The position numbers and the translations under genes are program-made. Below are positions 1 through 64,000 of a stretch of 64,000 bases of DNA, one piece after another. Position 1 is the first letter of the stretch; each line of letters opens with the position of its first letter. Under the pieces are notes generated by a model. It did not search any database. It had not been told where the DNA came from and saw only the letters and a program-made list of their open reading frames with translations. The DNA is from Pseudomonas mucoides. GTDB taxonomy: Bacteria; Pseudomonadota; Gammaproteobacteria; Pseudomonadales; Pseudomonadaceae. The DNA lies in NCBI RefSeq assembly GCF_015461845.1, contig NZ_JACOPW010000001.1:62001-126000 (forward strand). The letters are read 5' to 3'.

Positions 1-1
1 C

Positions 2-1333
2 GAACTGAAAGACCTGGCGTGCCTGGGCTTCTCCGCTGACCTGGTGATGCAGTCCTTCTGCCACACCGCGGCTTACCCTAAGCCGATCGACGTGACCACC
101 CACCACACCCTGCCAGACTTCATCATGACCCGCGGCGGCGTTTCCCTGCGTCCGGGCGACGGCATCATCCACAGCTGGCTGAACCGTATGCTGCTGCCGG
201 ACACCGTCGGTACCGGTGGTGACTCGCACACCCGTTTCCCGATGGGCATTTCGTTCCCGGCCGGTTCCGGCCTGGTGGCGTTTGCCGCAGCCACTGGCGT
301 TATGCCGCTGGACATGCCGGAATCGATCCTGGTGCGCTTCAAAGGCAAGATGCAACCGGGCGTCACCCTGCGTGACCTGGTTCACGCCATTCCTTACTTC
401 GCGATTCAGGCTGGCCTGTTGACCGTTGAGAAGAAAGGCAAGAAGAACGCTTTCTCCGGTCGCATCCTGGAAATCGAAGGCCTGGACAACCTGAGCATCG
501 AACAGGCTTTCGAGCTGTCCGACGCCTCGGCCGAACGTTCGGCTGCCGGTTGCACCATCAAGCTGTCGAAAGAGTCGATCACCGAGTACCTGAGCTCCAA
601 CATCACCCTGCTGCGCTGGATGATCGGCGAAGGCTACGGCGATGCACGGACTCTGGAACGCCGTGCTCAAGCGATGGAAGCCTGGATCGCCAACCCTGAG
701 TTGATGGTGGCCGATGCTGACGCCGAATACGCTGAAATCATCGAAATCGACCTGGCCGACATCAAAGAGCCTGTGCTCTGCGCGCCAAACGATCCGGACG
801 ACGCCCGTCTGCTGTCCAGCGTTGCTGGCGAGAAGATCGACGAAGTGTTCATCGGTTCGTGCATGACCAACATCGGTCACTTCCGCGCGGCCGGTAAGCT
901 GCTGGATCAGGTCAAGGGTCAGCTTCCTACCCGTCTGTGGCTGTCGCCACCGACCAAAATGGACGCTCACCAGCTGACCGAAGAAGGCTACTACGGCATC
1001 TACGGCAAGGCCGGCGCACGCATGGAAATGCCGGGCTGCTCGCTGTGCATGGGTAACCAGGCTCGCGTAGAACCGAATTCGACTGTGGTGTCGACGTCGA
1101 CCCGTAACTTCCCGAACCGTCTGGGTGACGGCGCGAACGTCTACCTGGCTTCGGCTGAGCTGGCGTCCGTGGCTTCCATCCTGGGTCGCCTGCCGACCGT
1201 CGAGGAGTACATGGAATACGCTGGCAAGATCGACAGCATGGCGGCTGATGTCTACCGCTACCTGTCCTTCGACCAGATCGCCGAGTTCCGTGAAGCTGCT
1301 GCGAACGCCAACATTCCGGTCGTTCAAGCCTAA
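2..1333 (+). CDS. acnB: Aconitate hydratase B, C-terminal part (cut by window start)
   Basis: The reading frame is open from base 2 and gives about 443 residues, the C-terminal half of the bifunctional aconitase B / 2-methylisocitrate dehydratase of the TCA cycle and methylcitrate cycle. The [4Fe-4S] ligands are visible as CMTNIG (near base 862) and GCSLCMGN (near base 1036), and the [11 protein letters not shown] substrate-binding segment is present near base 220. The family is normally about 865 residues, so roughly half lies upstream of the window. A strong terminator follows 20 bases after the stop, so the gene ends its transcript here. Identification is secure; only the start is missing. 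Confidence 0.97.
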
Positions 1334-1351
1334 CGCTGCAACGCAATAGAA

Positions 1352-1386
1352 AACGCCGCCCATCGTGAGATGAGCGGCGTTTTTTT
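1352..1386 (+). terminator. Rho-independent terminator of acnB
   Basis: AACGCCGC pairs with GCGGCGTT around a short loop (with an extra CAT/ATG pairing inside) and is followed at once by a run of T. It sits 20 bases after the acnB stop. Confidence 0.9.
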
Positions 1387-1426
1387 ATGCCTGCGATGGC
1401 TATGCCCTTACACACTCCTACAAGGG

Positions 1427-3079
1427 TTATGCGCTGGTCCTGAGGGCTTGTTGCACCGCGCCATCCACGCTCAAACCGCTGAGGATCACCTGTGTATCCT
1501 GCACTTCCGGCAACGCCGCCAATGCGGCCTGCGCCGAATCCTTGAGCCGGGCGAGCACCAGCTGCTTCCCTTCCCCCCGCACCCGCACAAAAAATTCCTG
1601 CAATGCCTCAATACTGGTGCCATCCAGGTCCGGCGACTCCTCCAGGCTGAGAACCACCGAATGAATCGGCGTCTGCGAATGACGGATCAAGTGCAACGTG
1701 CTGCCCAGAATCCGCTCGACGTTGGCAAAGAACAACGCCTCCCCCGGCCGGACGATCAAAACCCCTGGCACTGTTTGCGCCGTCGGATGAAGGTGCAGGT
1801 CGACAAAGTCGTGACCGCCATCAATGCGCCCGAGGATCTGAATGTCCGCTGCCGACATTTGCTTGAGCATCAACACCACGCTGATCGCCACCGACAGCAG
1901 CAACCCGTCCAGCACACCCAGCACCAGCACGGCGGCCACCGCGCAAATGACCAGCAACCGATCGCGTCGCCAGATGAAATAGCGTCCCAGCGGTTGCAGG
2001 CTCAAGCCTCGCGCCAGAGCATGGATGACGATGGCGGCGAGAATCGGCTCCGGGGTCAGGGCGATGTAGGGCAACACGGTCAAAACGATGAGCAACACCA
2101 CCAGCGCCGCCACGCCACCCGCCAATCGCGACGTGGCGCCGGCCGCTTCATTGGCCGACGTTGCCGAGTACCCTGCCCCCGCCGGCATGCCATGAAACAA
2201 CCCGGACAACAGGTTGGACGCCCCCAGTGCCAGCAAATCGCGATTCGACGAGATCCGGTCGCCGTGCTTGAGCGCGTAGGCGCTGATCGAGCCGTAAGAC
2301 TCCGCGTACAGGATCATCACCATGGCAAAGGCCAATTCACCCAGGCGCAACCAGTCAGTGAAAGGCAACTCTGGCAGCTTCGGTACCTCCAGGCTCAGAT
2401 CGATCACGCCGATCAGCTTCACGCCATACGCCGGCAGGTTCAGCCATTGACTCGCCGCAATGCCGATCACCACCACCAGCAAGCCGCCCGGCAAGCGCCG
2501 GAACCTTGCACACAGCACCAGCAAGGCCAACGCCACGGCGGCGACACCCGCCGCCACCCAATTCCATTGCGGCAGTTGCTCCAGCAATTGCGGCAGAAAG
2601 TGCACCAGAATGCCGTTGGTCAGGGGCACCCCGACCACACTGGCGACTTGCTTGAGAATGATGGTCAGCGCCAGGCCAAAGGCAAAGCCGCGCAGCACCG
2701 GTTTTGCGATGAACGAAGTCACGCTGCCCAGCTTGAACAACCCGGCCAGCAGGAAGAACGCGCCAGTCACCAGCACCAGGCCGATGGCCAGGGCAGAGCG
2801 CAGTTGCGGATCGCCGTTGGCCAGCGTCGCGGTGGCGGCAGCCAATACCGCTGCCGACGACGATGTCGCCGAGACAATGGCGAAACGGCTGGTGCCGAAC
2901 AGCCCGTAACACAGCAAACCGGCAAACAAGGCGATCACCCCGGCCTGCGGCGCCACGGCGGCAATACTTGAATACGCGACCGCTTCCGGCAACAACAGGC
3001 CGGCAATCGACAACCCGGCCAGCAGGTCCTGCCAGCGATTGGGTTGTTCAGTGAAATTTTGGGGTGAGGCGCTGGGCAA
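1427..3079 (-). CDS. SulP-family anion (sulfate) permease with STAS domain
   Basis: Inner-membrane SLC26/SulP transporter of about 550 residues. The first two thirds are hydrophobic helices (SulP core, starting at the DLLAGLSIAGLLLPEAVAYS segment typical of the family) and the last 120 residues form a STAS domain (LIVRPGEALFFANVERI, then SPDLDGTSIEALQEF). The substrate cannot be read from sequence; sulfate, bicarbonate and dicarboxylates are all known in this family. The frame can be extended to an ATG at 3145, but that extension would be encoded by the terminator hairpin of the gene upstream. A TTG at 3079 preceded by GGAG with 8-base spacing is therefore chosen as the start. Transcribed alone on the minus strand. 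Confidence 0.85.
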   Translation of the reverse strand: MPSASPQNFTEQPNRWQDLLAGLSIAGLLLPEAVAYSSIAAVAPQAGVIALFAGLLCYGLFGTSRFAIVSATSSSAAVLAAATATLANGDPQLRSALAIGLVLVTGAFFLLAGLFKLGSVTSFIAKPVLRGFAFGLALTIILKQVASVVGVPLTNGILVHFLPQLLEQLPQWNWVAAGVAAVALALLVLCARFRRLPGGLLVVVIGIAASQWLNLPAYGVKLIGVIDLSLEVPKLPELPFTDWLRLGELAFAMVMILYAESYGSISAYALKHGDRISSNRDLLALGASNLLSGLFHGMPAGAGYSATSANEAAGATSRLAGGVAALVVLLIVLTVLPYIALTPEPILAAIVIHALARGLSLQPLGRYFIWRRDRLLVICAVAAVLVLGVLDGLLLSVAISVVLMLKQMSAADIQILGRIDGGHDFVDLHLHPTAQTVPGVLIVRPGEALFFANVERILGSTLHLIRHSQTPIHSVVLSLEESPDLDGTSIEALQEFFVRVRGEGKQLVLARLKDSAQAALAALPEVQDTQVILSGLSVDGAVQQALRTSA

Positions 3080-3096
3080 TCCGGTGTCTCCAGGCG

Positions 3097-3130
3097 AAAA
3101 AAAACCGCTGCGCGCAATACGCGCAGCGGC
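3097..3130 (-). terminator. Terminator of the amino acid permease gene
   Basis: On the minus strand a perfect 10-base-pair stem (CCGCTGCGCG / CGCGCAGCGG, loop of 5) is followed by eight T. It lies 44 bases after the permease stop and just upstream of the chosen SulP start. Confidence 0.9.
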
Positions 3131-3173
3131 CACTGTAGCTGTCAATCCGGCGCTGCGCGAGCAGGCCGAACGA

Positions 3174-4454
3174 TCACGCGGTCAGCGAGTAGATCAACGC
3201 TGTAATCGCCACCAGGCCCACCGCCGTCACGAAGACATTGGACGCCTGCCCGCGATAACGCGCCATCGCCGGCACCTTGCGGATCGCGTACATCGGCATC
3301 AGGAACAGAATCGATGCGATGACCGGGCCACCGAGGGTTTCAATCATCCCGAGAATGCTCGGGTTGAGCGTGGCAACGATCCAGCACACCACCAGCATGA
3401 ACGCAGCGGTCATGCGGTCCAGCGTCTTCGGTGCCGGGCGCTTGCCGCTTTTGACGATCAGGCCTTTAAGACCTTCGCTGGCACCGATGTAGTGGCCCAG
3501 GAACGACTTGGAGATGGCCACGAAGGCAATCAACGGCGCCGCGAAGGCGATGGTCGGGTTGCTGAAGTGGTTGGCCAGGTACGACAGGATCGACAGGTTC
3601 TGCGCCTTGGCTTCGGCCAGTTGTGCTGGCGACAGGGTCAGCACGCAACTGAAGACGAAGAACAGCACCATCACCACCATCAACAGGTGGGCGCGGGACA
3701 GGATCTGCGAGCTGCGCTCTTCGGCGTGTTCGCCGTAACGACGCTTCTGGTCGACCGCAAACGCCGAGATGATCGGCGAGTGGTTGAACGAGAACACCAT
3801 CACCGGAATCGCCAGCCACAAGGTGTGCAGCAGCGCCGACGGTTCAGGCAGCGTGCTGGCGGTGGACAGAATGCCGCCGTTCCAGTGCGGGATCAGGAAC
3901 ACCGCCAAAAACAGCAGTGCAACGATGAACGGATACACCATCAGGCTCATGGCCTTGACGATCGCCTGTTCGCCGCAACGCACCACCGCCAGCAGACCGA
4001 GAATCAGCACGAACGACAACACCGCGCGCGGGGGCGGCATGATGTGCAGTTGATGCTCAAGGAAACTGCCCACGGTGTTGGTCAGTGCCACGCTGTAGAT
4101 CAGCAGGATCGGGAAGATCGCAAAGAAATACAGCAAGGTGATCAGCGCACCGGCCTTGATGCCAAAGTGTTCTTCCACCACTTCGGTGATGTCCGCGCCT
4201 TCGCGTCCGGACAGCACGAAGCGGGTCAGGCCACGGTGCGCGTAGAAAGTCATGGGGAACGCCAGCACCGCCAGGACCAGCAACGGCCAGAAGCCGCCCA
4301 GCCCCGCATTGATCGGCAGAAACAGCGTGCCGGCCCCGATGGCCGTGCCAAACAGGCCCAGCATCCAGGTGGTGTCATGACGATTCCAGCTCGAAAGAGT
4401 CGCTGGTGCCGCCGCTACATAGCGTTTGTCGACGCTATTGGCCTGATCATTCAT
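3174..4454 (-). CDS. HAAAP-family amino acid permease (SdaC/serine-type)
   Basis: About 426 residues with roughly eleven hydrophobic segments. The opening GLFGTAIGAGTLFLPINAGLGG, with its helix-breaking glycines, is characteristic of the hydroxy/aromatic amino acid permease family, and the whole protein reads like SdaC/DlsT serine:proton symporters. It acts in the inner membrane. The start at 4454 is preferred over 4472 because GGAG lies 10 bases upstream of it. No catabolic partner gene is adjacent, so the exact substrate (serine, threonine or an aromatic amino acid) is not certain. Confidence 0.85.
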   Translation of the reverse strand: MNDQANSVDKRYVAAAPATLSSWNRHDTTWMLGLFGTAIGAGTLFLPINAGLGGFWPLLVLAVLAFPMTFYAHRGLTRFVLSGREGADITEVVEEHFGIKAGALITLLYFFAIFPILLIYSVALTNTVGSFLEHQLHIMPPPRAVLSFVLILGLLAVVRCGEQAIVKAMSLMVYPFIVALLFLAVFLIPHWNGGILSTASTLPEPSALLHTLWLAIPVMVFSFNHSPIISAFAVDQKRRYGEHAEERSSQILSRAHLLMVVMVLFFVFSCVLTLSPAQLAEAKAQNLSILSYLANHFSNPTIAFAAPLIAFVAISKSFLGHYIGASEGLKGLIVKSGKRPAPKTLDRMTAAFMLVVCWIVATLNPSILGMIETLGGPVIASILFLMPMYAIRKVPAMARYRGQASNVFVTAVGLVAITALIYSLTA

Positions 4455-4663
4455 CCGGTGGGATCTCCGCATTCCGGTCAGTTGCTACCCGGCCAGGACG
4501 AGTCGGAAAAACCCGACAGGCAGCGCCCTGGCCGAAACAGGGGCGCGATTGTCCGGGATTAATCAACAGAAGCAAAGACTTAGCTGAAGAATGGTTGTGT
4601 GGATCAGTGTTCAGGGTGTTACGCAGGAGCAGGGCTGCCGTAGGTTTTCATTATTTTTTGAAT

Positions 4664-6409
4664 TTAGAGTACCTCTCGAAACTTTGGGCCCCCTACCTCG
4701 AGCCATGTAATGAGTGCTTCCAGAGGCATCGGCTTGGCAAACCAATATCCCTGCCCTTCGTTACAGCCTTCGGCCTGCAGAAAAGCCAACTGAGCCTGAG
4801 TTTCAATGCCTTCAGCGATTGCCTCCATGCCTAATGCACGTGCAATGCTGAGCGTGGCACGGACAATTTCCTGTTCGGCCGTGCTGCCGGGCAGCATTGC
4901 AATAAATGAGCGATCAATCTTCAATTTATGAAACTGCAAACTCCGCAGACGTCCCAGTGAAGAGTAACCGGTCCCAAAGTCATCCATGGCCAGATGAATG
5001 CCCGCACTCCGTAATGCCAACGAATTGCGCATCACCTGCTCCGCCCCTTTCATCGCCACATCTTCAGTAACTTCCAGTACCAATCTCCCGGAGGGTAGTC
5101 CGGTATCCTTGATAATTTGCTCAACCATTTGGGCAAAGTTCTCATCCACAAAAGAGTCAACACAGACATTCACCGCTACCGGCACGTCCAGTACTCCCAG
5201 CTCGATAAGCCAGGCGTTGTCAATGCAGGCCTGGTTGATGACCCAGCGAGTAATAGCCGGCATCAGACGATACTTCAGGGCAATGGAGATGAACTGGTCA
5301 GGCATTACCAGTTCATCTCCATTGCGCCAGCGTAACAACGCCTCCATACCCGAAGGCCGATACGTCCGCGTATCGAACTGCAATTGGTAGTGAAGCTCGA
5401 GTTGCCCCAGTTCAAGCGCATCACGCAAGCAAGAGACAAGGCGATAGCTACGCTCGTTCTCCTCGCGCATTTCCTGGCTGAACACACAGACTCCGCTTCC
5501 GCCATCCGCCTTACCCCGATACATGGCGATATCTGCGGCGTTTATCAACTTATCAGCCGAGCTGCCATGCTCCGGAAACATGCTGATTCCGATACTGGCT
5601 GACGCCAATAACGGAATGCCATCGATGCTGAACGGTTCTTTGAGGCTTTCGATCAGGCGCTCTGCAATGAGATCGGCCTTGTCGTCTTCGTTGAGCATAA
5701 GGAACGCCACGAACTCGTCCCCCCCCACCCGCCCGAGCATGTCAGTGCCCCTGAGAGCAACGCGCAAACGTTCGGCTACCTTTCTGAGCAGTCGATCACC
5801 AACACCGTGGCCATAGCTGTCGTTGATATGTTTGAAACCGTCCAGATCAATAAAAAGCAACCCCAGTCGACCCTCCGCCTGCTGACAACTGAGCAAGGCT
5901 TTTTCCAGCATCTCCACAAATTGACGGCGATTGATACAACCGGTCAGATCATCATAAGTAGCCAATTGGGTAATGCGTTTATTGAGTCGATGGTGCTCGC
6001 TGATGTCGTAGCAAACGCCGACGAAGGCACGTTGTTCGCCCAATCGGAACTCATTGACGTTAAATTGCATGGGGAAATAGGAAGCATCCTTGCGCTGCCC
6101 GACCACTTCACGCCCGCCGCCCATGTTCCGGTGTTCACCGACATTGCGAAAAGACTCCAGGTAACCGGGTTGGTTTTTGTTGTACGCCTCGGGTATCAAT
6201 AGGGAGATGTTCTGCCCCAGCAACTCCATCTGAGCAAAGTTGAAGTTCTGCAATGAAGAACGGCTTACGGCCTGGATGATGCCGCGCTCATCGATGACCA
6301 GAACTGTATTGGGCGACGCATCGGTAATGGCGTCGAACATGGACAAGTCCAGGACTATTGGGGAGTCATCTGTCCTGCCGGCCGAGGCACTGTTTTTATC
6401 CCCTATCAT
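4664..6409 (-). CDS. PAS-GGDEF-EAL cyclic-di-GMP turnover protein
   Basis: Cytoplasmic 581-residue protein with no membrane helix. Residues 15-125 form a PAS domain (TVLVIDERGIIQAVSRSSLQNF), residues 140-305 a GGDEF domain with an intact RVGGDEF active site, and residues 320-570 an EAL domain with MEALLRW, the LEVTED glutamate and DDFGTGYSSL. Both catalytic signatures are intact, so it could make or degrade cyclic-di-GMP; in many PAS-GGDEF-EAL proteins the phosphodiesterase dominates. It probably senses a small molecule or redox state through PAS. It stands alone between two unrelated genes, with no terminator visible after it. Confidence 0.92.
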   Translation of the reverse strand: MIGDKNSASAGRTDDSPIVLDLSMFDAITDASPNTVLVIDERGIIQAVSRSSLQNFNFAQMELLGQNISLLIPEAYNKNQPGYLESFRNVGEHRNMGGGREVVGQRKDASYFPMQFNVNEFRLGEQRAFVGVCYDISEHHRLNKRITQLATYDDLTGCINRRQFVEMLEKALLSCQQAEGRLGLLFIDLDGFKHINDSYGHGVGDRLLRKVAERLRVALRGTDMLGRVGGDEFVAFLMLNEDDKADLIAERLIESLKEPFSIDGIPLLASASIGISMFPEHGSSADKLINAADIAMYRGKADGGSGVCVFSQEMREENERSYRLVSCLRDALELGQLELHYQLQFDTRTYRPSGMEALLRWRNGDELVMPDQFISIALKYRLMPAITRWVINQACIDNAWLIELGVLDVPVAVNVCVDSFVDENFAQMVEQIIKDTGLPSGRLVLEVTEDVAMKGAEQVMRNSLALRSAGIHLAMDDFGTGYSSLGRLRSLQFHKLKIDRSFIAMLPGSTAEQEIVRATLSIARALGMEAIAEGIETQAQLAFLQAEGCNEGQGYWFAKPMPLEALITWLEVGGPKFREVL

Positions 6410-6591
6410 CGAATGTGACCTTCAGGTAATCGCGTCATAAAGAAAATACAAACGTTCACAAATCTGCTTCGAGAGAATGCGATTGTTTAATCACGGCAAT
6501 GCTCTGGCCTGCTACCCCTTAAAATCCCCGATACAGCCAGGAAGTCTTCCGGGCATATACCGTCTGGGGGCTATTGATCCGTAGCTGCCGA

Positions 6592-8337
6592 CTACAAACG
6601 GAAATTGCCAATCTGTAGCGTCAGCTCATCGCACACTCGTCGCAATGTCTGGCAATCCTGCTGGCAACGATGGGAGTCACTGGATGTGGAATGGGCCAGG
6701 TCGGCAATCCCTTGGACATTACGATTGATTTCCTCTGTGACCGATGACTGCTCTTCCGTCGCAGTGGCCACTTGGCTGTTCATATCGCTGATCCGCTCAA
6801 TCTGCGACGCGATGGCCTCCAGCGACTGATTGGTCCGCTGGCTGGCCTGTACGCCTGTTTGCGTCGCCGCCTGGCCGGCTCGCATCGAGTTGACGGCGGT
6901 TTCCGCCCCCAGCTTGAGCCCCTGAATCATGTGCTGGATTTCATCCGTCGAATTCTGGGTGCGCCCCGCCAATGTCCGGACTTCATCCGCCACCACCGCA
7001 AATCCCCTGCCCGACTCACCGGCTCGTGCCGCTTCGATAGCCGCATTCAACGCCAGCAAGTTAGTCTGTTGCGAAATGCCGCGAATCACCGCCAGCACCT
7101 GATCGATGGACAACACGTGATCGGCCAGTTCCCCCACGGAATGGTCCGCTATGCCGATTTCCTCGGCCATGCGTTCGATGTGTACCGTAGACTCACCGAC
7201 GATACCGCTCGCCTGATGGGCTTCGTCTTTTGCCACTTGAGAAGCTTCGGCCGCACCACTGGCATTGCGGGCAATTTCTTGAACGGTCAGGCCCATCTCA
7301 TGTACCGCAGTGGCCACCAGATCAGTCATTTCATGCTGTTGAGATGCCCGCACGGCGGTGTCTTCAACCACCTGGGCCACCTGGACCACCGCAACCCGCA
7401 ACTGCTCGCTGGTTTGAGTGATCGCTCCAATCAGTGCTCGCAACGTATTGGTCATTACCCGTACGCTACCCAAGGCACTTTTATCGGGCGCTTGGGGAAT
7501 CGACACGCCCAGATTGCCGCCGGCAATTTCATTCAGGACCCGATCGAGCTCGGCCGGTGCACCGCCCAATTGTTGAAGGATCTGCTTGCGCCCCAGATAG
7601 ACCAGCAGGCCAATCTCACCGATCAACATCAGCAAAATGGTGACGAACAGGTTCTGTGCAAAGCTCAGCGCGTTGTTTGCCAGCAGTACTTCCTGCGAAG
7701 TACGTTGCTCCATCAACTCGAAGAATTCGTCCACCGGCTTCATGATCTGGGCTTTGAAGGCATGGTATTGCTCGCTGTGCACCAGCTTGCGCGCCAGTGC
7801 GAGATCAGGCTCGCCATTGACCGTGTACTGACCCTGGGCATCGACAAACTTGCCTTTGACCGCGTTCATGGCTTTGACTTCGAGTTGTACCAGGCTGTCG
7901 GAATTGGCCTGCGCTTCCTTGAGCTTGGCAAACTCCCTGTCCGTAAAGCCGTCCTGTTTCATCAGCGTTTCCAAGGCCACAGCCTCGCCGTCAGGGCGAG
8001 GCGTTTCGTTACCCGCGGCGACAAAATCCCAGTAGATGCGGTGATACTCCTTCGGGCGGGGTGCCTTGCCATTGCGAATATCCAGAATCTTCAGATATTC
8101 GCGCTCGTATTCCGGGTTCGTCGTCACCACATAGGTGCGGCCCAGACGCGTCAAATCATCGGAACTCTGGCGCAACTCATCGGCGAGCAAGTAAGACTGG
8201 TAACGCCTCTCGCTGATCTCGCGTGCCTCCTGGGCCGCCTGTTTGAGCGCCACAAAGGTGTACAGCAGACCTGAGAACGTCGCGACTATCGCAACCAGCG
8301 CGTACTGAATCGCTCTCGAAGTGTTGGCTACTTTCAT
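6592..8337 (-). CDS. Methyl-accepting chemotaxis protein
   Basis: Inner-membrane chemoreceptor of 581 residues when started at the ATG at 8337 ([15 protein letters not shown]), which begins just before the first membrane helix. An open extension to 8601 would run through a terminator and is rejected. A periplasmic sensing region of about 200 residues separates helix 1 (10-30) from helix 2 (about 225-250), followed by a HAMP linker and the cytoplasmic signalling domain, whose conserved hairpin tip [27 protein letters not shown] lies near residues 425-460. The ligand is unknown. The periplasmic part is helical in character rather than dCache-like. Confidence 0.93.
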
Positions 8338-8566
8338 TTCTACTGTTCCTGGTTTGTAGATTCTTATGTCTATAAAGCAGCAATCGCAAAGGCGCGCGGC
8401 GCCGTGCCGGAGGAAGGATCCGGGGATGGTACTGAGCGCAGTTATTCGGGTTTGGGAAGGAAGGCCAATCAGGTTGTGGTCATGGCCCGTGCACCTGTTG
8501 CTGTTCGGCTCCCGAGTGACTTGCCTCCCCGATGCGGGGATCGCTACCGACAGGCGATCGAAAACA

Positions 8567-8600
8567 GCGGGCTCACCTGGGTAAGCCCGCTGTTTTTTCA
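8567..8600 (-). terminator. Terminator of the DUF1302-DUF1329 operon
   Basis: AACAGCGGGCTTACC pairs with its complement GGTGAGCCCGCTGTT around a very short loop (T.G wobble and small mismatch inside) and is followed by TTTT on the minus strand. It begins at the DUF1329 stop codon. T runs on both sides suggest it may work in both directions. Confidence 0.8.
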
Positions 8601-9944
8601 CTTGCCCAGACGTCTGATTTCCGCCGGCGTGAAATCGGCTTTGACCATCGGCGCGCCATAGGCGACCTTCTGGTTGACCTCATTGGTCATCTGCGAAACG
8701 CCGTAGCGGCCCGAAATCAGGTCGTAGGTGGTCTCGGCAACAGTGGTCGGCACTTGTACGTCGTACAGCATCGCGTAGTGCGCCTCGAACAGACGCCACA
8801 GCTCACCGCGACTGTCATACATGTCCGAAGCGAGGATCTGCCAGGAGTCTTCATCGATATAGAAGCGGCGCTTGCCATAGACATGGCGCGCGTCAGGCTT
8901 GAGCGTCGCCTCGATTACCCACACGCGGTGCTTTTCGTAGCGCAACGGATCCGTGTTCAGGTGACCGGGCTTGAGCAGGTCAGCGTATTTCAAGGTTTTG
9001 CTATTGAGTTTGTAGGCGTTGTATCCCACCAGCAGTTCCTGTTTGCCGATCAGTTTCCAGTCATATCGGTCCGGCGCACCGTTGAAGCCATCGGTGCCGT
9101 CACTGGTGATCTGGCCAAAGCTATAGCGCGCGCTGCTGTCATAGGAGACGGTCGGCGCCCGCCGCACGCGACGTTGCCCCGGCAGGTATTGCCAGGCCGC
9201 ACGCGCTTCAGTCACCTGGTTCATCGGTTCGTGAATCAAGGTGACTTCGCCAGCGTAACGGGAAGGCGTCAGGGTTTGGGCACGATAGAAAAACAGCAGG
9301 TTTTCCTGCGGATCAAGGTCCTTGATCCGGTCGCGAAAAGCGGCGACCTGATTGTACGTCACGACCGTGGATTGCCCTTGATCCTGAACGGTTGCCGAGG
9401 CGATCTCACGTACGAAGGAACCACCACGGTAACGGGTCAGGTGGTTCCAGAGCACTTCCAGTGGCTCTGTGGGCTCGGCAAAAGGAACGCCGAAACTGTA
9501 ATTTTTCAGACCATAGCCGCCGTCGGCCAGCTCGACTTTACCCAGGTTCGCCTTCGCTTCATCCTGATCGGTCTTGGGCAGGTTGGCGGTACGATGAGTG
9601 GGATACACCGGCATGCGGTAGTCGGGAAAGCGCCCGAACATAGCCACCTGGCCTGGCGTCAGAACGTTCTTGTACTGACTGACATTGTCCTTGGTCACGG
9701 TATAGAGCGGTTTTTCGCCCGCGAATGGATCGGCGTAATCACCGTTCGAACTGACGATGGCGGCGTTGGCGGCGATGCCTCCAGTCCAGGCGGGAATACT
9801 GCCGTCGGCATTGGCGGCTTTCTCGGAACCCATGGGTGTCAGTTTCGAGCCAATTAAACCAGGGTCGTCCTGCTTGGCCTGCGCCATGGTGCAGGCAACC
9901 ATCATTGCCATGACGAGAGGTAATGTTTTTGTGAAGTTTTTCAT
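8598..9944 (-). CDS. DUF1329 domain outer-membrane/periplasmic protein
   Basis: 448 residues beginning with a clear signal peptide ([23 protein letters not shown]). The rest matches the DUF1329 family, which resembles LolB/LolA-like lipid-binding folds and is almost always encoded next to a DUF1302 protein. Its ATG overlaps the stop of the upstream DUF1302 gene by one base (TAATG), so translation is coupled. Known family contexts are hydrophobic substrate uptake and degradation and resistance to solvents or steroids, but a reaction is not established. A terminator follows the stop, so this is the last gene of a two-gene operon. Confidence 0.9.
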
Positions 9945-11806
9945 TAGAAGCTCACCTTGAGGTTCACCGAGGCAAAATCGCGATCATCGATCGTGGAAAA
10001 TTTGTTGGTACCGAGGAATTCGTTGTAAGCGAACTCCAACGAGTAATCGTTGCGATAGTCGAAGGTCAGTGTCAGGCCGAGCGCCTGTTGACCTTCCTGG
10101 AAGTTGGGCCCGTAGCCCTCGACGTCGTGTCGCCAGTTGATGGCCGGCGTGATGACGGTGGCCGGCAACAATTGCTCGTAGGAAAGGCCCGCACGCAGGC
10201 GATAGCCCCAGGAAAAATCGGTGTAGATGCCGTCGGTGTTACAGAAATCGGCGTTCATTTGCGCTACCTGGGCCGCGCTCATGCCCCCTGCCCCAGCGCC
10301 GACACAAGACGTTGCAACACCTGTGGCAGGCAAGGTGCGACCGAATCCTCCGGCACGACCGAAACGATCGCCGTCGATGTTTTCAATCCAGTTGAAACCC
10401 ATTTCGCCGGCCAGCGACAGACGATTGGCGCCCATCACGTTGGATACCGTATCAACCGCACCGAGGCTGAATTGCCAGATTGGTTTGCGTGCGTAACCCT
10501 CGACCTCAGAGCCACGGGCCGCCGCCAATTGGGCTGGGGTCAAAGGCATGATCGGTGTGGTCCCGGAACCGGCCAGCAGCCCGACGAAGTCTGCGCCGTT
10601 GAAGGCCAGCGGCATGTTGGGGCGATAGCTCAGCTCGCCAAAGGTGGCGGTGGTGCCAATGACGCCGCTCAGGCTCGCGCCGAACAGCCTGATGTCTTCC
10701 GGGTAAACGTTCGAGTAATCGCCGGTATTGATGTTGACGTTAGCCCCGACAGGCGCCTGGCGAGCAATAACCCCCTGAAGCTGCGGTGTACGGCTGTGGT
10801 AGTTGATGTAGTACAACCCAAGGTCGGCGTCGTGCAGCGACTCGATGGTGTAATGCATGGCCAATCCGTACTGGCCAGTGTCGCTCGGGTAGTCTGTTGA
10901 GGTGCGTTGCAGGTAACGTTCGCGCTGTGCGTTGGCCGCTCCTGCGGCGGGATTGAAGTCCTGCAGGCTTTGAGCAGTGGTACCGGTGCCACCGGCGATC
11001 ATGTAATTGTTCTGGCAACCTTCCTGCAGGTTGTCGGCAATGCTGAAGAACGTGCCGCAGCCATCGTATACAGAAGGACGGAAGTTGTACTGCCAGAACC
11101 CTTCCAGGCTGACTGAGTTGCTCAGGTCAAAGTTGAAGCTGACCATTTCGACGGGCAACTGCCCTTCCTTGAGTTCAACCCCCGGCCGGTTGAAGGCCGA
11201 GACATCCAGGGGGTTGATCACGTTCACACCGTTCTGGATGAACAGCGCTTCGCCCCAACTCAACACTTGATTGCCGACTTTGACGTTCAACGAGTGGTCG
11301 GCCACGTTGAAGTCCTTCCAGACATACGCATCCAGCACTTCGAACCCTTGGAATCGGGCCAGGTCCTGCCAGCCGGAGTCATTGAACTTCTCGAAGTCGC
11401 CATTTCCGGTTTCCAGAGCGTGGTCATACCAGTATTTGAAGCGAACGAACGCCCCCTGCGAGCCATCGTTCAAATCAAAATCGGTCAGCCCCTTGAACAC
11501 CGTTGAAATGGTGTCGCCCTTGTTGAAGTTGAGCTTGCCGTTGTCGGCGTTGTAGTTAACGCCAGTGCCGGTTTTCCCGATGCTGGCTGCGTCGGCAGCC
11601 GTCATTTGAAATTTGTCGGCATTCTGCAGCGCCCAACTTGTCCCCAGACTGAGCGTTGTGTTGGTGGTCAGCCCCCAGTCGTCGTTGACCTGCCAGGTGG
11701 TGGCATGGGCGGACTGACAGCCAACTGCGACCCCCAAAGCAAGCAGATGCGGGTAAAGAATCGGTGTTTGACGGCGTGCACTACGGATGGTTGAGACATG
11801 CTTCAT
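9944..11806 (-). CDS. DUF1302 domain outer-membrane beta-barrel protein
   Basis: About 620 residues; after the signal peptide (ending near SAHA) the protein is rich in alternating aromatic/polar beta-strands and ends in FASVNLKVSF, a typical outer-membrane protein terminal strand with a final Phe. This is the DUF1302 family, thought to form a large porin-like barrel that works with DUF1329. ATG at 11806 has AGGTGA eight bases upstream, better than the GTG at 11818. The leader and an upstream 21-bp motif (11949-12100) are repeated upstream of the DUF1254 gene at 14749, which points to joint control by the neighbouring AraC-type regulators. Confidence 0.9.
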   Translation of the reverse strand: MKHVSTIRSARRQTPILYPHLLALGVAVGCQSAHATTWQVNDDWGLTTNTTLSLGTSWALQNADKFQMTAADAASIGKTGTGVNYNADNGKLNFNKGDTISTVFKGLTDFDLNDGSQGAFVRFKYWYDHALETGNGDFEKFNDSGWQDLARFQGFEVLDAYVWKDFNVADHSLNVKVGNQVLSWGEALFIQNGVNVINPLDVSAFNRPGVELKEGQLPVEMVSFNFDLSNSVSLEGFWQYNFRPSVYDGCGTFFSIADNLQEGCQNNYMIAGGTGTTAQSLQDFNPAAGAANAQRERYLQRTSTDYPSDTGQYGLAMHYTIESLHDADLGLYYINYHSRTPQLQGVIARQAPVGANVNINTGDYSNVYPEDIRLFGASLSGVIGTTATFGELSYRPNMPLAFNGADFVGLLAGSGTTPIMPLTPAQLAAARGSEVEGYARKPIWQFSLGAVDTVSNVMGANRLSLAGEMGFNWIENIDGDRFGRAGGFGRTLPATGVATSCVGAGAGGMSAAQVAQMNADFCNTDGIYTDFSWGYRLRAGLSYEQLLPATVITPAINWRHDVEGYGPNFQEGQQALGLTLTFDYRNDYSLEFAYNEFLGTNKFSTIDDRDFASVNLKVSF

Positions 11807-11948
11807 GTGTTGACTCACCTGTTATTTTTTTATTGGCGATGAGGCTTTCGCGAATCCACCGGGCACTTGGCGTTGCCCGATGGCAGGCGTGAGCTACGCC
11901 TGAAGCGAATGCTCGGCGGCCACCATGTGAGTAAACAGGGGTCGTGCA

Positions 11949-12100
11949 TGAGTCATTGGCTGACAAATAGTTTCCCCGCCGCGATCAGACGACCGAAATG
12001 TATTTGCCGATCCGGTCATGGACGCTGGGGAGTGGACAAAGCACAGGGCGGCCAGACGATGACCGGGTTACGGGGAAACTATTTGTCAGTCAATGACTCA
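11949..12100. promoter_or_regulatory. 30-bp inverted repeat in the DUF1302/AraC divergent promoter region
   Basis: Bases 11949-11978 and 12071-12100 are reverse complements over 30 bases with one mismatch, separated by 92 bases. The core TGGCTGACAAATA is also present in reverse at 14479-14491. The two arms lie between the divergently transcribed DUF1302 operon and the AraC-type gene, so they are best read as paired operator sites. No transposase or short flanking duplication is seen, which argues against insertion-sequence ends. Confidence 0.6.
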
Positions 12101-12339
12101 CCCGCTGCAGGCAAATGAGCGCATCTTGAGCCGGCTTTCACGCGCTGTAGAGCCCGAGTGCTCTATGACAAAAGCATCATCGACTGGAGCGCTGCTCTAT
12201 ATCGCCCCTCGCCTTTTTGCCTGGGATGTTTTTTTTATCAAGCCTGCAAGCGCTTTGATCTCATCCATTGCTGATTGCGCACGCTAACGCGGCCCGGCAT
12301 GCTGATCATGAATTTTGTCGCTATCAGCAGGCGCAAGCG

Positions 12340-13374
12340 ATGCAAACCATGCCAACCAACCCCGCCACCGCAGCCAGAACCACCCTGGCTTCGATTGCAC
12401 GCGCCATTGCCAAAACGCTGAAGTCGCAATACGACATCGATCCGTTACCCATGCTGACGGGTCTGGGTTTCGACCCGGCCATCCTGCACGATAATGAGTT
12501 GCGCCTGGATCTGACCGATATCACTCCGTTGTGGCTTCGTGCAGTCGAACTCAGTGGTGACGCGAACTTTGGTCTTTGCGTGGCCCGAAACCTCGGCCCC
12601 GCCGACCTCTACGGCATTGATCTGGCGCTCTACACCAGCGCTACGATTGGCGATGCCGTACGACGTTACGTGCTATTTCTTCCATTGATTACAACCGTTA
12701 CCCGCATGCGGCTGGTCCAGGACGAATCGGGTGACTGGCGAATGGAAACCCGACTCACAGGCGCTCGCGTGCCAGCCGATGCGGCGCGCGACTGCTTCAA
12801 TTATCACAATGTGAAACTGTTCGAACGCCAATCGGGATTGAAAGCCCCGCAGTTTCTGCGGCGCCTTGAAATTCCGCGCCCGCAGCCATCCGACCCGACA
12901 CCCTGGCTCAAGCTGGGCATTGCGGTTCTATTCGGACAGGAATGCGCGACACTGGTTTTCAAACGCGAGACCTGGGATAGCCCCCTGCCGGGTGCCAATG
13001 CCCGCTGGCTTGCCCGGGTCGAACAACCGATCCTGCAGCACCTGGCCCGGCTTGGCGCCCCTCTGCCGCTGAGTGCCCTGCGCGCGGGCCTGGCCGAAAT
13101 ACTCGGCCAAGAGGTCAGTGCGCAACACCTCGCCAACACCCTGGCACTGCCTGTGGACTGCGTGACGTCATCCTTGATTGCACAAAATACGACCTTCGCG
13201 CAGTTGCTCGATCAAACCCGAGAGGCTCAATCCCTGAACCTGCTGGCCATGCCCGACTTGACCCTGGACCAGATCGCCAGCCGCGCGGGGTTCAGCTCCA
13301 AGAGCAGCTTGATTCGGGCGTTCCGACGATGGAAAGGCATCACCCCTCTGAGTTACCGAAAACAACTCGATTAA
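12340..13374 (+). CDS. AraC-family transcriptional regulator
   Basis: About 344 residues: an N-terminal ligand-binding domain of the arabinose_bd (OruR/ArgR-like) kind, then a C-terminal pair of helix-turn-helix motifs (LDQIASRAGFSSKSSLIRAFRRWKG then TPLSYR). ATG 12340 is chosen; a TTG at 12268 would extend it by 24 residues of non-family sequence. It is transcribed away from the DUF1302-DUF1329 operon and faces a second AraC-type gene. It is likely to control the envelope genes on either side through the repeated motif at 11949-12100 and 14471-14491. Confidence 0.88.
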   Translation: MQTMPTNPATAARTTLASIARAIAKTLKSQYDIDPLPMLTGLGFDPAILHDNELRLDLTDITPLWLRAVELSGDANFGLCVARNLGPADLYGIDLALYTSATIGDAVRRYVLFLPLITTVTRMRLVQDESGDWRMETRLTGARVPADAARDCFNYHNVKLFERQSGLKAPQFLRRLEIPRPQPSDPTPWLKLGIAVLFGQECATLVFKRETWDSPLPGANARWLARVEQPILQHLARLGAPLPLSALRAGLAEILGQEVSAQHLANTLALPVDCVTSSLIAQNTTFAQLLDQTREAQSLNLLAMPDLTLDQIASRAGFSSKSSLIRAFRRWKGITPLSYRKQLD

Positions 13375-13456
13375 CGACGGTCGCCGCTTCATGCCGGTAT
13401 CGTTTTTGTCAGGTAATGCTCGCCCCGTATCAGCGCGAGTCGGTAACTGACGAAAA

Positions 13457-14500
13457 TTAACCCAGCCGTGGGTTTTCTTCGCGCAGTTCGCTGGGCGTGG
13501 TGCCATACCAGCGACGGATTGCACGGGTGAAACTGCTGACTTCGCTATACCCCAGACTATCGGCGACCTCGGCAACGGACAGCGTGCTGTCCAGCAGCAG
13601 GTCATGGGCCAGATAGCGTCGATGAATATCGATGAGGTCGCTGAAATTCCAGCCGTCGCGAAGCAAAGCCCGATGCAGGGTGCGGGCGGTCATGTGCAAG
13701 CGATCGGCCATGTCTTCCAGATTCAGTCCACCGCGCAACTCCTGCAGCATGGCACTGCTGGCCATTTCTATCAGGCTGCCCCTGGCGGTCTGGCAGGCGT
13801 AGTCCTCCATGGACTCTTCCAGTGCCAGGCGCACGCTGGAAGGGCCCGCCGGGCGATCGACATGCAGCGCTTGAACATCCAAAAGCATTTCGTCTCGTTG
13901 CGCCGAGAAAAACACCGGCCTGTCCGCTAACCGCTCCCAGGGCCCGGGATCGACCGGACGCGGACGCCGCAGATGAATTTCGATAATCGGGTTCGGTGCA
14001 CACACCCAACTGCGCAGGTGATGAATTTGCCTGGCGCACCAGTAGTCCACCTCCTCCACAGCCGGTCGCAGCTTCGCCGGTGCTTGCAGGCCAAAGCGCA
14101 GCGTGTCGCCCTGCTGCTCGAAACGAAGATCAATGTGACTGGCCACCAATGGCCAGAAACGTTGCATGGTTTGCAGGGCCTCCATGCGTGTCGGTGCCAG
14201 TTGCATGAGGTAGTTCAAACCGAGCAGCTGACCGAGATCCGCGGGCCTTGCGGCAGCGAGGCCGATGGCAGGGTCATTATCTAACGTACGCGCGCACACC
14301 CAAAAATGACGGGAAAGGAACGCTGGCAAACGCAGATAGGGTTGGCGGAACGCCGACAGGGGAAAGTTCCAGCGTTGCTGCAACTCGGACAACGGTATCC
14401 CGCGCGACTCCAGCAGGCGGATGCCGGCCAGAACCGTTGAAGGTGAAAGCGAGAGGCGTTTTCGGTGATTGGGATAATTATTTGTCAGCCAGGGATTCAT
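13457..14500 (-). CDS. AraC-family transcriptional regulator (second)
   Basis: About 347 residues with the same layout as its neighbour: N-terminal arabinose_bd-type domain, then C-terminal AraC helix-turn-helix (LEDMADRLHMTARTLHRALLRDGW and VAEVADSLGYSEVSSFTRAIRRWYGTTPSELR). ATG at 14500 fits the family; the longer frame to 14602 would overlap the divergent promoter. A copy of the 21-bp motif found before DUF1302 overlaps the first codons (14471-14491), so the gene could be autoregulated. It is divergent from the DUF1254 gene. Confidence 0.88.
   Translation of the reverse strand: MNPWLTNNYPNHRKRLSLSPSTVLAGIRLLESRGIPLSELQQRWNFPLSAFRQPYLRLPAFLSRHFWVCARTLDNDPAIGLAAARPADLGQLLGLNYLMQLAPTRMEALQTMQRFWPLVASHIDLRFEQQGDTLRFGLQAPAKLRPAVEEVDYWCARQIHHLRSWVCAPNPIIEIHLRRPRPVDPGPWERLADRPVFFSAQRDEMLLDVQALHVDRPAGPSSVRLALEESMEDYACQTARGSLIEMASSAMLQELRGGLNLEDMADRLHMTARTLHRALLRDGWNFSDLIDIHRRYLAHDLLLDSTLSVAEVADSLGYSEVSSFTRAIRRWYGTTPSELREENPRLG
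14471..14491 (-). promoter_or_regulatory. Third copy of the 21-bp motif (putative AraC-type operator)
   Basis: The minus strand matches bases 11957-11977 at 18 of 21 positions, including an unbroken TGGCTGACAAATA. It lies about 95 bases before the leader of the DUF1254 transcript, in the same orientation and at a spacing similar to that of the DUF1302 operon. Confidence 0.5.
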
Positions 14501-14606
14501 GGTTGCTCGTCTATTGCCTGCATGTTGCTTCAGGGTCGCGCGACTGCGGGACCTCGGGGACTCACTCCCTTCACGCCCAAACAAAAATAACAGGTGAATC
14601 AAGGAA

Positions 14607-14708
14607 ATGAAGCATAAATCAACTTGCTGCCCTCAGGTGGGACCGGCACGCCTTCGCGCCATTCCCAACCACAACCATCCACTTAATTCAGCCGACGCCC
14701 ACTTGTGA
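14607..14708 (+). pseudogene. 33-codon leader ORF resembling the DUF1302 gene start
   Basis: Starts ATGAAGCAT after AATAACAGGTGAATCAA, nearly the same as the DUF1302 leader and start (AATAACAGGTGAGTCAA then ATGAAGCAT; MKHKST against MKHVST). After six codons the similarity ends and the frame stops at 14706-14708, 40 bases before the DUF1254 start. It may be the stump of a duplicated DUF1302-type gene or a duplicated promoter-leader. Whether it is translated is unknown. Confidence 0.4.
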
Positions 14709-14748
14709 GCGGACGGAACGAACCTATTGATTTTCTGTGGAGGGCAAG

Positions 14749-16197
14749 ATGGATTCGAGTAACTGGATGAACCTCAATCCGAGCATGTTCTGCCGGCGCG
14801 ACATGCTCAAGGCGCTGGCGGTCCTGGGGGCAACGGGTGTCTCGGCCAGCCTGCCCGCTGCGAATCTTTGGGCAAACGCCCTGACATTGGATGAGGACGC
14901 GGCCTATCAGCTTGGCATGCAAGCCTACGTGTATGGCTATCCATTGATTTACTTCGCCCGCCTGCGCTACACGCGCATGATGGAAGGCGATCCGATGATG
15001 AAGATCCGACAAAACCGGGGGCAGTGGCTACATCGCAATGTACCCGTGACGCCTGAAATCCCCGGAGCTCCGCAAACCGATACGCTGTACTCAACCTTGT
15101 GGCTGGATCTGCGTGCGCAGCCTTACATCGTTACCATTCCGCAAATGGACGATCGCTATTGGAGCATGCAGTTCTGCGATTTTTTCGGGTCGACCTTCGG
15201 CCTACCCAGCCGCCGCAGCTTTTCCAAAGGCGGGCGTGTAGCAGTGGTCGGTCCCGACTGGAACGGGCTGCTGCCTGTTGGCATCGATCTTGTGCTCAGA
15301 GCGAAAATCCCGCAGACATTCAATGTCCTGCGTATGTTCTTCGCCAATAACGACGACCGCCTGAAGGCCATCGACTATCAGAAACGCTTTGTCGTCGCGC
15401 CTCTGTCGGATTTCCTCGCCGGCCGGGACGCCGTTCCCGGCGTGGCTGCCGAACTCTCCAGGCCTCCCCTGCCGGCGGAAGATCCGCTCGCCGATTTCAA
15501 GGTTCTGCAGGACATGTGGCAGGAGTGCGCAGTTTCGAAAGAAGATGCTGCCGTCGCCAACCGTTTTACCCGCCTGGGATTGGCTCCAGGGCAGCACGGC
15601 TTCGAACAGCTCACCCCAGAAGTCCAGAAAGGTCTCAAACGTGCCGAACAGGATGGACGCCAGGCAGTGATCAAGGCTTCGCGGGCGCTCGCCGGGCAGC
15701 ACACGGCCAACGGTTGGACCTTACCGAAACCCAGCCTGGGCTACTACACCGACAGCGACTATCTCTATCGCGCTTCGGTGGCATTGGCCGGCACCATTGC
15801 ATTGCCGGTGACCGAGAACCCTTATCACTTACTGCAAATGGATGACTCCGGCGCCCTCCTCAATGGCGACTCACGCTACAGCCTGCATTTCCCGGCTGAC
15901 CAGATTCCCGATGCCGAGGCGTTCTGGTCGCTGCATGCCTACAACAGTAAATACACGGTGATCGACAATCCGATCAATCGATACGCCATTGGTGATCGCA
16001 CGACCAGCCTGAAGTATGGCGGCGATGGCAGTCTGGACATTTATGTCCAGGCCGAAGACCCGGGAGAGGACAAGCGTTCCAATTGGTTGCCGGTCAAAAG
16101 AGGCGATATTTTCTGGCTGATGGTGCGCGCTTATGAGCCCCGCGGCCTGATGAAAGAGTTGCGTTGGGAGGGGCCGAAGCTGATCAAGCTCGGCTGA
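14749..16197 (+). CDS. Tat-exported DUF1254/DUF1214 protein
   Basis: 482 residues starting at ATG 14749, preceded by GGAGGG with ideal spacing. The N-terminus holds a twin-arginine signal (CRRDMLKALAVLGATG) ending near ANLWANA. The body has a DUF1254 domain (about 55-190) and a C-terminal DUF1214 domain (about 360-480, ending with the RAYEPRGLMKELRW segment). The biochemical role of this family is not known; members are often in regulons responding to lipids or solvents. Tat export suggests a folded or cofactor-bearing periplasmic protein. The upstream leader and motif are shared with the DUF1302 operon. Confidence 0.88.
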   Translation: MDSSNWMNLNPSMFCRRDMLKALAVLGATGVSASLPAANLWANALTLDEDAAYQLGMQAYVYGYPLIYFARLRYTRMMEGDPMMKIRQNRGQWLHRNVPVTPEIPGAPQTDTLYSTLWLDLRAQPYIVTIPQMDDRYWSMQFCDFFGSTFGLPSRRSFSKGGRVAVVGPDWNGLLPVGIDLVLRAKIPQTFNVLRMFFANNDDRLKAIDYQKRFVVAPLSDFLAGRDAVPGVAAELSRPPLPAEDPLADFKVLQDMWQECAVSKEDAAVANRFTRLGLAPGQHGFEQLTPEVQKGLKRAEQDGRQAVIKASRALAGQHTANGWTLPKPSLGYYTDSDYLYRASVALAGTIALPVTENPYHLLQMDDSGALLNGDSRYSLHFPADQIPDAEAFWSLHAYNSKYTVIDNPINRYAIGDRTTSLKYGGDGSLDIYVQAEDPGEDKRSNWLPVKRGDIFWLMVRAYEPRGLMKELRWEGPKLIKLG

Positions 16198-16245
16198 TCC
16201 TTGTGTAACAGAGGGGAAACCGGCCTTGGCCGTCATGGCAAGGCC

Positions 16246-16276
16246 ACGCCGACCATGGAATGGTCGGCGTTTTTGT
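16246..16276 (+). terminator. Terminator of the DUF1254 gene
   Basis: Perfect stem ACGCCGACCAT / ATGGTCGGCGT with a GGA loop, followed by TTTTGTTT. Confidence 0.9.
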
Positions 16277-16778
16277 TTATGCCCGAAGTGAGAATCTCTG
16301 CAGTGCAGCAATATCGGGGCCTGCAGGCTTCCCACGCACCTCCATGTGCCACATTTGTACCTGTGCATGTATTAGTGGCTAACAGGGCATGTACCGACAG
16401 AGTTGTCGGCAGAGGGCGAGCCCTGACCGTAGCGCTGCATTAAGGATTTTCTTACTCGAGCTTGCGGAAAGCCTGCTCCACGCCCCACGGTAAACTTCTG
16501 CCGCCGGTGGGTGGCCTCTCGAGCCGGTATTCGGCGAGCTGTTTTCTTGCCGTTACCGGCAGAGGGTGCAGCAAGACCTTTCTGAACTTCACCCTGGGAC
16601 ATATCGGCGCGAATTTCTAATAGTTTCGCGCACCGTTCTACGCGAGTGCAGACTCAAGTCTTATATAAAAATTGAACTGACCATAACTTAACTTTGTGCG
16701 GGGATACCGACGTGTGCCCTTGACGCGTTCACGTACGGTGAAAGTTAGTTTCTGTTGGTAATGATTACGGAGCATTAG
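16277..16778. other. 500-bp gap before csrA paralogue
   Basis: No supportable gene. The half nearest the csrA paralogue is AT-rich (16600-16760) and must hold its promoter, but no confident -35/-10 pair was found. A 76-codon minus-strand frame (16372-16602) has arginine-rich composition without family features and is not called. Confidence 0.4.
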
Positions 16779-16967
16779 ATGCTTGTATTTACGCGAAAGA
16801 TCAACGAGGAGTTCCGAATTGACAGCATACGGGTGACCGTCACCGGGATGCAGAACGGGGAGATCACGCTAGCAATCACAGCGCCAAAGGACGTCCGTAT
16901 ATACCGTGAAGAAGTGCACGGCAAGATCAAGACCCAAGAGCGCCAGAACATCATTGACCGTGATTAA
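16779..16967 (+). CDS. csrA: CsrA/RsmA-family RNA-binding regulator (divergent paralogue)
   Basis: 62 residues, the usual length. It starts MLVFTRKINEEF where canonical members have MLILTRRVGE, keeps the ITAPKDVRIYREEV segment (canonical VNAPKEVAVHREEI) with the RNA-contacting Arg of the (H/Y)REE motif, and has GGAG seven bases before the ATG. Members bind GGA in mRNA leaders and repress translation as dimers. The changes at residues 3-11 separate it from the core RsmA/RsmE of Pseudomonas, so it is probably an extra copy. A DksA-type gene follows 91 bases downstream on the same strand. Confidence 0.92.
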   Translation: MLVFTRKINEEFRIDSIRVTVTGMQNGEITLAITAPKDVRIYREEVHGKIKTQERQNIIDRD

Positions 16968-17058
16968 TCGAGAACTTATCTCCCGCAGCGCGGCGATTCC
17001 ACGGGGAGCTCCGCCATTAAATGTCACGCATCGAATATCCGAGAGAAGGGATTTACAA

Positions 17059-17448
17059 GTGTTGAGTAACGAGTACATGAACCCGGACCAGCTCAAGTTC
17101 TACTGGTCCATGCTTGCTGATCAGCAAGAACAACTGGAAGACCGTGTCGCCGAAGCGCGAACGCTCATTCTGGAACTCGGGTCGTCGGCCGACCCCGTCG
17201 ATCTTGCAGTACTGGAAGAAGCACGCATTGAAATCCTGCGCCAGATAAATCATGACCAGAACAACCTGAGTGCTATTCGCAAAGCCCGTGAGCGAATCGT
17301 GAGCAAGGACTTTGGCTGGTGCATCATCTGTGACGAACCTATTGGCCTGGCGCGCCTGCTGTCACAGCCGATCGCAGAGCGCTGTATCGAACATCAGGAC
17401 ATGTGGGAGAAGCGGTTAGCGCAGATGGCCAAGGGAGCGGCACTGTGA
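17059..17448 (+). CDS. DksA/TraR-type zinc-finger protein
   Basis: About 129 residues: an N-terminal coiled coil (about 10-75) and a C-terminal zinc-finger with CIIC then RCIEH. The fourth ligand of the usual C4 finger is replaced by His (CxxC...CxxH). Family members bind the secondary channel of RNA polymerase and alter promoter choice. GTG at 17059 is preferred (AAGGG eight bases upstream); ATG at 17077 is the alternative. Its position just after a csrA paralogue suggests one transcript carrying a post-transcriptional and a transcriptional regulator. Confidence 0.82.
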   Translation: MLSNEYMNPDQLKFYWSMLADQQEQLEDRVAEARTLILELGSSADPVDLAVLEEARIEILRQINHDQNNLSAIRKARERIVSKDFGWCIICDEPIGLARLLSQPIAERCIEHQDMWEKRLAQMAKGAAL

Positions 17449-17478
17449 CCACTGCGCAGTGGCCGTCCGTCGCGGCCA

Positions 17479-17515
17479 GCCCGCGAATTCGCGGGCGCGT
17501 TTAATCGTTTTTTAC
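17479..17515 (+). terminator. Possible terminator after the DksA-type gene
   Basis: The perfect palindrome GCCCGCGAATTCGCGGGC is followed nine bases later by a T run. The gap between stem and T run makes this weaker than a classical terminator. Confidence 0.5.
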
Positions 17516-17694
17516 TGCTATCGGTGCAAGATCAGAAAACCCTGTTCCGATTGCCAGATAGACTGGTGCCTGCATAGAAACGCACCCGCCACCGCCAGTT
17601 GAATTTCCCTCCCCTGGGAGGCTGGCCAGGCTGCGAATCCACTGCGCAAGGCCCTTTCGTGATCCCTGGATCTTCAACACGACCGAGGTACTCC

Positions 17695-18918
17695 ATGCCC
17701 CACTCCATACGCTTGTTGAGCCTTGCCATGCTGCAGGCCTCCCTATTGATCGCTGCTGCGTCCACATCGCCGCAGACGCTGGCCGCGACGGCGCCGGCCG
17801 TCGAGGTGCGCGCACCGGACAGCTTCTACGATCCGCCCGCCAACCCACCCGCCAAACCCGGCGTGTTGCTGCGCAGCGAGCCCCTGGCCGAAGCAAGCCT
17901 TCCCGCCGGCATGCGCGGCTGGCGCATCCAGTACAGCACCTCGGTGGACGACCACACCCCGGCCACCGCCGTGGCGACCGTCTTCGCGCCGACCGAGATG
18001 CCGGCCGGACCGCGCCCGGTGATCACTTGGGAACACGGCACTACAGGCCTGGTGCAACGCTGCATGCCGTCACTGATCTCGGTGCCGACTGAGGGCATTC
18101 CCGCCCGCGACAAGATCGTCAAGGCCGGCTGGGTCGTGGTGGCGACCGACTATTCGTTCACCGAAAAAGGCGGCCCGCACCCCTACATCATCGGCGAAGG
18201 CGAAGCCCGCGCGGCCCTCGATGCCACCCGGGCGGCACGGCAGATGCCCGAATTGAGCCTGGACGAGCGCACCGTGGTCTGGGGCCACTCGCAGGGCGGC
18301 CACTCGGCGCTCTGGACCGGCATAGTCGCGCCGCGCTACGCACCCGACGTGAAGGTGCTGGGCGTGGTCGGCATCGCCCCGGCGGCGAACATGAAGGACA
18401 TCCTGGAAAACAACGTTGCGGTGAACAAACGTCTCGGCCCGTACATCGCCCAGGCCTACAGCCGCTTCTACCCGGACGTCAAATTCGACCAGGCAATCCG
18501 CCCCGAGGCGCGCGTCGCCGCCCATGAGATCGCCGGGCTCTGCGGCTTCTTCCCACCGCAAGACCCACAGCGTATCCAGGCGCTCACCAAGACCTTCGAA
18601 GGTCCGTCGCTGAACCTGCCGGCGGACAAGGCCCTTGCGGCCCGGCTGGAGCAGAACACCGCCAACCAGCCGATCCCCATGCCGGAACTGATCATCCAGG
18701 GCCTCGCCGACCCGGTGGTGCTGCCGTCGATCACCCAGCGCTACGTCGACGAACGCTGCAAGGCCAGCCAGCACCTGGAGTACTGGACCGTCGCCGAACG
18801 TGACCACGGCACTATCGTACGCCCGGGAACCCCGCTGGAGCAGCCGCTGATGGACTGGACCCAGGCACGTTTCGACGGCAAGGCGCAGGCTCAGGGCTGC
18901 TCGACCAAACCGTTGTAA
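17695..18918 (+). CDS. Secreted alpha/beta hydrolase (secretory lipase type)
   Basis: 407 residues with a signal peptide (MPHSIRLLSLAMLQASLLIAAAS). An alpha/beta-hydrolase fold is shown by TWEHGTTG near the oxyanion region, the nucleophile elbow GHSQGGH (about residue 198), the acid-bearing QGLADPVVLP and the histidine segment ERDHGTIV. It resembles the secretory lipase (LIP) family, so an ester or lipid substrate outside the cytoplasm is likely. GAGGT five bases before ATG 17695 decides the start. Codon use is strongly GC-rich compared with the genes upstream, which hints at transfer. Confidence 0.85.
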   Translation: MPHSIRLLSLAMLQASLLIAAASTSPQTLAATAPAVEVRAPDSFYDPPANPPAKPGVLLRSEPLAEASLPAGMRGWRIQYSTSVDDHTPATAVATVFAPTEMPAGPRPVITWEHGTTGLVQRCMPSLISVPTEGIPARDKIVKAGWVVVATDYSFTEKGGPHPYIIGEGEARAALDATRAARQMPELSLDERTVVWGHSQGGHSALWTGIVAPRYAPDVKVLGVVGIAPAANMKDILENNVAVNKRLGPYIAQAYSRFYPDVKFDQAIRPEARVAAHEIAGLCGFFPPQDPQRIQALTKTFEGPSLNLPADKALAARLEQNTANQPIPMPELIIQGLADPVVLPSITQRYVDERCKASQHLEYWTVAERDHGTIVRPGTPLEQPLMDWTQARFDGKAQAQGCSTKPL

Positions 18919-18952
18919 AGCAAGCGTTACTCGCCTAGATCGAGCGATACTG

Positions 18953-18975
18953 ACCGGCCCATAACGGGCCGGTCT
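18953..18975 (+). terminator. Hairpin after the hydrolase gene
   Basis: GACCGGCCC / GGGCCGGTC stem with a loop of about 5 bases, 34 bases after the stop. There is no T run, so it may stabilise the 3' end or terminate weakly. Confidence 0.45.
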
Positions 18976-19311
18976 CAGAAAACTACCCGGCGACTTTCGG
19001 CGCTCAAGAGTCCCCCGAATCGCTCTAGCAGAGTTAAGCAGCCATGCTAAGCATCATTTCACCTTGCGCCCCTTTTCCGCTGGTCCGACCTGAAAGATCG
19101 AGCGAAAAGCAGATATCAGGATTTCCCTTATTCGGATAATCATTCCCCTATTTGACGAGCCTTCAAGCTCGCCATACTTAATAAAGACAGGGCTTGAGCA
19201 TTATTTATGAAGCGCCACATTCTTGGACTCACGCTCTTAATTATTCAATACCGCCTTTATCTTTATGGGCATCCTTATAAAAAAACCACTTCTGCACAAC
19301 GCGCTCTTACC
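18976..19311. other. AT-rich gap before the IS66 element
   Basis: No gene can be supported. Base composition drops sharply after 19100, marking the edge of the accessory segment. Confidence 0.5.
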
Positions 19312-19402
19312 GTAAGCGGCCAGCGAACACACCTTGCACAGATCAGACAGGCATCCACTGATGGGGCAGCAGTTGCTCGATCTTGCTCGCCCGCTGCGTC
19401 GG

Positions 19403-20842
19403 CTACCGCAACAGCACATCCTTAAGATAGGCATACGGATCATGCCCGTTGATACGCGCCGACTGGATCAGGCTCATGATCGTCGCCGCCCGCTTGCCGC
19501 TGCGCAGCGCCCCAGCAAACAACCAGTTCGACCGCCCAAGCGCCCACGATCGGACCAAGTTCTCGATCTGGTTGTTGTCGATGGGTACAGCACCATGTTC
19601 CAGGTTGCGCGTCAGCGCTACCCAGCGTTTAAGGCTGCAATCCAGGGCCTTGGCTGTGGCCAAACCCTCGGGCACAAGTTCGCTTTGGGCCAACATCCAC
19701 TCATGCAGTTTTTCAGCGATGGGCACCGCTGTTTCCTGCCGTAATCGCCAGCGGTCTTCGTCGCTCATTTCCCTGGCGTGTCGCTCGACTTCGTACAGCC
19801 CACCAATCGAGTGAAGCGCCTGCTCCGCCAACTGACTTTTATTAGCCGCGTGCAGGTCGAAGAACTTGCGGAGCGCATGGGCCATGCAGCCGATTTCGGT
19901 GATGCCCAGCTCGAAGCCGGCCTTGTAGCCGGCGAAGTCATCGCAGACCAGCTTACCGTTCCACGCGCCCAGGAAGTTACGCGCATGTTCGCCGGCACGG
20001 CTGGGGCTGAAGTCATAGACCACGGCCTTGAGTGCCGAGAATGGCGTGCTGCTGTAGGCCCAGACGTAAGCGCGGTACGTTTTCTTCTCGCCAGGCGCCA
20101 GCATTTGTACCGGCGTTTCATCGGCGTGGATTACACGCTGGGCCAGCACTGCTTCGCGCAGCGCATCGACCAAGGGCTGAAGCTGCACGCCGGTTTGACC
20201 CACCCACTGCGCTGGTGTCGAGCGCGGGATGGCCAGGCCGGCACGGCCGAAGATCTTTTCCTGTCGATAGAGCGGCAGGTGGTCGGCGAATTTGGCCACC
20301 ATCAGGTGCGCCAGCAGGCCGGCAGTGGGGATGCCCTTGGCGATCACCTGCGGTGGCACCGGCGTCTGGATCAGCGTCTCGCACTGCCGGCAGGCCCATT
20401 TCCCACGCACATGCTGCTCGACGGTGAACACGCCCGGCGTGTAGTCCAGCTTCTCGCTGACGTCTTCACCGATGCGCTGAAGCTGGCAGCCGCAAGCGCA
20501 CGGGGTGTTGTCCGGCTCGTGATGGATCACGGTGCTCGGGAACTGCGGCGGCAAAGGCGCACGCTTGGGTTGCTGGCGTGGTTCTGCCTGGGCGGGCGCT
20601 GGATGAAGGGCTTTTAACTCGGCCTCGATGGCTCCAAGGTCGGTATTGAGCAGGTTATCGAGCAAGCTGCCTTGCGCCGGGCTGATCTGCTCGCTGCGCT
20701 TGGCGAACTTGTGGCGTTTGAGGATGGCGATCTCGTGAGTGAGCTGTTCGATGATCATTTCATCGCGATGGATCTTTCTGCTCTGGGCGTCGACCTTTGA
20801 CATCAACTGCGCAGCCAGTGTGCGCAGTTGTTCGGGGGGCAT
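19403..20842 (-). CDS. tnpC: IS66 transposase TnpC, stop codon near the C-terminus
   Basis: 479 residues of the IS66 DDE transposase: N-terminal coiled coil with LKRHKFAKRSEQ, zinc-binding CACGCQL and CRQCE pairs, the DETPVQML, CDDFAGYKAG and IDNNQIEN catalytic blocks. The frame stops at TAG (19403-19405) after KDVLLR, but directly after that stop the same frame continues PTQRASKIEQLLPHQW for 19 codons to a TGA at 19343-19345, which is the normal IS66 end. A single base change (for example TTG to TAG) explains this. The core catalytic residues are intact, so activity is uncertain rather than excluded. Confidence 0.9.
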   Translation of the reverse strand: MPPEQLRTLAAQLMSKVDAQSRKIHRDEMIIEQLTHEIAILKRHKFAKRSEQISPAQGSLLDNLLNTDLGAIEAELKALHPAPAQAEPRQQPKRAPLPPQFPSTVIHHEPDNTPCACGCQLQRIGEDVSEKLDYTPGVFTVEQHVRGKWACRQCETLIQTPVPPQVIAKGIPTAGLLAHLMVAKFADHLPLYRQEKIFGRAGLAIPRSTPAQWVGQTGVQLQPLVDALREAVLAQRVIHADETPVQMLAPGEKKTYRAYVWAYSSTPFSALKAVVYDFSPSRAGEHARNFLGAWNGKLVCDDFAGYKAGFELGITEIGCMAHALRKFFDLHAANKSQLAEQALHSIGGLYEVERHAREMSDEDRWRLRQETAVPIAEKLHEWMLAQSELVPEGLATAKALDCSLKRWVALTRNLEHGAVPIDNNQIENLVRSWALGRSNWLFAGALRSGKRAATIMSLIQSARINGHDPYAYLKDVLLR

Positions 20843-20957
20843 TTGGTCGAGATCGGGAAAGGAAGTCTGCCGTGGATTTTACCAAAGCGGCCCTCCTGTC
20901 ACCGCTAAAAGCCAGGTTTTATAGCAATGTAATTGCGCCACCTGCATCGACTCGTTG

Positions 20958-21242
20958 TCAGGGCAATCCAAGTACCAGCGCCTGAAGTTGTTCGGGGTCG
21001 AGTTGGACCTCCGCCCCACGATGGATACCCGGCCAATGAAACTTGCCCCGGTTCAGGCGCCGCGCCGCCAGCCAAATACCGACGCCGTCATGCACCAGCA
21101 CCTTCATGCGGTTGGCAAAGAGGTAGGCACAGTGCGGCTTCGCCGCACCGAACACGGCAACCACCCGGGCCAGTGCCGTGTCGGTGCCGGCGCGCATGTC
21201 CGTGGGCTGGGTGACGAGCCAGATGGAATCGATGCGAATCAT
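20958..21242 (-). CDS. tnpB: IS66 accessory protein TnpB, truncated by nonsense change
   Basis: 94 residues from MIRIDSIWLVTQPTDMRAG, the standard TnpB opening, through LVHDGVGIWLAARRLNRGKFHWP. The frame stops at TGA after LVLGLP, where the family has Trp (TGG) and continues QRVGAGGAIT; here QRVDAGGAIT is still readable after the stop. This looks like a TGG to TGA change. The start overlaps the tnpA stop in an ATGA, as is usual for IS66 operons. Confidence 0.85.
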   Translation of the reverse strand: MIRIDSIWLVTQPTDMRAGTDTALARVVAVFGAAKPHCAYLFANRMKVLVHDGVGIWLAARRLNRGKFHWPGIHRGAEVQLDPEQLQALVLGLP

Positions 21243-21530
21243 TGGGCCAGGCCACGCATAAAACAAGCGCAGCCGTCCGGATCTGACGCTGGCCATTTTA
21301 CGGTGATGGATTTATCGCCCAGAGGCAGCGAGATGATCACCGTCTCTTCTATTGTGCGCTTGGGTGCGGCTTGTACGGGGACAAAGGCCGGCAGAGTTGC
21401 GGGTGATTGATCCCGGTAAATCGGTAGCCACTTGCGGATAACGTTGGCGTTGATGCCGTGATGGATGGCTACGGTGGAAATCGTCGCCCCGTGAACTTCT
21501 CGACCTGTAGGGAAACTCTTAGTTTGAATG
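21239..21530 (-). pseudogene. tnpA: IS66 TnpA remnant (N-terminus lost)
   Basis: The minus-strand frame reads ATISTVAIHHGINANVIRKWLPIY then the proline/valine linker and SLPLGDKSITVKWPASDPDG to the stop at 21239. This is the C-terminal part of the small helix-turn-helix protein TnpA. Upstream of the helix the frame stays open but no longer resembles TnpA, and no start codon is seen. Confidence 0.75.
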
Positions 21531-21543
21531 GTTTCCCCCCTAA

Positions 21544-21719
21544 ACGGTCGACCCCAATACTCCGCAACTGGCGTTACTCAATGAAGTCGAAAGCGAACCG
21601 ATGCCTCTTGTCGATGACGCTGAGGAAGAAGAAGTCGTTGCACCGACCAAACGCCCTGGCAAACACAAACCGCTTCCTCCTGATCTACCTCGCACTGAAG
21701 TCATACATGAACTAACCGG
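21544..21719 (+). pseudogene. IS66 TnpC N-terminal fragment of a second element
   Basis: Plus-strand frame after a stop at 21541: LALLNEVESEPMPLVDDAEEEE, then APTKRPGKHKPLPPDLPRTEVIHELTG. The KRPGKxKPLPxDLPRxEVxHEL stretch is the conserved linker of IS66 TnpC proteins. It is broken on both sides and opposite in orientation to the adjacent IS66 element, so it comes from a different copy. Confidence 0.75.
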
Positions 21720-22196
21720 TGTCTTGGTTGCTGTAAACATGCCTTCGTGAAACAACAGTGAGCAGTTGGACATCGTGGCTCATAACAACCAGTCTTCACT
21801 CGAATCATTAATGCACCAAACAGATTCGCTCTGCCTATCGGCCGAAAGCCAAGTCTTGGGAAGCGCTGCTTGCAATTTGCCCATCCGTGCTTGATTTAGC
21901 CTTTTTTGCACTACTTTGGAACGGGGACAACAAGCAGCCACTTAGCTGATCAACTAGTGGAATCATATAAAAACAACACACTCGTGAGTCATTACAAACT
22001 TTAGGCCTCGAAATTTCACTTGAAAACTTATGGCGAGAGCCTAAGCGATTTTTCTGCGCAACTTTGTAACTCGTCGCACCGACAGCCAGGATGACAAGAT
22101 AAAACAACCATTTCTCGAGGAGGATTGACTATCTCAACTATCTAGAAACAGCAAATACGTTACGCCGTGATGCTACACAACAGCCTGGCTAGAATA
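21720..22196. other. AT-rich gap
   Basis: No gene supported. A 90-codon minus-strand frame (21835-22107) lacks a ribosome site, signal or family feature and is left out. Confidence 0.4.
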
Positions 22197-22640
22197 CTAA
22201 GGCACCTCTATCTCTTGAGCCTTCGCGCAAGACTCGCGCTCCTGCGCCTCTCGCCCTTTCAAAATTCGCGCATTATCATCTACAGCCAGCAGCTCAAAAC
22301 CTTCAGCATCAAAACCCTTGATACTGGCGAGCCGATAGCGCTTCAGGCCACTTTTAACCGGAATCCGAAAACTCAACTGCTCCCCGGGTGCAATGCTGCC
22401 GAAACTTTCCAACATACTACCTGTCGGCTTACATTGACCGTCGAGCGATGTCACTACCACATAACTATGCACCACCGGCGCATCACCACTGTTGATCAAA
22501 GTGCCGCCTACAAATGACTGCCCGCCACCTGAGCCTCCCATATGGAAGCTCAAATGCAGCTCTCCGGCGGCCCATCCCGGTATGCAATACCCTGCAGCCA
22601 GCACCAAGCCAAATAATGAAAAAACGGCACCCTTAGTCAT
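22197..22640 (-). CDS. Small exported protein of unknown family
   Basis: 147 residues from ATG 22640 (AAGG eight bases upstream). The N-terminus is a signal peptide (MTKGAVFSLFGLVLAAGYCIPGWAAG). The mature part looks like one beta-sandwich: INSGDAPVVHSYVVVTSLD, then IAPGEQLSFRIPVKSGLKRYRL, a pattern seen in FxLYD-like and related folds, with two cysteines (in GQCKP and ESCAK) that may form a disulfide. I do not recognise the family. It is the last of a run of exported-protein genes on the minus strand behind the inverse autotransporter. Confidence 0.65.
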   Translation of the reverse strand: MTKGAVFSLFGLVLAAGYCIPGWAAGELHLSFHMGGSGGGQSFVGGTLINSGDAPVVHSYVVVTSLDGQCKPTGSMLESFGSIAPGEQLSFRIPVKSGLKRYRLASIKGFDAEGFELLAVDDNARILKGREAQERESCAKAQEIEVP

Positions 22641-23135
22641 TAACCGTACCTTAAACAATCAAATAAAACTGAAGCAGAATCCAGCGCTTAAACTAGGCCA
22701 CAGCCCAAATAGCGCACAGCATTCACTGACATTCAACCCGCCTAGAGTATTTACTAGCACCTCTCCATCAGAAAATATGGGTCACGGATTATTTACACTA
22801 GCGGGTGTATTCGCAAATCAGCGACCTTGGCGCTCAACTGCATCAATTTCCGTGAGATTAACAATTTAAGGAAAATAAGGAATGTATTCCAAAAGTGCTC
22901 TGGAGAACTCCCCCCCCACTCACGCCACTCTAACAAGAGTGACCGCTCGCACGCTTACAGCCAGCCCCGTCGACCACTAATATTCGCCCTTGCAACTCGC
23001 GGACTCCGCGGATTTCCGAAGCACGACTACAGTTCACTCCCTTGCTGCAAATATCAGCCCGCAACACTTTTCGCCCGTGAAAGCTAGCAATCTAAAGAAC
23101 GCGATCACCAGCCCTCCCGGATCGACCTGATTCGA
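22641..23135. other. AT-rich 500-bp gap between two exported-protein genes
   Basis: No gene is supported. It separates the 147-residue protein from the ZirU-like gene and should contain the promoter of the former; nothing resembling a known transposase was found. Confidence 0.4.
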
Positions 23136-23816
23136 TTATTGATCTGCGACTACACGAATCATGCGACGCTGATCACCTTTAACCGGGGTGTAGGTAGAAG
23201 TGGTCGCACCATCGATAGCGGCGTAGCTACCGCTACCCGGTGCTGTTTCGATTTCCCACTGATAAGTAACCGTCCCACAAGCGCTCACACACGTTGGGGT
23301 CGCGGTCAGAGCAGTGCCGACTTGCGGGTTACCAGCAACATAACCGGCAACCGCTACAGATAGCAGCTGGTTGCCTGGCACTACAACAATCTCACCACCG
23401 GAACCAATGGTACCTGCCACTTCCAAACCATCAGCTGGATCGGTAATAGCCCCATCGGTATGTGGAGTCGCGAACAGGGTCAGGGTCTTACCCAAGTCGG
23501 TACTGCTAATGGTATAGCTCGAAGACGTGCCGATGTTAGCCGCGCCATCATTCCAGCGATAGGTCGAGGCGATAGGCGTATCGAGATCGGCATCAGTGAT
23601 CGCGCCAGCGACGGCTGTAAGGGTATCACCCGTATCGACTATGTCGTTACCGTTGGTGTCGACGTAAGTAATGCTCGGTGCAGCCATTACCGGCGCCCGC
23701 CCCTTAACCGTAGTCGTCGGATCCGACGTCACTGCTGCAAACGCTGAAATACTCACTGCAAACCCCATCGCCAAGCCCAACAACTGACGCGATGCTTTCA
23801 ATTTAAATGTATTCAC
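23136..23816 (-). CDS. Exported Zir-like partner protein (Ig-like plus shared C-terminal domain)
   Basis: About 226 residues with a signal peptide (LGLAMGFAVSISAFA). Domain 1 (about 35-135) starts VKGRAPVMAAPSITYVD and has the GDTLTAV...NIGTSSSYTIS...TPHTDGAITDP pattern, also found in the exported protein at 25150-25932 and, more weakly, in each repeat of the inverse autotransporter. The last 75 residues (GYVAGNPQVGTALTATPTCV to the end) closely match the C-terminus of the inverse autotransporter, including TYTPVKxDQRRMIR. This is the pattern of ZirU/ZirS-type substrates. GTG at 23816 has AAAGG nine bases upstream. Confidence 0.75.
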   Translation of the reverse strand: MNTFKLKASRQLLGLAMGFAVSISAFAAVTSDPTTTVKGRAPVMAAPSITYVDTNGNDIVDTGDTLTAVAGAITDADLDTPIASTYRWNDGAANIGTSSSYTISSTDLGKTLTLFATPHTDGAITDPADGLEVAGTIGSGGEIVVVPGNQLLSVAVAGYVAGNPQVGTALTATPTCVSACGTVTYQWEIETAPGSGSYAAIDGATTSTYTPVKGDQRRMIRVVADQ

Positions 23817-24094
23817 TTGCACTCACCTTTTACAACATAAAATCGACCATCGCAGGCGATAGTCATAGTTGATTTTTTCGCCCATCGGACGCTTAATTCC
23901 TAGCAACACAGGCCAACTCTGCCAAGAGAACTTTCCTCGCAGAACACGCAACGTAAATGTTGCTTCGCGAGTTATTTTCCGATATCCGGTGGCAAACTCA
24001 AATAAGCAAAGCCCTAACATCGCGTAGGGAACCCCCCAAGGCAAACCATAAAATACAGACGGCAACCGTTGCTGCGCCCCCAAAACAAACCAAA

Positions 24095-24472
24095 TCAGGG
24101 GCAGCCGTTTGTCCAGACGAACAGCCCCCCCTCAAGCTGCCGACGGAAAGAACCCAAGGGATGAGCACTGAGTAAAAGGCGCAGCATTGACTGCGTCAGA
24201 GTCGGTATAGAGATAGGTGCGTCGATCACCTCGACAGGCAAGAGCGTTGCGCTCTGGCTAACCGGGCCGAATGCCCCGCCCAGGTACTGCTGTCGCCAAC
24301 GAAAGACCATGTTGGCATTGACGTCGTGCTCGCGAGCAATCCTCGACACTGAAGAGCCAGGTTGGTATGAGGCTTCGACGACCTTGCGTTTGAATACGGT
24401 TGGGAAGTTCGGGCAGCGACCGGGGCAACGACCGGGGCAACGAGCAGGAGCTATATCCAAGATAGTGTCCAC
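24095..24472 (-). pseudogene. IS66-type TnpA gene fragment
   Basis: 125 codons. Residues 25-75 read FKRKVVEASYQPGSSVSRIA and REHDVNANMVFRWRQQYLGGAF, the TnpA helix-turn-helix, followed by LLPVEVIDAPI. The C-terminal 45 residues do not continue the family, and the N-terminus contains a duplicated CPGR from a 12-base tandem repeat. No tnpB follows. It is a stranded fragment between two partner genes of the autotransporter locus. Confidence 0.7.
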
Positions 24473-24497
24473 TAAAAAATGGTGTCCACTATCTTGG
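24457..24497. repeat. 11-bp inverted repeat with TGTCCACT motifs
   Basis: CCAAGATAGTG at 24457-24467 is the exact complement of CACTATCTTGG at 24487-24497, with two GTGTCCACTA motifs between. A related GTGTCC...GGACAC pair occurs near 24756-24782. These look like abutted insertion-sequence ends. Confidence 0.5.
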
Positions 24498-24540
24498 CTA
24501 ATTTGGAGAGCGGTTAGGAGTGGGTGCTGACCGGACGGTT

Positions 24541-24720
24541 ACGGTATAAAGAGGCGAATGTAATTAACCCGCCGATGGGGTGTCGAAACCGGGCTTTGAT
24601 GGTTCCACTTTCGAACCAGGTTGGCGTTGATGCCACGGCGCAAGGCTACGCTGGCCATCGACACGCCAGATTGTAGGCATTCCTGGACGACATGGGCTTT
24701 AAAGATTTTGGGGCAATAGA
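24541..24720 (-). pseudogene. Second IS66-type TnpA fragment
   Basis: The minus strand reads CPKIFKAHVVQECLQSGVSM then ASVALRRGINANLVRKW before a stop. This is a TnpA helix-turn-helix of the type found in the element at 19.3-21.5 kb (there ...GINANVIRKW), but not the same copy. No start codon or partner gene is present. Confidence 0.65.
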
Positions 24721-25040
24721 TTCATCAACACATGGAATCCTGACGATAAGGGCGGTGGTGTCCCCGTATATAGGTGGACACCATCACCCTTAAGACTGAG
24801 GTCGAGTAGGTGACTTTGGAAAGAGCAGGTCGCCCGACTCTAGCGGATTGTTAGCCTGCACCGGCACCTCAATGACCTGGTCGAGGGCCGGTGACTATAG
24901 GCACTACGGGGCTCGAGATAAAATACGAGCGCGCGAACTCCGAATAGGGTGATTATAGTTCATCGTGAATATCATCGTCCCAATCATCAAGACAGCCCAT
25001 TTGCTCAGGGGAATACGGAAGATTTTAAACAGCGCAAAGC
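24721..25040. other. AT-rich gap with IS-end-like sequence
   Basis: Contains a GGTGTCC/GGACACC inverted repeat near 24755-24785. Nothing else could be supported. Confidence 0.35.
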
Positions 25041-25070
25041 AAAAAGCGGGCTCACTGAGCTACAACCGCT
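25041..25070 (-). terminator. Terminator of the 25.1-25.9 kb exported-protein gene
   Basis: On the minus strand AGCGG and CCGCT pair, with an inner GCTCA/TGAGC stem, followed by TTTTTG. It lies 80 bases beyond the stop of the gene at 25150. Confidence 0.6.
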
Positions 25071-25149
25071 CACTATTCTCCATATTCACTCTATTGCTCT
25101 TCCAGTTCAAAAATCAAAAAGCAAATTTAAAAACTAAACACTAAAACCC

Positions 25150-25932
25150 TCAACGGACACATACCGTCTGAACGGTGGTGTCGGTGTCGAACGCGCCGCC
25201 GTCGAGGCCGGTGGTCATGTCGACCTGGTCGTGGGCACTATCCCCATTGCTCGTGTGGGTCTTTGAGACGGCCCAGTAGTCGTCGCTTCTGCCCCCGCAC
25301 TTGTCGCTGAGCGGCCACCCATAATTGGAGCACATTTCGTTGTTGCGCGTGTAGCCAGAATTAGGTTCAAAGGTCGGCGAAGAAGTAGCATTCACAAAAA
25401 GTTTCTGCAATTCATCCACCGTGGGCAAGCGCGCACCCTGCCCTATACAGTAATTATTCGCAGCTGACCACGTACGTTCTACGTCGTCTGGAGTCAAAAA
25501 GTCACCAATATCAACTTTTTCTGCAGTCACTATCACGGCAGGTGACGCAACCAATATTCCAGTGAACGGATCCGTAATGGCGGGATCCGTTTGCGGTGTC
25601 ACCTGTACCGAAACACTTTGATCGGTGTCAGCAGGAACGGTCGTGTAGGTAGAAGCTCCTGTACCAATGTTGCTGCCCCCCCGTAGCCACTGAATAACAG
25701 TACCGCTTTGCGCATCGCCATCAGCGTCTGCAAAGGTGTAATCAGCACTCAGCTCATCGCCAACCTCGGGCTGTCTACCAGGATACGTCTTATTGGTAAT
25801 GGTCAACGCACTAACCACCGGTGCTTGCCCCTTGACTTCGGACGTCGTCGTTTCGACTGCTGCCTGTGCACCACTAGCCAATGCCGCAAGCAGTATGGCA
25901 CTAGCCACACTAGACAAGGTGAAATTGCTCAT
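25150..25932 (-). CDS. Exported Zir-like partner protein with DUF1566/lectin-like C-terminus
   Basis: 260 residues from ATG 25932 (GAGGTG six bases upstream; signal peptide MSNFTLSSVASAILLAALASGAQA). Domain 1 (about 30-140) starts VKGQAPVVSALTITN and follows the same plan as the first domain of the protein at 23136-23816 (GDELSADY...NIGTGASTYTT...TPQTDPAITDP). The C-terminal 110 residues (TWSAANNYCIGQGARLPTVD ... WPLSDKCGGRSDDYWAVSKT ... VQTVCVR) have the LPTxxEL..YW..C pattern of adhesin tip and sulfatase-modifying-like domains and four or more cysteines. It probably depends on the inverse autotransporter for surface delivery. Confidence 0.75.
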   Translation of the reverse strand: MSNFTLSSVASAILLAALASGAQAAVETTTSEVKGQAPVVSALTITNKTYPGRQPEVGDELSADYTFADADGDAQSGTVIQWLRGGSNIGTGASTYTTVPADTDQSVSVQVTPQTDPAITDPFTGILVASPAVIVTAEKVDIGDFLTPDDVERTWSAANNYCIGQGARLPTVDELQKLFVNATSSPTFEPNSGYTRNNEMCSNYGWPLSDKCGGRSDDYWAVSKTHTSNGDSAHDQVDMTTGLDGGAFDTDTTVQTVCVR

Positions 25933-26313
25933 TTCAAACACCTCAAATTTCATACTGAGCAAAAAAAGGCGCAAATATAAATTCCCTTATTCAACCTTGC
26001 CCAGCCAGCCATGCTCATTTCCTTTCAAGCGTCAGCATCAAACAAGACGCGCCACTAACATGCTCAAACGTAAGCCTTGAGATAAGTATGCTTGGAAGGC
26101 TTCATGTCCGGTGCCCCATCACTCTGCTGGCAAGTCAAATGGACGCCTAACACACCGACACCCCCAGCAACTATCAAGGTGAATCATACCAAACCTCCAC
26201 AGTAAGGACATCGAGGGACACCCTAAAACCACGTAGGGAATCCCCTCAATCCGACCTCAAGCAAACGGCGAAAGCTAAGGCAACCCTGAAGAAAACTTCC
26301 TGATTTTGGCAAA
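25933..26313. other. Gap between exported-protein gene and IS5 remnant
   Basis: AT-rich near 25960-26000, then mixed. It should carry the promoter or readthrough leader of the gene at 25150-25932. No gene supported, and no insertion-sequence terminal repeat identified. Confidence 0.4.
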
Positions 26314-27314
26314 ATGCCCAGACTTCACCCGCCGAGTTTCCCGATTAAGCAAACGGCTTTCGCCGATGCCGAGTACCCCGGCAAACGCAAGCAGCCCCGT
26401 AAAGAGTTGTTCCTGATCGAGAGATGGATCGGGTGGTGCCGTGGGAGGGTTTGATTGCTCTGATCGATCGGCACTTGGTGGTCGTCCGGCCTTTCCGCTG
26501 ATGGCGATGTTACGTGTCCATCTGATGCAAAACTGGCTCGGTTACAGCGATCCCGCGATGGAGGAGGCTCTGTACGAGACGACGATTCTGCGCCAGTTTG
26601 CTGGGCTGATCTGGAGCGCATTCCCGATGAAACCACCATCTTCAACTTCCGTCGACTGCTGGAAAAGCACGAATTGGCAGCGGGAATTCTGGGCGTGATC
26701 AATGGCTATCTGGGTGATCGCGGCCTGTCGCTGCGCCAGGGCACTATCGTCGATGCCACGCTGATTCATGCACCGAGTTCGACCAAAAACCAGGACGGCA
26801 AACGCGACCCGGAAATGCACCTGGCCAAAAAAAGGCAATCAATGGTACTTCGGTATGAAGGCCCATATCGGCGTGGACGAAGAGTCGGGGCTTGGTGCGT
26901 CGCGTGGTGGGCACCGTAGCCAATGTGGCCGATATCACACAGGTCGATAAGCTGCTGCACGGCGACGAAAACATGGTTTATGCCGATGCCGGTTATACCG
27001 GAGTGGAGAAGCGCCCCGAGCATGAAGGTCGCCAGGTCATCTGGCAGATTGCCGTCCGGCGCAGCACCTACCAGAAGCTGGGCAACCGCAGCGCGCTGCA
27101 CAAAGCCAAACGCAAGATCGAAAAAGCCAAGGCGCAAGTCAGGGCGAAGGTCGAGCACCCGTTACGGGTGATGAAGCGCCAGTTCGGTTATGTGAAAACA
27201 CGCTTGCGTGGCTTGGCCAAGAACACAGCGCAACGGGTGACGCTGTTTGCACTGTCGAATCTGTGGATGGCTCGCCGACATTTATTGAGAAATGCAGGAG
27301 AGGTGCGCCTGTAA
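26314..27314 (+). pseudogene. IS5-family transposase, broken by at least five frameshifts
   Basis: Translating piece by piece gives a complete IS5-type transposase: [144 protein letters not shown] and a C-terminus ending LLRNAGEVRL. Shifts are seen after LFLIE (two extra bases), between LIDRHL and GRPAF, at the AGL/LERIP join (one base missing), in a run of seven A before GNQWYFGMK, and after SGL. It cannot make an active enzyme. It lies between the inverse autotransporter and its partner genes. Confidence 0.9.
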
Positions 27315-27476
27315 TGCGGGAAATAGCCTCTGCGAGGTGTTCGCAGCGGCTAAAAAAACGGGAATGAGCAGGGATCTGAGTATCTTGGATCGACTTGCGA
27401 ATTTTAGAATCGGCGGTGGTCGCAGTTGGCCAGAAACACATGACTACTTCAGACCATCCCTGACATATAAAAACAC
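27315..27476. other. Short gap after the IS5 remnant
   Basis: Nothing recognisable; the downstream boundary of the IS5 element could not be placed. Confidence 0.35.
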
Positions 27477-27662
27477 TTATTCATTATTACCCTTGCGCAA
27501 ACCAAATCCCTGATTATTTTGGTTATTAACCACCATTCCTTTGATCACCGGCCCGTCCATGATGCCCCGGCGCAAATCAACCAGGACATCATCAACAGCC
27601 AAGTTAGTGATGGTATTCGTAGTGACGGACAGCGTCGTCCACCGCTGCCAAATGGGCCTCAA
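27477..27662 (-). CDS. Possible 61-residue ORF coupled to the inverse autotransporter gene
   Basis: A TTG-started frame whose start overlaps the autotransporter stop codon (TTGA). It encodes 61 residues (for example NLAVDDVLVDLRRGIMDGPV) without a signal peptide or known motif. Position and overlap favour coupling, but TTG start, lack of homology and the nearby IS5 remnant leave it doubtful; it could be the stump of a longer gene cut by the IS element. Confidence 0.3.
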   Translation of the reverse strand: MRPIWQRWTTLSVTTNTITNLAVDDVLVDLRRGIMDGPVIKGMVVNNQNNQGFGLRKGNNE

Positions 27663-30600
27663 GGATTGCTCACTATTAAACGAATCATGCGGCGCTGATC
27701 CTCCTTCACCGGGGTATAGCTGTCATTCGTGGCACCAGGAATGACCTGGTAGTCACCACCACCTACTGCCTTTTCAATCTCCCACCGATAGGTCAAGCCC
27801 GGCGCACAAGTCGCCACACAAGTAACCCGACTAGTGAGCGGTGATCCAACCTGCGGATACCCGTTGACAAAGCCGTCGATCAGCACTGTTAGTGGAGCCA
27901 CCGGGTCGATGATCGAGCCCGGTGGGGTGGTGCCGCCACCGCTCACGCCTGGGGCGCTGGCCGTGCTCAGGGTGTCGGTGTTACCAACCACGTTCGCACC
28001 GTTCTTCGCCTGCACTTCGAAGATCAGCACCCGACCCACGTCGCCGGCATCCAGCACGTAGTTTGCATCGCCGTCGGCATGACCACCGTTTTTCCAAGTC
28101 ATCACCGAGGCGTCGGTACCGTTACCGCCATGGGCATCGAAGCTGTAAACACCGGTCAGGGTCTGGCCGACCTGCAACACACCCTTGATATCCGTCACGT
28201 CAACGATCGGCGCCGCCACCGGGTCGATGATCGAGCCCGGCGGGGTGGTGCCGCCACCGCTCACGCCTGGGGCGCGGATCGTGCTCAGGATGTCGGTGTT
28301 ACCAACCACGTTCGCACCGTTCTTCGCCTGCACTTCGAAGATCAGCACCCGACCCACGTCGCCGGCATCCAGCACGTAGTTTGCATCGCCGTCAGCATGA
28401 CCACCGTTTTTCCAGGTCATCACCGAGGCGTCGGTACCGTTACCGCCATGGGCATCGAAGCTGTAAACACCGGTCAGGGTCTGGCCGACCTGCAACACAC
28501 CCTTGATATCCGTCACGTCAACGATCGGTGCCGCCACCGGGTCGATGATCGAGCCCGGCGGGGTGGTGCCGCCACCGCTCACGCCTGGGGCGCTGGCCGT
28601 GCTCAGGCTGTCGGTGTTACCAACCACGTTCGCACCGTTCTTCGCCTGCACTTCGAAGATCAGCACCCGCCCCACGTCGCCGGCATCCAGCACGTAGTTT
28701 ACGTCGCCGTCGGCATGACCACCATTTTTCCAGGTCATCACCGAGGCGTCGGTGCCGTTACCGCCATGGGCATCGAAGCTATAAACACCGGTCAGGGTCT
28801 GGCCGACCTGCAACACACCCTTGATATCCGTCACGTCAACGATCGGCGCACCCGCCACCGGGTCGATGATCGAGCCCGGCGGGGTGGTGCCGCCACCGCT
28901 CACGCCTGGGGCGCTGGCCGTGCTCAGGCTGTCGGTGTTACCAACCACGTTCGCACCGTTCTTCGCCTGCACTTCGAAGGTCAGCACCCGACCCACGTCG
29001 CCGGCATCCAGCACGTAGCTTGCATCGCCGTCTGCATGACCACCGTTTTTCCAGGTCATCACCGAGGCGTCGGTGCCATTACCGCCATTGGCATTGAAGC
29101 TGTACGCACCGGTCAGGGTCTGGCCGACCTGGAGAACACCTTTGATGTCCGTGACGTCAACGATCGGCGCACCCGCCACCGGGTCGATGATCGAGCCCGG
29201 CGGGGTGGTGCCGCCACCGCTCACGCCTGGGGCGCTGGCCGTGCTCAGGCTGTCGGTGTTACCAACCACGTTCGCACCGTTCTTCGCCTGCACTTCGAAG
29301 GTCAGCACCCGACCCACGTCGCCGGCATCCAGCACGTAGCTTGCATCGCCGTCGGCATGACCACCGTTTTTCCAGGTCATCACCGAGGCGTCGGTGCCAT
29401 TACCGCCATTGGCATTGAAGCTGTACGCACCGGTCAGGGTCTGGCCGACCTGGAGAACACCTTTGATGTCCGTGACGTCAACGATCGGCGCACCCGCCAC
29501 CGGGTCGATGATCGAGCCCGGCGGGGTGGTGCCGCCACCGCTCACGCCTGGGGCGCTGGCCGTGCTCAGGCTGTCGGTGTTACCAACCTCGTTCGCACCG
29601 TTCTTCGCCTGCACTTCGAAGGTCAGCACCCGACCCACGTCGCTGGCATCCAGCACGTAGCTTGCATCGCCGTCGGCATGACCACCGTTTTTCCAGGTCA
29701 TCACCGAGGCGTCGGTGCCGTTACCGCCATTGGCATTGAAGCTGTACGCACCGGTCAGGGTCTGGCCGACCTGCAACACACCCTTGATGTCGGTCACGTC
29801 AATGATCGGCTTACCCCTACCCGGGTAGATATTTGGATCCCGCGGATCGGTACCTGCATCCACCTCTTCCCTATCGGTCCAACCATCGCCGTCGGTGTCT
29901 GGCTTAGCTGGATCTGTGCCATAAATAGCCTCTTCATCGTCGGTCAAGCCTTCACCATCGGTATCGACTGGCTCTGCGACGATCAGCTTATAGCTCGCTG
30001 TAGTAGTCGAACGGCCATTAACTTCTTGATGTGCAAATACCTCGACCGAACGCGCTGTAATACCGGCAGGAATGGTGACATATCCGCTCACCGGATCAAC
30101 CGTCACCTGCAACTTGTTGGCTTTGAAGGTAGCCGTTGTCTCGACCAACGTGACGGCGCCTTTTTCATATTTCACCTGGCCAGCAGGATCGACACCCTGC
30201 AGCGCAGGGCTGGGGCTGACCAAAGGACTGGCTGCACGACCACTTGGTGCCGTCAGGCTCATGGTTGGTTCAACGAAAGCAAAAGGCACTGTGGCTACCT
30301 TCTCTTCTTTTTTATAGTCGAGCACAACATTATATTCACGCGATACGAAGTCTTTGCGAGCGTCTGCCAATGGACGGAGCGCAGCGGAACTGCCTGGTTC
30401 GAATTGCGACGAGAGTGGGCGATCAAAGCTCCAAGTCAGGTTCATACCGACTTTGAATTGACCGTCACCACCAGTGATTTGTTCGTGCTCGGCATTGAAC
30501 CCCACCAACGGAACCGGCTGCCACTTGACGCCCAAGCTGTAACCTTTCGGGTCTCGCTCCAGCTTACCCCCACCAAAAGTATCAACACCCTCACCTTTCC

Positions 30601-31828
30601 ATTGGAAATACTTGGCAGTACCCGCAACTTTTGGTGCACCCGGCAAGGCAATTTCTACACGCGCATCCCAACCAGAAGCCGGACGCTCATACAGATCATA
30701 GCGCTCAGTATCGGGATTCAAACGATCCTGATCCGACTTCTTCCAGCCGGAGATTGGCGCGTAGGCGTTGGCAGACAGACGAGCCTGTTCGGTCCAGACT
30801 TCCATACCTAACCCACCACGCGTGTGGCTTCGGCTAAAGTCCTGATCAACAAAGGCGTTGATACCCAACATCAGCTCATCGTTGACTTGCTTGCGATAAC
30901 CTAGGCCGATGTTGCCGATATTACGCTCGTCGAATTGGCGCACGGCCACCTGTCCGAACAGAATGTCATCATGCCCCTCAAGCAGAGGGTGCAGATAATC
31001 AAGCGCAAGGTTGACGTCATTGGTTTCAATGTTAGCCTGCACACTAATTTTGGCTCGGCCGTACGGGCTCAGCAGCTCTTCCGCTTGCTGAGACAAAGCA
31101 CTGCTCGCACCACTTGCCGCCTGCTGCGCAAACACATCACCGGCCCCCCTACCACTGTCAGACTCCTGCGCCGAGTACAGACCCTGGCCTAACTGCGATA
31201 GAGTTTGTGCCAAGCGTTGTTCAAATTCGCGACTGTTCTCCTCGGTTGCCGAGTCGGCCTTGGCGCCTTTAGCCTTAGGCACAGGTTTAATGATAGTGTC
31301 ACCAGCCTTTAAGCCGGCAACGCCTTTCTCGCCCATCATCAAGGCATTCAAACGAGTGAGTTCGCGCTGCGAGCGATTGCTTTGCAAGGCCACTGATGCC
31401 AAAGACTCGCCTTTTCGCAGCGTGTAAAACACATAGCCTGGATAGAGCGCAGCTTCGCTGCTGCCAGTTTTCTCCTGAGGCACAAGCCATACTTTATCAG
31501 ACCACCCCAGAGCAGCCATCTGCGTATGCAGCGTCGTGAGCGCAGCTTCACTCACAGCAAACCGATGCGCCACCTGAGAGACCGTCTCACCTTGCGGGAC
31601 ATAAAGAAGATAGGTTTTCTCCACCGCCACTTTGACGCCGCGCTCTTGCACATCCACACGTGCTGCCGCCGCAGCAAACGGCATCGCCATCGTTTCATAC
31701 CCATAGAGCGCGAGGACTACGCTGGCGGCCAAAGAGCGCCCTTTCTTATACTTAGAAAAAGTGTCGAGACCTACTGTTACTCGACTAGACTTACCAAGAC
31801 TTTTACCTAAAGCATTGTGCTTCTTCAC
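27659..31828 (-). CDS. Inverse autotransporter (intimin/invasin-like, ZirT-like) adhesin with six Ig-like repeats
   Basis: 1389 residues. Order: an extended signal region (1-57, basic start then hydrophobic stretch ending AMPFAAAAA); two LysM-like peptidoglycan-binding stretches (about 71-120 with PQGETVSQVAHRF, and 131-185 with RKGESLASVA); an inverse autotransporter beta-barrel (about 250-470, from LLSPYGRAKISVQANIE through LGYRKQ to NLTWSFDRP); a linker domain; a calcium-type thrombospondin-3 stretch (about 623-660, DTDGEGLTDDEE and DTDGDGWTDREE); six 106-107-residue repeats (671-1311); and a 77-residue C-terminal domain. The barrel anchors it in the outer membrane (type Ve secretion) with the C-terminal part outside. 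Its C-terminus matches that of the exported protein at 23136-23816. Function inferred: adhesion, or delivery of Zir-like partners. Confidence 0.9.
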   Translation of the reverse strand: MKKHNALGKSLGKSSRVTVGLDTFSKYKKGRSLAASVVLALYGYETMAMPFAAAAARVDVQERGVKVAVEKTYLLYVPQGETVSQVAHRFAVSEAALTTLHTQMAALGWSDKVWLVPQEKTGSSEAALYPGYVFYTLRKGESLASVALQSNRSQRELTRLNALMMGEKGVAGLKAGDTIIKPVPKAKGAKADSATEENSREFEQRLAQTLSQLGQGLYSAQESDSGRGAGDVFAQQAASGASSALSQQAEELLSPYGRAKISVQANIETNDVNLALDYLHPLLEGHDDILFGQVAVRQFDERNIGNIGLGYRKQVNDELMLGINAFVDQDFSRSHTRGGLGMEVWTEQARLSANAYAPISGWKKSDQDRLNPDTERYDLYERPASGWDARVEIALPGAPKVAGTAKYFQWKGEGVDTFGGGKLERDPKGYSLGVKWQPVPLVGFNAEHEQITGGDGQFKVGMNLTWSFDRPLSSQFEPGSSAALRPLADARKDFVSREYNVVLDYKKEEKVATVPFAFVEPTMSLTAPSGRAASPLVSPSPALQGVDPAGQVKYEKGAVTLVETTATFKANKLQVTVDPVSGYVTIPAGITARSVEVFAHQEVNGRSTTTASYKLIVAEPVDTDGEGLTDDEEAIYGTDPAKPDTDGDGWTDREEVDAGTDPRDPNIYPGRGKPIIDVTDIKGVLQVGQTLTGAYSFNANGGNGTDASVMTWKNGGHADGDASYVLDASDVGRVLTFEVQAKNGANEVGNTDSLSTASAPGVSGGGTTPPGSIIDPVAGAPIVDVTDIKGVLQVGQTLTGAYSFNANGGNGTDASVMTWKNGGHADGDASYVLDAGDVGRVLTFEVQAKNGANVVGNTDSLSTASAPGVSGGGTTPPGSIIDPVAGAPIVDVTDIKGVLQVGQTLTGAYSFNANGGNGTDASVMTWKNGGHADGDASYVLDAGDVGRVLTFEVQAKNGANVVGNTDSLSTASAPGVSGGGTTPPGSIIDPVAGAPIVDVTDIKGVLQVGQTLTGVYSFDAHGGNGTDASVMTWKNGGHADGDVNYVLDAGDVGRVLIFEVQAKNGANVVGNTDSLSTASAPGVSGGGTTPPGSIIDPVAAPIVDVTDIKGVLQVGQTLTGVYSFDAHGGNGTDASVMTWKNGGHADGDANYVLDAGDVGRVLIFEVQAKNGANVVGNTDILSTIRAPGVSGGGTTPPGSIIDPVAAPIVDVTDIKGVLQVGQTLTGVYSFDAHGGNGTDASVMTWKNGGHADGDANYVLDAGDVGRVLIFEVQAKNGANVVGNTDTLSTASAPGVSGGGTTPPGSIIDPVAPLTVLIDGFVNGYPQVGSPLTSRVTCVATCAPGLTYRWEIEKAVGGGDYQVIPGATNDSYTPVKEDQRRMIRLIVSNP
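27891..29815 (-). repeat. Six tandem 318-321-bp repeats inside the adhesin gene
   Basis: The marker GGGTCGATGATCGAGCCCGG recurs at spacings of 318, 318, 321, 321 and 321 bases, starting near 27903. The repeats are almost identical in DNA. They fall into two subtypes, encoding GVYSFDAHGG (the last three translated) or GAYSFNANGG (the first three). The 3-base difference is one extra Gly codon in the DPVAGAP linker. Confidence 0.95.
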
Positions 31829-32403
31829 TTGAGATTACCGTTCTCGGAAATTACGATGGCGGTAATAATCTCAAGTCACACCACGGTTGCCCTCCCTGCA
31901 ACCCCTTATTCTCCTGTAGGGATTTACCCATTCTTGTCCCCACTCCAAACCACCAAAACGCTAAATCAGCGACTGCTCGAACATAGGAATAGAAAAGGCT
32001 CTTCACGGACTACCAAGGGAAGGCAACCTTGACCCTCCTCGATTGCACGGATTGTTTAAGGTATTTCCGCAGAGTTCGAAAACACTCGTGCACTGCGCCT
32101 GCGATAGTGCGGGTAGCCCATTGCGCGGGCGGCAGCAGCCAGCAGGCACACAGACTGGCCCCGGCACCAACTGGCGGGGCAGATGCCACGGAGTAGGCGC
32201 CAATTCGACTTACAGGGTGTGGGCATCGGAATTGATCGATACAACCGCCCCTCCCAAACGGGGGGGGGGGAAAGCAGTAGCTTTCGGCATCAGCACAGCG
32301 GATTCGGATTCGGATTCGGATTCGGATTAGAGACCGTGCTGTACAAACATATTCAACCAGATCACCGTTCTTTTTTTGGTTACCCGGAATACAGTGAGGA
32401 ATC
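31829..32403. other. Gap upstream of the adhesin gene with simple repeats
   Basis: The AT-rich part next to 31828-31990 must hold the adhesin promoter. Further upstream is a run of 11 G (32260-32270) and five copies of GGATTC/A (32300-32329). A 177-codon minus-strand frame crossing these has no protein-like character. Confidence 0.5.
32260..32329. repeat. Poly-G11 tract and (GGATTC)5 microsatellite
   Basis: Eleven G in a row at 32260-32270 and five hexamer units at 32300-32329, both of a kind prone to slippage. They lie 430-500 bases upstream of the adhesin start and just downstream of the terminator at 32404-32444. Confidence 0.85.
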
Positions 32404-32444
32404 AAAAAAGCGGCCAGTGGGGAGCCGCTCCCTACTGACCGCTG
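32404..32444 (-). terminator. Terminator of the 32.5-33.8 kb gene group
   Basis: On the minus strand AGCGGTCAGTAGGGAGC pairs with GCTCCCCACTGGCCGCT (one wobble, one mismatch), followed by six T. Confidence 0.85.
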
Positions 32445-32491
32445 GAAACATCCCGCCGCTCGATAACCGGGCGCTCGCCGTGCAACACCGC

Positions 32492-32572
32492 TCAGCACAG
32501 CAGCAGGAACAGCAATATCGCTATCAGAAAAAAGCCCCCCCATGAAAAGGCTCTTACGAAACCGCGCAGCAT
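32492..32572 (-). CDS. 26-residue hydrophobic peptide ending ILLFLLLC
   Basis: ATG 32572 to TGA 32492-32494, 11 bases after the beta-barrel gene and before the shared terminator. The peptide is MLRGFVRAFSWGGFFLIAIL followed by LFLLLC: a positive start, then one membrane-spanning segment with a terminal Cys. An AGG touches the start codon, so translation would depend on coupling or be weak. A second gene with the same ending lies at 33258-33407, which makes chance less likely. Function unknown; small single-helix proteins often regulate membrane enzymes or act as toxins. Confidence 0.5.
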   Translation of the reverse strand: MLRGFVRAFSWGGFFLIAILLFLLLC

Positions 32573-32583
32573 CCTGCGCTCGG

Positions 32584-33084
32584 TTAAAAGCGCAGGTAGG
32601 CCGACGCTGTGGTCTGGTCGACGTCCAGATCGCCGACCTTCAGGGCCACCTGCTCCAGGCGCAGGCCCAGTCCGCCGACCACATCCACTTCGGCACCGAA
32701 GCCATATAGGGTGTCCATGTCCTCGGACGAACCAGTAACATCGTCATCATCGCTGCGCCAGGCATGCAACCCTGCGATGCCATAGACACGGATACGCTGC
32801 CCCAGCGGGAACCCCAGTTGCGCACTTGCCTGGGCTGATTGGCCGCTGAAACTCTCGCGACCGCCGCTTAGTTCGCCAAAGTCCACCACCGCGCCCTCGA
32901 AGGCCAGGTAGTCATTGAGGCGATACCCTGCATAGACCTTGTAGCTCTCATCGGAATCGTCGAGCTCGCGCTCGTCGACCTCGAAGCGGGCAATGCCGCC
33001 GCCGACAAACAGGCCGCTGTCGGCTAGAGCAAAGGCCGAACCGGACAGCAGAACAATCGTGGAAATTATTTTCGACAAACGCAT
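32584..33084 (-). CDS. Small outer-membrane beta-barrel protein
   Basis: 166 residues from ATG 33084 (MRLSKIISTIVLLSGSAFALADS signal peptide). The mature protein has the alternating strand pattern of eight-strand OmpA/OmpX-like barrels (GLFVGGGIARFEVDE, YKVYAGYRLNDYLAFEGAVV, IRVYGIAGLHAW, TLYGFGAEVDVVGGLGLRLE) and ends ASAYLRF with the terminal Phe of outer-membrane proteins. It is followed by the 26-codon hydrophobic ORF and a terminator. The role is unknown; it may be structural or stress related. Confidence 0.8.
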   Translation of the reverse strand: MRLSKIISTIVLLSGSAFALADSGLFVGGGIARFEVDERELDDSDESYKVYAGYRLNDYLAFEGAVVDFGELSGGRESFSGQSAQASAQLGFPLGQRIRVYGIAGLHAWRSDDDDVTGSSEDMDTLYGFGAEVDVVGGLGLRLEQVALKVGDLDVDQTTASAYLRF

Positions 33085-33257
33085 ACCTACTCCCATTACT
33101 TGTAAATTTCGAAAAGCCGTTGGTCACTCGCTAAAAAACGTCATCCCCAGCAGACTGCGGAGTGATTGCGCAGCACCCAAAACATGGATAAAACAACCAT
33201 CGACACCGGCGATGTGAAACCGATGAGATCGGCGGGCAACTCGCCGCGCATTACCGC

Positions 33258-33407
33258 TCAGCACAGCAGCAGGAACAGCAATATCGTCATCAGAAAAACG
33301 CGCAATATCGTCATCAGAAAAAAACTCATTATCGTCATCAGGAAAAAGCGCAGTCCGCCTTCCCGCGACCCGACGGCCTGTTCAACCCCTTCCACCCCCC
33401 GCCCCAT
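33258..33407 (-). CDS. 49-residue hydrophobic peptide with tandem FLMTI repeats
   Basis: ATG 33407 overlaps the TGA stop of the upstream gene by one base (TGATG), a classical coupling arrangement. The first 20 residues are polar (MGRGVEGVEQAVGSREGGLR); the rest is FFLMTIMS, FFLMTILR, VFLMTILL and FLLLC. The three octamer repeats come from a 24-base tandem DNA repeat (33276-33348). The ending ILLFLLLC is identical to that of the peptide at 32492-32572. It should sit in the inner membrane; function unknown. Confidence 0.55.
   Translation of the reverse strand: MGRGVEGVEQAVGSREGGLRFFLMTIMSFFLMTILRVFLMTILLFLLLC
33276..33348 (-). repeat. Three tandem 24-bp repeats in the hydrophobic peptide gene
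   Basis: Minus-strand units with the core CTGATGACGATA, spaced 24 bases, in frame. Each encodes one FLMTI octamer. Confidence 0.8.
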
Positions 33408-33784
33408 CAGAAGCCCCGGTAGGAGGAGGCGCCGTCCTGCTCCGCAGCGATGCCACGAAAAGCATCCGCCTCACGAAAGTCAGCATGCAGATCGACACCC
33501 TCCTGCCAGGAGGACTCGACGGTAGCGCCCACCGTCTGACCGAGCGCGAAGCCCGCCTCGACATCGGCCTGGCGATTCAGGCGCTGAAGCCGGTTTTGCT
33601 TCGCTTCGTCCCGCCGTAGCTTGGCAAGCGCGCCGCGCAGGGACAGGTCGGGCTGCCCGCCCCGCCCCTCCTCACGCTCCCCGCGAGCGCCTCCGGCGTC
33701 CTCCTGAAGGCCGCCCTGTTCGACCGTGACGATCGTGGCACCGGACAGAAAGAGCATGACCATGATGGTTTTTGCGAAACGCAT
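33407..33784 (-). CDS. Small exported protein of unknown function
   Basis: 125 residues: signal peptide (MRFAKTIMVMLFLSGATIVT), then a charged, largely helical region (LRGALAKLRRDEAKQNRLQR) and a C-terminal GFALGQTVGATVESSW segment. GAGGGG lies seven bases before the ATG. The signal peptide resembles that of the beta-barrel protein at 32584-33084 (both start MR, then AK or SK, then I). The stop overlaps the start of the hydrophobic peptide gene. No family recognised. Confidence 0.6.
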   Translation of the reverse strand: MRFAKTIMVMLFLSGATIVTVEQGGLQEDAGGARGEREEGRGGQPDLSLRGALAKLRRDEAKQNRLQRLNRQADVEAGFALGQTVGATVESSWQEGVDLHADFREADAFRGIAAEQDGASSYRGF

Positions 33785-33982
33785 GATTCCCCTCGGTTGC
33801 GGCCCAACTGAGCCCTAAAGAAAATGGCCGTGCCGACGGATACGCGGCATCGGTATTCATTGTTCATCTGCAAAGGCACTCGGGTTCGCGACGGGCAGCA
33901 CCGCCGGCACGAGTGCGAAAAAAGGTGCCAGGACCGGGCGCCGCACCCCTTGCGCCAGGGCACCCGGTACTGGGCTGACTCG

Positions 33983-35194
33983 TCACTGCTGGAGCAATTC
34001 GGGCAACACGTCGGCCTTCAATTCAGCCATCGCCGCGATATCGATCGCCGCCATCGGCCGGCCAAGCAGATAGCCCTGGGCATAGCGGCAACCGAGCGAG
34101 CACAGCAAGGCCAGTTGTGCCGGCGTCTCGACGCCCTCCACCACCAGCTCGACGCCCATGGCGCGCGCCATGTCCACCGCGGACCGGATAACCTCCACGC
34201 TACGTGGCTGCAGATCGCTGGCGCGAATGAAGGCAGCATCGAGCTTCACCTCGTTGAACGGCAGCTCGCACAACCGGTTCAACGACGAAAAGCCCAAGCC
34301 GAAGTCGTCCATCGACACCTTGCAGCCGAGCATGCGCAGGCGCAGCAGCGCTTCCTGGGCGGCGGGCAGGTCGGCGATCTCGCCGGTCTCGGTCAGTTCC
34401 AGGGTGATGGCGCCCGGCGGCAGCCAATGTTCGGCCAGCGCGGCACGAATGCGCTCGACCAGATGCTGCGATTCCAGTTGCGCGGTGTGAACGTTAAACG
34501 CCATGGGCAGGTGAATACCGCGCTGACGCAGGGAACACTGGAACTTCAGGCTAGGCAGGAACATTGCCCAGAACAGTTCGTCGAGCAAGCCGTACGCCTC
34601 GATGACCGGCAGGAACGCCGCCGGACCGAGCAGCCCCTGCTGCGGATGACGCCAGCGCGCCAGTACTTCGACGCCGACGACGCGGTTGAGCTGGATGTCG
34701 CGCTTGGGCTGAAAGAAGGGCTCGAACTCATCCTCCAGCAGGGCACGCCGCACTTCGGCAAACCCAGGCTGTGCAGGCGGCACGCCAGGCACCACAGTCG
34801 GGAGGGGGGTGCTTGCCGCTGCACGCTCCATCAGTGCACCGATCTTGCGCAACGTGTACGGCTTGCCCAGGTCACCGATATAGGCGAGCCCCAGCCCCGC
34901 CACCATGGCGGCGACACCCCGGCGTAGTGAGGGCTCGATATCGCTGCAGATGATCACCGCTTCCACCAGCCGCTCTTGCGCGGCGCGCCGAAGGAAGGCC
35001 AGGCCATCCATGCCTGCCATCTGCAGATCGCAGATCACCAGGCGCACACCACCACAGGCACGCAACAGCGCAAGCGCCTCCGCCCCGTCGCCCGCTTCCA
35101 GCGCGTCGGTAACGCCGATCAACCCGAGCGCGGCGCGCAGGACGGCACGCTGAAAACGATTGTCCTCGAGCAGAATGACCTTGCCGGTTTGCAT
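33983..35194 (-). CDS. RocR-like response regulator with EAL phosphodiesterase domain
   Basis: 403 residues: an N-terminal receiver domain (1-120; ILLEDNRFQR acidic pocket, phosphoacceptor in VICDLQMAGMDG) and a C-terminal EAL domain (about 150-395; GVEVLARW in place of EAL, FNVHTAQLE, LELTETGEIAD, DDFGLGFSSL, KLDAAF and VVEGVE). The EVL variant and domain order match P. aeruginosa RocR, a cyclic-di-GMP phosphodiesterase that opposes RocA1. Start 35194 has GGGGA upstream. It is divergent from the RocA-like gene. Confidence 0.88.
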   Translation of the reverse strand: MQTGKVILLEDNRFQRAVLRAALGLIGVTDALEAGDGAEALALLRACGGVRLVICDLQMAGMDGLAFLRRAAQERLVEAVIICSDIEPSLRRGVAAMVAGLGLAYIGDLGKPYTLRKIGALMERAAASTPLPTVVPGVPPAQPGFAEVRRALLEDEFEPFFQPKRDIQLNRVVGVEVLARWRHPQQGLLGPAAFLPVIEAYGLLDELFWAMFLPSLKFQCSLRQRGIHLPMAFNVHTAQLESQHLVERIRAALAEHWLPPGAITLELTETGEIADLPAAQEALLRLRMLGCKVSMDDFGLGFSSLNRLCELPFNEVKLDAAFIRASDLQPRSVEVIRSAVDMARAMGVELVVEGVETPAQLALLCSLGCRYAQGYLLGRPMAAIDIAAMAELKADVLPELLQQ

Positions 35195-35407
35195 GATTTG
35201 TCCCCATAGGTTGCATGCCGGCAAAGCTACACAATACCCGGAGCAGACTTCCCCTAAGCCCTTGTAGGGTTTTCCCTATTCCGGGAAATCGCCTTTCAGC
35301 ACTCGGGATAATCCGAGAAAATATGCAGCATTCCCCTACCCATTGCGGCGGGTTGGATTAAAGTGAGTTGGATTAAAGTGAATTGGCGTGCAGCCTTCGA
35401 GGTGACC
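35195..35407. promoter_or_regulatory. Divergent promoter region between rocR-like and rocA-like genes
   Basis: AT-richer than its surroundings. It contains the repeated GTTGGATTAAAGTGA / GTTGGATTAAAGTGA direct repeat near 35353-35381 just before the RocA-like start; possible binding sites for the response regulator. Confidence 0.45.
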
Positions 35408-36022
35408 ATGAGTAAGATAATGATTGTCGACGATCATCCCACTGTACGTCTGGCGGTCAGGGTGATCCTGGAGCGCGAGGGTCACCAGATAGTCGCGGAG
35501 GCCGACAACGGCATCGACGCGATCAAGCTGGCCCGCGAGGCGATGCCGGACATCGCCATCATCGACATCGGCATTCCGTTGCTCGACGGGCTGGACGTCA
35601 TCGGCCGCATGCGCAGCATCGGCTTGCGCATCGACACCCTGGTACTGACCTCGCGGCCCTCTTCGCTCTTCGCCAGCCGCTGCATGAGCGCCGGCGCGTC
35701 CGGCTACATCAACAAGAGCGACAACCTGGAGGAGCTGGTCAGCGCGGTGAAGGCGGTGGCCGCCGGCTACGGTTTTTTCCCGCGGGACGCCCTCTACGAT
35801 CGCGAACACAACAACGAAAAAGAGGCCTTCGGCTCGCTGACCGACCGCGAAATGATGGTGCTGCAGGCCATCGTCCGCGGCGTGAAGATCAAGGACATCG
35901 CCACCACCATGCTGCTCAGCGACAAGACCGTGAGCACCTACAAATCGCGGATCATGCAAAAGCTCAGCGTGGGCAACAACGTTGAACTGGTGGACTGCGC
36001 ACGGCGCAACGGCTTGGCCTGA
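35408..36022 (+). CDS. RocA1/BvgA-like NarL-family response regulator
   Basis: 204 residues: receiver domain (1-120; MSKIMIVDDHPTVRLAVRVI, phosphoacceptor Asp in IIDIGIPLLDG, Lys in YINKSDN) and LuxR-type helix-turn-helix (about 145-200; LTDREMMVLQAIVRGVKIKD and LSDKTVSTYKSRI). GAGGTG before ATG 35408 decides the start. The same order with a BvgS-type kinase 76 bases downstream and a divergent REC-EAL protein is that of the Roc1 (SadARS) system controlling fimbriae and biofilm in P. aeruginosa. Confidence 0.9.
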   Translation: MSKIMIVDDHPTVRLAVRVILEREGHQIVAEADNGIDAIKLAREAMPDIAIIDIGIPLLDGLDVIGRMRSIGLRIDTLVLTSRPSSLFASRCMSAGASGYINKSDNLEELVSAVKAVAAGYGFFPRDALYDREHNNEKEAFGSLTDREMMVLQAIVRGVKIKDIATTMLLSDKTVSTYKSRIMQKLSVGNNVELVDCARRNGLA

Positions 36023-36098
36023 TGCTGGCTTCGGCGCTCGCTCGCCGAGCGATGGCCTCGGACGACAGCCTCCCACTCGCTCGCCTGTAGGACTGACG

Positions 36099-39647
<3,549 letters not shown>

Positions 39648-39803
39648 CCTGCGGGGTGGCTCGCTCAGGGATTACCGAGGCCGCCTCGGGGAATTCCTGA
39701 CGCCACCCTCCGGGTCAACTTTTTGTCCGCTGCGGAGTTGTTTGGCGATCTGGCGCTTCTCAAACTCGCGTGCTTTATTCCGCCAATCTTCACGGAGCGA
39801 TTC

Positions 39804-40832
39804 ATGCGGTTTCCCTCTCGTCGCACCCTCCTCGCCGCAAGCCTCGTGCTCGGCCTGGGCGCCCCTCTTGTACAGGCCGGCGAAACCCCGACCAAAGTCA
39901 ATGCCCTCAACTTCATCCGTGCCGAAACGGATCAGTATTTCGCCAAGACCGTCCGCGAAGGCGGCTTCGGCCGGTTGCTGCACGACCGCGAACCCACGCC
40001 GCAGGACAAGCAGACCGTGGTGCGCATGAACCGCGACACCCTCTACTCCTCGGGCGTGTTCGACCTGGATGCCGGGCCCGTCACCCTTTCCCTGCCCGAC
40101 GCCGGCCAGCGCTTCATGTCGATGCAGGTGTTCTCCCAGGACCACTACGTCACCGACGTCACCTATACCCCCGGCCCGCATACCTACAATCGCGACCAGG
40201 TAGGCACACGCTACGTCTACGTGATCGTGCGGACCCTCGCCAACCCCGAAGACCAGAACGACATCCGTGCCGCGCAGAAGCTGCAAGACGCGATCAGTGT
40301 CCGCCAGGCCGGCAAGGGACAATACGAGCCAGCCCATTGGGACAGTGCCTCGCAGGACAAGGTGCGTGACGCGCTGAACACGTTGAGCGCCCTTGGCGGC
40401 GACGGCGTGCGCTTCGGCACGCGAGAGCAGGTGAACCCCATTGCCCACCTGCTGGGCACCGCCACCGGCTGGGGCGGCAACCCCGAGTACGCGGCGAAAT
40501 ACGTCAGTGTCTATCCCCAACGCAACGACGGACACACCGTGCACCGCCTGAGGGTCCGCGACGTGCCGGTAGACGGTTTCTGGTCGATCAGCGTGTACAA
40601 CGGCGCCGGCTACTTCGAGAAGAACGGCCCCGGCGCGGTGTCGCTGAACAACCTGACCGCGCGCAAGGACGCCAATGGCGTCGTCACCGTGCAGTTCGGC
40701 GGTTGCGAACCCTCCACGGCGAACTGCCTGGCGGTGACACCCGGCTGGAACTACGTGGTGCGCCTGTACCGGCCGCGCGCGGAGATCCTCGACGGTCGCT
40801 GGACCTTCCCCGCTGCCAAATCGCAGCTGTGA
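39804..40832 (+). CDS. Exported DUF1254/DUF1214-type protein
   Basis: 342 residues from ATG 39804 (GGAG upstream). The N-terminus, FPSRRTLLAASLVLGLGAPLVQA, works as a signal peptide and contains RR, so Tat export is possible. The body has MNRDTLYSSGVFDLDAGPVT (DUF1254 core) and a C-terminal DUF1214-like part (VDGFWSISVYNGAGYFEKN). It is a different subgroup from the longer DUF1254 protein at 14749. First gene of a three-gene operon, 17 bases before the next. Confidence 0.85.
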   Translation: MRFPSRRTLLAASLVLGLGAPLVQAGETPTKVNALNFIRAETDQYFAKTVREGGFGRLLHDREPTPQDKQTVVRMNRDTLYSSGVFDLDAGPVTLSLPDAGQRFMSMQVFSQDHYVTDVTYTPGPHTYNRDQVGTRYVYVIVRTLANPEDQNDIRAAQKLQDAISVRQAGKGQYEPAHWDSASQDKVRDALNTLSALGGDGVRFGTREQVNPIAHLLGTATGWGGNPEYAAKYVSVYPQRNDGHTVHRLRVRDVPVDGFWSISVYNGAGYFEKNGPGAVSLNNLTARKDANGVVTVQFGGCEPSTANCLAVTPGWNYVVRLYRPRAEILDGRWTFPAAKSQL

Positions 40833-40849
40833 CGGCTCCGGGAAAACGC

Positions 40850-41776
40850 ATGTATCCGCACACCAAGATCGCTTTGCTGAGCCTGTCGCTGCTGTTCCCG
40901 CTCGCCGCGGCCCACGCCGCTGACGACGGAGCCCGCGCCTATCAGCTCGCCCCCGTAGGTACGCAGATGCTCACCGCCTACGGCATCGTCACCCATGGCA
41001 ACCAGTCCACCATGCCCGGATCGGTGATCCGCGGCAGCGATGTCGACGTGCAGGTGGGCGTCGTCCAGTACACCGAGGTATTCGATGTGGGCGGCCATGC
41101 AACGGCGCTGTTCGGCGTGCTCCCGTACGGTGAGGTGAAGGCGACGGTCAAGCTGCCTGGGCAAGACATCACGAGCACCAGCAAGGGCCTGGGCGATGCG
41201 CAATTGGGCATTGCCTACGGCCTGATCGGTTCGCCTGCGCTGACACCGGAGCAGTACGTCCAACAACGGCCGGGCTTCTCCCTGGGCGTACTCGGCAAGC
41301 TGTTCCTGCCCACCGGCGAGTACGACTCGCACAAGGCGGTGAATCTCGGCACCCACCGCTATGCCCTCGAGCTGGGCCTGCCGACGTCCTATGCCCTGGG
41401 CGAGTCCTATCTCGATCCGTCGTTGACCACCTTCGAGCTGCTACCAGCGGTTATTGTCTATGGCGACAACGACTCGCCCTACGGCGCCGACCGCAGTAGC
41501 CAGAAGCCCTTATACGGTGGCGAGGCGCACCTCACCCACAACTTCGGCCCAGCCTTTTGGGCGTCCGCCGACGCGCTGTTCTGGCGCGGCGGTGAAACCC
41601 GCACCGATGGTGTCGACGACGATAACCAGCAGCGCTCGCTGTCGCTCGGCGTGACCGCCGGCGTCAACCTCAACCGCACCAGCTCGCTGAAGATGACCTA
41701 TGGCGAGGCCGTGGAACGTAACGAGGATGGCGTCGATGGCTGGCTCGGCCGCATCGTCCTCTCGGTGCTGTTCTGA
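40850..41776 (+). CDS. MetA-pathway-type outer-membrane protein
   Basis: 308 residues, signal peptide (LLSLSLLFPLAAAHAA), then beta-strand-rich sequence typical of the phenol_MetA_deg (transporter/porin-like) family: FDVGGHATALFGVLPYGEVKATV, GLGDAQLGIAYGLIG, FSLGVLGKLFLPTGEYD and terminal IVLSVLF. Such proteins are outer-membrane barrels often found near catabolism or solvent-response genes. The substrate cannot be told. Middle gene of the operon. Confidence 0.82.
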   Translation: MYPHTKIALLSLSLLFPLAAAHAADDGARAYQLAPVGTQMLTAYGIVTHGNQSTMPGSVIRGSDVDVQVGVVQYTEVFDVGGHATALFGVLPYGEVKATVKLPGQDITSTSKGLGDAQLGIAYGLIGSPALTPEQYVQQRPGFSLGVLGKLFLPTGEYDSHKAVNLGTHRYALELGLPTSYALGESYLDPSLTTFELLPAVIVYGDNDSPYGADRSSQKPLYGGEAHLTHNFGPAFWASADALFWRGGETRTDGVDDDNQQRSLSLGVTAGVNLNRTSSLKMTYGEAVERNEDGVDGWLGRIVLSVLF

Positions 41777-41822
41777 GCCACCCCGCAACGCCCTTCCGTA
41801 ATCGCCCCCAAGGAGCAACACC

Positions 41823-42494
41823 ATGAAATCGAAGTGTCTGGCGGCCTCACTCTGTGTGGCCGCCCTCGCCCTCTCCGGCTGCGCCAGCAAGTACGTCGAG
41901 CCCGAGCAGTATTCGGGGTTCCTCAAGGACTACAGCGTGCTGAAACAGGGCAAGTCGGCGTCCGGCACGGAGGTGCTGTACTGGCTCGACGACGGCCTCG
42001 ACGCGAAGCGCTATACCCGCGTCTACATCGAGCCGAGCCGGCTCTACCCGCAACCGCCGCCCAGCGAGAAGATTTCGCAGGACACGCTGCGGGACATCAC
42101 CCGCTACTATGACCAGGCGCTGCAGCGCGAACTCGCCAAGGTCCTGCCGCTGGCCGCCCAGCCAGGGCCGGGCACCCTGGTGGTGCGCCCCGCGATCACC
42201 GCCGTCGAAGCCTCGGACAAGGACCTGCGCCCGTACGAATACCTGCCACTGATGTTCGTGGCCGCCCAGGTGAGTAGCGCCACCGGCATTCGCGACCAGC
42301 AAACCCGCCTGGCCAGCGAGGCGGCATTCCTCGACGGCGGTAGTCGGCGCACGGTCGCCGAAGTGGTGCGCAAAGGCACCGGCAAGGACCTGGAGAACGA
42401 TGCCCAGACGATGCACGCCCAGGACGTCAAGGCCGTGCTGGACGGCTGGGCGGTCGACATGACGCGCTCCCTGCAGATGCTCAGGCAGCGCTGA
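41823..42494 (+). CDS. DUF3313 lipoprotein
   Basis: 223 residues with a lipoprotein signal (MKSKCLAASLCVAALALSGC, lipobox LSGC, lipidated Cys at 20). The remainder (YSGFLKDYSVLK, YIEPSRLYP, LVVRPAITAVE, EAAFLDGGSRRTVAEVVRKG) matches the DUF3313 family of Pseudomonas and Xanthomonas lipoproteins. AAGGAG precedes the ATG. Last gene of the operon, closed by a terminator. Confidence 0.88.
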   Translation: MKSKCLAASLCVAALALSGCASKYVEPEQYSGFLKDYSVLKQGKSASGTEVLYWLDDGLDAKRYTRVYIEPSRLYPQPPPSEKISQDTLRDITRYYDQALQRELAKVLPLAAQPGPGTLVVRPAITAVEASDKDLRPYEYLPLMFVAAQVSSATGIRDQQTRLASEAAFLDGGSRRTVAEVVRKGTGKDLENDAQTMHAQDVKAVLDGWAVDMTRSLQMLRQR

Positions 42495-42538
42495 GTCCAA
42501 ACTGCACCGCCCGCACCATAGTAGAACCGCTTCGTGTT

Positions 42539-42570
42539 GACCGTTCCCGTTCACGGGACGGTCTTTTTAT
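42539..42570 (+). terminator. Terminator after the DUF3313 operon
   Basis: GACCGTTCCCGT / ACGGGACGGTC stem followed by TTTTT; one unpaired base in the stem. Confidence 0.85.
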
Positions 42571-42792
42571 GGATCAAAACGCCGAAGGTCCCTCGCCGCA
42601 AGTCGAGGGGCGCACGGCCGGTGTTTGAGGCGAGTGGCGCCAGGCGCCGAGACCCAACAAGCAGGCCGGCGACCTCGACATGCCAACAACGCCAAGCCTG
42701 TGGATGTTTCATCGCCAGATGACAGCTTTGACTTGATAAAGGACCTCCGTCATGTATTTTTAACTGACCGGCCTTTTTTCTGGAGACATCCC

Positions 42793-43176
42793 ATGCCACT
42801 GGTTCGTGTCGACATCAAAAAACACCAAGACCCTACCTTCGCCAAACGCGTCGGCCAGCTGATTTACGCGGCCATGCACAGCGCCATTGCCGTACCGGAG
42901 AACGATAACTTCCAGATCCTGACGGAACACGATGAACACCATTTCATCTTCGACCCTGGATACCTGGGCATCAACCGCACCGACAATCTGGTGATCATCC
43001 AGATCACGCTGAGCGAAGGCCGGACGGACGAGAAGAAAAAGCTGCTCTACAAAACCATCGCCGAGAGCCTGAATCGCGAGCTGGCGGTACGCCTGGAGGA
43101 TGTGTTCATCAATCTGGTGGAAGTTAAAAAAGAGAACTGGTCGTTCGGCAACGGGATTGCCCAATACGCCCTTTGA
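42793..43176 (+). CDS. Tautomerase-family protein
   Basis: 127 residues starting MPLVRVDIKK, so Pro2 becomes the N-terminal catalytic proline of the tautomerase (4-oxalocrotonate/MSAD-like) superfamily after Met removal. The sequence has NFQILTEHDEHHFIFDPGY and EGRTDEKKKLLYKTIAE, as in the long (about 130-residue) group. GGAG lies nine bases upstream of the ATG. It probably forms trimers; the substrate is unknown. The TetR gene 30 bases downstream may regulate it. Confidence 0.88.
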   Translation: MPLVRVDIKKHQDPTFAKRVGQLIYAAMHSAIAVPENDNFQILTEHDEHHFIFDPGYLGINRTDNLVIIQITLSEGRTDEKKKLLYKTIAESLNRELAVRLEDVFINLVEVKKENWSFGNGIAQYAL

Positions 43177-43206
43177 TTCCCCACCTTTCATACCTGTGAG
43201 CCACTG

Positions 43207-43806
43207 ATGCCGCGAGTTTCCCGCAAGCAAGCCGACCTCAACCGCGAAATCATCGTCGAGGCCGCCACGCGGCTGTTTCGCGAGCGAGGCGTACACGGCA
43301 TCAGTGTCGTCGACGTCATGGGCGCCGCAGGCCTGACCCATGGCGGCTTCTATGGGCATTTCGAGTCCAAGGAGGCATTGGCGCAGGAAGCCAGTGGTCG
43401 GGCGTTCGAGCAATCGGCTGAACGCTGGCGGGAACGGATCGCCGCCCATGTCGACGACAAGGACGCCGCCCGTCGTGCGCTGATCGAGCCTTACCTGTCG
43501 CCAGCCAGCCGCGACAACCCGGGTGACAGTTGCCCGGTGGCGGCTTTTGCCGGGGACATGTGCCACGAAGCGGCCGACAGTGGTTTGCGCCAGACCTTCA
43601 TGGAGGGGCTCAACCGGCTGCTGAAAGCCTATGGTTCGCTGCTCGATTCGGGCGATGTCGATGCCGATCGGCAACAGGCACTGGTGGAGTACTCGCTGAT
43701 GGTGGGCGCCCTGACCCTCGCCCGCGCCACCCGCGGTGAGGCCGTATCGGATGAAATTCTCGACGCCGCCCGCACCTTTCTGACGTCAAAAGGTTCATCA
43801 AACTGA
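43207..43806 (+). CDS. TetR-family regulator
   Basis: 199 residues. The N-terminal helix-turn-helix is clear (IIVEAATRLFRERGVHGISV, then MGAAGLTHGGFYGHFESKEA), with a C-terminal ligand domain of the TetR_C_33/YcdC-like type (CPVAAFAGDMCHEA). It follows the tautomerase gene closely and probably forms one operon with it. Confidence 0.9.
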   Translation: MPRVSRKQADLNREIIVEAATRLFRERGVHGISVVDVMGAAGLTHGGFYGHFESKEALAQEASGRAFEQSAERWRERIAAHVDDKDAARRALIEPYLSPASRDNPGDSCPVAAFAGDMCHEAADSGLRQTFMEGLNRLLKAYGSLLDSGDVDADRQQALVEYSLMVGALTLARATRGEAVSDEILDAARTFLTSKGSSN

Positions 43807-43909
43807 ACATCCGCGTGTGCGACTGTTGGCCGTTGCTAAACTGTTCGGGAGTCCGCAATCTGAAGCAACGTTCGAGCCCCGACAATTTCGATGCCCACAG
43901 GAGCGCAAC

Positions 43910-44875
43910 ATGCCTGCAACCGTTCTGGTACTGGTTGAAACCATCAATGATTACTTGCCGATTCTCGAACATCAGGGTTTTCACCTGATTCTTGCCCCCA
44001 CACCCGCCGAACGCGCGGCGGCCATCAGCCGTCATGGAGCGCAGATCGATGCTGTGCTGACACGCGGCCCGCTGGGTCTTTACGCCGATGAAATCGCCGC
44101 CCTGCCCAATCTCAAGATTATTTGCGTCATCGGTGCCGGGTACGAACACGTCGACCTGCAGGCCGCCGCTGACCGCGGCATCACGGTGACCAACGGTGCC
44201 GGCGTCAATGCCTCATCAGTCGCCGACCACGCCATGGCCATGCTGCTCGCGCTGGTGCGTGACATCCCCCGCTGTGATGCGGCAGTGCGTCGTGGTGAGT
44301 GGCCGAAGATCATGCGCCCTTCCCTGGCCGGCAAGCGCCTGGGCATCCTGGGCCTCGGCGCCGTCGGCATGGCCATCGCCAAACGCGCCGCCAATGGCTT
44401 CGACATGACGGTCAGTTACCACAACCGCCAGCATCGCAGCGATGTGCCGTACACCTTCTGCTCAACGCCCACCGAACTGGCGCGCACCTCGGATTTCCTG
44501 ATCATCGCGACCCCTGGCGGCATAGGCACTCGACATTTGATCAACAAGCCAGTCCTCGACGCCTTGGGGCCCAACGGGTTCCTCGTCAACATCGCCCGCG
44601 CCAGCGTGATCGTCAGCACCGACCTGATCAGTGCGCTTGAACAACGACGCATTGCCGGGGCCGCGCTGGACGTGTTCGATGCCGAACCGCATGTGCCGGA
44701 GGCGCTCAAGTCGCTGGCCAACGTGATCCTGACGCCTCATGTGGCGGGTTTGTCCCCGGAGGCGACTCAAGGCACTGTCGAACTGGTGGGACGCAATCTG
44801 ATGGCGTTCTTCTCCGGCCACCCGGTCTTGACCCCCATCGAACTGCCGTCATCGCTGAGCAGCGCTGCGATTTGA
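43910..44875 (+). CDS. D-isomer-specific 2-hydroxyacid dehydrogenase
   Basis: 321 residues from ATG 43910 (AGGAG upstream). NAD-binding motif LGILGLGAVG, the substrate-binding LVNIARASVI Arg, GAALDVFDAEPHVP with the catalytic Glu, and the catalytic His in LTPHVAG. It fits the glyoxylate/hydroxypyruvate (GhrB/GyaR-like) reductase branch, reducing 2-oxo acids with NAD(P)H in the cytoplasm. It is monocistronic. Confidence 0.9.
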   Translation: MPATVLVLVETINDYLPILEHQGFHLILAPTPAERAAAISRHGAQIDAVLTRGPLGLYADEIAALPNLKIICVIGAGYEHVDLQAAADRGITVTNGAGVNASSVADHAMAMLLALVRDIPRCDAAVRRGEWPKIMRPSLAGKRLGILGLGAVGMAIAKRAANGFDMTVSYHNRQHRSDVPYTFCSTPTELARTSDFLIIATPGGIGTRHLINKPVLDALGPNGFLVNIARASVIVSTDLISALEQRRIAGAALDVFDAEPHVPEALKSLANVILTPHVAGLSPEATQGTVELVGRNLMAFFSGHPVLTPIELPSSLSSAAI

Positions 44876-45019
44876 AGTTCATTCAAACAGGTGTATCAAA
44901 AGCAATGATTGCCCGGCAACACGCTCACCTATAAGGGCCGTTCATGGTTGTGGGTGCCGGGTGCGCGGATTAGATTAGCCAATAGTCGCAGGCCTCCAAA
45001 ATAAGCAGAAGGGATAAGC

Positions 45020-46087
45020 ATGGCGCTTACTGACCAGTCCACCCGTATCCGCTCTGGCGAAGAACTTGATGCCAGCCTGATCGATCCGTACCTCAAGGCA
45101 CACATTCCGGGCCTCAGTGGTTTGCCGCAGATCAGCCAGTTTCCCGGCGGCGCATCGAACCTGACGTACCTGCTGGAATACCCCGAACAGGAATTTGTCC
45201 TGCGTCGGCCGCCATTTGGCCACAAGGCCAAGTCCGCCCACGACATGGGCCGTGAATTCCGCATTCTCAACCAGCTCAAGGACGGCTTCCCGTATTGCCC
45301 CAAAGCCTACGTGCACTGCACCGACGAATCGGTGATCGGCGCCGAGTTCTATGTGATGGAACGGGTCAACGGGATCATCCTGCGCTCCGAACTGCCGCCG
45401 GAACTGGGTCTGGATTCGGCAAAAACCGAGGCCCTGTGCAAAAGCTTCATCGACAAGTTCGTTGAACTGCACCGTGTCGACTACACCGCCTACGGCCTGG
45501 GTGATCTCGGCAAACCCGAAGGTTATGTCGCCCGCCAGATCAAAGGCTGGAGTGATCGTTACGAGAAAGCCCTGACCCCGGACGCGCCACAGTGGGACGT
45601 GGTCAAAGCGTGGCTCAACGACAAAATGCCGGCCGATCACCCGACGTCCAGCATCGTCCACAACGACTATCGCTTCGACAACGTGATCCTCGACCCGCAA
45701 AACCCGATGCAGATCATTGGTGTGCTCGACTGGGAACTGACCACACTCGGCGACCCGCTGATGGATCTGGGCAACACCCTCGCCTACTGGATCGAAGCCA
45801 GCGACCCGGCACCGGTGCAACTGATGCGCCGCCAGCCCAGCCATGCACCGGGCATGCTGACCCGCCGTGAATTCGTCGACTACTACGCTGAACGCTCGGG
45901 CATCCAGATCGACAATTTCGACTTCTACTACACCTACGGCCTGTTCCGCCTGGCCGGTATCGTGCAGCAAATCTACTACCGCTTCTTCCATGGTCAGACC
46001 CAGGACAAACGCTTCGCGCAGTTCATTCACATGAACAAACTGCTGGAGCAAATGAGCCTGCAAGTCATCCAGAAATCCAGCCTTTGA
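45020..46087 (+). CDS. APH-family phosphotransferase (ACAD10/11-like kinase)
   Basis: 355 residues of the aminoglycoside phosphotransferase fold, from the subgroup linked to acyl-CoA metabolism: nucleotide loop QFPGGASNLTY, catalytic HNDYRFDNVILD and metal-binding GVLDWELTTLGDP. In eukaryotic ACAD10/11 a similar domain phosphorylates 4-hydroxy fatty acids; in bacteria the gene is often paired with an SDR or acyl-CoA dehydrogenase, as here. AAGGG precedes the ATG. The SDR gene lies 44 bases downstream. Confidence 0.88.
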   Translation: MALTDQSTRIRSGEELDASLIDPYLKAHIPGLSGLPQISQFPGGASNLTYLLEYPEQEFVLRRPPFGHKAKSAHDMGREFRILNQLKDGFPYCPKAYVHCTDESVIGAEFYVMERVNGIILRSELPPELGLDSAKTEALCKSFIDKFVELHRVDYTAYGLGDLGKPEGYVARQIKGWSDRYEKALTPDAPQWDVVKAWLNDKMPADHPTSSIVHNDYRFDNVILDPQNPMQIIGVLDWELTTLGDPLMDLGNTLAYWIEASDPAPVQLMRRQPSHAPGMLTRREFVDYYAERSGIQIDNFDFYYTYGLFRLAGIVQQIYYRFFHGQTQDKRFAQFIHMNKLLEQMSLQVIQKSSL

Positions 46088-46131
46088 TTACGCGCCTGGC
46101 CCAATAACAAGACTTTCCATAAGAGAACCCC

Positions 46132-46899
46132 ATGTCCAAGACTCAGTTGTTCGACCTCGACGGCAAGATCGCTTTCGTTTCCGGCGCCAGCCGTGGCATC
46201 GGTGAAGCCATCGCCAAACTCCTGGCCCAGCAAGGCGCCCACGTCATCGTCTCGAGCCGCAAGCTCGACGGTTGCCAGCATGTGGCCGACGCGATCATCG
46301 CCGCCGGCGGCAAAGCCACCGCCGTCGCTTGCCACATCGGTGAAATGGAGCAGATCAGCCAGGTCTTCGCCGGTATCAAGGAACAGTTCGGCCGTCTCGA
46401 CATTCTGGTCAACAACGCAGCGACCAACCCACAGTTCTGCAACGTGCTGGACACCGACCTCAGCGCCTTCCAGAAAACCGTCGACGTCAACATCCGCGGC
46501 TACTTCTTCATGTCGGTGGAAGCCGGCAAAATCATGCGCGAAAACGGTGGCGGCAGCATCATCAACGTCGCCTCGATCAACGGCGTCTCGCCGGGTATCT
46601 TCCAGGGCATTTACTCGGTGACCAAGGCCGCCGTGATCAACATGACCAAAGTATTCGCCAAGGAATGCGCACAGTTCGGCATCCGCTGCAACGCCCTGCT
46701 GCCAGGCCTGACCGACACCAAGTTTGCCTCGGCACTGGTCAAGAACGATGCGATTCTGAAAACCGCGTTGCAGCAGATTCCGCTCAAGCGTGTTGCTGAT
46801 CCGAGTGAAATGGCCGGCGCGGTGCTGTACCTGGCGAGTGAGGCGTCGAGCTACACCACTGGGGTTTCGTTGAATGTGGACGGTGGGTACTTGTCCTGA
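46132..46899 (+). CDS. SDR-family oxidoreductase
   Basis: 255 residues, classical short-chain dehydrogenase: cofactor motif SGASRGIGEA, NNAATNP, catalytic Ser in NVASING and YSVTK, C-terminal TGVSLNVDGGYLS. Probably an NAD(P)-dependent 3-oxoacyl or hydroxyacyl oxidoreductase acting with the kinase-like gene upstream. Confidence 0.92.
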   Translation: MSKTQLFDLDGKIAFVSGASRGIGEAIAKLLAQQGAHVIVSSRKLDGCQHVADAIIAAGGKATAVACHIGEMEQISQVFAGIKEQFGRLDILVNNAATNPQFCNVLDTDLSAFQKTVDVNIRGYFFMSVEAGKIMRENGGGSIINVASINGVSPGIFQGIYSVTKAAVINMTKVFAKECAQFGIRCNALLPGLTDTKFASALVKNDAILKTALQQIPLKRVADPSEMAGAVLYLASEASSYTTGVSLNVDGGYLS

Positions 46900-46940
46900 T
46901 TTGATTCGTCAGCAACCCTGTTAAGGGTTGGCACACCACA

Positions 46941-46974
46941 AACCCTGTGGGAGCAAGCTCGGCTCCCACAGGTT
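46941..46974. repeat. REP-type element
   Basis: AACCCTGTGGGAGC / GCTCCCACAGGTT inverted repeat of the Pseudomonas GTGGGAGC class between two convergent genes. Confidence 0.8.
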
Positions 46975-46987
46975 CTGTGTTTGGGGT

Positions 46988-47203
46988 CTATTGGGTAATG
47001 CAGCGCGTGGTCGTGGTCATCCGCTTCACTTCCCCCTCCGCTCTCGCATCACCCAACACTTCGGTCTTGTCGATGGTTTCGCAGTGGCGTTCTACCGGGG
47101 GTAACGGTGGCGGCGGAGGCGGTGGACTGGAGCAGCCGCTGAGGATCGCAATGCAGAAGGCAAGCGACAGCGGCGAAAAAGCACGTTTTCCAAGACTGTT
47201 CAT
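46988..47203 (-). CDS. Small proline-rich lipoprotein
   Basis: 71 residues starting MNSLGKRAF; lipobox LSGC, followed directly by SSPPPPPPPLPP. The C-terminal part has two Cys (in ERHCET and TRCITQ). Probably an outer-membrane lipoprotein of unknown role. The longer start at 47254 lacks the signal peptide arrangement. Confidence 0.7.
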   Translation of the reverse strand: MNSLGKRAFSPLSLAFCIAILSGCSSPPPPPPPLPPVERHCETIDKTEVLGDARAEGEVKRMTTTTRCITQ

Positions 47204-47373
47204 AGGCTGACCTGCGGTAAGTAATCGATGTTTTCCGCGACTCGACGACAACACCGCGAAGTCGCGGACCGGTCACAGAAAATTTTACCCTCGCATTTCT
47301 TATAGCCCAGTCACCGGCCAATGCCAGCAAATAAGCCACTCAAGCCGATTTTTACCCCGAAAAACGACAGCTC

Positions 47374-47625
47374 TTATTGATTCTCGCCTGGGTGATGCAA
47401 ACTATTGCTCTGCAACTCGTAACGCAGCTCTTCAATCAGCGACGCCAGCGCTTGTGGCGAATTTAGGCTCGACACCTTCAACCCGCTGACCACCAGGTCA
47501 ACCTCACCCGACTCCGGGTGATACAGCTTTACCGTCACCGAGTTGTCTCCCGACACGCTGCATTCGCAGGCGCGTGGTGAAAAGTGCTGCTCCAGCAGCG
47601 CACGCAATTGCGTCAGGTAAATCAT
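47374..47625 (-). CDS. DUF1652 protein
   Basis: 83 residues of the small Pseudomonas-specific DUF1652 family (HFSPRACECSVSGDNSVTVKLY). Cytoplasmic, function unknown. Not clearly in an operon. Confidence 0.8.
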   Translation of the reverse strand: MIYLTQLRALLEQHFSPRACECSVSGDNSVTVKLYHPESGEVDLVVSGLKVSSLNSPQALASLIEELRYELQSNSLHHPGENQ

Positions 47626-47823
47626 TGCGATTCCCCATTAAGCTGGCTGGCAACCTCGTCGATAGAAACGAAATTAAGTGGGCGACGCATAGGGCAATTC
47701 CTTGAGCTGTTTCGTAGAGGACGCGAAGGGGTCAAAGCCCCCTTTTCGCACCCTTACAGCCTAAGGACTGGCGTCTGGTCCCAACACGTCCATTTGCACT
47801 GCCTCCACTAGTGCATTTGCACC

Positions 47824-49320
47824 CTAGCGCTGGCCCTTGGGGCGCCATTCACTGGAGAACAATCCGCGCTCGCGGGACCAGACAATCGCCTCGCTGCGAC
47901 TGTGAACGCCAAGCTTGGAATACACCGTCGACACGTGGTTGCGCACCGTGTTCAGCGCCAGTTTCAGGCGCACGGCGATCTCCTTGTCGGCCAGTCCCTC
48001 GCAGATCAGGCCGAGTACATCGCGCTCGCGAGCGGTCAGGTCGGTGAAGGACACGCTGGGTAACTTCGGCGAGTTGACGCTTTTCACGTTGGCGAGTTTT
48101 TCGATCAGCGTACGACTGAACCAGGAAGCGTCTTTCATCACCTCCTCGATGGCCGCGACCAGTTCAAGCTCGGTGCGTTTGCGTTCGGTGATGTCCATCA
48201 ACACCAGCAGGTAACAAGGACTGTCCTGAATATTCACGGTGTCAGCCGAGATCGTGCAGTCAATCAGGAGCGTGTCTTTTTTGCGGATCCTGACATCGAC
48301 GCGGTCCAGGCTCCCGGCCTTCTCCAGCGCTGCAAACAGCTGCGTGCGCGCGGCCTTGTCGTCGATGAAGTCGATCTCCGCGAGCGTCTTGCCGAGCACT
48401 TCCTCGCTGGGATACGCGAGGGTGTCGAGAAAGGCCTCGTTCACGTCGATCACCACCTGATCCTGCGCGCTGCACACCAGCGTCGGCACCGGTGTCAGGC
48501 GAAAGGCCTTGGCGAAGCGCTCCTCGCTCTGGCGCAGGGCAATTTCGGCTTTGTGCCGGGGCTCCATGTCGACGAACGAAAACAGCATGCAGTCTTCTTC
48601 GTTCAACTCCAGCGGCTGCCCCGCAACGATCACCTGTTTGCTGCCACCGTCAGCCAAGCGCAGCTCGGCCTGCATCTGTGGAATCGTGGCGTGCTCGCGC
48701 AGACGCTCGATGGCCAGGTCTTTCTTTTCGGCGCCTTCGAGGATGTCCAATTCATAAGTCGACACGCCGATCACCTGATCGCGGGTAAAACCGGTCATCT
48801 CCAGGAAACCGCCGTTGACCTTGATGTAACGCAAATCGCTGAGGCGACAAATCACCGCCGGGGCCGGGTTGGCGTTGAAGGTCTTTTCGAAACGCTGCTC
48901 GGCGCTGGCCCATTCGGTGACGTCGTCCATGATCAGCACCAGCGACTCCGGCTCACCGGCGCTGTCGGCCACCACCAAGCTGCGCACCCGGTGCACCCAC
49001 ATGTGCTCTTCATCGTCGGTCGGACTGACTTCAACCAGCACATCGCTGAACGTTTCGCCCCGGGCGACGCGGCTGACCGGGTAATTGTCCTTCGGCACCG
49101 GGTGATTGTTCCGATAGCGCAAGGCGAAGCGCTTGGCGTACTCCCGGGCATTGGCGCCCAGTTCGTTGATCTGCTCGACACCGTGCATGGCCAGCGCGGC
49201 GTCATTGGCCCAGAGGATCGTCTGATCGAGTTCCAGCAGAATCACGCCGTCGGACAAACCGGCAATAATCTGTTGCAACTGGCGACGATTGGTTTCGGTG
49301 CTCAGGACGTCCTGACTCAT
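47824..49320 (-). CDS. Multi-PAS transcriptional regulator with LuxR-type helix-turn-helix
   Basis: 498 residues from ATG 49320. Three consecutive PAS domains (about 10-120, 130-245, 260-370: DGVILLELDQTILWAND, FNANPAPAVICRLSDLRYIK, FRLTPVPTLVCSAQDQVVID), a linking helix, and a C-terminal LuxR DNA-binding domain (about 425-485: LTARERDVLGLICEGLADKE and LNTVRNHVSTVYSKLG). No phosphoacceptor domain, so it likely responds to ligand or redox directly. Target unknown. Confidence 0.88.
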   Translation of the reverse strand: MSQDVLSTETNRRQLQQIIAGLSDGVILLELDQTILWANDAALAMHGVEQINELGANAREYAKRFALRYRNNHPVPKDNYPVSRVARGETFSDVLVEVSPTDDEEHMWVHRVRSLVVADSAGEPESLVLIMDDVTEWASAEQRFEKTFNANPAPAVICRLSDLRYIKVNGGFLEMTGFTRDQVIGVSTYELDILEGAEKKDLAIERLREHATIPQMQAELRLADGGSKQVIVAGQPLELNEEDCMLFSFVDMEPRHKAEIALRQSEERFAKAFRLTPVPTLVCSAQDQVVIDVNEAFLDTLAYPSEEVLGKTLAEIDFIDDKAARTQLFAALEKAGSLDRVDVRIRKKDTLLIDCTISADTVNIQDSPCYLLVLMDITERKRTELELVAAIEEVMKDASWFSRTLIEKLANVKSVNSPKLPSVSFTDLTARERDVLGLICEGLADKEIAVRLKLALNTVRNHVSTVYSKLGVHSRSEAIVWSRERGLFSSEWRPKGQR

Positions 49321-49400
49321 TGGATCTCCACACATTTAGCGGCACCCATGCACGGCGCCCAGTGAAGATTACGACCACGCAGAAGCGGGATCGTGCAAAG

Positions 49401-49437
49401 AACCTGTGTGCGAGCAAGCTCGCTCCCACAGGTTTTT
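49401..49437. repeat. REP-type hairpin with T run
   Basis: AACCTGTGTGCGAGC / GCTCGCTCCCACAGGTT with one mismatch and TTTTT after it on the plus strand. It lies between two minus-strand genes. Confidence 0.75.
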
Positions 49438-49457
49438 GTAGGTATCCGTTGGGCCGG

Positions 49458-50351
49458 TTATTGCAAGTGCAACGAATTCTGTAACCCCGCCAGCTTGTCC
49501 GGATTACGCATGATGAAAATCCGGCTCACGCACCCCACCTCGTCAAAACCGAAGGTCATTGACGCTGTGATAACCCCGTCAGCCTTGATGATCACACCTT
49601 GGGCCCCATTGATTTCCATCGGCAACCATTCGCAGGTCTGCCAATAGGCGTGCAGCGACTGGCCAATGAAATCAGCAACGCGGGTAATGCCCAGCAGGGT
49701 TTCGCGGATGGCCGAGGCCTTGCCACCACTGTCCGCACAAAGTTCGACGTCTTCGCTCAGCATCGCGGTCAACGCTGTGGTCGAGCCGCTGGCGATGGCG
49801 CTGTGGAAGGCGTTCAACAGTTGATCCTGACGCATCGGCTCCGGTTGGTAGCGCGCGTGCCCGGCGCCGAGGCTGGTTTTGGCCCGGGACACCAGTTTTC
49901 GGCAAGCCGCTTCCTGAACCCCGACCGCATCCGCGACGTGCGCGTAATCCATGTCGAATATTTCGTAGAGCAGGTACGCCGCACGCTCCTTGGGGGTCAG
50001 CCGTTCGAGCAACAACAGGAACGCCGTGGACAGCGACGAGGCCAGTTCATGCATGTGCTCGGGTGAATCCTGATGGGTGGTGTGAATCGGTTCCGGCAGC
50101 CAGGTGCCAATGTAATCGACCCGCGACTTGTGCGCCGACCGCAGCAGATCAATGCAGTGCCGGGTGCACGCTGTGGTGAGCCAGGCGGCCGGCGTGGCAA
50201 TGGAGGCCCGATCAGCCTCCAGCCATCTGATGAACAGCTCTTGCACGACATCCTCGGCTTCAGCGCGTGAGCCGAGAATGCGGTACGCCAGACCGAGCAA
50301 AAAGGGCCGACGTTGCTCGAACACAGCGGCGGCGTTTTCAGCGCAATTCAT
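49458..50351 (-). CDS. ECF41/SigJ-type RNA polymerase sigma factor
   Basis: 297 residues: sigma region 2 (AYRILGSRAEAEDVVQELFIRW), region 4 (LTPKERAAYLLYEIFDMDYAHVAD), and a C-terminal SnoaL-like domain (about 190-290) that marks the ECF41 group, in which this domain itself controls activity. The upstream gene is a carboxymuconolactone decarboxylase-like protein, the usual ECF41 partner and target; its stop is three bases before this start. Confidence 0.92.
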   Translation of the reverse strand: MNCAENAAAVFEQRRPFLLGLAYRILGSRAEAEDVVQELFIRWLEADRASIATPAAWLTTACTRHCIDLLRSAHKSRVDYIGTWLPEPIHTTHQDSPEHMHELASSLSTAFLLLLERLTPKERAAYLLYEIFDMDYAHVADAVGVQEAACRKLVSRAKTSLGAGHARYQPEPMRQDQLLNAFHSAIASGSTTALTAMLSEDVELCADSGGKASAIRETLLGITRVADFIGQSLHAYWQTCEWLPMEINGAQGVIIKADGVITASMTFGFDEVGCVSRIFIMRNPDKLAGLQNSLHLQ

Positions 50352-50354
50352 CGA

Positions 50355-50789
50355 TCAGTGCCTCGACACCTGCAAACGGTTCCACAGGTTGATCATGCCG
50401 ATCTCGGCCGTCAAGGCACCGATCTGCGCGTCAGTGAAGTGCTCACGCAAGTCACCGCGCAAACGGGCGTAATCGGTCTTTTCATCGAGCACGGTCAGGG
50501 CTTCGGTCCAGGCCAGCGCAGCGCATTCGGCGGCGCTGAAATCACTGACGTGGCGCCAGACGATCAAGCGGTCGAGACGCTCGTTGCGTTCATTGGCCTC
50601 ACGGGCTTCGCGGGTGTGCATTTTCACGCAGAAACCACACTGGTTGATCTGCGAAGCGCGCAGATGAATCAGGTGTTTGAGGGTGGGTGCCAGGTCGTGG
50701 TTATCGAGGGTGACGTGGACCTGAGTCAGGCTTTCGAAAACCTGTGGGATCGATTGCAGCAAGTTGACCGGTTGGGTGTTGGACGACAT
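50355..50789 (-). CDS. Carboxymuconolactone decarboxylase (AhpD-like) family protein
   Basis: 144 residues with the AhpD-type redox motif CGFCVKMH (CxxCxxxH) and the surrounding LIHLRASQINQ and IVWRHVSDFSAAECAALAWTEAL. Probably an alkylhydroperoxidase or quinone-type redox enzyme. It lies directly upstream of and is co-transcribed with the ECF41-type sigma factor. Confidence 0.92.
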   Translation of the reverse strand: MSSNTQPVNLLQSIPQVFESLTQVHVTLDNHDLAPTLKHLIHLRASQINQCGFCVKMHTREAREANERNERLDRLIVWRHVSDFSAAECAALAWTEALTVLDEKTDYARLRGDLREHFTDAQIGALTAEIGMINLWNRLQVSRH

Positions 50790-50883
50790 CGTATTGCTCC
50801 ACTGTTTAAAGGGTTCAACAGGATGACGATTGAGGATTGGGGTTTGTGACGTGCGCTGATTTTTTCAGCGCACGTCAGGTGTT

Positions 50884-52167
50884 TCAGGCCGCCAGTTCAC
50901 CGCTGGCAATCGCGGCCGACGCCGCCAGCATCGCCCGCAACAACACCGCACACCCCGCCGCCAAATCATCCGGCGCGGCGTTTTCGATTTCGTTGTGGCT
51001 GATGCCGCCTTCGCACGGCACGAAGATCATCCCGGCAGGACCGAGTTCGGCGAGGAAGATGGCGTCGTGCCCCGCTCCGCTGACGATGTCCATGTGCGAC
51101 AGGCCCAGGCCTTGAGCGGCGTTGCGCACCGCGTCGACGCAGCCTGGGTCGAAGTACAGCGGCGGGAAGTCTGCCGTGGGGGTGAGTTCGAAGGTCAGGC
51201 CGTGTTCATCGCAGGTGGTTTCGATGACGTGGCGGACTTCGGCGATCATCGAGTCCAGGCGTGCCGGCTCCAGGTGACGGAAGTCGAGGGTCATGCGTAC
51301 TTCGCCGGGGATGACGTTGCGTGAGCCGGGGTAGGCTTGCAGGCAGCCGACGGTGCCGCAGGCGTGGGGTTGATGACCGAGCGCGGCGCGGTTGACCGCT
51401 CCGACGATCACGGCGGCGCCGACGAGGGCGTCCTTGCGCAGGTGCATCGGGGTCGGACCGGCGTGGGCTTCGACGCCGCGCAGTTTGAGGTCAAACCACT
51501 TCTGGCCGAGCGCGCCCATCACCACGCCGATGGTTTTGTGTTCGTCTTCGAGGATCGGGCCTTGCTCGATGTGGGCTTCAAAATAAGCGCCGACCGCATG
51601 CCCGCTGACCTGACGCGGACCGGCGTAACCAATGGCGTTGAGTGCCTGGCCCACGGTAATGCCTTCGGCGTCGACCTTGGCCAGGGTTTCCTCGAGGGTG
51701 AATTTTTCGGCGAAGACCCCGGAGCCCATCATGCACGGGGCGAAGCGCGAGCCTTCTTCGTTGGTCCAGACCACGACTTCCAGCGGCGCTTCGGTTTCGA
51801 TGTTCAGGTCGTTGAGGGTGCGCAGCACTTCGACGCCGGCCAGCACGCCGAAGCAGCCATCGAACTTGCCGCCGGTGGGCTGGGTGTCGATGTGGCTGCC
51901 GGTCATGACTGGTGGCAGGCTCGGGTTGCGGCCCGGACGGCGGGCGAAGATGTTGCCGACGGCGTCGACGCTGACGGTGCAGCCGGCCTCTTCACACCAG
52001 TTGACGAAAATGTCGCGGGCCTGGCGGTCGAGGTCCGTCAGGGCCAGGCGACAGACGCCGCCCTTGACCGTGGCGCCGAGTTTGGCGAGCTCCATGAGGG
52101 ATTGCCACAGGCGGTCGCGGTTGATGTGCTGATGGGTGGATTGCAGAACGTCTACGGCTGCGTTCAT
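50884..52167 (-). CDS. Zn-dependent amidohydrolase (beta-ureidopropionase / N-carbamoyl amino acid hydrolase)
   Basis: 427 residues of the M20/allantoate amidohydrolase family: GSHIDTQPTGGKFDG (metal His and Asp), VVWTNEEGSRFAP (Glu-Glu), HIEQGPILE, LDFRHLEP and AGHDAIFLAELGPAGMIFVP. In this setting it would cleave N-carbamoyl-beta-alanine to beta-alanine, CO2 and ammonia, the last step of reductive uracil degradation. Transcribed together with, or close behind, the permease gene on the minus strand. Confidence 0.9.
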   Translation of the reverse strand: MNAAVDVLQSTHQHINRDRLWQSLMELAKLGATVKGGVCRLALTDLDRQARDIFVNWCEEAGCTVSVDAVGNIFARRPGRNPSLPPVMTGSHIDTQPTGGKFDGCFGVLAGVEVLRTLNDLNIETEAPLEVVVWTNEEGSRFAPCMMGSGVFAEKFTLEETLAKVDAEGITVGQALNAIGYAGPRQVSGHAVGAYFEAHIEQGPILEDEHKTIGVVMGALGQKWFDLKLRGVEAHAGPTPMHLRKDALVGAAVIVGAVNRAALGHQPHACGTVGCLQAYPGSRNVIPGEVRMTLDFRHLEPARLDSMIAEVRHVIETTCDEHGLTFELTPTADFPPLYFDPGCVDAVRNAAQGLGLSHMDIVSGAGHDAIFLAELGPAGMIFVPCEGGISHNEIENAAPDDLAAGCAVLLRAMLAASAAIASGELAA

Positions 52168-52225
52168 GGTGATCTCCTCAGGCAGTTGTTATAGGTTATT
52201 CAGGTATTTTCTGGGTGTTCTTAAG

Positions 52226-52313
52226 GCCGCCATCGCGGGCAAGCCTGGCTCCTACAGGGAATTTTTAGTGCTCACAAAAACCCTGTGGGAGCGAGCTTGC
52301 TCGCGATGGGGCC
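52226..52313. repeat. Two REP-type elements
   Basis: GCCATCGCGGGCAAGCCTGG...CCTACAGGG and CCCTGTGGGAGCGAGCTTGC followed by TCGCGATGGGGCC, between the amidohydrolase start and the permease stop. Confidence 0.8.
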
Positions 52314-52318
52314 ATCAC

Positions 52319-53803
52319 TTACACCGCAGATTTCGCCACGGATGGGCTAGGCCGCAACGAGCACAACCCGTAATAAATCACCCCGCCCAACGCCGAGCCG
52401 GTAAACCAGCCGTAGCTGTAGAACCAGCTGAACGCATCGCTGCCCAGCGACAACAGCGTCAATACCACCGGCACACCGAACGCGATAAAACCGAACCAGT
52501 TCCACGCCGGGTACACGTCATCGCGATACAACCCGGCCAGATCCAGTTGCTGTTTCTTGATCAGGAAATAGTCCACCACCATGATTCCGGCAATCGGCCC
52601 GAGCAAGCTGGAATACCCCAGCAGCCAGTTCGAATAGACCGTTTCCAGGCTCAGGTCCGAAACAATCAACCCAAGTTTTTTCAGCAGTTCATGCGCCATC
52701 AACACCAGCCCCACCACCCCGGTGAGCAACACCGCTTTGGTACGGTTGATCAACTTGGGCGCGACGTTCTGGAAATCGTTGGTCGGCGAGACGATATTGG
52801 CCGCGGTGTTGGTGGACAGCGTGGCGATGATGATCAGCGCCATGGCCAGCGCCACCCAGACCGGGCTCTGGATATGCCCGATCAGCGTCACCGGGTCGGA
52901 GACGGTCACGCCCACCAGTTTCACCGACGCGGCGGTCATGACCACACCCAGCGAGGCGAACAGGAACATGGTCAGCGGCAGGCCGATAATCTGCCCGATG
53001 ATCTGGTCTTTCTGGCTTTTGGCGTAACGGCTGAAGTCCGGGATGTTCAACGACAAGGTGGCCCAGAAACCGACCATCGCGGTCAGGCCGGCGGCGAAGT
53101 AACCCGCCACGCTCGCGCCCTCAGGACGCTTGGCCGGGATCGCCAGCAACTCGGTCATCGACACATTCGGCAGCGCCCACACCAGCAAACCCGCACCGAC
53201 CAAAATCAACAGCGGCGCGGACAGGGTTTCCAGCCACTTGATCGACTCGGCGCCGCGAATCACCACCCACAGGTTCAGCGCCCAGAACACCATAAAACCG
53301 ATGACTTCACCGGTGCCGCCCAACGACTTCCAGCCCTCGAACACCGAGCCCAGGAACAGGTGAATGGCCAACCCGCCGAACATCGTTTGAATCCCGAACC
53401 AGCCACACGCCACCAGGGCGCGGATGAGACAGGGAATGTTGGAACCGAGAACGCCAAAGCTGGAACGCAGCAACACCGGAAACGGAATGCCGTATTTGGT
53501 GCCGGGGAAAGCGTTCAGTGTCAGCGGGATCAGCACGATGATGTTGGCAAACAGGATCGCCAGCAGCGCCTCACCCACGGTCAGCCCGAAATACGCAGTG
53601 AGCACGCCGCCCAGGGTGTAGGTCGGCACACAAATCGCCATGCCGATCCACAGCGCGGTGATGTGCCATTTGTTCCAGGTTCGCTCATGCAGCTTGGTCG
53701 GTGCCATGTCGTGGTTGTAACGGGGACTGTCGAGAACGTCGCTACCGGCTTCGAGTTCATACAAGCCGTTACGCTCGGTCACTTGCGATCTGATCTGTTG
53801 CAT
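52319..53803 (-). CDS. NCS1-family nucleobase/hydantoin permease
   Basis: 494 residues, about twelve membrane segments. NCS1 hallmarks: LHERTWNKWHITALWIGMAIC, FPVLLRSSFGVLGSNIPCLI, FWATLSLNIPDFSRYAKSQK and the SPTNDFQNVAP loop. It imports a nucleobase or hydantoin/allantoin; the surrounding genes favour uracil, thymine or dihydropyrimidine. Divergent from hydA with a 541-bp gap between. Confidence 0.92.
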   Translation of the reverse strand: MQQIRSQVTERNGLYELEAGSDVLDSPRYNHDMAPTKLHERTWNKWHITALWIGMAICVPTYTLGGVLTAYFGLTVGEALLAILFANIIVLIPLTLNAFPGTKYGIPFPVLLRSSFGVLGSNIPCLIRALVACGWFGIQTMFGGLAIHLFLGSVFEGWKSLGGTGEVIGFMVFWALNLWVVIRGAESIKWLETLSAPLLILVGAGLLVWALPNVSMTELLAIPAKRPEGASVAGYFAAGLTAMVGFWATLSLNIPDFSRYAKSQKDQIIGQIIGLPLTMFLFASLGVVMTAASVKLVGVTVSDPVTLIGHIQSPVWVALAMALIIIATLSTNTAANIVSPTNDFQNVAPKLINRTKAVLLTGVVGLVLMAHELLKKLGLIVSDLSLETVYSNWLLGYSSLLGPIAGIMVVDYFLIKKQQLDLAGLYRDDVYPAWNWFGFIAFGVPVVLTLLSLGSDAFSWFYSYGWFTGSALGGVIYYGLCSLRPSPSVAKSAV

Positions 53804-55784
<1,981 letters not shown>

Positions 55785-55800
55785 AAGCGGCCTTCGGCCT

Positions 55801-55869
55801 ATCGCGGGCAAGCCACGCGCCCACAGGGGAATGCATTTCAAATGTGGGAGCGTGGCTTGCCCGCGATGG
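55801..55869. repeat. REP-type inverted pair
   Basis: ATCGCGGGCAAGCCACGC and GCGTGGCTTGCCCGCGAT are exact complements flanking about 33 bases, with a CCCACA/TGTGGG inner pair. Confidence 0.85.
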
Positions 55870-55939
55870 CGGCAGCCCTGACAACACAAAAACCAATGCC
55901 CGACAGAGGCAGCACCTCCATCACCGTGAGGCCACTACC

Positions 55940-57307
55940 GTGATCAAGACCCTGAACCACCTTCCGCATCCTTACGAGAATGCCGCCGCCCTCGCCGGCC
56001 ATTTCACCGACCTGGCGCCGCCGCTCAACGACCGCCAGGCCCATCTGGAAGCCTCGCGTTGCCTGTATTGCTACGACGCGCCCTGCGTGAACGCCTGTCC
56101 CAGCGAGATCGACATCCCGTCTTTCATCCGCAATATCCATCAGGAAAACGTTCAGGGCGCCGCGCAGAAAATCCTCTCGGCGAACATCCTCGGTGGCAGT
56201 TGCGCTCGGGTGTGCCCGACGGAAATCCTTTGTCAGCAAGCCTGCGTGCGCAACAACGACCATGAATGCGCACCGGTCTTGATCGGCTTGCTGCAACGCT
56301 ACGCCGTCGACAACGCGCACTTCAGCGAACACCCTTTCCCGCGTGCGCCCTCAACCGGCAAACGCATCGCCGTGGTCGGGGCCGGCCCGGCCGGTTTGTC
56401 CTGTGCGCACCGCAGCGCCATGCACGGCCATGACGTGGTGATTTTCGAAGCCCGGGAAAAGGCCGGTGGCCTCAACGAATACGGGATTGCCAAGTACAAA
56501 CTGGTGGATGACTACGCGCAGAAGGAGCTGGAGTTCCTCCTGCAAATCGGTGGCATCGAAATCCGCCACGGGCAAAAGCTCGGCGACAACTTGAGCCTCA
56601 GCGACTTGCATCAACAATTCGACGCGGTGTTTCTCGGCCTCGGCCTGAATGCCAGCAAACAACTCGGCCTGGCCCACGAAGAGGCGCCCGGTTTGATCGC
56701 GGCGACCGATTACATTCGCGAACTGCGCCAGGCCGATGACCTGACTCAACTGCCGCTGGCGGACCACTGCATCGTCCTCGGCGCCGGCAACACCGCCATC
56801 GACATGGCCGTGCAAATGGCCCGTCTCGGCGCTCGCGATGTGAATCTGGTGTACCGCCGTGGCGTGGAAGACATGGGCGCCACCGGTCACGAACAGGACA
56901 TCGCCAAGGCCAATCAAGTGCGTTTACTGACATGGGCGCAGCCGGAAGAAGTGCTGCTCGACGACCAAGGCAAGGTGCGCGGCATGCGCTTCGCCCGCAC
57001 CCATCTGGTGGAGGGTCGCCTGCAAACCACCGGGCAAACCTTCGAACTGGCCGCTGACGCCATCTTCAAAGCCATCGGCCAGGCCTTTGACGGCAGCGCC
57101 CTCGCCGACCCGCTGGCCCGTGAGCTCAAGCGTCAGGGCGAGCGGATTGAAGTGGACGAACAGCTGCGCACCAGCATCCCCGGCGTGTATGCCGGCGGCG
57201 ACTGCACCAGCCTCGATCAGGACCTCACCGTGCAAGCGGTGCAACACGGCAAACGCGCCGCCGAGGCGATCAACGCTCAACTGATGCTCAACGTGGAGGC
57301 TGCGTAA
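55940..57307 (+). CDS. preT: Dihydropyrimidine dehydrogenase subunit PreT
   Basis: 455 residues from GTG 55940 (GTGAGG ten bases upstream). N-terminal Fe-S domain of the GltD type (CLYCYDAPCVNACPSEIDIP and CARVCPTEILCQQAC), FAD motif VVGAGPAGLSCAH, NAD motif VLGAGNTAIDMA, and terminal GVYAGGDC. It passes electrons from NAD(P)H to PreA for reduction of uracil or thymine. Its stop is followed by the preA start with no gap. Confidence 0.94.
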   Translation: MIKTLNHLPHPYENAAALAGHFTDLAPPLNDRQAHLEASRCLYCYDAPCVNACPSEIDIPSFIRNIHQENVQGAAQKILSANILGGSCARVCPTEILCQQACVRNNDHECAPVLIGLLQRYAVDNAHFSEHPFPRAPSTGKRIAVVGAGPAGLSCAHRSAMHGHDVVIFEAREKAGGLNEYGIAKYKLVDDYAQKELEFLLQIGGIEIRHGQKLGDNLSLSDLHQQFDAVFLGLGLNASKQLGLAHEEAPGLIAATDYIRELRQADDLTQLPLADHCIVLGAGNTAIDMAVQMARLGARDVNLVYRRGVEDMGATGHEQDIAKANQVRLLTWAQPEEVLLDDQGKVRGMRFARTHLVEGRLQTTGQTFELAADAIFKAIGQAFDGSALADPLARELKRQGERIEVDEQLRTSIPGVYAGGDCTSLDQDLTVQAVQHGKRAAEAINAQLMLNVEAA

Positions 57308-58582
57308 ATGGCCGATCTCTCGATTGTCTTCGCCGGCATCAAAGCCCCCAATCCGTTCTGGCTGGCCTCCGCGCCACCGACCGACAAGGCCTACAACGTG
57401 GTCCGTGCCTTCGAGGCCGGTTGGGGTGGCGTGGTCTGGAAAACCCTGGGTGAAGACCCGGCGGCGGTCAACGTGTCATCGCGCTACTCGGCGCATTTCG
57501 GCGCCAACCGTGAGGTGGTGGGTTTCAACAATATCGAGCTGATCACTGACCGCTCGCTGGAGATCAATCTGCGGGAAATTACTCAGGTCAAAAAGGACTG
57601 GCCGGACCGCGCGCTGATCGTTTCACTGATGGTGCCCTGCGTCGAAGAATCCTGGAAATTCATCCTGCCACTGGTAGAAGCCACCGGCGCCGACGGCATC
57701 GAACTGAACTTCGGCTGCCCCCACGGCATGCCGGAACGCGGCATGGGCGCGGCGGTCGGCCAGGTGCCGGAGTACGTCGAACAGGTGACCCGCTGGTGCA
57801 AGACGTATTGCTCGCTGCCGGTGATCGTCAAGCTCACGCCGAACATCACCGACATCCGCGTCGCCGCCCGCGCGGCCCATCGCGGGGGCGCAGATGCGGT
57901 GTCGCTGATCAACACCATCAACTCGATCACCAGCGTGAATCTGGAGCGCATGGTCGCCAACCCGGTCGTGGGCAACCAAAGCACTCATGGCGGTTATTGC
58001 GGCTCGGCGGTCAAGCCGATTGCGCTGAACATGGTCGCCGAAATCGCCCGTGACCCGCAGACCCAGGGCCTGCCGATCTCTGGCATCGGCGGCATTGGCA
58101 GTTGGCGCGATGCGGCGGAATTCATTGCGCTGGGCAGCGGTTCGGTGCAGGTGTGCACGGCGGCGATGCTGCACGGTTTCAGGATCGTAGAGGAGATGAA
58201 GGACGGTCTGTCACGCTGGATGGACAGTCAGGGCTACGCCAGCATTTCGGAATTTTCCGGGCGGGCGGTGGGCAACACCACGGACTGGAAGTACCTCGAT
58301 ATCAACTATCAGGTGATCGCCAAGATTGATCAGGAGACGTGCATCGGGTGTGGTCGCTGTCACATTGCTTGCGAGGATACGTCGCACCAGGCGATTGCCA
58401 GCGTGAAGCAGGCGGACGGGACGCATCAGTATTCAGTGATTGATGAGGAGTGTGTGGGCTGCAACCTGTGCCAGATCACTTGCCCGGTGCAGGACTGCAT
58501 CGAGATGGTGCCGATGGACACGGGCAAGCCGTTTCTGGATTGGAATCATGATCCGAGGAATCCGTACCATGTAGCGGTCTGA
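57308..58582 (+). CDS. preA: Dihydropyrimidine dehydrogenase subunit PreA
   Basis: 424 residues: an FMN-binding TIM barrel (IKAPNPFWLASAPPTDKAYN, ELNFGCPHGMPERGMGA, SGIGGIGSWRDA) and a C-terminal 2[4Fe-4S] ferredoxin part (CIGCGRCHIACED and CVGCNLCQITCPVQDC). It is the catalytic half of the bacterial NAD-dependent dihydropyrimidine dehydrogenase, first step of reductive uracil degradation. The catalytic Cys sits in the NFGCPHG segment. Confidence 0.95.
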   Translation: MADLSIVFAGIKAPNPFWLASAPPTDKAYNVVRAFEAGWGGVVWKTLGEDPAAVNVSSRYSAHFGANREVVGFNNIELITDRSLEINLREITQVKKDWPDRALIVSLMVPCVEESWKFILPLVEATGADGIELNFGCPHGMPERGMGAAVGQVPEYVEQVTRWCKTYCSLPVIVKLTPNITDIRVAARAAHRGGADAVSLINTINSITSVNLERMVANPVVGNQSTHGGYCGSAVKPIALNMVAEIARDPQTQGLPISGIGGIGSWRDAAEFIALGSGSVQVCTAAMLHGFRIVEEMKDGLSRWMDSQGYASISEFSGRAVGNTTDWKYLDINYQVIAKIDQETCIGCGRCHIACEDTSHQAIASVKQADGTHQYSVIDEECVGCNLCQITCPVQDCIEMVPMDTGKPFLDWNHDPRNPYHVAV

Positions 58583-58601
58583 GATTTGCTGAGCCTGAAC
58601 T

Positions 58602-58678
58602 GGCCCCATCGCGAGCAGGCTCACTCCTACAGTTGAAATGCGTTCCAAGGTAAGAGTGAGCCTGCTCGGGATGGGGCC
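58602..58678. repeat. REP-type inverted pair
   Basis: GGCCCCATCGCGAGCAGGCT and AGCCTGCTCGGGATGGGGCC are near-exact complements (one mismatch) between convergent preA and the TetR gene. Confidence 0.85.
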
Positions 58679-58696
58679 GGCAGCATCACCACAGGC

Positions 58697-59317
58697 TCAA
58701 GGCTCCAACCCGATCCCCCGCAAAATCACGCTGGTCACCGTCTGCACCGCCCGCTCGAACTGCATGTCCGACAGCGGCTGGTGATCATTCAAGATATTCA
58801 CCTGATGATCAAAGTCCGCATAGTGCTGGGTCGACGCCCAGATCATGTACAGCAGGCTCGAAGGCTCCACCGGCAGGATGCGTTTGTCATCCACCCACTG
58901 ACGGATTTTCGCTTCTTTCATCTTCGCCCAGTCATACAGGCTGGCGTCCAGCGCCTCACCGAGTGTCGGCGCACCGTGGATGATTTCGTTGGCCCAGACT
59001 TTCGACCCGTAAGGCCGGCTGCGTGAGTGGTTCATCTTGGCGCGGATGTAGCTGCTGAGTACCACGCGCGGATCGTCGAACATCTCGAAGCACAACGCGT
59101 CCTGCTTCCACACTTCCAGCAGATCGAACAGCACGGCGCTGTACAGCTCGGTCTTGGTGCTGAAGTAGTAATGGAGGTTGGAGCGTGGCAGTTGCACTTC
59201 GGCAGCGATGTCGGCCATGGCGGTGCCGCCAAAGCCTTTTTCGGCGAAGACCTTTTCCGCCCCCAGCAGAATTTTCTCGACGTTACTGCGACGAATCCCG
59301 ATCTTGTGATTGCCCAT
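58697..59317 (-). CDS. TetR-family regulator (RutR-like), probable regulator of pyrimidine degradation
   Basis: 206 residues from ATG 59317. Helix-turn-helix: GAEKVFAEKGFGGTAMADIA and QLPRSNLHYYFSTKTELYS. The C-terminal part (SYIRAKMNHSRSRPYGSKVWANEIIHGAPTL) matches RutR, which senses uracil or thymine. Location at the end of the pyrimidine cluster supports that job; the 28-bp palindrome at 54120 is a possible target. The longer start at 59428 has no family support. Confidence 0.88.
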   Translation of the reverse strand: MGNHKIGIRRSNVEKILLGAEKVFAEKGFGGTAMADIAAEVQLPRSNLHYYFSTKTELYSAVLFDLLEVWKQDALCFEMFDDPRVVLSSYIRAKMNHSRSRPYGSKVWANEIIHGAPTLGEALDASLYDWAKMKEAKIRQWVDDKRILPVEPSSLLYMIWASTQHYADFDHQVNILNDHQPLSDMQFERAVQTVTSVILRGIGLEP

Positions 59318-59455
59318 GAGGGCTCCCTGACGCCAGCGTTGACCAAGACTAGCATCCGGCTCCACGTCAGGGCGACAGGCTAAAACGAAACTTCGACACT
59401 CAGCTGTCGGCGGGTAAACTGGCGCCACTTCGAACCTGCCTCAGAGGTATTCACG

Positions 59456-59818
59456 ATGCTCAAGAAAGCCCTGGTCACCACCGCCCTCCTCGGCTCGCTG
59501 CTGGCCGCTTCATCGGTGTGGGCTCACGCCCATCTCAAAGGCCAGACCCCGGCCGCCGACAGCACCGTGAGCGCGCCAGCGGAGTTGCGCCTGGAGTTTT
59601 CCGAAGGCGTTGAAGCGACCTTCACCAAGGTCACGCTCACCAAGGACGGCGCCGCAGTCCCGGTGAAGAGTCTCGCCACCGAAGGCAGTGACAAGAAAAC
59701 CCTGGTCGTTACGCCTGCCGCACCGCTGACCGCAGGCACCTATAAAGTCGAGTGGCACGCGGTGTCCGTCGACACCCACAAAAGCGAAGGCGCCTACAGC
59801 TTCAAGGTTGGCCAGTAA
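59456..59818 (+). CDS. copC: Copper-binding periplasmic protein CopC
   Basis: 120 residues. Signal peptide ends VWA, leaving an N-terminal His (HAHLKGQTPA) that binds Cu(II); the second site, VDTHKSEG, is also present. Single cupredoxin-like beta-barrel of the short (YobA-type) CopC. GAGG before the ATG. The copD gene starts three bases after its stop. Confidence 0.93.
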   Translation: MLKKALVTTALLGSLLAASSVWAHAHLKGQTPAADSTVSAPAELRLEFSEGVEATFTKVTLTKDGAAVPVKSLATEGSDKKTLVVTPAAPLTAGTYKVEWHAVSVDTHKSEGAYSFKVGQ

Positions 59819-59821
59819 TTC

Positions 59822-60682
59822 ATGACGAGCGCGATGGTGCTGTGTCGCTTTGTGCATTTCACCATGGTGCTGATGCTGTTCGGGGCGTGGGTGTTTCGGC
59901 CCTTGCTGCTCAATGGCAACGCTGAGCACCTTGATCGCAAGCTGGCGTTGACCAGTCGCTGGCTGGCCGCCGTGGCATTGGCCAGCGGCGTTGCCTGGTT
60001 GCTGCTGATCACCGCGAGCATGGCCGGAGCATGGGAAGCGGCATTTGATCCGTCGACCCTGCACCTGGTGTTGGGCAACACGTTTTTTGGCCAGGTCTGG
60101 CGCTGGCACTTGTTGCTCAATGGGATGCTGGTGGCGTTGCTGATGAGCCCTTGGCGGGCCAACAAGTCGCTGCGAATCGGCCTCGCCAGCCTGTTGCTGG
60201 CGACCCTCGCACCGGTCGGTCACGGCGCCATGCTGGACGGGCTCAATGGCCAGTTGTTGATGCTCAATCAAGTCGTTCACCTGACCTGCGTGGGTGCCTG
60301 GCTCGGTGGTTTGATGCTGTTGGTGATGATCTTGCGTCAACCGGCAGAGCAGCCCGTCAAAGCGATATTGCAGCGCTTTAGTGGTGTCGGTTACGCCTTG
60401 GTGGCGGGGCTGCTGATCACCGGGTTGATCAACGTTCGGGTCCTGACCGGAGTGTTCTGGCCGACGCCGTTGTTCACTGGTTTTGCGTTGATCCTGTTAA
60501 TCAAGGTGGCGCTGATTGCGGCGATGCTCGGTTTGGCGCTGTTCAATCGCCTGCGCATCAACGATAGCGAGCAGCGTCTGTCGACACTCAAAACCAGTGT
60601 AATCCTCGAATGGATGCTGGGGATGGGTGCAGTCGCAGCAGTGTCCCTCCTCGGCACCCTGCCCCCCATGATCTCCAGCTGA
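59822..60682 (+). CDS. copD: Copper resistance membrane protein CopD
   Basis: 286 residues with eight membrane segments. Conserved histidines and patterns of CopD: CRFVHFTMVLMLFGAW, GHGAMLDGLNG, VHLTCVGAWLGGL. It is thought to move copper across the inner membrane together with CopC. Translationally linked to copC. Confidence 0.92.
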   Translation: MTSAMVLCRFVHFTMVLMLFGAWVFRPLLLNGNAEHLDRKLALTSRWLAAVALASGVAWLLLITASMAGAWEAAFDPSTLHLVLGNTFFGQVWRWHLLLNGMLVALLMSPWRANKSLRIGLASLLLATLAPVGHGAMLDGLNGQLLMLNQVVHLTCVGAWLGGLMLLVMILRQPAEQPVKAILQRFSGVGYALVAGLLITGLINVRVLTGVFWPTPLFTGFALILLIKVALIAAMLGLALFNRLRINDSEQRLSTLKTSVILEWMLGMGAVAAVSLLGTLPPMISS

Positions 60683-60743
60683 CCCCTCCCACAGGTTTTT
60701 CGGCGTCCTGACCCATGGCGCCATGTCATCGTACAACTTCTGA

Positions 60744-60772
60744 TTGACAAGCCCTCAAACCCTCGCAAATAA
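60744..60772 (+). promoter_or_regulatory. Promoter of the OprD-type porin gene
   Basis: TTGACA (60744-60749), 17-base spacer, AAATAA (60767-60772). The spacer start (AGCCCTCAAACCCT) resembles that of the promoter at 62292. Confidence 0.6.
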
Positions 60773-60782
60773 TCGCCGCCAA

Positions 60783-60803
60783 TGTTGTACGACGACGTAT
60801 AAC
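60783..60803. promoter_or_regulatory. Operator-like palindrome before the porin gene
   Basis: GTTGTAC, six bases, GTATAAC: near-perfect dyad just downstream of the -10 element, of the GntR/FadR type. A second half-site-like CGTACAAC lies at 60730-60737. Confidence 0.55.
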
Positions 60804-60839
60804 AAAAATAAAAACAACAAGAAGTCTGGGAGCGTTACT

Positions 60840-62138
60840 GTGAGCAAGCTCGTCCGCAATTCGTCCGCCTGCACCCCACATCCGATGTTCAAACGCCGTC
60901 ATACCCTGGGCCTCATTGGTTGCAGCGGCCTGGCCCTCGCCCTGCCGATGGCCGGCCATGCCGAAGGTTTCACCGACGACGCCAAGGCCACGCTGAACCT
61001 GCGCAACGCCTACTTCAACCGCAACTACACCAACCCGGCGTATCCGCAGGGCAAGGCTGAAGAGTGGACGCAAAACTTCATCCTCGACGCCAAATCCGGG
61101 TTCACCCAGGGCACCGTCGGGTTCGGCCTGGATGTGCTGGGACTGTACTCGGTCAAGCTCGATGGCGGTAAAGGCACCGGCGGTACCCAACTGCTGCCGC
61201 TGGACCATGATGGCCGCCCGGCGGACACCTTCGGTCGCACCGACGTAGCGTTTAAGACCCGGCTGTCGAAGACCGAGTTGAAGATCGGTGACTGGATGCC
61301 GGTGCTACCGATCCTGCGCTCCGATGATGGTCGTTCCCTGCCGCAAACCTTCCGCGGTGGCCAGGTGACGTCCAGCGAGATCAGCGGTCTGACGCTGTAT
61401 GGCGGCCAGTTCCAGAAAAACAGCCCGCGCAATGACTCGAGCATGGAAGACATGTTCATGAACGGTAAATCCGCGTCCATTACTTCAGATCGTTTCAACT
61501 TCGGCGGCGGCGAATACACGTTCAACGACAAACACACCCAGATCGGCGTCTGGTACGACGAGCTCAGCGACATCTACCAGCAACAGTATTTCAACCTGAA
61601 CCACACCCAACCGCTTGGCGACTGGACCCTCGGCGCCAACCTTGGTTACTTCATCGGTAAGGAAAACGGCAGCGCCCTGGCCGGCGATCTCGACAACAAA
61701 ACCGCGTTCGCCCTGCTCTCGGCCAAATACGGCGGCAACACCTTCTACGTCGGCCTGCAAAAACTCACCGGTGACGATCAATGGATGCGCGTCAACGGGA
61801 CCAGCGGCGGCACCCTGGCCAACGACAGCTACAACTCCAGCTACGATAACGCCAAGGAAAAATCCTGGCAGGTGCGTCACGACTACAACTTCGTCGCCCT
61901 CGGCGTTCCTGGCCTGACCCTGATGAACCGCTACATCAGCGGCGATAACGTGCACACCGGGAAGATCACCGACGGCGAAGAATGGGGCCGTGAATCCGAA
62001 CTGGCCTACACCGTACAGAGCGGGCCGTTGAAAAACCTCAACGTGAAATGGCGCAACGCGAGCATTCGCAAGAGCTTCAGCACCAACGAGTTCGATGAGA
62101 ACCGCATTTTCATCAACTACCCGATTTCGCTGTTGTAA
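60840..62138 (+). CDS. OprD-family outer-membrane porin
   Basis: 432 residues from GTG 60840 (GGGAG eight bases upstream) or 417 from ATG 60885; the hydrophobic signal (TLGLIGCSGLALALPMAGHA) follows either. OprD features: FTDDAKATLNLRNAYFNRNY, then LGLYSVKLDGGKGTGG and SKTELKIGDWMPVLPILRSD, ending with NYPISLL. A substrate-specific 18-strand barrel; with the uronate dehydrogenase beside it, it most likely takes up glucuronate, galacturonate or the matching aldarates. Confidence 0.92.
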   Translation: MSKLVRNSSACTPHPMFKRRHTLGLIGCSGLALALPMAGHAEGFTDDAKATLNLRNAYFNRNYTNPAYPQGKAEEWTQNFILDAKSGFTQGTVGFGLDVLGLYSVKLDGGKGTGGTQLLPLDHDGRPADTFGRTDVAFKTRLSKTELKIGDWMPVLPILRSDDGRSLPQTFRGGQVTSSEISGLTLYGGQFQKNSPRNDSSMEDMFMNGKSASITSDRFNFGGGEYTFNDKHTQIGVWYDELSDIYQQQYFNLNHTQPLGDWTLGANLGYFIGKENGSALAGDLDNKTAFALLSAKYGGNTFYVGLQKLTGDDQWMRVNGTSGGTLANDSYNSSYDNAKEKSWQVRHDYNFVALGVPGLTLMNRYISGDNVHTGKITDGEEWGRESELAYTVQSGPLKNLNVKWRNASIRKSFSTNEFDENRIFINYPISLL

Positions 62139-62145
62139 CACCGAC

Positions 62146-62242
62146 CCTGTGGGAGCGAGCTTGCTCGCGATAGCTATCGTTCAATCAGCACTTTGGTTGA
62201 CTGATCCAACGCCATCGTGAGCAGGCTCACTCCTGCAAGGAT
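62146..62242. repeat. Two REP-type elements
   Basis: CCCTGTGGGAGCGAGCTTGC then TCGCGATAGC, and GCCATCGTGAGCAGGCTCAC then TCCTGCAAGG, in the gap after the porin gene. Confidence 0.8.
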
Positions 62243-62291
62243 GGTTTTCCAATCAGGAATTGACCCTCCGTCCATTTCAACCAACGTCGCG

Positions 62292-62321
62292 TTGACAAGA
62301 CCCTGAGACCCTTACGATACT
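62292..62321 (+). promoter_or_regulatory. Promoter of the uronate dehydrogenase gene
   Basis: TTGACA (62292-62297), 18-base spacer, GATACT (62316-62321). The sequence from TTGACAAG through ACCCT is nearly the same as in the porin promoter. Confidence 0.65.
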
Positions 62322-62329
62322 TCAGCAAA

Positions 62330-62339
62330 GTCGTACGAC
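62330..62339. promoter_or_regulatory. Operator-like palindrome before the uronate dehydrogenase gene
   Basis: GTCGTACGAC is a perfect 10-bp palindrome 8 bases after the -10 element, placed as in the porin promoter. Confidence 0.5.
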
Positions 62340-62384
62340 AACCTACAACGACTCAATAACAACAACTGTTTGTCCAGGATTCCC

Positions 62385-63206
62385 ATGACTACTACGACCA
62401 CCCGCCTCCCTTTCAATCGCCTGCTGCTGACCGGTGCCGCCGGTGGCCTGGGTAAAGTCTTGCGCGAAACCCTGCGCCCCTATGCCAATGTGATTCGCCT
62501 GTCGGACATCGTCGACCTCGCTCCGGCGATCGATGACCGCGAAGAAATCGTGCCGTGCGATCTGGCAGACAAGCAAGCCGTGCATCAATTGGTCGAAGGC
62601 GTGGATGCGATCCTGCACTTTGGCGGTGTGTCGACCGAGCACTCATTCGAGCAGATCCTCGGCGCCAATATCTGCGGCGTGTTCCACATCTACGAAGCCG
62701 CGCGCCGCCACGGTGTGAAGCGCGTGATCTTCGCCAGCTCCAACCACGTCATCGGTTTCTACAAGCAAGACCAGGTCATCGACGCACACTCCCCACGTCG
62801 TCCGGACAGCTACTACGGTTTGTCCAAGTCCTACGGCGAAGACATGGCCAGTTTTTACTTCGATCGCTACGGCATCGAGACCGTCAGCGTGCGTATCGGC
62901 TCATCGTTCCCGGAACCGCAAAACCGCCGCATGATGAGCACGTGGTTGAGCTTCGGCGACCTGACCCAATTGCTGGAATGCGCCTTGTACGCCCCGAACG
63001 TCGGCCACACCGTGGTGTATGGCGTGTCCGACAACAAGCACGTTTGGTGGGACAACCGTTTCGCATCCGGCCTGGGTTATCAACCACAGGACAACTCCGA
63101 AGTATTCCGCGAAAAAATCGAGACCCAACCGATGCCGGCCGCTGATGACCCGGCGATGGTTTACCAAGGTGGTGCGTTTGTCGCGTCGGGCCCGTTCGGC
63201 GACTGA
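62385..63206 (+). CDS. udh: NAD-dependent uronate dehydrogenase
   Basis: 273 residues closely resembling Udh of P. syringae and P. putida: LLLTGAAGGLGKVLRE cofactor loop, LHFGGVSTEHSFEQILG, catalytic YYGLSKSYGED (YxxxK) and VVYGVSDNKHVWWDN. It oxidises D-galacturonate or D-glucuronate to the 1,5-lactone. Extended-SDR fold, hexamer in known members. The lactonase gene follows by 35 bases. Confidence 0.94.
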   Translation: MTTTTTRLPFNRLLLTGAAGGLGKVLRETLRPYANVIRLSDIVDLAPAIDDREEIVPCDLADKQAVHQLVEGVDAILHFGGVSTEHSFEQILGANICGVFHIYEAARRHGVKRVIFASSNHVIGFYKQDQVIDAHSPRRPDSYYGLSKSYGEDMASFYFDRYGIETVSVRIGSSFPEPQNRRMMSTWLSFGDLTQLLECALYAPNVGHTVVYGVSDNKHVWWDNRFASGLGYQPQDNSEVFREKIETQPMPAADDPAMVYQGGAFVASGPFGD

Positions 63207-63241
63207 CCCCCAACAACAAAAAACCAAGGGAATGAGTGGCC

Positions 63242-64000
63242 ATGCAAGCCGAATTGATTGTCGATGCCCGAAACGCTGTCGGTGAATGCCCGGTGTGGGT
63301 CCCCGAGGAAAACGCCCTGTACTGGGTCGATATTCCTGCCGGCGCCCTGCAACGCTGGAGTGCCGCCAGCGGACACGTCGATGCGTGGACCGCGCCGGAA
63401 ATGCTCGCGTGCATCACCCGCCACCGTGACGGTGGCTGGGTAGCCGGGATGGAAAGCGGCTTTTTCCATCTGCACCCGCACACCGACGGCAGCCTCGACA
63501 GTCAATTGCTCGCCCACGTCGACCACGCCCGCACGGACATGCGCCTGAACGATGGTCGTTGCGACCGTCAGGGGCGTTTCTGGGCGGGCAGCATGGTGTT
63601 GAACATGGGCGCCAACGCGGCTGACGGCACGCTTTACCGCTACAGCGCCGGTCAACGAGGGCCGCTGGAGGCACAACTCGGCGGGTTTATCGTTCCAAAC
63701 GGCCTGGGTTTCAGCCCGGATGGGCGGACGATGTACCTGTCCGACTCGCATCCCCACGTTCAGAAAATCTGGGCCTTTGACTACGACATCGACAGCGGCA
63801 CGCCGTCCAATCGGCGGCTGTTTGTCGACATGAACCAGTTCCCCGGTCGCCCTGACGGTGCGGCGGTGGATGCCGACGGTTGCTACTGGATCTGCGGTAA
63901 TGACGCCGGGTTGATTCACCGCTTTACCCCTGACGGCCGACTGGATCGCTCCCTCGCCGTCCCGGTGAAGAAACCCAGCATGTGCGCCTTCGGTGGCAGC
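63242..64000 (+). CDS. SMP-30/gluconolactonase-family lactonase (cut by window end)
   Basis: At least 253 residues from ATG 63242 with no stop before the window ends. SMP-30 motifs: VGECPVWVPEENALYWVDI with the metal-binding Glu, RLNDGRCDRQGRFWAGSM, GFIVPNGLGFSPDGRTMYLS with the Asn ligand and GRPDGAAVDADGCYWIC. In this operon it should hydrolyse the lactone made by Udh to galactarate or glucarate. Usual length is about 290, so some 40 residues are missing. Confidence 0.92.
   Translation, partial: MQAELIVDARNAVGECPVWVPEENALYWVDIPAGALQRWSAASGHVDAWTAPEMLACITRHRDGGWVAGMESGFFHLHPHTDGSLDSQLLAHVDHARTDMRLNDGRCDRQGRFWAGSMVLNMGANAADGTLYRYSAGQRGPLEAQLGGFIVPNGLGFSPDGRTMYLSDSHPHVQKIWAFDYDIDSGTPSNRRLFVDMNQFPGRPDGAAVDADGCYWICGNDAGLIHRFTPDGRLDRSLAVPVKKPSMCAFGGS

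Follow-up and report, generated by a model that had tools for sequence, protein, structure and literature searches.

The locus and its neighbours

The locus lies in a window of 64 kb, by which we mean the whole stretch of DNA that was analysed (G000:C1:62001-126000), taken from a genome of 7.04 Mb. On the minus strand the order of transcription is a RocR-like gene, a 125-aa ORF, a 49-aa ORF, the gene of a 170-aa outer-membrane protein (OMP), a 26-aa ORF, a terminator-like hairpin and an adhesin gene, see Table 1. The 49-aa and 26-aa ORFs are called mini-ORFs below; each is found directly 3' of an OMP-like ORF and in its orientation. RocR, RocA and RocS are names given for what we take to be a resemblance.

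The adhesin gene (27659-31828, minus strand) encodes an inverse autotransporter with an IAT_beta domain and a ZirU-family match in six stretches. A LuxR-type response regulator and a hybrid sensor kinase, divergent from these genes, occupy 35363-39647. At the start of the response-regulator gene, which is divergent from the RocR-like gene, there is a 15-bp direct repeat in two perfect copies (35352-35381). Folds as good as that of the terminator-like hairpin were obtained in 2 of 200 shuffles. The hairpin is absent from the list of a terminator consensus scan, which gives one other terminator-like site, at 33214-33198, against 2.2 sites expected by chance.

Table 1. Positions in the window of the genes, ORFs and repeats of the locus.
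Feature	Position	Strand	Basis
RocR-like gene, receiver and EAL domains	33983-35224	-	Pfam domains
125-aa ORF, probably a shortened and diverged paralogue of the adjoining OMP	33407-33784	-	Sequence comparison; no Pfam match
49-aa ORF that carries the array in its reading frame; its ATG shares one base with the stop codon of the 125-aa ORF	33258-33407	-	ORF list
24-bp tandem array of three units (33327-33350, 33303-33326, 33279-33302)	33279-33350	-	Repeat finding
62-nt block, 90% identical to 32474-32535	33240-33301	-	Sequence comparison
170-aa OmpA-like outer-membrane barrel gene	32584-33096	-	PF13505 and PF01389 above cut-off
26-aa ORF for a hydrophobic helix, 11 nt past the OMP stop	32492-32572	-	ORF list, hydropathy
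Single 24-bp unit related to the array, inside the 26-aa ORF	32513-32536	-	19-20 of 24 bases identical to array units
62-nt block, 90% identical to 33240-33301	32474-32535	-	Sequence comparison
Terminator-like hairpin and T run, 3' of the 26-aa ORF (position approximate)	~32403-32443	-	Fold z -2.84

A 24-bp repeat in frame

Tandem Repeats Finder locates the array at 33278-33352 with a period of 24, 3.1 copies, 86% matches and a score of 115; the highest score among 40 dinucleotide-shuffled versions of the whole window is 72. Any two of the three units are identical at 20-21 of the 24 bases, that is, they differ by three or four mismatches. With up to two mismatches allowed, an 18-base core of the unit occurs at only four places in the 7.04-Mb genome, namely the three array units and the single unit of the 26-aa ORF. 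When three mismatches are allowed the core is found at 11 places, compared with two for a reversed control. The 24-bp repeat is thus real but modest. A preliminary description of this DNA had reported both the in-frame array and the related single unit, and both are borne out. It had also described the unit as an FLMTI octamer: the unit does encode eight residues, of which FLMTI is the five-residue core.

Both mini-ORFs have strong hydropathy and share an ILLFLLLC-stop end; the C-terminal end of the 49-aa ORF reads FFLMTIMSFFLMTILRVFLMTILLFLLLC. For the 49-aa product AlphaFold2, run on the single sequence, predicts one helix over residues 3-48 (mean pLDDT 87.6, pTM 0.51). This agrees with the earlier proposal that the gain of a unit would add eight residues to a hydrophobic helix without a frameshift. 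A common N-terminus of the two mini-ORFs is unsupported, as the N-terminal parts show no similarity and 2637 of 5000 shuffles align equally well.

Two OMP-like ORFs

The 170-aa ORF belongs to the OmpA-like small outer-membrane barrels (Pfam OMP_b-brl and OmpA_membrane), scoring 46.6 bits against PF13505 (cut-off 28.7) and 45 bits against PF01389 (cut-off 21). The 125-aa ORF differs from these barrels: it matches no Pfam family at E 1, and parts of the barrel are missing from it in the alignment with the OMP.

However, the two ORFs can be aligned colinearly with 24% identity (BLASTP E 2e-4 in a two-sequence comparison). At the N-terminus 7 of 16 residues are identical, which 3 of 20000 shuffles equal, and for the C-terminus the figures are 4 of 9 residues and 44 shuffles out of 20000. 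When scored against a profile of 12 OMPs, the 125-aa ORF reaches 8.7 bits, higher than 1999 of 2000 shuffles, with one shuffle above it. A structure model from the single sequence is helical, with a low-confidence mean pLDDT of 68.1, and is weak evidence. In total, the sequence comparisons give moderate support to the 125-aa ORF being a paralogue of the 170-aa OMP.

A shared block and a probable tandem duplication

The ends of the two mini-ORFs lie in a 62-nt block whose two copies are found nowhere else in the genome. Between the copies 41 of the 44 coding bases are conserved, as are 15 of the 18 bases after the stop, and all three coding changes alter the residue. An alignment of the DNA of the two non-overlapping copies of the locus has a score of 196, against at most 99 in mononucleotide shuffles, and the 62-nt block supplies much of this score. 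We also considered the block as an RNA element; a similar hairpin can fold in both copies, but its z values of -0.36 and -1.45 leave that idea unsupported.

The resemblance of the 125-aa ORF to the OMP, taken together with the common 62-nt block, suggests that an OMP gene and a mini-ORF were probably duplicated in tandem, and that the upstream OMP then shrank and diverged. We consider it somewhat better than an even bet that such a duplication took place and that the 24-bp unit was subsequently triplicated by slippage in the degenerate upstream copy. The duplicated unit would have consisted of two genes, a small OmpA-like barrel gene and, immediately after it, a mini-ORF encoding a single hydrophobic helix. 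The downstream copy would retain the intact barrel and the 26-aa mini-ORF with one 24-bp unit. In the upstream copy the barrel gene would have shrunk and diverged to 125 aa, and replication slippage would most likely have tripled the unit of its mini-ORF, this copy being redundant and weakly constrained. If the peptides are made, their translation may be coupled to that of the preceding ORF, given the spacing of 11 nt after the stop in one case and the one-base overlap in the other, and they would be expected to reside in the inner membrane as one helix.

In-frame slippage repeats inside genes are the closest known parallel: the units of the array are arranged head to tail, their period is a multiple of three and they are confined to one gene copy. 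The array differs in having only three, impure units, and it is known here from one genome.

It should be noted that the block is far better conserved (90%) than the OMP pair (24% at the amino acid level). An old duplication followed by neutral decay alone does not predict a block at 90% when the OMP pair has fallen to only 24%; the gap calls for gene conversion, a brief episode of copying at a later time or a real constraint. Were the peptide under constraint, silent changes would be expected, and all three coding changes alter the residue; the high conservation of the block is therefore probably best explained by later local copying or gene conversion.

As the two copies agree far better at the end of the micropeptide than in the OMPs, the peptide itself could also be regarded as the functional core of the locus. 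The duplicated unit would then be a cassette of an OMP and a coupled one-helix inner-membrane micropeptide beside a c-di-GMP regulator, with the helix lengthened by whole eight-residue units. We regard this as unlikely.

Relatives in other genomes

The genome set searched contains one genome per species. When the array DNA (33230-33410) was searched against 149 genomes of the genus, that is, the own genome and 148 others, with five candidates scored per genome, only the own two copies and two weak matches of 30-40 nt were obtained. The 26-aa protein found only itself among 398 genomes of the genus (397 besides its own), in a search that is insensitive because it missed the 49-aa ORF of the own genome even at E 10. 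For the 125-aa ORF there is no match in the 148 other genomes. The 3.7-kb stretch 32400-36100 matches six others of the 398 genomes, in all cases over the response-regulator gene; this search, too, has limited sensitivity (E 1e-30, two candidates per genome). The best match of the RocR-like protein outside its own genome has at most 48% identity (398 genomes, E 1e-80, four candidates per genome). Further, 32400-33850 matches no plasmid record, and one phage record matches the response-regulator part of 32400-36100 at 64%. A degenerate pattern for the ILLFLLLC-stop end occurs in at least 115 stretches of genome contigs, with no Pseudomonas title among the 80 matches listed, which is an uninformative result.

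Homologues of the OMP are found in 7 of the 149 genus genomes, as well as in 10 of the 239 genomes of an overlapping set and 4 of the 95 relatives searched (the first and last counts include the own genome). Within the genus they are 48-53% identical, and a homologue at 32% is present in a single genome from another family of the order. A scan of genome contigs with the single OMP sequence confirmed none of 208 stretches; such a scan is insensitive, since half-identical homologues exist.

The idea that a mini-ORF is a fixed companion of this OMP was rejected. At 11 OMP homologue loci (L011-L017 and L174-L177, about 1.5 kb on each side) we sought a frame ending in at least six FLIVMA residues, a cysteine and a stop, and none was found; two further comparisons concur for L011-L017. 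Among the genomes searched no close relative with the mini-ORF or array locus was found, and the duplicated two-gene unit is seen only in this genome.

The surroundings of the homologues have features of their own. At six of the 11 loci (L013, L014, L015, L174, L175 and L176) an EAL-domain gene is situated directly upstream in the same orientation, an arrangement also seen in the window; the six products are 24-29% identical to the RocR-like protein of the window, and the EAL-OMP neighbourhood is a recurring one. One of the loci, L017 (G000:C1:516909-517379), holds another homologue of the 170-aa OMP within the own genome, 48% identical, lacking a mini-ORF and with a receiver-domain match downstream. 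In genome G089 one contig contains relatives of each of the three regulators as well as of the OMP, at least 12 kb apart, and the adhesin was not found within 32 kb.

Are the mini-ORFs translated?

That the two mini-ORFs are genuine membrane micropeptides is a possibility. The main alternative is that they are untranslated, that the array reflects slippage in non-coding or pseudogene DNA 3' of the OMP-like genes and that the apparent hydrophobicity simply results from a T-rich strand. We hold this to be doubtful, although a good part of the evidence is consistent with it. The array can be read without a stop in five of its six frames, and therefore an open frame alone is no evidence of coding. 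The T-rich strand of the array favours hydrophobic codons, and a T-rich in-frame repeat can mimic a designed membrane segment. The bases after the stop in the 62-nt block are about as conserved as the coding bases, and its coding part is without silent change.

Codon usage points the same way. The codon adaptation of the mini-ORFs was compared with stretches of equal length from 14 chosen long ORFs of the window, with a codon table from the 10 of these whose third-position G+C is at least 0.70. It is low for a gene, as only 17 of 262 such stretches fall below the 26-aa ORF and 17 of 154 below the 49-aa ORF. Compared with out-of-frame stretches it is unremarkable, 288 of 524 being lower than the 26-aa ORF and 376 of 524 lower than the 49-aa ORF. 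ATA accounts for 0.9% of the isoleucine codons in the reference genes, yet it is present in every 24-bp unit. When the four units are compared, codons 1, 2, 5, 6 and 8 differ in residue and the only silent difference is in codon 3 (TTC/TTT). The numbers are small, but with residue-changing codons predominating the peptide shows no sign of being constrained.

Neither mini-ORF has a family match above cut-off. The 49-aa ORF matches PHROG 18814, of unknown function, with E 0.0027, and the 26-aa ORF matches Pfam COX4_pro_2 with E 0.021 and 15.5 bits, below the cut-off of 22; both are taken as chance.

Against the untranslated alternative, the mini-ORFs have their starts at the stop codon of the ORF before them or 11 nt past it, and both finish at the same stop. 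Further, shuffling the stretch 3' of the OMP yields an ORF of 26 aa or longer with an unbroken run of 13 hydrophobic residues in only 3 of 4000 trials, and among the 571 ORFs of 20-60 aa in the window the 26-aa ORF is the only one with 12 straight FLIVMAC residues. The 49-aa ORF has no run of 13, and its run of eight is found in 73 of 4000 shuffles. The rarity of the 26-aa hydrophobic ORF hints at a real peptide; these run criteria flatter both mini-ORFs, because they were set after the ORFs had been seen.

If the peptides are made, they would constitute a natural pair of helices differing by exact eight-residue units, and thereby a test of how hydrophobic length affects the insertion of a micropeptide. 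More probably, the locus is a small, clear case of a redundant gene copy gathering in-frame expansions.

Comparison with membrane toxins

The mini-ORFs could also be two type I membrane toxins in tandem that are repressed by an antisense RNA; we consider this unlikely. According to PMC8309996, ZorO (29 aa) was discovered when small hydrophobic proteins in tandem duplicates were sought, ShoB has 26 aa and IbsC 19 aa, and some toxins of this sort contain a cysteine. The mini-ORFs resemble them in size, hydrophobicity, tandem copies and the cysteine at their ends, and the hydropathy of both ORFs and the predicted helix of the 49-aa product agree with the short hydrophobic one-helix form of these toxins. 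However, the mini-ORFs directly follow OMP-like genes, unlike a free-standing toxin gene, and they match no sequence family. No antitoxin RNA was detected in two weak tests: promoter-like sites were absent from both strands, where 0.3 are expected in shuffles, and the single Rfam match, snR75 with E 0.55, is far below its cut-off and taken as chance.

Length tuning and phase variation

The preliminary description had further suggested that the repeat tunes the peptide to membrane thickness or acts as a contingency locus, units being gained and lost. An array of an eight-residue unit is indeed present in frame, the other mini-ORF holds one unit and further repeats cluster close by; nevertheless, we find either role very improbable. 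One membrane span takes roughly 20 residues. The hydrophobic part of the 49-aa ORF has 29 (residues 21-49) with Arg36 inside, and one unit fewer would leave 21, so the length of the stretch does not look tuned. The few and impure units, their mostly non-silent changes and the poor codon usage also speak against tuning.

Like contingency loci, that is, phase-variable simple sequence repeats, the array is a repeat in a surface-protein locus. It differs in that its units are three and 20-21 of 24 bases identical instead of many and near-identical, and in that the gain of a unit does not switch the frame; the codon usage is also at the low end of real genes. The rate at which such repeats mutate is proportional to repeat number (section 3.1 of PMC4235727), and with so few and impure units the array is therefore a poor contingency candidate. 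A literature search on repeats and helix length found no paper, which proves nothing about what is in print.

A G11 tract at 32260-32270, about 430 bp upstream of the start of the inverse-autotransporter adhesin, fits the contingency class better. It is one of five tracts of at least ten G in the 7.04-Mb genome, and because tracts of more than seven G are listed as a hypermutable class in a table of PMC4235727, it appears from sequence to be a better candidate for phase variation than the 24-bp array. The same region upstream of the adhesin gene contains a perfect 6-bp repeat, CGGATT in five copies (32299-32328), and inside the adhesin gene a 321-bp unit is repeated six times with 96% likeness (27897-29810).
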